Shown here in pieces: positions 1-34,520 of a stretch of DNA of 34,520 bases. The stretch is from Acidobacteriota bacterium. Lineage in GTDB: Bacteria; Acidobacteriota; Polarisedimenticolia; Gp22-AA2. How positions within the stretch are numbered: the stretch's first letter is position 1; the number at the start of each line of letters is the position of its first letter. The stretch covers positions 1-34,520 of the forward strand of contig JAGYID010000053.1 of assembly GCA_018606725.1 (NCBI GenBank). Reading direction: 5' to 3'. The notes beneath the pieces were generated by a model. It was not told the DNA's origin. It searched no databases and saw nothing but the letters and a program-made list of their open reading frames with translations. The translations under genes and the position numbers were made by a program.

Positions 1-2
1 GG

Positions 3-1088
3 ATCGACGGGCTCGTCGTGGTGCTGTTCGAGATCGACCGCCTGAAGCGCAGCTTCCAGGAGGTGGAGCGCGCCAGGAACTTCAGCAGGGCGGTCGTGGA
101 AGTCGTGCAGGAGCCTTTGTTGGTTCTGGGTGGGGACCGGCGCGTCCAGATGGCGAACCACGCATTCCTCAGGACGTTTCACATGTCGCGCGCGGCGCTG
201 GAGAACCGGCTCGTCTACGAGCTGGAACCGGGCGGGTTTCACTCAGCGGCATTCAAGAGCATTTTGGAGGAAACGATCGCGGGCCGGGTGCGGACCAGCG
301 ATTTCGAAATCGAGTTCGACATCGGCGGCCCCTCGCCCACGATCATGGCGATCGACGCCCGGCAGTTCGATCTGCACGAGGACACCGGGAAGATCGTTCT
401 GCTCACCATGAAAGACATCACCAGGTTCAGGGCGGAGTTGCGGATCCTCGCCGGGCGTCTGATCAGGGGCCAGGAAGAGGAGAGGAAGCGCATTGCGAGG
501 GAGCTGCACGATGATTTGAGCCAGAGGTTGTCGGCGCTCCAGCTCGGATCGGCGGATCTCGCCCGGCTGGCTCCGGCGGCCGCACCCGCCAGGGCAAGTT
601 ACGAGACATATCAGGAGCATCTCGCGGAGATCGTCGAGGAGGTCAGGCGCCTGGCGTACGACCTCCATCCCGCGATCCTCACCCACCTCGGGCTGCGGGC
701 GGCGCTGCAATCGTTTTGCGTTCAGTTTTCGGCGCGCGAAGGAATCGATGTCGAGTTCAGCGCTCAGAAGGAGCCCGCCGGGCTTCAGGAGGAAATTGCC
801 CTGTGCCTGTACCGGGTGACACAGGAAAGTCTTCGAAACGTGGCCAGGCATTCCGGCTCCAAGTCCGTCAGCGTCAATCTGAGGCGGGTCGGCGGCGGCC
901 TGCGTCTCTTGATCCAGGATCGAGGCAAGGGGTTCGATATCCATCCGGACCGGCCGGGAGAAGGGTTGGGGCTCCTCAGCATGAACGAGCGGGTGCGGCT
1001 GGTCCACGGCACGTTCCAGGTGACGTCCCGAAAGGGACATGGCACCCGGATCGAAGTCCGGGTGCCCGTCTCTCCAAAGGGTCGGTGA
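3..1088 (+). CDS. PAS domain - HisKA_3 sensor histidine kinase, 3' part (probable tail of a CheB/CheR-type hybrid)
   Basis: The frame is open from base 3, so the gene starts outside the window; the first in-window start would be GTG at 18. Numbering from that codon, residues 1-20 resemble the linker that follows CheR in CheB/CheR-PAS hybrids. Residues about 25-135 form a PAS domain. The HisKA_3 box carries His164 followed by Asp165 and Gln169, the canonical HDxxxQ kinase/phosphatase motif. The ATPase domain runs from about 255 to 350, with an N-box (QESLRNVARH) and G-boxes (DRGKGFD, GLGLLSMNER). The protein should autophosphorylate and pass phosphate to a NarL/FixJ-type regulator. The CheB/CheR assignment rests only on the linker and is inference. 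It converges on the next gene with 23 bp between stops. Confidence 0.85.
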   Translation: MDGLVVVLFEIDRLKRSFQEVERARNFSRAVVEVVQEPLLVLGGDRRVQMANHAFLRTFHMSRAALENRLVYELEPGGFHSAAFKSILEETIAGRVRTSDFEIEFDIGGPSPTIMAIDARQFDLHEDTGKIVLLTMKDITRFRAELRILAGRLIRGQEEERKRIARELHDDLSQRLSALQLGSADLARLAPAAAPARASYETYQEHLAEIVEEVRRLAYDLHPAILTHLGLRAALQSFCVQFSAREGIDVEFSAQKEPAGLQEEIALCLYRVTQESLRNVARHSGSKSVSVNLRRVGGGLRLLIQDRGKGFDIHPDRPGEGLGLLSMNERVRLVHGTFQVTSRKGHGTRIEVRVPVSPKGR

Positions 1089-1111
1089 GATCGTACCTCT
1101 CGGATCAACCG

Positions 1112-2239
1112 CTACTTATGGAACTGGATGTTCCCATGGTTGATGATACGTTGGGACCTGACCTCGAAATCCGCGCCGGTCACCGCGATGCCCAGCCGGT
1201 CGTTGATGCCGGGCTCGCCGTGATCCTCCACGGTGACGGAGAAGGAGCACGCCGGTCCGCCGCCGCCGCAGGTTCCGGAGAACCGGACCGTCTTCGGTGA
1301 CCCGTCCGGGTTGATCGCGATCACCTGGATGTCGGTGACCGGACCGTTGACGTGCAGGCCGGTCACGTGATTGACATAGTTGAAGTGACCGCCCCGCCCA
1401 TTTGTCTGCGCGTTGAAGCCGAAGCTGGCCCAGCCGGTGCCGCCGGCAGTCGGGTCGGCGGAATTCGGGTCAGGCACCGCAATTTGGCCGCCGCCTGTCA
1501 CCTTGATCGCGCCCGCGGGCGGGAACTGGCCGCCGGAGCCGGCACAGACGGAGACGCGGTTGGTATCCATCGTCACCGCACCGGTCAGCGCAAGGGCACT
1601 CCCTGACACGTTGGCGCCGGTTGTCAGCGTGATGCTGATGAGCGCCAGGATGTTCCCGGCGAACTGGGTACCCGTACCGAGCGTCGCGGAGCTGCCGACC
1701 GCCCAGAATACATTCGAACCCTCGCAGGTTTGACCACCGTTGATCATCACGACGGACGAGTTGCTCGCGGTCGTGAGCGTGCTACCGATTTTGAAAATGA
1801 ACGGACCACTGCCGACGAGGGTGAGTGTCCCGGTCAACTGAGCCGACGACGGAAAGCAATGGACGCCAGGCGTGAGCGTGAGTCCACCCAGCTCCTGGAC
1901 ATCCAAGTAGTTGAAGTCGCATGCTTGGGCGACGAGGGCATCGTAGGCGATGGCGGCATCACTGTGTGCCTGCGCGGCGACCGCATCCCCTGCGTGGATC
2001 TGCCCTCCGATGACGACCCCCGGAGGAAAGCCGGTGATCGCGGTGCCCGGGCTGACACCGAGATCTCCGGTGATGATCGACATGCCCGTGTTGGTGACCG
2101 TCGCGGCGCCGAGGACCGCGAAACTCTGCGCCGCACCCAGTTCGGGCGCGACCCCTGCCGCCACTCCCAGGGAGGGGCTGCACAAAAGCGCGGCGATCGC
2201 GAGCAAACAGGGGTAGTAATACTTCCGATGGGACCTCAT
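1112..2239 (-). CDS. Secreted DUF3494 (ice-binding-like) protein with C-terminal beta domain
   Basis: 375 aa. Residues 1-28 are a Sec signal peptide. Residues about 33-235 are a DUF3494 domain: the start LGAAQSFAVLGAATVTNTG, then GDLGVSPG, GGLTLTPGVH, the strand motif GPFIFKIGSTL, NVFWAVGSSATLGTGTQFAGN and a closing GSALALTGAVTMDTNRV are family hallmarks. Residues about 243-375 form a second beta-rich domain (GTGWASFGFNAQ ... GHFNYVNHVTG ... TCGGGGPACSF) that I recall from database entries named post-COAP-1. DUF3494 members are ice-binding proteins or extracellular adhesin-like beta-solenoids; ice binding cannot be inferred here. ATG 2239 is preceded by AGGAGG at good spacing. A tandem-palindrome promoter lies at 2401-2468, with an OmpA gene remnant in the leader. 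Confidence 0.88.
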   Translation of the reverse strand: MRSHRKYYYPCLLAIAALLCSPSLGVAAGVAPELGAAQSFAVLGAATVTNTGMSIITGDLGVSPGTAITGFPPGVVIGGQIHAGDAVAAQAHSDAAIAYDALVAQACDFNYLDVQELGGLTLTPGVHCFPSSAQLTGTLTLVGSGPFIFKIGSTLTTASNSSVVMINGGQTCEGSNVFWAVGSSATLGTGTQFAGNILALISITLTTGANVSGSALALTGAVTMDTNRVSVCAGSGGQFPPAGAIKVTGGGQIAVPDPNSADPTAGGTGWASFGFNAQTNGRGGHFNYVNHVTGLHVNGPVTDIQVIAINPDGSPKTVRFSGTCGGGGPACSFSVTVEDHGEPGINDRLGIAVTGADFEVRSQRIINHGNIQFHK

Positions 2240-2316
2240 GACGGGCCTCCTGTAAAGAGGCCTCGGACAGAGTCCCCCCGGGGCCTCGTGGGGTTGACAC
2301 GAACCGGGGACGGCGA

Positions 2317-2394
2317 CTCGATGACAGGCAGCTCGACTCTGCGGTTCAGCTGCCCGACAGCCTTTGTGTCGTTGCCGGCGATCGGTCTGGTCTC
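2317..2394 (-). pseudogene. Remnant of an OmpA-family gene 3' end
   Basis: Read on the minus strand, this stretch encodes ETRPIAGNDTKAVGQLNRRV followed by ELPVIE, nearly identical to the C-terminus of the OmpA-like protein at 13716 (ETRPIAGNDTKAGRQLNRRV then ELHVIE). The stop codon is lost and the similarity fades upstream of it. Downstream (2257-2287) is a degraded version of the GC hairpin that follows the intact gene at 13626-13655. The segment is therefore a truncated duplicate or relic, now lying in the 5' leader of the DUF3494 gene. About 40 bp between remnant and hairpin are missing relative to the 13.7-kb copy. Confidence 0.8.
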
Positions 2395-2400
2395 AGTGCA

Positions 2401-2468
2401 TCTATACGCCAAGCCGGCGCCCCCGCGCAGTCGGGATGAAACGGAATGCGCCGTCAGAAAAGTCCCGA
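2401..2468 (-). promoter_or_regulatory. Tandem-palindrome promoter of the DUF3494 gene
   Basis: In the direction of the gene the distal unit is TCGGGACTTTTCTGA (2454-2468) and the proximal unit TCCGTTTCATCCCGA (2431-2445), 23 bp start to start. After the proximal unit come 24 bp and then TATAGA (2401-2406). The -35 position (TGCGCG) is poor. The predicted transcript starts near 2394, at the edge of the OmpA remnant, giving a leader of about 155 nt. The arrangement matches that at 8942, 10643, 15744, 19094 and 29741. Confidence 0.65.
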
Positions 2469-2493
2469 CACCCGATCATGCGAGGCCGGGGGA

Positions 2494-2531
2494 CGTGACG
2501 GCGGGAGCGGGGGGGAGCCCCCGCCGTCACG
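2494..2531 (-). terminator. GC hairpin downstream of the BON gene
   Basis: Perfect 12-bp inverted repeat: CGTGACGGCGGG at 2494-2505 pairs with CCCGCCGTCACG at 2520-2531. It lies 14 bp beyond the stop codon of the BON-domain gene, which reads toward it. There is no T-tract, so it may be a weak or Rho-assisted terminator, or an mRNA-stabilising 3' hairpin. Confidence 0.6.
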
Positions 2532-2544
2532 AAACCGGGACGCG

Positions 2545-3600
2545 TCAGTTCTTGGCGACGTCCGGACCTTTCACCGTCAGCTCGTTCCGAATCGAACGGA
2601 CCCCGGTCACGGACCGGGCAACGTAGACGGCCGAAAGGTTGTTCTGCCAGGTGGGCACCGTGCCGGTCAGGCGCACGACGCCGTTCTTCACTTCGACGCC
2701 GATGTTGGCATTTTCCTGCTCGCCACGGTCTTTCAGCGCCTTCTTGACCCCCTCCTGGATTTCCTCATCGCGCGCCTCCACCATATCGTGCTTCGCGGAT
2801 GACACCACCTCGAGCTGGTTCTCCACGCGCTTCACGCCGGTTACATCGTGAGCGATCGCGGCGGCCGCCGATTTTGACTCCTGAGAGGGGACGATTCCGA
2901 ACAGGGTCACCACCCCGCTGGTGGTATCGACGTTGATCTCGGTCGCCGGGGTGCGGGAGTCCGATGCCAGCGCCATTTTGGTGGCGGAGGTGATCCAGAG
3001 ATCGCTCATGACGGCGCCGGCAGTGCGCTTGGTGGCCGCATCCGTCTTGAAGTCCTCGTCGGCCAGCGTGTCGGAGACGTCGATCTCGGAAGCCACGCGG
3101 AGAACACCGGGCGCACTCGCCGCGTAGTACAGGGCGCGCTGATTATCGTCCAGGGAAGCCGCCTTGCCGGTCAGGAGAACGACGCCGTTGTCGACGGACT
3201 TTACGGAGATGCTGCTGTTGTCGAGTGAGCGGTCGGCCTTCAGGCGCTTGTCGACATCCGCCTTGACGAGGTCATCGGAACGCTTGATCGTCGCCGCGGT
3301 CTTGGCGGGCGAAGCAACGCGTAGAAGATTTCTCACATCGCTGACACCCTCGATCTTGTTCACTTCCTCGGCCGCGCGCGCCTTCTCCTTCTCGTCGCTC
3401 ACCGTGCCGTTGAGCGTCACGCGTCCGTTGATGGTGTCCACGTTGATGGCCGTGCCCTTGACGTCTCCGGCGAGATAAAGGGCGGTCTTCGCCTTCATCG
3501 TGATCCAGGCATCGGGTCGCGAGTTGGCGTAGGCGGCGATCGGCAGGGACAGGGCGACCGCGGCGAGCAGAGCGTACTTGGGCCAGGATTTCTTATTCAT
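2545..3600 (-). CDS. Exported protein with four BON domains
   Basis: 351 aa from ATG 3600, chosen because it starts a signal peptide (MNKKSWPKY...AAYA) and follows AAGGAGA; an upstream ATG at 3636 lacks both. Four BON (OsmY/nodulation) domains follow one another, each ending in a GVxxVxN or equivalent motif: about 35-100 (GRVTLNGTVSDEKEK), 110-175 (NGVVLLTGKAASLDDN), 195-265 (GVVTLFGIVPSQESK) and 275-345 (NGVVRLTGTVPTWQNN). BON domains bind phospholipids or other envelope components, and periplasmic OsmY-like proteins help during osmotic and envelope stress. Four domains is longer than the two of OsmY. I do not see the tandem-palindrome promoter element upstream. Confidence 0.92.
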   Translation of the reverse strand: MNKKSWPKYALLAAVALSLPIAAYANSRPDAWITMKAKTALYLAGDVKGTAINVDTINGRVTLNGTVSDEKEKARAAEEVNKIEGVSDVRNLLRVASPAKTAATIKRSDDLVKADVDKRLKADRSLDNSSISVKSVDNGVVLLTGKAASLDDNQRALYYAASAPGVLRVASEIDVSDTLADEDFKTDAATKRTAGAVMSDLWITSATKMALASDSRTPATEINVDTTSGVVTLFGIVPSQESKSAAAAIAHDVTGVKRVENQLEVVSSAKHDMVEARDEEIQEGVKKALKDRGEQENANIGVEVKNGVVRLTGTVPTWQNNLSAVYVARSVTGVRSIRNELTVKGPDVAKN

Positions 3601-3689
3601 TGGAAACTCTCCTTCAGAATGCTCATCGAATTGCAACAGTTCACATCAAAGCGAAAGTTCAGCCGGGGCCCCTCCTCAAGGCCCAACAC

Positions 3690-5930
3690 TTACAGGTGCG
3701 TAGAATGGATCGCAAGATACGCGTCGATCCCCGCCTCGATGTCGCAGGGGAACTGCGGCGGTGGCCCCACCAGCTGGTCGCGGTAAAGGCGGAGCATGAT
3801 CTCGCGGAAGATCGGCAGCGCCGCGCGCGAGCCGGTCTCCCTCTCGCCCAACGCGCGGTTGTCATCGAAGCCGATGCGGACGGCCACCGTGATCCCCTGC
3901 GGCCCGTAGGTCGATCCAATGAACAGCGCGTCGCGGAAATCGCTCGTCGTCCCCGTCTTGCCCATCACCGGGATCGGGAAGTCGGGGCCGTCGAGGGCGT
4001 GGGCCGTTCCTTCCGGAAGGCGGACCACTCCGCGCAGGCCTTCCTGGATCAGGCTGAGCTCGTCGGAGCTCGGCGCGTCCGGGCTGATGGCCGGCGCGGC
4101 GGGGGACGCCTCGTAGAGCACGGCCCCGCTGGAGGTGTCGGTGACGCGGGCGATGACGTGGGGCTCCGCCGGGACTCCCGAGGCCATGGCTCGATAGGCG
4201 CCCGCCAGCTCCAGCAGCTGCACCTCCGATGCACCCAGCGCCGTGCTGATGTATGGCTTCAGAGGGGTGCGGATTCCCAGTTCCCGGGCGGTCCGGTTCA
4301 CCTCGTCCACGCCGATCTCGCGGGCGATCCACACGGCCACCGCGTTGCGGGACTCGGCCAGGGCCTGGCGGACCGGGATCGATCCCTTGAACTGGTTGTC
4401 GTAGTTGGCGATCCATTTCACTCCGCGATCGGCGCCCAGCGGCACCTCGATGGGCTCGTCGGGCACTTCCGTGTCGAGGTCCAGCCCCTGGCGGAATGCG
4501 GCCAGGTACACCATCGGCTTCCACGCGGAGCCCGGCTGCCGCAGCGAACCCGTGACCCGGTTCAGGTCGGAGTACAGCATGGAGCGGTCCTTGAAGACCT
4601 GTCGCCCGCCCGCCTCGGCGAGGATCGCCGCGTCCGAGTTGCGCAGCACCACCACCGATCCCTGGATCAGCCCCTTCGATGTGCGGTGCCGCTTCTCGTA
4701 GCGTGCCAGGCCGTTCTCCAGCGCTTCGTTCACGACGGTCTGCGCCCGGCCGTCCACCGTGGAGCGGACCGAGATTCGCCCCTCGAACAGGTCCTCGATC
4801 CCGAAACGGCTCCCGCCGCGCTGCCCCAGCTCCTCCAGGACGTTCCCGATCGCACCGGGGGCGTCGGTCTTGACCAGGCTGCGCGCCGCCACGCGGACCG
4901 GCTCGGCCTGGCAGCGCTTCGAGAGTTCCACGGAGATGGAACCATTGCGCGCCATGAGGGCCAGGATCGCGTTGCGGCGGCGCAGGGGCCGCGCATCGCC
5001 GGGCACAGGAGCGTAGTCCTTGGGCGACTTGCTGATCCCCGCCAGCAGCGCCCCTTCCCCCGCGTCGTCCTGGGTGTAGCTCGACAGGGGCTTGCCGAAG
5101 TAGTACTCGGAGGCGGCGGCGAAGCCGTAGCGGCCGTGGCCCAGGTAGATGAAGCTGGCGTACCGGGCGAAGATCTCGCGCTTGGCCTGGTCCCGCGATC
5201 CGTAGCGCCGGCGCATCTCCTCCTCGAGCCAGAGCGACAGTCGGACCTCCTCCATTTTTCTCAGGAGCTTGTTGGTGGCCCGGACACCAAGGCCCGCGGA
5301 GAGGACCTGCGGGACCAGTCCGGCGCTGATGAGGGCGTCGCCGTTCTCGCGGATCGTCAGGTTCTGGAGGAAATAGCTGCGGACGAGCTGTTGCGTCAGC
5401 GTCGAGCCACCCTGTGGGAACCGCGGCCGGAACCCGTCGCCCCTCCACCATGCGGCCAGCGAGTGCATGGCCGATTTCTGGACCACCCGCGGCAGCGCGC
5501 GGTATTCCACGCCGGAGTGGGAGAAGAAGTTCTTGTCCTCGGCCGCCAGAATCGCCCCGCGCAGGATGGGCGGCACCTCGTCGTAGGCGACCACCCGGCG
5601 GTACTCACGCGCCAGCTCGATCAGCACCTTGCCATGGTCGTCGTAGATCTCGCCGGTCCTGGGGGGCTCGAAACGGAGGAAGGACTCGAGGTCGGGGAGG
5701 GCGCTCCGGTCGAAGTAGACGTGATGCACCGGCCCCGCCGCCAGCAGCAACAGCACCGCCACCGGCGGTGCGACGAGGCGCACCGCGCGGCGCGACCATG
5801 CGGCACGCAGACGGCCGGCCACGAAGGCGCCGTTGAGTTGCAGACGCGAGACGGCCGCGCCGATCAGGGTCGGAGGGAACAGGCCACCGGCGTGCGCCTC
5901 ACGGACGGCGGCTTGCTTTGGGCTGGGCAT
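3690..5930 (-). CDS. Class A penicillin-binding protein (PBP1-type glycosyltransferase/transpeptidase)
   Basis: 746 aa. A short cytoplasmic N-terminus is followed by one membrane segment (about 50-67). The GT51 glycosyltransferase domain has the catalytic EDKNFFSHSG motif (Glu131) and QGGSTLTQQ (173-181), then GHGRYGFAAASEYYFGK. The transpeptidase domain has all three active-site motifs: SAWK (Ser468-Lys471), SRN (527-529) and KTGT (658-661). It should polymerise lipid II and cross-link peptidoglycan in the periplasm. Length and order fit PBP1a/1b, closer to 1b in having a short N-terminus. The ribosome binding site before ATG 5930 is weak. It lies 54 bp downstream of an OmpA-like gene on the same strand and may be co-transcribed. 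I assign no specific mrc symbol. Confidence 0.95.
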   Translation of the reverse strand: MPSPKQAAVREAHAGGLFPPTLIGAAVSRLQLNGAFVAGRLRAAWSRRAVRLVAPPVAVLLLLAAGPVHHVYFDRSALPDLESFLRFEPPRTGEIYDDHGKVLIELAREYRRVVAYDEVPPILRGAILAAEDKNFFSHSGVEYRALPRVVQKSAMHSLAAWWRGDGFRPRFPQGGSTLTQQLVRSYFLQNLTIRENGDALISAGLVPQVLSAGLGVRATNKLLRKMEEVRLSLWLEEEMRRRYGSRDQAKREIFARYASFIYLGHGRYGFAAASEYYFGKPLSSYTQDDAGEGALLAGISKSPKDYAPVPGDARPLRRRNAILALMARNGSISVELSKRCQAEPVRVAARSLVKTDAPGAIGNVLEELGQRGGSRFGIEDLFEGRISVRSTVDGRAQTVVNEALENGLARYEKRHRTSKGLIQGSVVVLRNSDAAILAEAGGRQVFKDRSMLYSDLNRVTGSLRQPGSAWKPMVYLAAFRQGLDLDTEVPDEPIEVPLGADRGVKWIANYDNQFKGSIPVRQALAESRNAVAVWIAREIGVDEVNRTARELGIRTPLKPYISTALGASEVQLLELAGAYRAMASGVPAEPHVIARVTDTSSGAVLYEASPAAPAISPDAPSSDELSLIQEGLRGVVRLPEGTAHALDGPDFPIPVMGKTGTTSDFRDALFIGSTYGPQGITVAVRIGFDDNRALGERETGSRAALPIFREIMLRLYRDQLVGPPPQFPCDIEAGIDAYLAIHSTHL

Positions 5931-5984
5931 CGGGAATTCATTTGAATGGAGCGTGCTTCACCTCTCGCGCGTGGCGGCCACCAG

Positions 5985-6659
5985 TCAGTCGATCCGGGTG
6001 AGCTCGACGCGCCGGTTCGTCGCGCGCCCGACCGCGGTCGCGTTATCGGCGATCGGACGGGACTCTCCGTAGCCCTTCTCCGTCAACCGCCACGGGGCCA
6101 CCCCTTTGTCCGCCAGGTACTCGCTCACCGCCGCGGATCGCTCCCTTGACAGCTTGCGGTTGTAAGCGTCGGTGTTGGTGGAGTCGGTGTGCCCGTCAAT
6201 CTCGACCCTGGCGTCCGGCCAGGCGTTCAACGACCTGGCCACGCGGTCGAGGATGACGCGAGAGCGCAATCTGAGGTGTGCCGTGTCGGTGTCGAATTCG
6301 ACCCCTTCCAGAACGAGCTGCTTTCTGCCCTCGAAGAGCGACGCCTGCCTCGGCTCCCGATCGCTGTCGCCCGTCCCTGCATGGCTCAGCAGCTGGGTCA
6401 TCGTTTCGTAGTCGAGTGTGCCCGTCGACAGCACGCCATGGGCTGTCTGGAAGGTCCGAAGGGCCCGCGCCGTCGTCGCGTCAGTCTCGCCCTTCCGGTA
6501 ATCGCCCGTCGCGAGATATCCCGCATGCTGGAGAATCGCCTGCGCCTGCGAGATGTCATGCGGGGAATCGAGGGCCTGGCTGTTGTCAGCGGAAAGGTTG
6601 ACCGAGGCGGGGGTCGCGACAAACGCGGCCCCGGCGAGGCACAGACCTAGCGCGAGCAT
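5985..6659 (-). CDS. OmpA-family peptidoglycan-associated protein with N-terminal PG-binding-like domain
   Basis: 224 aa. A short signal peptide (MLALGLCLAGAAFVATPAS) is followed by a peptidoglycan_binding_1-like helical domain at about 33-95 (AQAILQHAGYLATGDYRKGE ... ALRTFQTAHGV) and an OmpA C-terminal domain at about 110-224 (VEFDTDTAHLRLRSR, IDGHTDSTNTDAYNRKLSRE, GYGESRPIADNATAVGRATN, NRRVELTRID). The DGHTDST...NxxLSxxR residues that bind diaminopimelate are present. It should link the envelope to the murein. The gene lies 15 bp after the lipase stop, so it is probably co-transcribed and coupled. Another gene of the same architecture lies at 9800-10552. Confidence 0.9.
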   Translation of the reverse strand: MLALGLCLAGAAFVATPASVNLSADNSQALDSPHDISQAQAILQHAGYLATGDYRKGETDATTARALRTFQTAHGVLSTGTLDYETMTQLLSHAGTGDSDREPRQASLFEGRKQLVLEGVEFDTDTAHLRLRSRVILDRVARSLNAWPDARVEIDGHTDSTNTDAYNRKLSRERSAAVSEYLADKGVAPWRLTEKGYGESRPIADNATAVGRATNRRVELTRID

Positions 6660-6674
6660 CAGGCAATGGTGTGC

Positions 6675-8129
6675 TTATCTGCCGCGACTGGCGCGCGCGG
6701 GTGAATTCGGCCGCTGCGGGGTGTGGAACAGGACGTAGAACAGATTGTCCTGGAAGCCGCGGTTGGTCGGGAGCATGCCGTGACTCTCGCAGAAGAAGAA
6801 GGTGGAGGCGAACTCGGGTCTCATCGAGGCCTGCGCCTGGTCCGTGACGGCCCCGGCGGGGGGCATGCCGAGAAGCGAATCGGCGGTGACCGTGCCGTCG
6901 CCCGGCGCCATCATGACCTTCTCGATCTGATTGAGATCGCGGTGGGGCGTGGCCTCGTCGTCCAGCATGGTCAGTGTCCCCTGGGGGGTTTGCTTGAGGA
7001 CGACGCGGTCGAGGGTCGGGATGCAGTCCGATCCGAAGATGTGGATCGGCACCGGCGCGCCTTCCGGGCTGTCGCGCTCGAGGGCCGCGTGGAAGGCGTG
7101 CGCCCGATCGAGCGCCGCCTGCAGGAACCCGCGCGGCTGTGTCATCGGGTCGTCCGCTGCGCCGCGCACCGGGCGGGCGCCGTTGATCCCCATGGCCTCC
7201 AGGCGCCTGGACCGCTGACCGGGGTTGAAGACCGACCAGCCGTTGCGGATCCAGGTGGAGGCGTCGTACAGGTCCACGTCCACCGGGTGTCCCTGCGGAT
7301 CGACGAAGTGCCCCCGCCCGTCGAACGGCAGCAGCTGGTACAGCGACGGCATCGTGAACATCACCTCGGACGACATGGTGCGCGAGAAGCCGGTATTCAG
7401 TCTGCGGAAGGCGGACATCGTGCCGCGGTTCGGCACCCCGAGCAGGATTACGCGGGCGAGGTTCGTCGCCCCGGCGTAGGTCACCGGATGTTCGCGCCCG
7501 TCGCTGACCACGTCCGCGGTTCCGTACTTCAGGTAATACTGCGCCAGCATGCCGCCCATGCTGTGGGCGACGATGTCGAAGCGCAGGTCGGGTGCCCGCA
7601 GACGCCCCTTGATCCGCTGGATCGCCTGCCCCAATCCAATCGCGGCTTCGACGTTGCAGCGGCGCCAGTCGTAGTAATAGACGAAGGCGGTATCGCCCGG
7701 CCGGGGATCTTTGATGTCTCCGAAGCGGTAGCCGCCGACATCGCGCAGCGAATCGAGCAGGGCGCCGTAGAACCTCACCCCCGCCACGCTCTCGAAGATG
7801 TCGTACGCCACCAGGTCGTCGCGGTTCGCGGTGATCGGGAGCAGGTCGATCGGCAGGCTCAGGTCGTCGGGCTTGCCGCGCTTGATGGCATCGACGAACC
7901 GGCCCCAGACCGACTCGTGGGTCTGATCATTCTTCAGCTTCGAGCCGATGAAGCCGTGAATGACGATCACCGGGTTCCGATCCTGACGGAGGGCCGACTC
8001 CTGGTGGATCTCGACCATGTTGAACTTCTGGAACATGGCGCACCCCGCGAGGGTGCCGGCAGAGAGGACCGCGAGGAGAAGGATCGCGACCCGGGGATGA
8101 CGTCGGGGATGCCTGGTGTCTGAGATCAC
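6675..8129 (-). CDS. LCAT-like lipase/acyltransferase lipoprotein
   Basis: 484 aa from GTG 8129. I prefer this start because it precedes a short basic n-region and a lipobox (LAGC, Cys30). The frame is open to an ATG at 8285, but that would run through the promoter element at 8215-8251. The alpha/beta hydrolase core has the oxyanion strand VIVIHGF (55-60), the nucleophile elbow AHSMGG (Ser190), the acid motif GDGTV (Asp411) and CESHGML (His450). The layout resembles the lecithin:cholesterol acyltransferase family (esterase/phospholipase/acyltransferase). It is expected to sit in the periplasm anchored by lipid. Likely in one transcript with the OmpA-like gene downstream. Substrate unknown. 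Confidence 0.85.
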   Translation of the reverse strand: MISDTRHPRRHPRVAILLLAVLSAGTLAGCAMFQKFNMVEIHQESALRQDRNPVIVIHGFIGSKLKNDQTHESVWGRFVDAIKRGKPDDLSLPIDLLPITANRDDLVAYDIFESVAGVRFYGALLDSLRDVGGYRFGDIKDPRPGDTAFVYYYDWRRCNVEAAIGLGQAIQRIKGRLRAPDLRFDIVAHSMGGMLAQYYLKYGTADVVSDGREHPVTYAGATNLARVILLGVPNRGTMSAFRRLNTGFSRTMSSEVMFTMPSLYQLLPFDGRGHFVDPQGHPVDVDLYDASTWIRNGWSVFNPGQRSRRLEAMGINGARPVRGAADDPMTQPRGFLQAALDRAHAFHAALERDSPEGAPVPIHIFGSDCIPTLDRVVLKQTPQGTLTMLDDEATPHRDLNQIEKVMMAPGDGTVTADSLLGMPPAGAVTDQAQASMRPEFASTFFFCESHGMLPTNRGFQDNLFYVLFHTPQRPNSPARASRGR

Positions 8130-8214
8130 GATGTCGTCCGGCTTCGCACGGCTCGCACGGGGCACCCTTCCACGTTGTGTATTGCACCTTCTCACAGGAT
8201 GCGGAGGCGCTCTG

Positions 8215-8251
8215 TCCGGACGCGACTGAATCGGTTGGTGGGAATCCCTGA
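8215..8251 (-). promoter_or_regulatory. Tandem-palindrome element upstream of the lipase-OmpA pair
   Basis: In gene direction: TCAGGGATTCCCACC (8237-8251), 7-bp spacer, TCAGTCGCGTCCGGA (8215-8229), 22 bp start to start. The distal unit keeps only one good half-site. The hexamer 24 bp downstream is AAGGTG, not a -10; CAATAC follows 6 bp later, as TAAAGC does in the element at 17130. This is a variant member of the family. Confidence 0.5.
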
Positions 8252-8295
8252 CAAACCGGCGTGTTTGGGGCGGTTGTGGCTGCAAACCCCGGGGA

Positions 8296-8931
8296 TCAGG
8301 CGGCGGGGGCGGTGCTCCGCGGGCGGCTTCGGGCCCACATCTCGAACCCGGACAGCAGGCCCAGCATGGCGCGCCCCACCTTGCGTGGGTCGTGGCGCAC
8401 CAGGGGCCCGTTCCACAGGAGGTCGCACTTCAGCGGACGACAACCCAAAGCCTCGAGAGCTTCGGTGTCGTACCCGATCGGCAACGCGCCCCACCGTGCG
8501 TAATTCACCACCAGATCGCTCCGGATGGGCGCATCGTTGAGGAGCACATCGTGAATGGGCACCTCGGGCGCGTTCCGCCGGATTGCCCGCACGAAGTCCG
8601 AGGCCACGTAAAGGTCCACGTCCCCCGGCTCGGTCATCAGGTTCATCACGAGCACGACGCGTGCCCGGCAGCGGCCGATCTCCTCCGCGATCTCCCTGAC
8701 CAGGAGGACGGGGAGGAGGTTCGCGTACACGCTCCCCGGGCCGAGCACGATGAGATCCGCGGCCGCGATCGCCTGCCTCGCCGACGGATCGCCAACGCGA
8801 TCGACGGCCCAGTGGAAATCCCTTCCCACGTCAAGGAAGGCCTCGGCGATGCCGCGCATCATGGCCGGCTGCCCGGCGTCGCCGCCGAGCGCCACCACCC
8901 GCAGGGCCGCAGTCGACATGAGTGGCTTCAT
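8296..8931 (-). CDS. YvcK/CofD-like protein lacking the middle of the domain
   Basis: 211 aa; complete YvcK proteins are about 310-330 aa. The first 25 residues match the nucleotide-binding start of the family (LRVVALGGDAGQPAMMRGI for the usual VVALGGGTGLPxLLRGL). The sequence then jumps to the second half: AAADLIVLGPGSVYANLLP, RVVLVMNLMTEPGDVDLYVA and SDFVRAIRR. The segment that normally carries TVADDGGSSGRLR and the PPGDLRN motif, roughly 100 residues, is absent. YvcK binds UDP-sugars and affects gluconeogenic growth and PBP1 placement; this version may be inactive or altered. A second ATG at 8919 is possible and would suit a transcript starting near 8935. Shares a divergent promoter region with the Crp/Fnr gene. 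Confidence 0.75.
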   Translation of the reverse strand: MKPLMSTAALRVVALGGDAGQPAMMRGIAEAFLDVGRDFHWAVDRVGDPSARQAIAAADLIVLGPGSVYANLLPVLLVREIAEEIGRCRARVVLVMNLMTEPGDVDLYVASDFVRAIRRNAPEVPIHDVLLNDAPIRSDLVVNYARWGALPIGYDTEALEALGCRPLKCDLLWNGPLVRHDPRKVGRAMLGLLSGFEMWARSRPRSTAPAA

Positions 8932-8941
8932 GACGCGTCAA

Positions 8942-9040
8942 TCTGTACCTTGGTCGTGCGCGCCCCACAAGTCGGAAGTTACCTGAGTCAAAGTTCAGGA
9001 GGGTCCTGACAGCGAAGGCCGGTCCAATCGGTTCTAATGA
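8942..9040. promoter_or_regulatory. Divergent tandem-palindrome promoter (yvcK-like / Crp-Fnr gene)
   Basis: Two well-formed palindromes, given in minus-strand direction: TCAGGACCCTCCTGA (8995-9009) and TCAGGTAACTTCCGA (8972-8986), 23 bp apart. Minus direction: 24 bp on lies TACAGA (8942-8947), with TTGTGG at the -35 place. Plus direction: 25 bp after the other unit lies TAATGA (9035-9040). The element can therefore serve both genes. A plus transcript would start near 9048, which favours ATG 9070 over ATG 9037 for the regulator. Confidence 0.65.
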
Positions 9041-9069
9041 TTCCGCTCCCGCCGGGCTGGAGATCGCAG

Positions 9070-9723
9070 ATGAAACCGAACGGAATGCCGCCTTTCGACC
9101 CCAAGGCCTTTCTGGCCAAGGTTGGAGAAGGGAAGACGATCACTGGCTACCACAAGAACCAGCTGGTGTTTTCGCAAGGCGACGCGGCGGAGGCGATCTT
9201 CTATATCCAGAAAGGCAGGGTCAAGCTCACCGTGGTGTCCACACACGGCAAAGAAGCGGTCATCGCCATTCTGGGCGCCGGCGACTTCTTCGGAGAGGGA
9301 TGCCTTGGCGGCCAGCATCTGCGCATGGCAACCTCCACCGCAATATCCGAGTGCTCGATCGTGCGGCTGGAGAAATCGGGCACGATCCGTGTGCTCCACG
9401 ACGAACCGGTCTTCTCCGAGCTGTTCCTCGCCTATCTGCTGTCGCGCAACATCCGGCTCGAGGAGGATCTGGTGGATCAGCTCTTCAACTCCAGTGAGAA
9501 GAGGCTGGCCCGGGTGCTTCTCCTGATGGCCAATTTCGGGAAAGAAGGCAAGACGGAGCCGGTCATTCCGAAGATCAGCCAGGAGACGCTGGCGAAGATC
9601 GTCGGCACCACGCGCTCGAGAGTCAGCTTCTTCATGAACAAGTTCCGCAAGCTGGGCCTCATCGACTACGGCGCCGGGCTGGAAGTCCACAGCTCGCTGC
9701 TGAATGTCGTCCTGCACGACTGA
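9070..9723 (+). CDS. Crp/Fnr-family transcriptional regulator
   Basis: 217 aa from ATG 9070 (GGAG 9 bp upstream); an ATG at 9037 lacks a ribosome binding site. Residues about 15-130 form the cyclic-nucleotide-binding-type beta-roll (GDAAEAIFYIQKGRVKLTVV, GDFFGEGCLGG); residues 150-210 form the winged helix with recognition helix around TTRSRVSFFMNKFRKLG. There is no N-terminal Cys cluster, so it is not an oxygen-sensing Fe-S FNR. The ligand is unknown. The sequence MPPFDPKAFL and the C-terminus VHSSLLNVVLHD match a Crp-like subgroup I recall as frequent in Acidobacteriota and some Proteobacteria. It lies beside a tandem-palindrome promoter and is one candidate for its regulator. Confidence 0.93.
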   Translation: MKPNGMPPFDPKAFLAKVGEGKTITGYHKNQLVFSQGDAAEAIFYIQKGRVKLTVVSTHGKEAVIAILGAGDFFGEGCLGGQHLRMATSTAISECSIVRLEKSGTIRVLHDEPVFSELFLAYLLSRNIRLEEDLVDQLFNSSEKRLARVLLLMANFGKEGKTEPVIPKISQETLAKIVGTTRSRVSFFMNKFRKLGLIDYGAGLEVHSSLLNVVLHD

Positions 9724-9799
9724 TATTCAGCGACTCTGAGCAATCTTGAACAGATCCCGGGTGCCGCGTCTGTTACGGTGGCGCCTGGAGGTCACACAC

Positions 9800-10552
9800 A
9801 TGTCACGAATACTGAATGCATCAAAAGTGTTCATGGCCATGCTTGTCGCGGTCGCCCTCACGGGGTCGATACAGGCAGCCGGCACTGGTACCCTCGACAC
9901 CAACAGAGATGCCACGTACGCCTCGGTGAAGGCAATCGAGGACGCTCAGCGGATCCTGCAGCAGAATCGGTACCTGGCGCCCGGCAGCTATCACAAGGGT
10001 GAACTGGACAACACGACCATCAGCGCGATCACCCGCTTCCAGGGTGCCCATGATCAGCGCCAGACCGGCGGGCTCAACTTCGAGACCACGGCTCTCCTGT
10101 GGTCCCACACGATGGCCCCGGGAACCGCGGTTGCTGCGCAGACGAGCCCGAACTACGGCTACATGCCGGCCACCGCCTACCGGCCGAGTTCAGAGCCGCT
10201 GTTCGCCGAAAAGAGACCGCTGATCCTGGAAGGCGTCGAGTTCGACATCGACAAGGCGACGCTCCGGCCCGAGTCGCGGAACACGCTCGACCAGGTCGCC
10301 GCATCGCTGCGGACCTGGCCGAATGTCTCCGTCGAGATCCAGGGCCACACCTCCGAGCCCGGCACCACGATCCACAACATGGATCTCTCCCAGCGAAGGG
10401 CGGAGGCCGTGAGGGCGTATTTCGTCTCCGAGGGCATTGATGGAGGCCGCCTCGTGGCAAACGGTTACGGCGAAACCAGATTCATCGCCGACAACTCCAC
10501 GGCCGCAGGCCGGCAGGAGAATCGCAGAGTCGAGCTGCACGAAATCTTCTAG
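9800..10552 (+). CDS. OmpA-family protein with N-terminal PG-binding-like domain
   Basis: 250 aa from ATG 9800, which follows CTGGAGGT and begins a signal peptide (MSRILNASKVFMAMLVAVAL...QAAG); an earlier in-frame start at 9746 would put 18 residues before it. Residues about 48-110 form a peptidoglycan_binding_1-like domain (AQRILQQNRYLAPGSYHKGE). Residues about 145-250 form an OmpA domain (VEFDIDKATLRPESRNTLDQ, IQGHTSEPGTTIHNMDLSQR, NGYGETRFIADNSTAAGRQE, NRRVELHEIF). It shares domain order with the protein at 5985-6659, but its OmpA domain is closer to that at 13716. The usual GHTD is GHTS here, as it is GHCS in the 13.7-kb copy. Confidence 0.92.
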   Translation: MSRILNASKVFMAMLVAVALTGSIQAAGTGTLDTNRDATYASVKAIEDAQRILQQNRYLAPGSYHKGELDNTTISAITRFQGAHDQRQTGGLNFETTALLWSHTMAPGTAVAAQTSPNYGYMPATAYRPSSEPLFAEKRPLILEGVEFDIDKATLRPESRNTLDQVAASLRTWPNVSVEIQGHTSEPGTTIHNMDLSQRRAEAVRAYFVSEGIDGGRLVANGYGETRFIADNSTAAGRQENRRVELHEIF

Positions 10553-10577
10553 ACGGTCTTGATTCGAGTCGCAGTCG

Positions 10578-10610
10578 CGAGGCCCCGGGGGCAGACCCCA
10601 CGGGGCCTCG
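10578..10610 (+). terminator. GC hairpin after the OmpA-like gene
   Basis: Perfect 10-bp stem CGAGGCCCCG (10578-10587) / CGGGGCCTCG (10601-10610), 25 bp after the stop codon. A related GAGGCC...GGCCTC hairpin follows the OmpA gene at 13716 and, degraded, the OmpA remnant at 2317. No T-run follows. Confidence 0.6.
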
Positions 10611-10642
10611 TTGCGTGTGCGGCGCCTCCTGGCGCGCCGCTG

Positions 10643-10709
10643 TCAGGAGTTTCTGACAATCGATTCAGAGAACTCCCGACTTGTGGGGTTCGCGCGGCGG
10701 GGGTAAGAA
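10643..10709 (+). promoter_or_regulatory. Tandem-palindrome promoter of the basic-peptide / RsbT-kinase-regulator set
   Basis: Units TCAGGAGTTTCTGA (10643-10656, one base short) and TCAGAGAACTCCCGA (10665-10679), 22 bp apart. TTGTGG occupies the -35 position (10681-10686), then a 17-bp spacer and TAAGAA (10704-10709). Predicted start near 10716, 46 nt before the first ATG. Confidence 0.65.
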
Positions 10710-10761
10710 CATTCCTGGCAGGGAGGAACATGTCTCCCGTGCCACAGATGGAGGCAGGACT

Positions 10762-10881
10762 ATGGCCAAGAAGAGCAGAGGCGGACGAATGACGGCAGCG
10801 AAGGGAAGAGCGGCACGGAAGTTAGGGGGCAAGGGGCGGGTGAAAACTCGGCGGGCCGGAAAACGCATCATGAGCACCTGA
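10762..10881 (+). CDS. 39-residue, extremely basic small protein
   Basis: ATG 10762 follows GATGGAGGCAGGACT, a good ribosome binding site. The peptide has 39 residues with 15 Lys/Arg and no acidic residue (motifs AKKSRGGRM, AKGRAARK, GKGRVKTRRAGKRI). The composition is like histone H1 tails or small nucleic-acid-binding proteins, and low-complexity K/R/G/A sequence suggests it is unstructured. It has its own upstream tandem-palindrome promoter and lies 104 bp before the RsbT-like gene. No family recognised; DNA or RNA binding is inference from charge alone. Confidence 0.7.
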   Translation: MAKKSRGGRMTAAKGRAARKLGGKGRVKTRRAGKRIMST

Positions 10882-10985
10882 ACGTTTCCGCGTGGTCCTC
10901 GAGACGGCCTTCCGGCGTCCTCCAGCGCAAGGGATTGATCTTCAATCCGCAGGGTTGGATAATATGGCCTACCCAGCTGGTATGG

Positions 10986-11387
10986 ATGATTCTCGAGGAT
11001 CACGTGGACATCGTCAACGAAGACGACGTGATCGCCGGTCGCCGGAAGGTCCGAATGCTTGCCGCGGAAATCGGCTTCTCGCCCGCTGAGTGGGCGATGC
11101 TGGCCGCGGTCATCACGGAACTGTCGCGCAACATCCTCGACTATGCCGGGCGTGGAGAGGTGCTCTTTCACGCCATCGAGGACGGAGGCCGGCGCGGCAT
11201 CGCCGTCATTGCCCGCGACCACGGACCGGGCATCCCGAACATCAAGGAAGCGCTGCAGGCTTCGTACTCCGTGGCGGGCGGCCTGGGCGTCGGTCTGAGA
11301 GGGGTCAAGGGGCTGATGGACAGCCTCGAGATTATCTCCGTCCCGGGCAAAGGGACGACGGTGACCGCCCGGAAGTGGCTGTCATGA
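10986..11387 (+). CDS. RsbT-like serine-protein kinase / anti-sigma switch protein
   Basis: 133 aa from ATG 10986, the usual RsbT length; a TTG at 10935 would add 17 residues and has AAGGG in front, so it is an alternative. Single GHKL ATPase domain: N-box TELSRNILDYA, G1 DHGPGI, G2 GGLGVGLRGVKGLMD, G3 GKGTTV. The opening HVDIVNEDDVIAGRRKVRML is typical of RsbT. RsbT phosphorylates STAS-domain stressosome proteins and switches on the RsbU phosphatase. Here the next gene carries an RsbU_N domain fused to a histidine kinase, so the RsbT-like protein probably binds and activates that kinase (inference). Confidence 0.88.
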   Translation: MILEDHVDIVNEDDVIAGRRKVRMLAAEIGFSPAEWAMLAAVITELSRNILDYAGRGEVLFHAIEDGGRRGIAVIARDHGPGIPNIKEALQASYSVAGGLGVGLRGVKGLMDSLEIISVPGKGTTVTARKWLS

Positions 11388-11418
11388 AGCCGTCGGCGCG
11401 CCGTCAAGGAGGCGGAGC

Positions 11419-12348
11419 GTGAGGGAGATCGCGGGCGAGCTGCAGCGAGAGTATTCCGACGCCCTCCGGGACTATCTCGCTCGTCCCAACGAGCGCGCGC
11501 TTCGGCGGGTGTACGAAATGGGACGCGGAACGCTGACCGACGGCGTGGGCGTGCTCGGGATCGCGGCGCTCCATCACCAGGCCCTGAAGGACGTCATCCC
11601 CGGCCTGTCGGAGGAGATCGAGGAAGCGCTGCTGATCAAGCGCGCCGAGGACGTGTTCATCGAGAGCCTGATGCCGTTCGAAATGAGCCATCGCGCCTTC
11701 CGCGAAGCCATCGCGGTGCTGCGCCGGATGAACGAGCGCATCGAGCAGGAGGCCAAGCGAATTGCACACGCGCTCCACCAGGAGGCCGGGGGGCTGCTCG
11801 CCTCGACCCACCTCGCCCTCGAGGAGCTGTCCCACGACCTTTCGCCCCAGGGGAGCGAGAGGCTGACCCTCGTCAGGCAGCTCTTGGATCAGATGGACGA
11901 GCAGCTCAGGCAGCTGGCCCACGAGATCCGGCCGACCATCCTGGACGACCTGGGCCTGCTCCCGGCGCTCAATTTCCTGGCCAAGGGGATGTCGAAGCGG
12001 TCGGGGCTGGCGATCACCGTCGAGGGATCGACGGAAGGCCGGCTGCCCCCGGCTGTGGAAACGGCGCTCTACCGGAATGTCCAGGAGGCGCTCAATAACG
12101 CGATCAGGCACGCCCAGGCGGGCGCAGTCGCGGTGATGGTGAGCAGGGAGGCGCGCGCGGTCCGCTGTTCGATCCGCGACGACGGAATCGGCTTCGACGT
12201 GTCCGCGGTGACCGCAGCAAACGGAGAGCGGGGCCTGGGTCTCGTCGGCATGCGCGAGCGCCTGGAATTCCTGCGCGGGACGCTCGCGATCACCTCGGCG
12301 CCGGGTCAGGGCGCTGAATTACTGATGCACATACCGCTCGAAGGCTGA
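11419..12348 (+). CDS. RsbU_N - HisKA_3 histidine kinase with non-canonical H-box
   Basis: 309 aa from GTG 11419 behind AAGGAGG. Residues 8-85 match the RsbU N-terminal RsbT-binding domain (EYSDALRDYL, LHHQALKDVI). Residues 108-175 are the HisKA_3 dimerisation region with His120, and 210-305 the ATPase domain (QEALNNAIRHA, DDGIGFD, GLGLVGMRERLEFL). His120 is followed by QEAGG instead of the usual D-x-x-x-Q, so both the acidic neighbour that helps phosphotransfer and the phosphatase Gln are missing. It lacks membrane segments and should be cytoplasmic. The RsbT-like protein is encoded just upstream and a NarL-type regulator starts 3 bp downstream, making a likely partner-switch-to-two-component relay. 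Confidence 0.9.
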   Translation: MREIAGELQREYSDALRDYLARPNERALRRVYEMGRGTLTDGVGVLGIAALHHQALKDVIPGLSEEIEEALLIKRAEDVFIESLMPFEMSHRAFREAIAVLRRMNERIEQEAKRIAHALHQEAGGLLASTHLALEELSHDLSPQGSERLTLVRQLLDQMDEQLRQLAHEIRPTILDDLGLLPALNFLAKGMSKRSGLAITVEGSTEGRLPPAVETALYRNVQEALNNAIRHAQAGAVAVMVSREARAVRCSIRDDGIGFDVSAVTAANGERGLGLVGMRERLEFLRGTLAITSAPGQGAELLMHIPLEG

Positions 12349-12350
12349 TC

Positions 12351-12983
12351 GTGCCGTTACGAGTTCTTCTCGCCGACGACCACGCGATGTTCATCCAGGC
12401 GCTTCGGGGCCTCCTGGAGCGCGAGGGTGTCGTTGTGGTCGGAGAGGCCCTGGACGGTCGAGAGGCGGTGCGGCTCGCCGGGAAACACAGGCCGGACGTG
12501 GCCGTCCTCGACCTGACGATGCCCCTGTTGAACGGTCTGGATGCCACCCGGGGAATCCGCAAGGTATCGCCGGATACGAAAGTGATCATTCTGACGAGGC
12601 ACACCGAGGAGCAGTACGTCGTCGAGGGGCTGCGGGCCGGGGTCAACGGCTTTCTCCTGAAGACCAAGGCCGCGGCGATCCTCGTCAAGGCGATCAAGGA
12701 CGTCTCCGCCGGCGCGCTGTACATGAGCCACGCCCTTTCGCCGGCCCTCCTGCAGGCCTATCTCGCGAGGGAAGAGTTGCGCACCACTCCCCTGAGCGGG
12801 CGCGAGCGCGAGGTTCTGCAGCTCGTCGCCGAGGGAAAGACGATGAAGGAGATCGCCACGCTCCTCGGGATCAGCGTCAAGACCATCGAGACCCACCGGA
12901 TGCGGCTCATGGGAAAGCTCGACATCCACGAGACGGCCGGCCTCGTCCGCTATGCCATCCGCCAGGGACTGATCGAAGCCTGA
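12351..12983 (+). CDS. NarL/FixJ-family response regulator
   Basis: 210 aa from GTG 12351, 2 bp after the kinase stop, so translation is coupled. Receiver domain 3-120 with acidic pair Asp9/Asp10, phospho-acceptor Asp54 (VAVLDLTMP), switch Thr in ILTRHT and Lys in FLLKTKA. LuxR-type helix-turn-helix at 143-208 (LSGREREVLQLVAEGKTMKE, GISVKTIETHRMRLMGKL). Cognate kinase is expected to be the upstream gene. Because its operon carries a tandem-palindrome promoter, and NarL-family dimers bind short palindromes in tandem, it is a leading candidate for the activator of that promoter family (inference). Confidence 0.93.
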   Translation: MPLRVLLADDHAMFIQALRGLLEREGVVVVGEALDGREAVRLAGKHRPDVAVLDLTMPLLNGLDATRGIRKVSPDTKVIILTRHTEEQYVVEGLRAGVNGFLLKTKAAAILVKAIKDVSAGALYMSHALSPALLQAYLAREELRTTPLSGREREVLQLVAEGKTMKEIATLLGISVKTIETHRMRLMGKLDIHETAGLVRYAIRQGLIEA

Positions 12984-13019
12984 GGCCGCGCATCGATCCA
13001 GTCCCGCGAACGCCCCATA

Positions 13020-13595
13020 TCAGCCACTCCCGAGGAGACCCGTCTTGAGGCTCTGATTCGGCGGTTTCGCGCCCAGCCAGATGGTGAACAGGGCGCGGCC
13101 GAAGTCGGCGCCGGGGATCGTCCCTTTGGACTCGCCCTGGACCTTCACGACGACACCTGTCCCGGGCAGGTAGGTGAGCGTCATCTCATCTCCCTTTCTG
13201 ACGGTGTCCGGCATCCACGCGCGAAGCGTTGCGATGCGATCCTCCAGGGCGGGGAAGTCCTCCCCGATGTTCGCCTTGAGGCTGTCGTCCCACTCCTTGA
13301 TGATCCTTTTCCGGCTGACCGAGCGGACGAAGACGAAGACGATCCTCTTCGGGAGTTCGGCGCGGAGGATCGCGTCGGCGTCGGATGACTTCGCCTGCAA
13401 GTAAAGGCCCGCGACGTACACTTTGATCTTGAGCCAGGTCGCCTCGCGCAGACCGATGCCGTTGAGCACAAGTGTCGACTCATCGACCGCCGTCCGCTCG
13501 GGGAGGGTGACTCCGGCCAGCTCTCCGGCCCACGCCGGCGCCGCCAGGCACGCCGTCAGGTACGCCGCCAGCGCCGTCCCGCCTCGACTGATCAT
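13020..13595 (-). CDS. Exported chalcone-isomerase-like protein
   Basis: 191 aa. Signal peptide 1-23 ends at AWAG. The rest matches the chalcone isomerase-like fold (LNGIGLREATWLKIKVYVAG, LYL, ELPKRIVFVFVRSVSRK, LTYLPGTGVVVKV, GADFGRALFTIWLG). Bacterial periplasmic members have no proven isomerase activity and may bind fatty acids or similar ligands. It lies downstream of the OmpA/TSP3 gene on the same strand but beyond a strong hairpin at 13626-13655, so its expression is probably partly separate. I see no clear ribosome binding site beyond GCGCACGG. Confidence 0.82.
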   Translation of the reverse strand: MISRGGTALAAYLTACLAAPAWAGELAGVTLPERTAVDESTLVLNGIGLREATWLKIKVYVAGLYLQAKSSDADAILRAELPKRIVFVFVRSVSRKRIIKEWDDSLKANIGEDFPALEDRIATLRAWMPDTVRKGDEMTLTYLPGTGVVVKVQGESKGTIPGADFGRALFTIWLGAKPPNQSLKTGLLGSG

Positions 13596-13625
13596 CCGTG
13601 CGCCTACCTGTGCCCACCTGCCAAA

Positions 13626-13655
13626 GAGGCCCCGGGGGGAGTCCCCCGGGGCCTC
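13626..13655 (-). terminator. Strong GC hairpin between OmpA/TSP3 gene and chalcone-like gene
   Basis: Perfect 13-bp stem GAGGCCCCGGGGG (13626-13638) / CCCCCGGGGCCTC (13643-13655) with a 4-base loop. On the minus strand it is followed by TTTGG, so it reads as a moderate intrinsic terminator for the OmpA gene ending at 13716. Confidence 0.7.
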
Positions 13656-13715
13656 GTGAGAGTGACGCGAGCCGGAGCCGGCCGGGAGCGCCCGGCCGAT
13701 GACCCGGACAAGCGC

Positions 13716-14210
13716 CTATTCGATGACGTGCAGCTCGACTCTGCGGTTCAGCTGCCGGCCTGCCTTCGTGTCGTTGCCGGCGATCGGCCTGGTCTCGCCG
13801 TAGCCGTTGGCCTCGAGACGGGAGGCGCTGATGCCGCGGGAGACGAGGTAGTCCTTGACGGCAGCGGCCCTGCGCCGAGACAGGTCCATGTTGTGTTCGT
13901 CACTGCCGGGCTCGGAGCAATGGCCCTGGACCTCCAGCCTGGTGTCGGTCCAGTCCTTGAGCGATGCGGCGACCTCGTCCAGCGTGGTGAGCGATGCCGG
14001 CCGGAGCGTATCCTTGTCGATGTCGAATTCGACCCCGTGCAGGACCACCGCCTTGCGCTCACGGAGAATCTGGATCAGCGGCACCGCGGCGGCGGGGAAC
14101 GGGCATCCATCCTCGTCCACTTTCACGCCGCGAGGCGTGTAGGGGCAGAGGTCGACGCCGTCGGGCACACCGTCTCCGTCGCTGTCCAGCGGGCAGCCCC
14201 ACTGATCCAC
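13716..14210 (-). CDS. OmpA/TSP3 protein, C-terminal fragment (frameshifted)
   Basis: 164 residues open from ATG 14210, but the true N-terminus is in another frame (14123-14863). The fragment begins within thrombospondin-3-like Ca-binding repeats (DSDGDGVPDGVDLCPYTPRG, KVDEDGCP) and continues with an OmpA domain (VEFDIDKDTLRPASLTTLDE, VQGHCSEPGSDEHNMDLSRR, NGYGETRPIAGNDTKAGRQL, NRRVELHVIE). This barrel-TSP3-OmpA order is that of OprF-like major porins. Peptidoglycan anchoring is expected if a full-length protein is made. A frameshift near 14230-14260 separates the two parts. It could be a real mutation, a sequencing error, or less likely programmed. Confidence 0.8.
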   Translation of the reverse strand: MDQWGCPLDSDGDGVPDGVDLCPYTPRGVKVDEDGCPFPAAAVPLIQILRERKAVVLHGVEFDIDKDTLRPASLTTLDEVAASLKDWTDTRLEVQGHCSEPGSDEHNMDLSRRRAAAVKDYLVSRGISASRLEANGYGETRPIAGNDTKAGRQLNRRVELHVIE

Positions 14211-14863
14211 GGGCCATCCCCTCGGGGTTCGGTCCGGTCGTAGACGCCGTCACCATCCGTGTCGGTGTCGGGCGTCGTGGCGGCCGGAGTGGCGGCTTGA
14301 GGAGCACCGAAGACCCAGCCGATTCCGAAGGTGCCCTCGATGTTCTGCTGCGTCGAGTCGATGTCGCCGCCCACGGGCGTCAGGACGACGCGGCCATCGA
14401 GACGCATGTCGAAGTGGGGGGTCAGGAACCAACGGAGACCGCCGCCGGCGTTATAGCCCACGTCCGACCGGTCACCGTAGGCGCGAATGTTGACGTGTTC
14501 GCAGCCGACCCCCGCGGTCAGGAATGGTCGGAAGCTGTCCCCCTCGTTGAAGTTGTACAGCATGTTGAGGCGGTAGCAATCGAGGGTCATGTTCTCGTCC
14601 CGCAGACCGAGGCTCTCGGGGAATTTCGTCAAGGTGGGGAGACGCTGCCAGGCAAGCTCGGCGCTCCAGTGCGGCGTGAAGAAGTAGCCGGCGCGGGCGC
14701 CATAGAGAAAGTCGTTCCTCGGGCGGTACGGGCCGTAGTCGTCCAGCCAGCCGTAGCCGCCGAAGAGGCCCAATTCCCAGTCGCCCTTGTCACCGTTGTC
14801 CGCCAGGGCCGGGACCGCCGTCAGGAGCAGCGCGGCGATGACGGTCAGAATCATTTTTCGCAT
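14123..14863 (-). CDS. OmpA/TSP3 protein, N-terminal beta-barrel part (frameshifted)
   Basis: ATG 14863 follows AAGGAGATCTC and starts a signal peptide (MRKMILTVIAALLLTAVPALA). Residues about 22-195 form an OmpA-like eight-strand barrel (WELGLFGGYGWLDDY, YGARAGYFFTPHWSAELAWQ, FLTAGVGCEHVNIRAY, GGLRWFLTPHFDMRLDGRVV), ending in FGIGWVFG. Then comes the first Ca-binding repeat (DTDTDGDGVYD), after which the frame diverges: the tail from about RTEPRGDG to LAA is out-of-frame sequence. It follows the DUF3494 lipoprotein gene by 41 bp and is very probably in its operon, so both would be driven from 15744-15811. Confidence 0.85.
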   Translation of the reverse strand: MRKMILTVIAALLLTAVPALADNGDKGDWELGLFGGYGWLDDYGPYRPRNDFLYGARAGYFFTPHWSAELAWQRLPTLTKFPESLGLRDENMTLDCYRLNMLYNFNEGDSFRPFLTAGVGCEHVNIRAYGDRSDVGYNAGGGLRWFLTPHFDMRLDGRVVLTPVGGDIDSTQQNIEGTFGIGWVFGAPQAATPAATTPDTDTDGDGVYDRTEPRGDGPWISGAARWTATETVCPTASTSAPTRLAA

Positions 14864-14904
14864 GAGATCTCCTTCTGCTGTGTGCGGAGCAGGCACCTCA
14901 AGCC

Positions 14905-15657
14905 TTACGGGAAGACGACGCTGGAGTCCAGTGTCACCCCTCCGGTGCGTGCCAAGGCTCTGCCCTCCAGCGATGCGCCGGTCTGCAGCGTGATCGATGC
15001 CTGCGCCATGATGGTGCCACTGAAAAACGAGTAGGTTCCGAGAGTCGCCGAGCTGCCGACCTGCCAGTAAACGTTGGACGCCTGGGCGCCGCCGGTCAAG
15101 ATGACTTTGCGACCGGTTGTGACGGTGAGCGAGGACGCTATCTGGAAGATGAACACCGCATTGGAGTCTCCCAGGCCGGTGAGGGTGAGATCGCCTGCCG
15201 AGATCGCCAGCGTGGAGGTGGATGTGTACACGCCAGGGGCAAGAGTCAGCCCGCCGATGTTCCCGGACACCGAGGTGCCGGGGGGGCGTCCCGCCGCGTC
15301 GAGATACGCGGTGGTCAAGTCGCCTTGCGCGGTGGCGGCGACCGGGTCGGCCGCATGGAACGACCCGCTTATGGTCCCTGGGGGAAATCCGGTCACGGCG
15401 GAGCCCGGGCTCACCCCGAGATCACCATCCACCGAGGTCGGACCGGTATTGGCGACCGTGGAGCTGGCCAGCACCCGGAAGCTGTTCGCACCGCCCAGGT
15501 CAATGGCAGGCACGGTGGCGCCGGATCCGCCCAACGCTCCCGCGAGGGAGAGACTGTGATCCGCATCGTCATCGCTCTTGCAACATCCGCCCAAGGCAAC
15601 AGCCAGCAGGCATGCCATGGCTCCGGCGAGAACATCCCGGCTCTTGAATTTGCGCAT
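14905..15657 (-). CDS. DUF3494 (ice-binding-like) lipoprotein
   Basis: 250 aa from ATG 15657 (GAGGAGA upstream), chosen because it begins a lipoprotein signal (MRKFKSRDVLAGAMACLLAV then ALGGC, Cys29 next to CKSDDD). The remainder is one DUF3494 domain: LGGANSFRVLASSTVANTGP, GDLGVSPGSAVTGFPPG, GGLTLAPGVY, AVFIFQIASSLTV, NVYWQVGSSATLGTYSFFSG, ASLEGRALARTGGVTLDSS. It lacks the extra C-terminal domain of the protein at 1112. Asp does not occupy position +2 of the mature protein, so outer-membrane sorting is possible. Co-transcription with the OmpA/TSP3 gene suggests an outer-membrane or surface role rather than cytosolic ice binding. Confidence 0.88.
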   Translation of the reverse strand: MRKFKSRDVLAGAMACLLAVALGGCCKSDDDADHSLSLAGALGGSGATVPAIDLGGANSFRVLASSTVANTGPTSVDGDLGVSPGSAVTGFPPGTISGSFHAADPVAATAQGDLTTAYLDAAGRPPGTSVSGNIGGLTLAPGVYTSTSTLAISAGDLTLTGLGDSNAVFIFQIASSLTVTTGRKVILTGGAQASNVYWQVGSSATLGTYSFFSGTIMAQASITLQTGASLEGRALARTGGVTLDSSVVFP

Positions 15658-15743
15658 CTGCGTCTCCTCTTCTCCTAAGCCCGTGTCCTCGTTCATCAGC
15701 ATAAGGGCACAACAGGGACAAGGTGCTCTCAAAGAACAAAGTG

Positions 15744-15811
15744 CTTTTACCTCGGGCCGGCGTATCGCAAAAGTCGGGAACTTTCTGAATTGACTGTCAG
15801 GATGCTCCCGA
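15744..15811 (-). promoter_or_regulatory. Tandem-palindrome promoter of DUF3494 lipoprotein - OmpA operon
   Basis: In gene direction: TCGGGAGCATCCTGA (15797-15811), 8-bp spacer, TCAGAAAGTTCCCGA (15774-15788). TTTTGC lies at the -35 place and TAAAAG (15744-15749) exactly 24 bp after the proximal unit. The distal unit overlaps the last codons and stop of the upstream gene. Predicted start near 15737, an 80-nt leader. Confidence 0.65.
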
Positions 15812-16288
15812 CGCCGATATGGTGAACTTTCCGAAGGCAAAGCCGACGTCGACGCCCCGTCCGGTTCCGCTGAGCGTCAGGGAGATCTCTCCCTTCGTGA
15901 GCGCCTGAGCGGCGGCCGACTTGCCGGCGCCGGCATGCACCTCCGACTGGGCATACGACCCGAACAGCTCGTTGATCCTGCGGGCGCCCGAGAAATGTCC
16001 GGTCCCGTTGATGACGTCGGACTTGCCGAAGGTGATTCCTCCGCCTTTGGCCTTGATCTTGACCTTCGCGGTCTGTCCGTTGTCGCAGGCGATGGTTCCA
16101 TCACCGTTCGATGATTTGTAGAAGGCGGACCAGCTCTTGAGGTCGAAGTTCATCGTGCACTGCACGAGCTTGTCCTTGTGCTCCTGACCCTGGTTCTGCT
16201 GCTTCGCGGCGAGCGTGGAGGTGGAAGCCCCGGCCGAAAGCAGAGCGAAGCAGAACACCATCAGAGGGACGGTAGCAGCATGCTTCAT
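15797..16288 (-). CDS. Exported protein of unknown function
   Basis: 163 aa from ATG 16288 with GAGGAA upstream. Signal peptide 1-27 (MKHAATVPLMVFCFALLSAG ... LAA). The mature part is Gly/Lys-rich and beta-like, with two Cys (VQCTMNF, TIACDNG) that may form a disulfide, then KVKIKAKGGGITFGKSDVIN and SLTLSGTGRGVDVGFAFGKF, a pattern loosely like SYLF-type lipid-binding domains but not a firm match. It starts 11 bp after the glycine-zipper lipoprotein gene, so the two form an operon, probably under the element at 17130. Confidence 0.8.
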   Translation of the reverse strand: MKHAATVPLMVFCFALLSAGASTSTLAAKQQNQGQEHKDKLVQCTMNFDLKSWSAFYKSSNGDGTIACDNGQTAKVKIKAKGGGITFGKSDVINGTGHFSGARRINELFGSYAQSEVHAGAGKSAAAQALTKGEISLTLSGTGRGVDVGFAFGKFTISASGAS

Positions 16289-16299
16289 GGCATTCCTCG

Positions 16300-16968
16300 C
16301 TACGCGCGAGACCCCTGGTGCGGGACCTGGATCGCCTCTTCGAGCCTGATTCCGAACGGTGTGTCCTGGGGAATGACCGCCTGCTCTCTGTCCCTGCCCA
16401 CCAGGACGGCCGTACCGATGCCGCCGCCGACGATGGCGCCGATCACCGCGCCCTTGGTGTCCTTCCCCAGGATGCGCCCCAGCAACGCGCCACCGGCTGC
16501 CGACCCGCCGATGACCGCCGCGTTGCGTCCCTTCTTGGACTCGCTGATTTCCTGGAAGCTGCCCACGATGTTGGTGTGGTACCCGCTTGCGAGCCTGAGG
16601 GCATTGATTGACAATGCAAGCCTCGCCTCGCCCGCGCCTCTCTTGGCCGGCGTCGCATCGGTCACTCGTCCCTCGATCGTGCTGCCTGCGGGGATCACTT
16701 CGCGGTTATCCATCACGATCGGCTCCACCACCGTTGCCGTGAAGGTATCGCCGGCGGTGCTGGTCTCGGAGCTCAGCGTCGTATCGAGCGCCAGGGTCAG
16801 CTCGGTGCCGGCCGGTATGCCGACCATGTGAACCTGCGGTGTTCCCGATCCCGACCCGGACCGAGTCGCGCCGGACTCGGTGGACTCGATTTGCGCCTGG
16901 TCGGTCCCGCCACAGGCCGCGAGAAGGACCCCGGCAACCACACAGACCATCAGTTGAAGCGATTTCAT
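16300..16968 (-). CDS. Lipoprotein with glycine-zipper domain
   Basis: 222 aa from ATG 16968 (GGGAGGTG upstream); the frame is open to 17205 but the leader before Met80 of that longer reading looks non-coding. Lipobox VLLAAC with Cys20. Residues about 55-130 are a beta domain of the kind that starts IPAGTELTLALDTTLSSETS and includes AGDTFTATVVEPI and VIPAGSTIEGRV, seen in envelope proteins near TrbI/VirB10-like folds. Residues 150-200 are a glycine zipper (AVIGGSAAGGALLGRILG, GAVIGAIVGGGIGTAVLVG) that could insert in or associate with membrane. Function unknown; outer-membrane stress lipoprotein is a fair guess. Confidence 0.82.
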   Translation of the reverse strand: MKSLQLMVCVVAGVLLAACGGTDQAQIESTESGATRSGSGSGTPQVHMVGIPAGTELTLALDTTLSSETSTAGDTFTATVVEPIVMDNREVIPAGSTIEGRVTDATPAKRGAGEARLALSINALRLASGYHTNIVGSFQEISESKKGRNAAVIGGSAAGGALLGRILGKDTKGAVIGAIVGGGIGTAVLVGRDREQAVIPQDTPFGIRLEEAIQVPHQGSRA

Positions 16969-17129
16969 TGGACACCTCCCATGACTCATGACGATTTCCA
17001 CTGCGACGATCCTTCCATCTGGCTGAACGACGACCGCGCCGCGGGTGGCAGCCTCGACTTCCGAGGCAACCCCAAGGCCCGCCTGCACGATGCGCTTTAC
17101 ACCTTCGCACTTGACGGAGAGGCCGGGTA

Positions 17130-17166
17130 TCGGGCCGCACCTGAATGGGCGGGGGAGAATCCCTGA
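17130..17166 (-). promoter_or_regulatory. Tandem-palindrome element upstream of the glycine-zipper lipoprotein
   Basis: In gene direction: TCAGGGATTCTCCCC (17152-17166), 7-bp spacer, TCAGGTGCGGCCCGA (17130-17144), 22 bp apart. The hexamer at 24 bp is AAGGTG; TAAAGC follows 6 bp further, as CAATAC does at the lipase element. The leader would be about 130 nt. Confidence 0.5.
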
Positions 17167-17208
17167 CGGGCGAGCGGGGGGCCTGGACGCGACAGGCCGC
17201 CGCAACCC

Positions 17209-17961
17209 TCAGTAGCCGGTTGGCGGGCTCCAATCGTCCCCGGTCAGCGCCTGGCGTGCGTGGCCCCGCACATTGGAGCGCAACTGCTCCCAGTCGTAGC
17301 TGTTCCAGCCCGAGTCCTGCTTGAGGCTGTTCGGATGAGCCTCGTTGAATCCCTTCAGTCTCCGGAACAGCCAATGCCCCTTGCGCGCCGTCCCGTCCAG
17401 GATCATGAAGCCGCGCCCAACCGGGATGGCGGCCAGAACCCAGCCGCTGTTCCCGGCGCTGTCGCCCATCTGGACGAGCGGCGTGGCCCGCTCGGTACCG
17501 TCAAACTTGCTTTGGGCGAAGAGGTACAGCTGGCTCACGCCCGCCGTGAGTGCGTGGTCCGCGATGGTCATGCGGGGCGAGAGTCCCTTGACGATGAGCT
17601 CACCGCCGCGATTGCCGCTGGAGGACCTGACGAAGTCGAAAGACTCGAACCGAAACGGCGCGACGGTCTGCGCCAGAGAACTCTCGAGACCGTCTCCGGC
17701 CACCCAGAGGACGCCCCCGGAATCCACCCACTCCCGCAGTAGCTTCATGTGCGCGTCGGAGATGTCCTTCGTCGCGTTGTCCTCGAGGATGAGGACGTTC
17801 ACGTCCGCATGGCTGCGGATGTCCAGCAGGTCGTCAATCGTCTTCGAATCGATTCGGTAGACTCCCGGATCGATCTCCTCGAATGCCGCCGACGCCGGCG
17901 GCGCCCCGAGCATGGCCAGCGCGCCCGCGAACAGGAGGGGAACCAGGACTCGCATCTTCAT
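17209..17961 (-). CDS. Exported protein with flavodoxin/GATase-like fold
   Basis: 250 aa. Signal peptide ends near PPASA (residue 25). Residues about 50-95 show a Rossmann-type pattern, VNVLILEDNATKDISDAHMK then LREWVDSGGVLWVAGDG, as in glutamine-amidotransferase-like or DUF4159-like domains that lack catalytic residues. Later segments include GELIVKGLSPRMTIADHALT, GNSGWVLAAIPVGRGFMILD and an Asn/Trp-rich C-terminus. No catalytic triad seen. ATG 17961 follows TTGGGAGC. Last gene of the three-gene operon from 19009; it starts 22 bp after the Met/His-rich gene. Confidence 0.75.
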   Translation of the reverse strand: MKMRVLVPLLFAGALAMLGAPPASAAFEEIDPGVYRIDSKTIDDLLDIRSHADVNVLILEDNATKDISDAHMKLLREWVDSGGVLWVAGDGLESSLAQTVAPFRFESFDFVRSSSGNRGGELIVKGLSPRMTIADHALTAGVSQLYLFAQSKFDGTERATPLVQMGDSAGNSGWVLAAIPVGRGFMILDGTARKGHWLFRRLKGFNEAHPNSLKQDSGWNSYDWEQLRSNVRGHARQALTGDDWSPPTGY

Positions 17962-17983
17962 TGTGTGCTCCCAATGTCCGGAC

Positions 17984-18583
17984 TCAGTTCTTCATGGGGT
18001 CCTTGGGCCCGGCCATTTTGTGATCCATGGTGCCGGCATGCATCTTGGACATGCCATTGCAATGCTTGAGAATCTCGGCGACGTGCTGCGACACGCTCGT
18101 GGCGTCCGGCGCGCTGGTGTGAACGTCGTGATCCAGCTCGGCGAGATGTTCCTTGATCGCCGCGTTATGCGCGTCCATCTGCTTCATCGTGTCGGCCATT
18201 CCTGCCTTCATTGTGTCGTCCATCGTCTTCATGTGATCCTGATGGTGCTGTTCCATCTGATTGAAGCTCCGCTTCATCTCCGCAACTGCAGCACGCGCGA
18301 ACTCAGGGTCGACCGTTTTCGCCTGGCCCGCCTGATGTTGCAGGGCCCTGGCGAAACTCACCAGGTTGTCCCGGTAGGCCATGGCCAGCACATGGTGCGG
18401 CTCCTGGTGCATCGCCGACATCTCCATCATGTCGTGCTGATGCGGGGGCGTGGCGCCTTGCGGTTGTGCGCCGTGCGAGGGCATGTCGCCGTGGCCTTGC
18501 TGGCAGATTGCCGGCGCAGCGCTCACGATCAGAAGTGTCGCGGCGATGGCCGCAAGAGTCACGACATCGGACAGGGTCTTCAT
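17984..18583 (-). CDS. Met/His-rich periplasmic protein
   Basis: 199 aa from ATG 18583 (GAGGAGAGACATC upstream). Signal peptide 1-28 (ending PAICQQ). The mature protein is largely helical and very rich in Met and His: HGDMPSHG, HQHDMMEMSAMHQEPHH, MEQHHQDHMKTMDDTMKAGM, MSKMHAGTMDHKM. This composition is typical of periplasmic copper/silver-binding proteins, but also of some Spy-like chaperones. Metal binding is inference. Middle gene of a three-gene operon with a three-unit tandem-palindrome promoter. Confidence 0.82.
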   Translation of the reverse strand: MKTLSDVVTLAAIAATLLIVSAAPAICQQGHGDMPSHGAQPQGATPPHQHDMMEMSAMHQEPHHVLAMAYRDNLVSFARALQHQAGQAKTVDPEFARAAVAEMKRSFNQMEQHHQDHMKTMDDTMKAGMADTMKQMDAHNAAIKEHLAELDHDVHTSAPDATSVSQHVAEILKHCNGMSKMHAGTMDHKMAGPKDPMKN

Positions 18584-18601
18584 GATGTCTCTCCTCGTTG
18601 T

Positions 18602-19009
18602 CTAGCTGTGAAGCCGGCGAGCCGGAGATTCTTCGGTCCCCGGCCGGTCATCGGCGCCGACGAAAAAGGCGCGGACGCCGGCCTTCACCGCCGGCCCGAC
18701 GGCGCCGCCCGCGGACATGGCCATGCGCAGCCATTCTCCGGAGCGGTCGATCAACTGGCCCAGCCCGGACGCGGCCGCGATCAGCGGCCTGAGCGGCCGC
18801 GAGCCCGCCTCGAAGGTCGCGGCGATCCCGTCGACCCGGTCCGCGGCCCGACCCACCTGGGCGATGGCTCTCTCGAGGCCAGGCCCCGCCGTGTCGAGCA
18901 GGACGCGGGCCCTTCTTAGAATGCAGTACAGCTGGTACAGGACGGGGAGCATCGCCCCGACCAGAAACGCCAGAAGCACGACCGCGACAAGCGGTGCCGG
19001 ACTGGTCAT
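18602..19009 (-). CDS. Small single-pass membrane protein, DUF948-like pattern
   Basis: 135 aa from ATG 19009 (GGAGGACC upstream). The frame is open to 19105, but that start would precede the predicted transcript start near 19087. One N-terminal membrane segment (LVAVVLLAFLVGAMLPVLYQ), then an amphipathic helical region (AGPGLERAIAQVGRAADRVD, TFEAGSRPLRPLIAAASGLG) of the kind in DUF948/YtxG or Mce-associated proteins, and a charged C-terminus. First gene of the operon continuing with the Met/His-rich protein (18 bp gap). Confidence 0.75.
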   Translation of the reverse strand: MTSPAPLVAVVLLAFLVGAMLPVLYQLYCILRRARVLLDTAGPGLERAIAQVGRAADRVDGIAATFEAGSRPLRPLIAAASGLGQLIDRSGEWLRMAMSAGGAVGPAVKAGVRAFFVGADDRPGTEESPARRLHS

Positions 19010-19093
19010 CGGGACGGTCCTCCACGCACCACGGCGTGCCGCGTGCCTGCCTCGTTCCTGATTGCGACACGCCGGGCCGCTTTCACAGCAACA

Positions 19094-19182
19094 CTTGTAC
19101 TTCAATGTTGGGGACCGGGAGATTCGGGACGTTCCTGATTCGACATCGATAAGAATCTGAGCCGCTGTCAGGAATGCCCTGA
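19094..19182 (-). promoter_or_regulatory. Three-unit palindrome promoter of the Met/His-rich operon
   Basis: Three units in gene direction, each 22 bp from the next: TCAGGGCATTCCTGA (19168-19182), TCAGATTCTTATCGA (19146-19160), TCAGGAACGTCCCGA (19124-19138), with 7-bp spacers. TACAAG (19094-19099) lies exactly 24 bp after the proximal unit; the -35 position (TCTCCC) is poor. Only triple copy in the window. Confidence 0.68.
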
Positions 19183-19213
19183 AACAGGCCGACGCCTCTC
19201 CGCCTTCGAGTTC

Positions 19214-19248
19214 AAAAAAAAAGCCCCCCGGGGGGAACCCGGGGGGCT
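19214..19248 (-). terminator. Intrinsic terminator of groES-groEL
   Basis: Stem AGCCCCCCGGG (19222-19232) / CCCGGGGGGCT (19238-19248), 5-base loop, followed on the minus strand by a run of nine or more T. Ends 28 bp past the groEL stop. Confidence 0.92.
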
Positions 19249-19276
19249 CGATGAATCTACGGACCGGAGCCTGGGA

Positions 19277-21219
<1,943 letters not shown>

Positions 21220-21274
21220 TGGGATGGCCTCCGCCTGTGAGTGTCGAATATGCCGGGGGATGGGCGCGGACTTA

Positions 21275-21301
21275 TTGGCACTCGATGCTGTAGAGTGCTA
21301 A
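21275..21301 (-). promoter_or_regulatory. CIRCE operator of groESL
   Basis: Read on the plus strand: TTGGCACTC, nine bases, GAGTGCTAA; one mismatch from the consensus TTAGCACTC-N9-GAGTGCTAA. CIRCE is bound by the repressor HrcA, which is not encoded in this window. It lies just downstream of the -10 box. Confidence 0.95.
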
Positions 21302-21330
21302 CGGTACTCGACCGGATGCGCCGATGTCAA
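21301..21330 (-). promoter_or_regulatory. Housekeeping-type promoter of groESL
   Basis: TTGACA (21325-21330) and TACCGT (21301-21306) on the minus strand with 18 bp between; transcription would start inside CIRCE, as usual for HrcA-repressed operons. The -35 box abuts the stop codon of the XRE gene upstream. Confidence 0.7.
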
Positions 21331-22188
21331 TCAGCGCGGTGCGAAATGCAGCGGATCTCGAAGGTTTTGCAGTTCCCGGTAGTAATAGAGCCGGGTCGGT
21401 CGTCGCCCCTTGACCCTCAGCGACCGCAGAAACTCGATCTCCTCCGCGGTCGCATCGCCGGCGAGGGAAGGGTCCTTGAGCAAGTCGCGGAGCCCCGGCT
21501 CGTCGCCGGTCGGCCGTTCGGTTTCCCGTTCGACGAACTCGATCCTCTTCAGGGGCTCGCGGGCCACTCTGCGATTCAAGACGATTTCTACAGCGAACGT
21601 TGGCAGGTCGATGTCCCAGGATTCGATCAGCGGATCGAGGAAGGCCACACACTGTTCCGCCGACAGGCTGAAAACGTCCGTGTCCAGGAACTCGCGGACC
21701 AGCACCCGCATCTGTGCATAGCGCCGGTGGCTGAGCCGGGCGACCAGCCGGACCCAACGTTCATTCTGCAACTCTTCCCGGGCCAATCCCTTCACCACGT
21801 CCAGGAGCGTCTGGGTGACGAGGCGCTCGAGCTCGCCGAAGGGCTGCCTCTCGAAGATCGGACGGACGTGTTTTCTCCTGGCGGGGTTGCACTTGCGGAG
21901 AATCAGCTCCCGGACCTCGTTGAACAGCGGCGTCGGTGCATCTCCAAGGCTCTTCATCAATTCCTCCCGCCGTTGCAGGCCGGCCAACCGGGCCAGCTCG
22001 CCATGCGGGAGCTTCAAGGCCTTCCCGATCTTGTCGTAGAGATCGGTCCGATCCGGGGCGGGGGGTGCCTTTTTCCGGGTCAGCAACTGCGAGATGTAGG
22101 ACTCCGTCACCTGGGTGGCCCGTGCCAGGTCCTGCTGCTCGAGCCCCATCTCTTCCAGCCGGCGCCTGATCAGCAGAGCAATCTCCAT
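21331..22188 (-). CDS. XRE-family helix-turn-helix regulator
   Basis: 285 aa from ATG 22188, which has AGGAGGA at 8-bp spacing; an ATG two codons earlier (22194) is too close to it. Residues 3-65 are a Cro/CI-type HTH (LIRRRLEEMGLEQQDLARAT, QVTESYISQLLTRKKAPP). The remaining 220 residues are helical and charged with no domain I recognise. A palindrome TGATTAATCA (22220-22229) lies within its own promoter, suggesting autoregulation. It reads into groES but the chaperonin promoter starts right at its stop, so the operons are probably separate. Confidence 0.85.
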   Translation of the reverse strand: MEIALLIRRRLEEMGLEQQDLARATQVTESYISQLLTRKKAPPAPDRTDLYDKIGKALKLPHGELARLAGLQRREELMKSLGDAPTPLFNEVRELILRKCNPARRKHVRPIFERQPFGELERLVTQTLLDVVKGLAREELQNERWVRLVARLSHRRYAQMRVLVREFLDTDVFSLSAEQCVAFLDPLIESWDIDLPTFAVEIVLNRRVAREPLKRIEFVERETERPTGDEPGLRDLLKDPSLAGDATAEEIEFLRSLRVKGRRPTRLYYYRELQNLRDPLHFAPR

Positions 22189-22211
22189 CAGCATCTTCCT
22201 CCTCGCCGCTT

Positions 22212-22240
22212 AACTATAATTGATTAATCATATGGACGAA
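22212..22240 (-). promoter_or_regulatory. Promoter and candidate operator of the XRE gene
   Basis: Minus strand TTTCGT, 17 bp, TATAGT (22212-22217). The AT-rich spacer holds the perfect palindrome TGATTAATCA (22220-22229), stands out from the GC-rich surroundings and would fit a Cro/CI-type dimer. Confidence 0.5.
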
Positions 22241-22263
22241 AGTCCTGGCATTCTGACTCACAC

Positions 22264-22292
22264 TTGACAAAGGGAGTGAACTCACCTAACGT
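22264..22292 (+). promoter_or_regulatory. Sigma70-like promoter of the ABM-fold gene
   Basis: Consensus -35 TTGACA (22264-22269), 17-bp spacer, TAACGT (22287-22292). The start would be near 22299, giving a leader of about 94 nt that contains the repeated TCAGGTCATCTGA motif. Confidence 0.6.
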
Positions 22293-22323
22293 GATCGATG
22301 AGTCGAGTGTTCCTGCTCCCTCT

Positions 22324-22355
22324 TCAGGTCATCTGAGCTAAGTCAGGTCATCTGA
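22324..22355 (+). repeat. Two identical 13-bp palindromes in the 5' leader
   Basis: TCAGGTCATCTGA occurs at 22324-22336 and again at 22343-22355, 19 bp start to start. Each copy is itself dyad-symmetric (TCAG-N5-CTGA). They lie between the promoter and the ribosome binding site of the ABM-fold gene, 38 bp before its ATG. Confidence 0.85.
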
Positions 22356-22392
22356 TTTCGCATTCTTAGCCGCCACAACCGAGGAGGTTCTC

Positions 22393-22713
22393 ATGTACGC
22401 TCGCACGGTACGCATGGAGCTGAAGCCGAACAGCACTGCCGAGTTCACCCGCCTGCTGGAGACGGACGTCATCCCCACCCTTCGCAAGCAGCGTGGATTC
22501 AAGGACGAGATCGCCTTCGTCCCGACGGACGGCAAGGAAGCGATCGCGATCAGTCTCTGGGAAGAGAAGGAAAACGCGGACACGTACAACCGCGGGACCT
22601 ACCCGGAAGTGCTGAAGACGCTCGCGAAGGTGGTCGTGGGAACCCCCCAGGTTCACACGGACGAGGTCACCAACTCGACCTTCCACAAGATCGCCGCTCG
22701 CCAGGCAGTCTAG
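22393..22713 (+). CDS. ABM-fold (antibiotic biosynthesis monooxygenase-like) small protein
   Basis: 106 aa, a full single ferredoxin-like ABM domain: it begins MYARTVRMELKPNSTAEFTR, and GFKDEIAFVPTDGKEAIAIS and LWEEKENADTYNRGTYPEVL fit the dimeric alpha-beta barrel. Family members include heme-degrading, quinone-modifying and uncharacterised stress proteins; the substrate cannot be told. ATG 22393 follows CCGAGGAGGTTCTC. A strong hairpin ends the gene at 22729-22755. Confidence 0.85.
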   Translation: MYARTVRMELKPNSTAEFTRLLETDVIPTLRKQRGFKDEIAFVPTDGKEAIAISLWEEKENADTYNRGTYPEVLKTLAKVVVGTPQVHTDEVTNSTFHKIAARQAV

Positions 22714-22728
22714 GACCGACCAGCATCC

Positions 22729-22755
22729 GGTGGGGGCGGAGTCGCCGCCCCCACC
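22729..22755 (+). terminator. GC hairpin after the ABM-fold gene
   Basis: Perfect 11-bp stem GGTGGGGGCGG (22729-22739) / CCGCCCCCACC (22745-22755), 5-base loop, 16 bp after the stop. No T-run. Confidence 0.65.
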
Positions 22756-22808
22756 ACGACTGCCGGCGGTGAAGTCTTCCCCAGCCGCGACGTTTCAGGG
22801 GCGCGCCA

Positions 22809-23822
22809 GTGAAAATGCAATCCTGGAAACACGCAGTGACCATGCACCAGGAGCCGATGCTGCGGAAGAGCATCTGGCAGGTTATCAATTCGCTCCTCCC
22901 ATACCTGGCGCTCTGCGGCCTGATGATCTGGACGCTGCGCATCTCCTACTGGCTGACGCTGGTGCTCGCCGTCGCCGCCGCCGGCTTCATGGTTCGTATC
23001 TTCATCATCTTCCACGATTGCGGACACGGTTCCTTCTTCAAATCGCAGCGGGCGAATCATGTCCTGGGGTTCGTCACGGGGGTCCTGACGTACACGCCGT
23101 ATCACCAGTGGCGGCACAAGCACGCGTTGCACCACGCAACCTCGGGCGATCTGGATGGGCGCGGCATCGGCGACATCTGGACGCTCACGGTGCAGGAGTA
23201 CGTCGAAGCGCCCCGGCTGAAGCGCATCGCGTACCGTCTCTTCCGCAACCCGTTCGTGCTGTTCGTCGTTGTGCCTTTATACCTGTTCCTGATCCATCAA
23301 AGGATTCCATCCCGCACGGTCGGCACGCGGGAGCGCCTGGGCGTGCATCTTACGAATGGAGCGCTCCTGGCGATCGCGGTGCTGATGAGCCTGACCGTCG
23401 GCATCAAGGCCTACGTGTTGATTCAGCTTCCCGTCATGGCGATCACCGGGACGGTGGGCCTCTGGCTGTTCTACGTGCAGCATCAGTTCGAAGGAGTGTA
23501 CTGGCAGAGACGCAGGGAGTGGGGCTTCGCGGAGGCGGCCCTCAAGGGGAGCTCCTTCTACAAGCTGCCCAAGGTCCTGCAGTGGTTCTCGGGCAACATC
23601 GGGTTCCATCACGTCCACCATCTGGGCCCGCGGATTCCGAATTACAACCTGGAGCGGTGCCACCGGGCCGATCCGCTCTTTCAAACCGTGAAGCCGATCA
23701 CGCTGCTCTCGAGCTTCCGGGCATTCACCTACCGTCTCTGGGATGAACAGCGTGGCAAGCTGACAGGCTACCGCCGCCTGCGCGAGCTTCGCCGGCAGCA
23801 GGTCGGTCCTTCCCGGTCATGA
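22809..23822 (+). CDS. Membrane fatty acid desaturase (acyl-lipid type)
   Basis: 337 aa from GTG 22809 (ATG 22815 is an alternative). The three histidine clusters of di-iron membrane desaturases are intact: HDCGH (69-73), HQWRHKHALHH (99-109) and HHVHH (267-271). Hydrophobic segments at about 26-65, 85-95, 148-162 and 185-222 give the usual four-pass fold with the His boxes facing the cytoplasm. It resembles the delta-12/omega-6 acyl-lipid group, but regiospecificity cannot be read from sequence. It needs an electron donor not encoded here. Increased membrane unsaturation would fit cold or envelope stress. Confidence 0.93.
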   Translation: MKMQSWKHAVTMHQEPMLRKSIWQVINSLLPYLALCGLMIWTLRISYWLTLVLAVAAAGFMVRIFIIFHDCGHGSFFKSQRANHVLGFVTGVLTYTPYHQWRHKHALHHATSGDLDGRGIGDIWTLTVQEYVEAPRLKRIAYRLFRNPFVLFVVVPLYLFLIHQRIPSRTVGTRERLGVHLTNGALLAIAVLMSLTVGIKAYVLIQLPVMAITGTVGLWLFYVQHQFEGVYWQRRREWGFAEAALKGSSFYKLPKVLQWFSGNIGFHHVHHLGPRIPNYNLERCHRADPLFQTVKPITLLSSFRAFTYRLWDEQRGKLTGYRRLRELRRQQVGPSRS

Positions 23823-23901
23823 TCCTGCCGGCCCGCTCCCGGATGCCGGCGTGCGTGAGGCGCACCTTCCCTCGTTGAGACCGGCCAAGGAGGTCCCTGC
23901 G

Positions 23902-24159
23902 ATGCGCAAGCCACTCAAGATGGCTCTTCATTTCGTCGTGATCCTGGCAATCGTCGTCGCCACCGCCACGGTGTTCGCCCCTCCGTCGCCGCCGAGCCCG
24001 CCGTATCTGTCGGCGCTCTCGGACCTGACGGCCCCGCCCGCCTACGCCGCCGGCTGTCCGGACAAGCGCTGCGACCGTGGGGTTCAGTGCGTCTCGGGAG
24101 TCGGATACAAGTGCATCCGGTTCAACGGCAAGGGCTGCACCGCCACCATCTGCGGTTGA
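23902..24159 (+). CDS. Small Cys-rich exported protein
   Basis: 85 aa from ATG 23902, preceded by an ideal AAGGAGGT. N-terminal membrane or signal segment (LHFVVILAIVVATATVFA), a Pro-rich stretch (PPSPPSPP), then a compact domain of about 34 residues with six Cys (GCPDKRCDRGVQC, YKCIRFNGKGC, TATICG) that could make three disulfides. No family recognised. It follows the desaturase gene by 79 bp on the same strand. Confidence 0.75.
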   Translation: MRKPLKMALHFVVILAIVVATATVFAPPSPPSPPYLSALSDLTAPPAYAAGCPDKRCDRGVQCVSGVGYKCIRFNGKGCTATICG

Positions 24160-24167
24160 GGGTCTTG

Positions 24168-24368
24168 ATGACGGGCTTCGCGGGGGCCGGCCCGACGCAG
24201 TTGAGAGACATGGAGGCCGTTGTCGATTTCACTTTCGGGGACTACCGGATCGCGCCCGGCGGAGGCGGCTCGGTCGATGCCGAGAGCGAGTGTCGATCCC
24301 GGTCACTGTGCCCTGGCAGGAATACCCCGACGCGGACACTCGATGCCGTTCTCACAGGTTCTCGTTGA
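24168..24368 (+). other. Short open frame, doubtful or decayed gene
   Basis: ATG 24168 with GAGGG in front opens 66 codons. The first half (MEAVVDFTFGDYRIAPGGGG) looks coding; the second half (CRSRSLCPGRNTPTRT) does not, while another frame gives a protein-like SIPVTVPWQEYPDADTR. A frameshifted remnant of a larger gene is possible. Nothing else is seen between 24160 and 24364. Confidence 0.3.
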
Positions 24369-24393
24369 CAGGATCGGCGGCCCGATGTACAAG
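24365..24393 (+). promoter_or_regulatory. Sigma70-like promoter of the GAF-PAS gene
   Basis: TTGACA (24365-24370), 17-bp spacer, TACAAG (24388-24393); a start near 24400 leaves a leader of about 50 nt before ATG 24450. Confidence 0.55.
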
Positions 24394-24449
24394 AGCGTTC
24401 AACTGTCTGGGGTCAGATCCGAATCGCACGCTCCGCTGAGGGCTCCCAG

Positions 24450-25436
24450 ATGCCGCGTACCAACTCGGATCGCCGAGGGCATGCGCTGCGGGCCGACAAC
24501 AGGAAGTTTCTCCGTCTCTGCAGCCTGGCGGCCGATATCGCCAAGCTCGGGGACCGGCGGTCGACGCTGCACAGGATCGTCAATGCGGCCGCCTCTCTGA
24601 TCGGCGTTCACTCCGCCCACCTCGCCCTGGTCGACAAGAGCGAGCGGACGATTTACGGCGTGGCCAGCTCGGGCCGGCACGCACCCAACGCTCCCGCCCT
24701 CCGCATCAATCTCTCCCGGTCGACCGCCGCCCGTGACGCCCTCAAGCGCCGCACGCCGATCGCCATCGATCGCGCCGCGGGCAACCCGCGGGTGAACGGC
24801 GAGGCCCGCGAGGCGCAGTCGATCGGCGGCGTCGCCTATGTGCCGCTCCTCAGCGGCAACCGGAGCTTCGGGCTGCTGATCCTCGTCACGCGGCGGCCGC
24901 GCGCCTGGACCAGGGAAGAGCTGCGCCTGGCGCGCCACCTCGCCAGCTTCGCGTCGGTGGCGATCGAGAATTCGCGCCTCTTGGAACAACTGGCGGAGAC
25001 GGAGAGCCGGTTCAAGAGCCTCGTGGAACATATCCCCGCCATCGTCTATCTGTGCGACTTCGAGCCGCCCTACCGCACCATCTACATCAGTCCGCAGACC
25101 GAGACGATGCTCGGCTACCCATCGAGCGACTGGGTTAACGACCCCGATTTCTGGATGAAGCTTATCCACCCCGACGATGTGAGCCCGCCGAAGGGACTGA
25201 GCGACGAGACGCTCCGGACCACCGGCTTCCTCAGCGCCGAGTACCGCGTCTTCGATCGCCGCGGCGAGATCCGCTGGATGCGTGAGGAGGCCGTCCTGGT
25301 GCGCGATCCGGCCGGCGAGCCGGTCGGCTGGCACGGCGTGCTCATCGAGATCACCGGGACCAAGAAGATGCAGCAGAGCCTGGCGGCGTCCCCGCCCCCA
25401 GGGGGCCATCCGTTCCCGCGCCTTCCGCAGGCCTGA
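24450..25436 (+). CDS. GAF-PAS sensor protein without output domain
   Basis: 328 aa. A GAF domain at about 22-178 (LHRIVNAAASLIGVHSAHLA, VAYVPLLSGNRSFGLLILVT, ASVAIENSRLLEQLAE) is joined by a helix to a PAS/PAC domain at about 188-312 (FKSLVEHIPAIVYLCDFEPP, ISPQTETMLGYPSSDW, WMREEAVLVRDPAGEPVGWH, IEITGTKKMQQSL). Such proteins normally go on to a histidine kinase, cyclase or another PAS. Here the helix is cut after QQSL and the protein ends in an unrelated Pro-rich tail (AASPPPGGHPFPRLPQA). It is probably a truncated sensor; a stand-alone ligand-binding partner is possible. It has no clear ribosome binding site. Confidence 0.82.
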   Translation: MPRTNSDRRGHALRADNRKFLRLCSLAADIAKLGDRRSTLHRIVNAAASLIGVHSAHLALVDKSERTIYGVASSGRHAPNAPALRINLSRSTAARDALKRRTPIAIDRAAGNPRVNGEAREAQSIGGVAYVPLLSGNRSFGLLILVTRRPRAWTREELRLARHLASFASVAIENSRLLEQLAETESRFKSLVEHIPAIVYLCDFEPPYRTIYISPQTETMLGYPSSDWVNDPDFWMKLIHPDDVSPPKGLSDETLRTTGFLSAEYRVFDRRGEIRWMREEAVLVRDPAGEPVGWHGVLIEITGTKKMQQSLAASPPPGGHPFPRLPQA

Positions 25437-25517
25437 GGCTTGAACTGCGGGCCATCGAGCGATGTCCCGGGACGGACGCTTGAGAGGATTTCGTTCATTA
25501 CGCACAGTCTGGGTCGA

Positions 25518-28500
25518 ATGAAATCAGCTTGGCTCTGGGCAGGTCTCTTCCTCGGCTGGACTCTCCCGGCCCTTGCCATGGTGAGCCCTCAGGGCCATGA
25601 CACGCCGCCGGCGGCCCCCGATTTCTTGCAGGAGCCGTTTGTCATCGAGTCCCTGAACACCTCCCTGCGTTTCGAGGCGGATGGAACCGGCACGAAAACC
25701 GTGCGGGCGCGGACGCTGGTGCAGACGGAAGGCGCACTGCAGCAGCTCGGTCAGGTGGTGCTGGACTACAACTCGGAGTTCGAGCGCCTGACATTCAAAG
25801 GTCGGGTCATCAAGCCGGATGGCACCAAGGTGGAGATCCCGGGGAGTGCCATTCAGGACATGTCCTCGCCGGTCTCGCGGATCGCGCCGATGTACAGCGA
25901 CATCCGCCAGAAGCACGTCATCGTTCCCGGGCTTCGACCCGGGGACGTGCTCGAGTATGAGCTGCAGTTCGAACAGTACGCGGCCATGGCGCCGAATCAC
26001 TTCTGGGCCGCCTACGATTTCACCCGCTCCGCCATCGTCAAGGCCGAAGAGCTGCGGATCGACGTGCCGGCATCCAAGTTCGTGAACGTGAAGACCCAGC
26101 CCGGGTTCACATCAGAGACGGGCGAGGCGAACGGGCGCCGCATCTACAGCTGGAAGACCTCGAACCTGCAACGTGAAGACGACTCGGACAAGAAGAAGAA
26201 AAAGGGGAAAGCCAGGAGCGAACCGGAGGCGCCCGCCGTGCAAATCACGACGTTCGCGAGCTGGGGCGAGGTCGGCGACTGGTATGCGAAGCTGGAAAGC
26301 GACCGGCGGGCGCCCGATGACGCGATCCGCGCCAAGGTGGGAGAGCTGACGAGGGATGTCGCCGACGCGACCGAAAAGCTCCGCGCGATCTACCGCTACG
26401 CCGCCCAGGGATTCCGCTACGTGAGCCTTTCGTTCGGCACGGGGCGGTATCAGCCCCATGCCGCGGCGGAGGTCTTCGCCAATCGGTACGGCGACTGCAA
26501 GGACAAGAACACGCTTCTGGCGGCCATGGCGGAGGTCGCGGGCCTGCGTGTGCGCGCGGCCCTCACCTCCGCCAGTCGAAAAATTGATCCCACTCTTCCC
26601 TCCCCGCTCCAGTTCGATCATGTGATCAGCTATGTGCGGATCGGCAGCGAGGACATCTGGCTGGACACCACCGCGGAGCTCGCTCCATTCCGCATGCTGT
26701 TGCCCCTGGTGCGCAAGAAGGATGCCCTGGTGGTGGCGGCCGACGGCAGCTCCGTCCTGCTGCAGATTCCGGCCGAGGCCGCGGTGCCGAACTCGCAGGT
26801 CACGACGGTGGAGGGGTCAATCAACGATCTTGGGACACTGGAGGCCGACGTCCGGCTCGTGTTCGGTGGCGATATGCAGGTGCTCGGGCGCTTGACGGTG
26901 CGCGCCATCCCTCAGGCGCAATGGAAGCGCCTCATGGAGTTTGCCGCCCAGGCCTCCGGTGTGGAGGGCGAAGTGTCGAGCGTGGACATCCCCACCCTCG
27001 CCGACGTCGAGAATCCGCTGGAATACAGATTCCATATCACCAGGCAGAACTACTTCAACAGGTTCGAGAAGGAGCCGACCCTCACGCTTCCATTCGGCAC
27101 GCTCGCGATCGTGGACCCGGACGACGCGGAAGATGGCAAGCCGCTTGACCTGGGGCGAGGGCGGTTCGAATACCACGTGACGTTGCAGCTTTCCGGGCAA
27201 TTCGAGGCCCGTCCGCCGCTGCCGGTCGAATTGAAGCGTGACTATGCCGGCTATTCCTCCAAGTACGCAATCGAGGGTTCCACGTTCACCGGTGAGCGCA
27301 CCATGGAGTTGAAGGTCGGTGAGCTGCCGGCGGATCGCCGGAATGATTTTCAGGCATTCCGCCGTGCGGTGTTCGCCGATGTCGACCAGCGGATGTCGGT
27401 GAAGGTGAGAGGGCAGGCCGGGACCGAGGGACTCTCGGGGGGCGACACGGCTGCACTGCTCGACGCGGCGAACGCCGCGTACGACAATGGTGATTATCGC
27501 GCTTCGGCCGAACTGGTCGAACGCGTCCTCAAGGCGGAGCCGGACCATCCATCGGCCTACAGTGACCTGGGCCGCGCCTACCTGGCCCTGCACCAGCCCG
27601 AGAAGGCCGAAAAGGCGCTCAAGAAGGCGGTGGAGCTCAATCCGTTCAGTCCCTACGCGTACAACACCCTTGGACGGCTCCACTGGATCCAGCGGCGATA
27701 CGGGGAAGCCGAGAAGGAATTCCGGAAGCAGATCGAAATTGTCCCGCTGGATCAATGGGCCCACGCCAATCTCGGAAGGATGCTGCTGGAACAGAAGAAA
27801 TACACCGCGGCGGAGCCGGAGCTGGTGAAAGCCGTTGCGATCAACCCGGAGAACGTGGGGCTGTATCTGGATCTCGGCAAGGCGCAGATGAGCCTGAAGA
27901 AGACGGAGAAGGCGCTGGAATCTTTCGACCGGGCCGTCGAGCTCGCGCCCTCTCCATTCGTATGGAACAACGTCGCCTATGCACTGGTCGAGCAGAATAC
28001 CCGCCTCGATCGGGCACAACGCTACGGCGAATCGGCGGTCTCCATGCTCATCGCCCAACTGCGCAACGTCAGGCTCGACCAGCTCAAGCCCATCGATCTG
28101 GCAAATGTGAACATGCTTGCGGCGTCATGGGACACGCTGGGATGGGTCCATTTTCGGAAGGGCGAGACGTCCACGGCGCTGCGATATCTGAGCGCGGCGT
28201 GGCAGCTGGCGAACGATGGAGCCGTCGCCGATCACCTGGGGCAGGTGTACGAGCGCACGGGCAAGCGGGATCTCGCGATCGAATACTATGCTCTCGCGGC
28301 GGCGGAACCCGGCGCCAAGCCCGACAGCCATGCGCACCTGGCGGCGCTGGTGGGTGAAACCAAGGTTCCGTTCATTGTCGCCAAGCAGCGTGATCGGCTC
28401 GGGACGCTTCGCTCATACGACATGCCGGGGACGGAAGGCGACGGCAGCGCGGAATTCTTCGTCGCCCTGGCGCCGGGTCCCAAGGTGACGGATGTCCGCT

Positions 28501-28700
28501 TCGTGAGCGGGGACGAGAAGCTGAAGTCTCTGGCGAGCTCCCTGAAGACGATCCGATTCACGATGGATTTCCCCGACACGGGCGACACGCGCATCTTCCG
28601 GCGCGGCATCCTCTCGTGCGTCGCCTCCGAAAAGAAATCGGCGACGGGATCATGCGCCTTCATCCTGCTGAAGCCCGAGGACGTCCTTTCGGTCAACTAG
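25518..28700 (+). CDS. DUF3857 - transglutaminase-like - TPR exported protein
   Basis: 1060 aa from ATG 25518, chosen as the start of a signal peptide (MKSAWLWAGLFLGWTLPALA); the upstream frame to 25440 looks non-coding. DUF3857 covers about 50-210. The transglutaminase core has the apparent triad Cys327 (YGDCKDKNTLL), His368 (FDHVISYVR) and Asp383 (WLDTTAE). Then a second beta domain, and from about 640 a run of TPR repeats (YSDLGRAYLALHQPEKAEKA, NPFSPYAYNTLGRLHWIQRR, WAHANLGRMLLEQKKYTAAE, GLYLDLGKAQMSLKKTEKAL) and a C-terminal domain. A Lys-rich insert (KKKKKGKARSE) sits near 220. Probably periplasmic; the substrate is unknown. The architecture is common in Bacteroidota and Acidobacteriota. 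Confidence 0.92.
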   Translation: MKSAWLWAGLFLGWTLPALAMVSPQGHDTPPAAPDFLQEPFVIESLNTSLRFEADGTGTKTVRARTLVQTEGALQQLGQVVLDYNSEFERLTFKGRVIKPDGTKVEIPGSAIQDMSSPVSRIAPMYSDIRQKHVIVPGLRPGDVLEYELQFEQYAAMAPNHFWAAYDFTRSAIVKAEELRIDVPASKFVNVKTQPGFTSETGEANGRRIYSWKTSNLQREDDSDKKKKKGKARSEPEAPAVQITTFASWGEVGDWYAKLESDRRAPDDAIRAKVGELTRDVADATEKLRAIYRYAAQGFRYVSLSFGTGRYQPHAAAEVFANRYGDCKDKNTLLAAMAEVAGLRVRAALTSASRKIDPTLPSPLQFDHVISYVRIGSEDIWLDTTAELAPFRMLLPLVRKKDALVVAADGSSVLLQIPAEAAVPNSQVTTVEGSINDLGTLEADVRLVFGGDMQVLGRLTVRAIPQAQWKRLMEFAAQASGVEGEVSSVDIPTLADVENPLEYRFHITRQNYFNRFEKEPTLTLPFGTLAIVDPDDAEDGKPLDLGRGRFEYHVTLQLSGQFEARPPLPVELKRDYAGYSSKYAIEGSTFTGERTMELKVGELPADRRNDFQAFRRAVFADVDQRMSVKVRGQAGTEGLSGGDTAALLDAANAAYDNGDYRASAELVERVLKAEPDHPSAYSDLGRAYLALHQPEKAEKALKKAVELNPFSPYAYNTLGRLHWIQRRYGEAEKEFRKQIEIVPLDQWAHANLGRMLLEQKKYTAAEPELVKAVAINPENVGLYLDLGKAQMSLKKTEKALESFDRAVELAPSPFVWNNVAYALVEQNTRLDRAQRYGESAVSMLIAQLRNVRLDQLKPIDLANVNMLAASWDTLGWVHFRKGETSTALRYLSAAWQLANDGAVADHLGQVYERTGKRDLAIEYYALAAAEPGAKPDSHAHLAALVGETKVPFIVAKQRDRLGTLRSYDMPGTEGDGSAEFFVALAPGPKVTDVRFVSGDEKLKSLASSLKTIRFTMDFPDTGDTRIFRRGILSCVASEKKSATGSCAFILLKPEDVLSVN

Positions 28701-28736
28701 CGGCCCCGGTGGCCGTCCGCGTGGGGGCTTGGGGAA

Positions 28737-29153
28737 CTAGCTTTTCCGCGCCTCGGGGAAACGCGGCAGACCATCGTCCGGGATCGGCTCCCAGGGCGCG
28801 GCGTACGCGACGTACGATCGGGCCGACGGGCGGATGCCCGGATCCTTGTCGAAGGTGCCCATCCGGACGCTGATCACCTCGGGATCCTCCTGGCTCTGGC
28901 TCCAGAGGGCGCCGCCGCAGTTCGAGCAGAACAGCTTCGCGAAGCCGTCCGGCGGGCGCCACGTCTTGATCAGCTCCTGCCCGGAGAGGATGCGCAGCGA
29001 GCCGGGCGCAATCCGGGCCGACGCAGCCGCCGCCGTGCCGGTGCGCCGCTGGCAGCGCGTGCAGTGGCAGTAGCCTGCGGAGACCAGCGGTTTGGTGATC
29101 TCGTAGCGAACGCGGGCGCAGAGACAACCCCCGGATAGCGGAAGCTCAGCCAT
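28737..29153 (-). CDS. GFA/CENP-V family zinc protein
   Basis: 138 aa. Zinc ligands of the GFA (glutathione-dependent formaldehyde-activating enzyme-like) fold are present: GGCLCARVRYE (Cys10, Cys12), YCHCTRCQRRTG (Cys29, Cys31, Cys34) and FCSNCGGALW. The family includes S-hydroxymethylglutathione synthase and many uncharacterised members, so the formaldehyde role is not assured. ATG 29153 has GGAGAGG 9 bp upstream. It follows the small membrane protein gene on the same strand by 41 bp and may belong to its operon. Confidence 0.9.
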   Translation of the reverse strand: MAELPLSGGCLCARVRYEITKPLVSAGYCHCTRCQRRTGTAAAASARIAPGSLRILSGQELIKTWRPPDGFAKLFCSNCGGALWSQSQEDPEVISVRMGTFDKDPGIRPSARSYVAYAAPWEPIPDDGLPRFPEARKS

Positions 29154-29194
29154 GTGCTTGAAGCCTCTCCTTTTGTCTTCGGTGAAGAGACATC

Positions 29195-29461
29195 CTAGTC
29201 GCGCCGGCGCAGACTACCCGCAGGCGAGCTGTCGATCACCAGGGCGACCACCATCCCGACGATGGGCCAGAGCGTCCACTGTCCAGCGAACCAGTGCTGG
29301 ACGGCGGAGTACCAGAGGAGCGTGGTCGGCAGAAACACCACCCCTAGAACCGGCCAGAGGAGCGACTGGAAGAGGCCGTTGAACCACCCGGTCAAGAACC
29401 ACAACAGGAGCGCGACGATCCGAGGTGTCGCGAGGGCGAGCAAGACAAGCAAGAACGGCAT
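29195..29461 (-). CDS. Small membrane protein (88 aa)
   Basis: ATG 29461 follows AAGGAGGT at good spacing; a longer reading to 29497 lacks this. Three hydrophobic segments: MPFLLVLLALATPRIVALLL (running on into WFLTGW), LLWPVLGVVFLPTTLLWYS, LWPIVGMVVALVID, then a basic tail (SLRRRD). No known family recognised, though such short proteins occur widely in Acidobacteriota-like genomes. Second gene after the tandem-palindrome promoter at 29741. Confidence 0.72.
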   Translation of the reverse strand: MPFLLVLLALATPRIVALLLWFLTGWFNGLFQSLLWPVLGVVFLPTTLLWYSAVQHWFAGQWTLWPIVGMVVALVIDSSPAGSLRRRD

Positions 29462-29516
29462 CGGCCAGACCTCCTTCCGAGCATGCAGTGGGGACAACCC
29501 GCCCGGCGGCCCCCTA

Positions 29517-29690
29517 TCAGGCCGAACGGTCCTTGGACCGGGTCTGGGTCACCCCGGTCAGGATCCCGATGCCGAGCAGGATGACGCACGCGATCGTCAC
29601 GTAGAGGGGGCGCACCCCGGCGGTGATCAGGGCCCACGCCACGCCACCGATGAAGACCAGGAACCCGACAACATAAAGCGCGAAGGACAT
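29517..29690 (-). CDS. 57-residue two-pass membrane protein
   Basis: ATG 29690 follows CAGGAGAG. The peptide opens with MSFALYVVGFLVFIGGVAWA and continues LITAGVRPLYVTIACVILLG before a polar tail (TQTRSKDRSA). Two transmembrane helices joined by a short loop, positively charged C-terminus. Predicted transcript start is near 29734, giving a 44-nt leader. It is the first gene of a small operon with the 88-residue protein 55 bp downstream. Function unknown; envelope-stress link inferred only from the promoter. Confidence 0.78.
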   Translation of the reverse strand: MSFALYVVGFLVFIGGVAWALITAGVRPLYVTIACVILLGIGILTGVTQTRSKDRSA

Positions 29691-29740
29691 GAGGCACTCT
29701 CCTGCAATTGACCGTGCGCAAGACCCGGCCGACTTGTCGA

Positions 29741-29808
29741 AAGGTACTGGTTAGATTAGCGGGAGGGAAATCGGGAGAAACCGTAATCGTGGGTCAGGAG
29801 ATGCCCTA
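29741..29808 (-). promoter_or_regulatory. Tandem-palindrome promoter of the small membrane protein operon
   Basis: In gene direction: TAGGGCATCTCCTGA (29794-29808), 8-bp spacer, TACGGTTTCTCCCGA (29771-29785), 23 bp apart. TACCTT (29741-29746) lies exactly 24 bp after the proximal unit. The left half-sites are weaker than in other copies, but spacing to the -10 is identical. Confidence 0.58.
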
Positions 29809-29835
29809 AGATTCCGGACGACTGTTTCTTGGACA

Positions 29836-30129
29836 TCATGGACAGTGCTCCGGGCTGGTGGGGCACCAGTGTGAACAGTCGCCATTCGTGTAGAAGAAGG
29901 GGTTGCAGGTGGTCACGGTATCAAGGCACGTTTGATAATCGGCGGTGACGACGCAGGATCTGAAATTCCCGCCACCGTCGTAGCAAATGCACCCCCCCGG
30001 CCTCAGGAAGGGGTCGGCACCGGGCACGCCCGGAGATCCGTCGCCCGAGCCGCAGTTGACGAACCAGACGGCCAGTGCGCAGGAAAGAGCGAATGTTGCC
30101 CCTGGGGATCGTGGGGTGCGAACCGACAT
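29836..30129 (-). CDS. Cys-rich exported protein, possible lipoprotein
   Basis: 97 aa. The N-terminal hydrophobic segment (GATFALSCALAVWFVNC) ends at a Cys followed by GSGDG, compatible with a loose lipobox. The remaining 70 residues hold eight more Cys (GGCICYDGGGNF, SCVVTADYQTCLDTVTTCN, GDCSHWCPTSPEHC), suggesting a disulfide-bonded secreted domain. No family recognised. The ribosome binding site before ATG 30129 is weak, so the start is uncertain. Confidence 0.55.
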   Translation of the reverse strand: MSVRTPRSPGATFALSCALAVWFVNCGSGDGSPGVPGADPFLRPGGCICYDGGGNFRSCVVTADYQTCLDTVTTCNPFFYTNGDCSHWCPTSPEHCP

Positions 30130-31045
30130 ACGGCATCACCACCCATCGTTCGCGAGCCGCCGCCTCATGGGCCGAGGCTCCTCGACCTCGCCGGCGATCA
30201 CGATACGCACTCTTTGAATCACTTATACGCCGGAACCTGCTGTGCCGCAATATCTTCACCGGGGCGCTCTCTGATGGGGTCCGGAGAGACAGAAAGCCGC
30301 GCACCCCACCACCCCTCCGCCTTCCCTCGTGCCTTAACCATTTGGTTCGCTTGAATGAACCCTCTGCGTCATTGCGCCGCACTCTGCGCCGGCGTGAGGT
30401 CAAGGAAGAGAATCCCTCGACGCGCCAGGCAAGAGAAGGAGGTGTTTCGCGGCCACCCGCATCATCAAGAGCCTTGGCGCTGAGGAGGGATGCGCGGTTC
30501 TGATTGACGACATCAGCGGCACGCCCACGAAGTAGAAAAGAAGCGCGGCCGGAGACCCGCCACATGGGCGGACCCCGGCCGCGGCAGAAGGTCCGTGCGA
30601 CTGTGGGTGAGACGCGAGTGGTAACGCGACGAACGTCATTCAACCCGGAAACCCGCTTCCCGTCAGCCTGCCGGCTGAGTTCCGATCGGCGATCCCACCA
30701 TGAATCTCAGGAGACGTCCGAAGCGCACGGGTGAGACTCACGACAAGCCGATGAAACGAAACCGCTTGGTCTTTTCTCGCCCATCGGTTGGGTCTCGGCC
30801 CTCGGCCCGGTGTTGCGGCTTCCGATCGGCTGCGCCATTCGGCCCTTCGCGACGATCCTCATGCGAATAAACCAGATGGGCCGAGCTGCCATGGAGTCGA
30901 CCGTCATTGGCAGACTACTTGCAATTACAGCCCCGGCGCATAGGGTTCAGTAACCAAGGCGCGCGCCATCCCGATACTTGGCAGCTGCGGGGTGGCGAAC
31001 CCGGCATATGGAATTCATATCCCTTCTCGTCAGAAGGAGAGCGTC
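30130..31045. other. Gene-poor interval of about 0.9 kb
   Basis: No frame on either strand shows a convincing protein. Two short stretches have protein-like codon use without a start: plus strand about 30447-30534 (ending RIIKSLGAEEGCAVLIDDIS then GTPTK and a stop) and about 30760-30952 (containing FSPIGWVSALGPVLRLPIGC). They may be relics of decayed genes. A strong stem-loop lies at 30545-30582. No tRNA fold, CRISPR repeat or transposon end was seen. The last 20 bases contain the AAGGAGAG of the next gene. Confidence 0.5.
30545..30582. repeat. Long GC-rich stem-loop in the gene-poor interval
   Basis: Outer stem GCGGCCGG (30545-30552) / CCGGCCGC (30575-30582), inner stem CCCGCC (30556-30561) / GGGCGG (30566-30571), 4-base loop ACAT, separated by a small internal loop. 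It may be a structured RNA element or a terminator relic. Confidence 0.55.
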
Positions 31046-33004
31046 ATGAAATGCACAAGCAAGATGTTCAAAGCGTTGCTTGGCGGGGGAAGCCTTCTCC
31101 TCGTCTTCGCACTCGGCGACCAGGCAGCAGCGCAGACCTGCACGCCGCCTCCGACTGGCCTGGTGGGCTGGTGGCCGGGAGATGGGAATGCGGATGATAT
31201 TCAGGGCGCCAACAACGGGACGTTGATGAATGGCGCAACGTTTGCGACCGGCGAGGTCGGCCAGGCATTCAGCTTTGATGGCCTGGATGATTATGTGAGT
31301 GTGCCCGGCACCTGGGGTGGGGGTCCGGAAGCAACCATCGATGCATGGGTCCAAACAAGCGCGACAACCGAAGGCTTCCAATCCATCGTCTCTTCCCCCG
31401 CAGGCGGAGAGTTTGTCCACCTCCAGCTCTTCGATGCCGGGAACATTGTCGCCTACACGGATGGAGGATCTGTGTCCATGCCCGTCGTCCTCCAAACGCC
31501 AACGGGTGTCTACCGGCACATCGCATTCTCGATCAAATCCGGAGACTCCAGGCTCTACGTCGATGGCCAGTTGGTTGGATTGAACACGCTCACCTTCACG
31601 ACAATCTACCCCACCTCGAACCTCCGGATCGGTTCTGGCTACTTAGGTGGCAGATTCTTCAAAGGCGACATCGATGAGGTCGAAATCTTCGACCGCGCCC
31701 TGTCCGCCTCCGAAATCCAGGCCATCTTCGACGCTGGCGCCGCGGGCAAGTGCAAGCTCCCACTTGCCGACGCTGGTCCCGACTCCTCTCCCGACGAGGG
31801 GACGGTCGTCACGTTGGACGGCTCCGCAAGCAGCGACCCGCTTGGGAAGCCCATCAGCTACTCCTGGAGCCAGATCGCCGGACCGTCGGCGACCCTCACC
31901 GATCCTGACAGCGCCATGGCATCTGTCACGGCGCCCTCCGTTCCCGCTGGTGGCGCGACGCTCACGTTCCAGCTCGTCGTCACGAGTCCCATCGGCTCGA
32001 GCGCGCCCGATACGGTCAATGTCACCGTGGTGAACGTGAACCACCCGCCGGTCCCCGAAGCCGGGGACGACCAGATCGTGCCGGAGCGGTCGGCCGTCTC
32101 CCTGAACGGGAGCGCCAGCTACGACCCGGACGACGAACCCCTGTCGTTCTCGTGGGTCCAGACCGCGGGGACGCCGGTGGACCTCGCGGGAGCGGATACG
32201 GCGACGCCGAGCTTCACGGCGCCCCCGGTCGGGACGGCAGGCGAGACGCTGACCTTCGAACTCACGGTCGGGGATGGGATTGACACGGCGACCGACTCGG
32301 TGGACGTTACCGTCACGAACGTGAATCAGGCGCCGGTGGCGAATGCCGGCCCGGACGCCGCCGCGAACGAGAACACCGTGGTGGTGCTCGACGGCTCCGC
32401 GAGCCGCGATCCGGATGGCGATGCGTTGACCTACGCGTGGACACAGACGGGCGGGACGGCGGTCGTGCTGTCGGACGCCTTCTCCGCGGCGCCGAGCTTC
32501 GCGGTCCCGTCCACAAATCCGGGTGGGGAGGTGCTGACCTTTGATCTGGTCGTGAGCGATGGCCAGCTCGACAGCGCCGCCGATTCGGTGACGCTCGTGG
32601 TGCTCAACATCAACGATCCGCCGAATTGCGCCCTCGCTTCCACCCGGACGGCGGTGCTCTGGCCCCCCAACCACAAGCTCGTGGCAGTCGGTCTGTCGGG
32701 GGTGGTGGACCCGCAGGGCGACGCGGTGACGCTGACGGTGAACGCGGTGATGTCGGACGAGCCGACGTCGGGTCTCGGGGACGGGGACACCAGCCCGGAT
32801 GCGGTGCTGCAGGCGAGTTTCGTGCTTCTGCGGGCCGAACGTTCGGGCCACGGCGACGGGCGAGTCTACACGGTCCGCTTCACCGCCACGGACGCCAACG
32901 GGGCGTCGTGCTCCGGGTCGGTGCTCGTGGCCGTGCCGAAGTCCATGAAGAAGGGGAGCAGTGCCGTGGACAGCGGCCAGGTCTACGACGCCACGCTGCC
33001 CTGA
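31046..33004 (+). CDS. Secreted LamG - PKD/Ig-like repeat protein
   Basis: 652 aa from ATG 31046 behind AAGGAGAG. Signal peptide 1-31 (ending AAAQ). A LamG/concanavalin-A-like domain spans about 32-235 (LVGWWPGDGNADDIQGANNG, FSFDGLDDYVSVPG, GYLGGRFFKGDIDEVEIFDR, ALSASEIQAIFD). Three PKD-like Ig repeats follow, each opening with a form of ADAGPD..V.LDGSAS.DP and ending VNVTVVNVN or similar. A C-terminal domain starts at CALASTRTAVLWPPNHKLVA and ends VYTVRFTATDANGASCSGSV. Probably an extracellular carbohydrate-binding or adhesion protein; no catalytic domain seen. A hairpin at 33012-33043 follows. Confidence 0.9.
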   Translation: MKCTSKMFKALLGGGSLLLVFALGDQAAAQTCTPPPTGLVGWWPGDGNADDIQGANNGTLMNGATFATGEVGQAFSFDGLDDYVSVPGTWGGGPEATIDAWVQTSATTEGFQSIVSSPAGGEFVHLQLFDAGNIVAYTDGGSVSMPVVLQTPTGVYRHIAFSIKSGDSRLYVDGQLVGLNTLTFTTIYPTSNLRIGSGYLGGRFFKGDIDEVEIFDRALSASEIQAIFDAGAAGKCKLPLADAGPDSSPDEGTVVTLDGSASSDPLGKPISYSWSQIAGPSATLTDPDSAMASVTAPSVPAGGATLTFQLVVTSPIGSSAPDTVNVTVVNVNHPPVPEAGDDQIVPERSAVSLNGSASYDPDDEPLSFSWVQTAGTPVDLAGADTATPSFTAPPVGTAGETLTFELTVGDGIDTATDSVDVTVTNVNQAPVANAGPDAAANENTVVVLDGSASRDPDGDALTYAWTQTGGTAVVLSDAFSAAPSFAVPSTNPGGEVLTFDLVVSDGQLDSAADSVTLVVLNINDPPNCALASTRTAVLWPPNHKLVAVGLSGVVDPQGDAVTLTVNAVMSDEPTSGLGDGDTSPDAVLQASFVLLRAERSGHGDGRVYTVRFTATDANGASCSGSVLVAVPKSMKKGSSAVDSGQVYDATLP

Positions 33005-33011
33005 ACGAGCA

Positions 33012-33043
33012 AGGCCGGCCTTTCCGCTCGGAGGGGCCGGCCT
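33012..33043 (+). terminator. Hairpin after the LamG/PKD gene
   Basis: Perfect 9-bp stem AGGCCGGCC (33012-33020) / GGCCGGCCT (33035-33043) with a 14-base loop, 7 bp past the stop. No T-run. Confidence 0.6.
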
Positions 33044-33080
33044 GCCGTGGCTCCGTCGACAAAAGACACACACAGGCTCC

Positions 33081-33880
33081 TCACGTGATCGAAAGTTCGA
33101 ACTTGGTCGCGCAGCAGGTGACTCGGGAACATCCAGAACCCGCGCATCGAGGAACTGCCGCCACAGATCTCTCCAGGCGTCCCAACGGTGTCCGCCGGGG
33201 GTGGTGAAGACGTGACTCCGGGGGAGCGACGCCTGGAGGAGCAGGTGCGAGGAGAGCAGGCGGTCGCTCAATCCGTAACCGAGATAGATCGGCAAGAGAG
33301 GCCTGTTCGGGTCGAGGCAGAGTTTGAGCCAGCTCCAGGCGCTCGTCGTGTAGTCCCTGGGATCCGGGGTTTCCGGCGGGGACCATCGTTCGAGTCCCCC
33401 GGCGGCGCGGATCTCTTCGAGCACCTTGTCGTCTCCCAGATAGGGCGCGAGCAGAAGAATCCCGGAGATGGAATCAGCGTGGTCCTTGGCGTAAGTCAGC
33501 GCCCCGAGCCCGCCCATGGAAACGCCGACCAGCCAGATTTGCCGGTAACCACGTCCCCTGGCCGGGCTCATCACGTCCTCTTCGAGTCGCCTCACGAGGG
33601 TCCCACTGTAGTAGTATCCCGTCCCAGCATCCACGGCGAGCATGTCAATGAGCAGGCCGAGCTCGCGTGCGATTTGCGGGAAGCCCGCCTTCTCGAAGTC
33701 CTCCACGTGCCCGCCGCGTCCCGGAAGAAGGACGACCAGCGAGCGACTGTCATGACCGTCCCGGTTGTACGGAATCGTCCGGAGGGGCCCGGGCGCCGTC
33801 ATCACCGATGAGCAACCGGTGGAGAGCAATGCCAGGCAGGCGATCAGCGAACCCCGGATCCCTGGACCGAGTCTTCGCAC
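33081..33880 (-). CDS. Alpha/beta hydrolase lipoprotein with disturbed 3' end
   Basis: GTG 33880 follows AAAGGAGAA. Lipobox LLSTGC (Cys23). Hydrolase fold: SLVVLLPGRGGHVEDF, the nucleophile elbow GVSMGG, GYGLSDRLL with the likely acid and GGHRWDAW with the catalytic His. The conserved part ends near WRQFLDARVLD (about 33120). In this frame there is no stop until 31643, so the reading would run antisense through most of the LamG/PKD gene. A stop at 33081 exists in the +1 frame (ending CCATKFELSIT), suggesting a late frameshift; the end given here assumes that. Start is confident, the end is not. Esterase-like activity is probable, the substrate unknown. Confidence 0.7.
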
Positions 33881-33928
33881 GCTTTCTCCTTTCAGATCGT
33901 TCCAAACTTCAATGTCGACATCGGTCTA

Positions 33929-33965
33929 TCAGGCCCCGCCGGAGGGCTTGTCGGGGATCACGACC
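33929..33965. promoter_or_regulatory. Weak candidate tandem-palindrome element
   Basis: TCAGGCCCCGCCGGA (33929-33943), 7-bp spacer, TCGGGGATCACGACC (33951-33965), 22 bp apart, in the divergent region between the hydrolase and the RsbRD_N gene. The first unit fits, the second keeps one half, and no -10 box sits at the 24-bp distance in either direction. Confidence 0.3.
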
Positions 33966-34043
33966 GGCGAATCCAGAAACCTCCCTACAAATAGGGCGGC
34001 GGAACCTCGATAGAGTATTGCATCGAGGCAGGAGGGACGTCCG

Positions 34044-34520
34044 ATGAGCAGCCGACCCGACGCAGGAGATGCCATGGAACGCCCGGGTACACCTGGTCAG
34101 CATGCGATCGGGCGCCGGGCTGCAGTGCCCATGCTCGAAAAATTCCTCGCCACGCATCGGGGCGCTCTCATCGATCGCACCCGGGCGAAGGTCGCCTTGA
34201 GATCGGCGCCGCGACCGACCGAGGAGGAGTTGACGAACGGAGTCCCCATGTTTCTCACCCAGCTCGGCGAGGCCCTGCAACTGGAAGGGCTCTCCCCGAA
34301 GGCAGATCTTCAGATCGTCGAAAGCGCGGGCAGGCACGGCCAGGACATGCTGAATCGTGGTTTTACCGTGGGCCAGGTCGTCCACGACTACGGAGACGTC
34401 TGCCAGGCCGTGACCGAGCTCGCCGTGGAGGTGAATGCGCCCATCCCCACCGAGGAATTCAATACCCTGAACCGATGCCTCGACAACGCCATCGCCGAAG
34501 CGGTCACCGAGTACGGGCGC
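34044..34520 (+). CDS. RsbRD_N-domain sensor protein, 5' part (probably a histidine kinase)
   Basis: 159 codons from ATG 34044 (GGAGGGACGTCC upstream), open at the window edge. After a polar lead of about 30 residues comes an all-helical RsbRD_N domain: MLEKFLATHRGALIDRTRAK, RPTEEELTNGVPMFLTQLGE, RHGQDMLNRGFTVGQVVHDY, GDVCQAVTELAVEVNAPIPT, TLNRCLDNAIAEAVTEYGR. Proteins with this start usually continue into a HisKA-type kinase, sometimes a STAS domain. RsbRD_N domains sense signals in stressosome-type systems. It is the third stress-type sensor in the window. Confidence 0.85.
   Translation, partial: MSSRPDAGDAMERPGTPGQHAIGRRAAVPMLEKFLATHRGALIDRTRAKVALRSAPRPTEEELTNGVPMFLTQLGEALQLEGLSPKADLQIVESAGRHGQDMLNRGFTVGQVVHDYGDVCQAVTELAVEVNAPIPTEEFNTLNRCLDNAIAEAVTEYGR

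Follow-up and report, generated by a model that had tools for sequence, protein, structure and literature searches.

Elsewhere, RsbT is a switch kinase that is set free from a megadalton sensor, the stressosome. What, then, might an RsbT-like protein do at a locus where that sensor is not encoded beside it? The window, the whole 34,520-nucleotide stretch of DNA analysed here, comes from an Acidobacteriota genome (G000) and carries three consecutive genes on the plus strand. The first (10986..11387, ATG start), recognised from its open reading frame and by Pfam, encodes an RsbT-like GHKL switch protein of 133 aa. The second (11419..12348, GTG start) encodes a soluble histidine kinase of 309 aa, made up of an RsbU_N domain, a helical linker, a DHp domain and HATPase_c. 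The third (12351..12983) encodes a NarL/FixJ-type response regulator of 210 aa with a receiver and a GerE HTH. Open reading frames and Pfam matches confirmed the gene order, domains and coordinates of the original prediction, and an arrangement of three genes with these domains is far beyond chance. The genes share a strand and the gaps between them are short (31 bp between rsbT and the kinase gene, 2 bp between the kinase and regulator genes), so an operon is likely. A ribosome-binding site, AGGAGGCGGAGC, which includes AAGGAGG, sits 5′ of the kinase GTG at 11406..11418 (+). Promoter-like matches were too weak for interpretation, and no Rfam RNA was matched within 10400-13100. A short way 5′ of rsbT there is a very basic 39-aa ORF, MAKKSRGGRMTAAKGRAARKLGGKGRVKTRRAGKRIMST, at 10762-10881 (+), with a GGAGG site. 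Elsewhere in the window (13716-14896, minus strand) a beta-barrel-like N-terminus (14123-14896) and an OmpA-like C-terminal part (13716-14210) overlap in different frames; by eye, this is an apparent frameshift in an OmpA-type porin.

The RsbT-like protein exceeds the Pfam cut-offs for HATPase_c (38.9 bits) and HATPase_c_2 (37.2 bits). A profile built from RsbTs matches it with 196.5 bits, the window sequence itself being part of that model. The rsbT products of Listeria and Lysinibacillus sigB operons are among its best annotated matches (43-46% identity), and a genome-wide search found no second RsbT in the window genome. We considered horizontal acquisition from another phylum; the tree groups the protein with the phylum's own RsbTs and not with foreign ones, but the support is weak (51/78), so such an origin is conceivable. 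The features of the GHKL fold are present: GPGI (DxGPGI), GLGVGL (GLGxGL) and the ATP-site residues N49 and D78. R19 and R23 are also retained, all four residues being given in a numbering that we take to match the B. subtilis RsbT sequence. In B. subtilis, R19 and R23 of RsbT have been implicated in RsbU binding (PMC12143880). Equivalents of both arginines are absent from one Vibrio RsbT included in the comparison, and the downstream kinase of V. vulnificus is reported to have no RsbU_N (Heinz et al., PMC9237108), which fits the arginines marking RsbU_N partners; this is a correlation only, as the two observations concern different strains. A further contact pair, RsbT D92 and RsbU R91, is uninformative because it varies across relatives. 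With N49 and D78 in place, RsbT could also have a protein-kinase role, with the histidine kinase or the regulator as its substrate, instead of being a co-activator, and kinase action of RsbT on its neighbours has been suggested for Vibrio D1, which is without RsbU_N (Heinz et al., PMC9237108). The window, however, has both RsbU_N and the arginine pair that the Vibrio RsbT compared does not have, and we regard such a role here as very improbable.

The kinase carries RsbU_N (PF08673), the RsbT-docking domain, at residues 11-71 (11449..11631, +), with 43.1 bits against a Pfam cut-off of 25.5. A profile search of the window genome gave 45.5 bits for this domain and found only this one; a search of plasmids gave no RsbU_N match. 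The N-terminus of the kinase matches the B. subtilis RsbU structures 1w53, 2j6y, 2j6z and 2j70 in a PDB search, and E25 aligns with RsbU E24, the equivalent of which is invariant among relatives. HATPase_c scores 55.6 bits. HisKA_3 (PF07730) falls below its cut-off (18.8 bits against 24), and an H-box with the phosphoacceptor position His120 (nt 11776-11778) is present. A single-sequence AlphaFold model of the kinase was poor (pLDDT ~43; 42.9), and the sole match of the whole kinase in a genome-contig database was an unrelated Chloroflexi kinase. The regulator is canonical in its scores (Response_reg 99.4 bits, GerE 63.6 bits) and its receiver motifs are complete (DDH, DLTMP, LTRH, LLKTK). There is no Hpt domain and no second receiver, so the pair is a simple two-component system and not the phosphorelay of the original prediction. 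Like NarX/DesK-type HisKA_3 kinases, the kinase combines a HisKA_3-like DHp and HATPase_c with a NarL partner; it differs from them in being soluble, in its RsbU_N input domain and in having HQEAGG instead of HDxxxQ.

Fusion of RsbU_N to a histidine kinase beside rsbT has precedent. According to Heinz et al. (2022), outputs of several types are encoded downstream of rsbRSTX; some of them carry RsbU_N, and histidine-kinase/receiver proteins are among them (PMC9237108). A study in eLife (2025) modelled one RsbU_N histidine kinase (NreB, MBI3545564.1) and proposed that RsbT has the same ordering effect on the linker of such proteins as on that of RsbU (PMC12143880). The predicted link from RsbT to the RsbU_N kinase is thus well supported by this precedent, by the contact residues and by the gene order in relatives; the pairing itself is already published (PMC9237108, PMC12143880) and its claim to novelty falls. 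An alternative sigma factor is dispensable in the published RsbU_N-kinase systems too. Those systems lie in operons with stressosome genes (MBI3545564.1 being considered here as a protein only), whereas the window combines the absence of rsbR, rsbS and rsbX with a divergent RsbT and loss of the kinase DxxxQ motif.

Comparison with other known systems places the module further. In the B. subtilis RsbRST-RsbU-RsbV-RsbW-SigB pathway RsbT docks on RsbU_N, orders the linker and activates the output, and by analogy the window RsbT may do the same; the window output, in contrast, is a kinase and NarL regulator, with no PP2C, RsbV/W or SigB in the operon and no RsbR/RsbS. Moorella thermoacetica MtG (Quin et al. 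2012, as far as the account in PMC12143880 goes) likewise joins RsbU_N to a non-phosphatase output, but that output is a diguanylate cyclase (GGDEF) and a stressosome is present. In neighbourhood, the only level compared, the sigB operon of Lysinibacillus (pMGMM7) resembles the window in having rsbT and a PP2C gene with no adjoining rsbR/rsbS; it differs in its classical RsbU/V/W/SigB output. The Lysinibacillus locus (L081 3289-7030) reads MazF-RsbT-PP2C-STAS-RsbW-SigB, with no rsbR/rsbS between MazF and RsbT. A Stenotrophomonas record (CP031730), possibly mislabelled, has the same gene order and a close RsbT.

Similar RsbU_N kinases were found in 13 of 297 genomes of the phylum, G000 counted. 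The standard order, RsbR-RsbS-RsbT-RsbX (SpoIIE/PP2C-type)-RsbU_N kinase, with the NarL regulator next in most, occurs at ten loci (G161, G193, G019, G208, G137, G092:C50, G119, G095, G066 and G188); RsbR and RsbS of G161 are 80-96% and 70-95% identical, respectively, to those of the other loci. The kinases are of HisKA_3-like, HisKA, PAS-HisKA_3 and hybrid types, which indicates a modular output. There are four exceptions to the order: the window (RsbT-kinase-NarL); G201, where RsbT directly precedes an RsbU_N-PAS protein, probably a kinase, that is cut by the contig end; a second locus of G092 (G092:C42); and G177, with a weak RsbU_N-like match only. We also noted an arrangement with two tandem RsbTs at L136 (G322:C303, 1809-5909), which reads RsbR-RsbS-RsbT-RsbX-second RsbT-[RsbU_N-GAF-sigma54 activator-Fis]; a fusion of RsbU_N to a sigma54 enhancer-binding protein was not found as an output in the literature searched. 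At L135 (G019:C99, 4434-7181, minus strand) a solitary second RsbT adjoins a GAF-GAF-sigma54 activator without RsbU_N; the contig has no STAS gene, and G019 also has a full stressosome.

In nearly all relatives with an RsbT-kinase locus, rsbS lies directly 5′ of rsbT. The region of the window where rsbR and rsbS sit in relatives (10553..10985, +) is fully assembled with no N, and tblastn found no remnants of rsbR, rsbS or rsbX in the window, this region and the gap between rsbT and the kinase gene included. A genome-wide search with PF01740 recovered two STAS proteins from the window genome in total, neither of them RsbR or RsbS. The sensitivity of this profile is adequate, since in ten relatives it recovers both RsbR and RsbS next to the kinase, with scores of about 40-63 bits. 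RsbX is also absent from the operon: the genome encodes six SpoIIE-type proteins, none of them there. The original prediction had supposed a stressosome input and had named a genome devoid of stressosome proteins as a refuting result; as no stressosome protein was found in the genome, the link fails here, with the caveat of the ~5% of the genome that is unassembled. This genome is a MAG of 95.17% completeness, so RsbR and RsbS could be missing by chance, and an ordinary stressosome pathway with both genes in the unassembled part would be in keeping with the retained R19/R23 and catalytic residues of RsbT. Against this, the usual site of rsbS is assembled and holds other sequence, the profile does detect both proteins in relatives, and the RsbT is the most diverged in an 18-sequence set, which would be unexpected with unchanged partners; we consider this explanation quite improbable.

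Both STAS proteins are encoded on contig C80 (L004 6958-8455) beside an RsbW-like ATPase; one is RsbV-like and the other, a weak STAS match, is without the usual Ser motif. A rewired partner switch, in which one of these proteins has replaced RsbS and holds RsbT, has the existence of the pair in its favour, and changes in the RsbT N-box and ATP-lid stretches (see below) could mirror a changed substrate. However, relatives that also carry full stressosomes have STAS pairs of this kind too, at similar spacing, so the C80 cluster, which seems common to the family of the window genome, looks like a separate partner switch and probably has its own partner. Since the second protein also lacks the Ser motif, rewiring appears improbable.

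The window RsbT deviates at 9 of the 37 columns that are invariant in 11 relatives, the next highest count being 4. The lineage-specific changes (A18G, T41A, S44T, A47S, M90L, G93S, L102V, P105R and R109G) fall in the N-box and ATP-lid stretches. Within the 18-sequence set it deviates at 5 of 29 columns (next 3), and T41A and S44T occur in none of 18 other RsbTs, which include sequences from Firmicutes, Deinococcus, Streptomyces and one archaeon. The kinase, with deviations at 5 of 57 invariant columns, is ordinary. The terminal branch of RsbT is 1.61 (median 0.51) and that of the kinase 0.36 (median 0.72). The kinase branch is shortened because its sister, the kinase of G092:C42, is in the tree, and the fairer test leaves the sister out. 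The RsbT/kinase ratio of ML distances is then 0.97-1.44 in 7 of 7 pairs with G000 and 0.40-0.93 in the other 21; measured against its kinase, the window RsbT has a rate about double that seen in the other genomes, a pattern that comes from one sequence, as G000 is the sole genome of its genus in the comparison. We rejected stressosome loss alone as the cause of this acceleration. In G201, too, RsbT and a probable RsbU_N kinase occur without R, S and X, but the RsbT there shows no unusual divergence; losing the stressosome is therefore insufficient to explain the divergence.

Rapid evolution of RsbT could also signal a vestigial module, in which the loss of R, S and X has left the RsbT arm to drift and the kinase, whether functional or not, no longer depends on RsbT. 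The sister kinase is the closest homologue of the window kinase (support 99/95) and is encoded in a kinase-NarL locus with no RsbT nearby. It has 11 changes at otherwise invariant positions, about half of them inside RsbU_N (Y38S, E39D, R42L, G48E and G50D, with E93G just after), and its PF08673 score is below the cut-off. Decay in so close a relative, together with loss of the D and Q that follow the kinase His, is what a vestigial module might produce. In the window, however, the RsbT ORF is intact, its catalytic and contact residues are present and 28 of the 37 invariant positions are kept; the operon is tight, and the RsbU_N score is no lower than those of RSTX-linked kinases. That RsbU_N is intact with RsbT and degraded without it speaks in favour of the two working together in the window, and we judge a vestigial module unlikely.

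The kinase itself has changed at the H-box, AHALHQEAGG (11764..11793, +; in context IAHALHQEAGG), where the DxxxQ motif of HisKA_3 kinases has been lost, its D being replaced by Q121 and its Q by G125. RSTX-linked homologues have HD in all cases and HDxxxQ in nearly all (G119 has HDxxxP), and the other kinases of the window genome mostly have HDxxxQ. Among the homologues compared, only the window kinase and G092:C42 (HNEAGG) share the loss. The HisKA_3 Gln places the water for dephosphorylation of the regulator, and when the catalytic residue is exchanged, phosphatase activity disappears while kinase activity persists (PMC5231405, PMC11502775). The kinase is thus predicted no longer to dephosphorylate its NarL regulator, its phosphatase activity having probably been lost. 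The D-to-Q change directly after His120 could in addition weaken autokinase activity.

With a probability of about 0.55, we favour the reading that the window module is a stressosome-free derivative of the RsbRSTX / RsbU_N-kinase / NarL arrangement in which RsbT serves the kinase as a dedicated co-activator. RsbT would bind the RsbU_N dimer and adjoining linker; we infer that its effect on the kinase is activating. Binding would order the coiled-coil linker, making the DHp/catalytic core competent for autophosphorylation of His120, from which phosphate would pass to the NarL regulator. As RsbR, RsbS and RsbX are absent, RsbT would no longer be sequestered by a stressosome, and the output might be set by the level or expression of RsbT or by some antagonist. 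More tentatively, and with doubts that outweigh our confidence, RsbT may be the permanent activating subunit of a phosphatase-less kinase, in a lineage that shows stepwise detachment of a stressosome output. The steps would be loss of R, S and X, divergence of RsbT, loss of the kinase phosphatase motif and finally, as in G092:C42, loss of RsbT and decay of RsbU_N.

In bacteria with stressosomes it is difficult to tell apart the two roles of RsbT, as kinase of RsbS/RsbR and as activator of RsbU_N proteins. A genome with the activator and its target but without the substrates of RsbT would be a natural separation-of-function case. It would also offer a small, soluble three-protein system in which the published proposal that RsbT orders the kinase linker may be tested.
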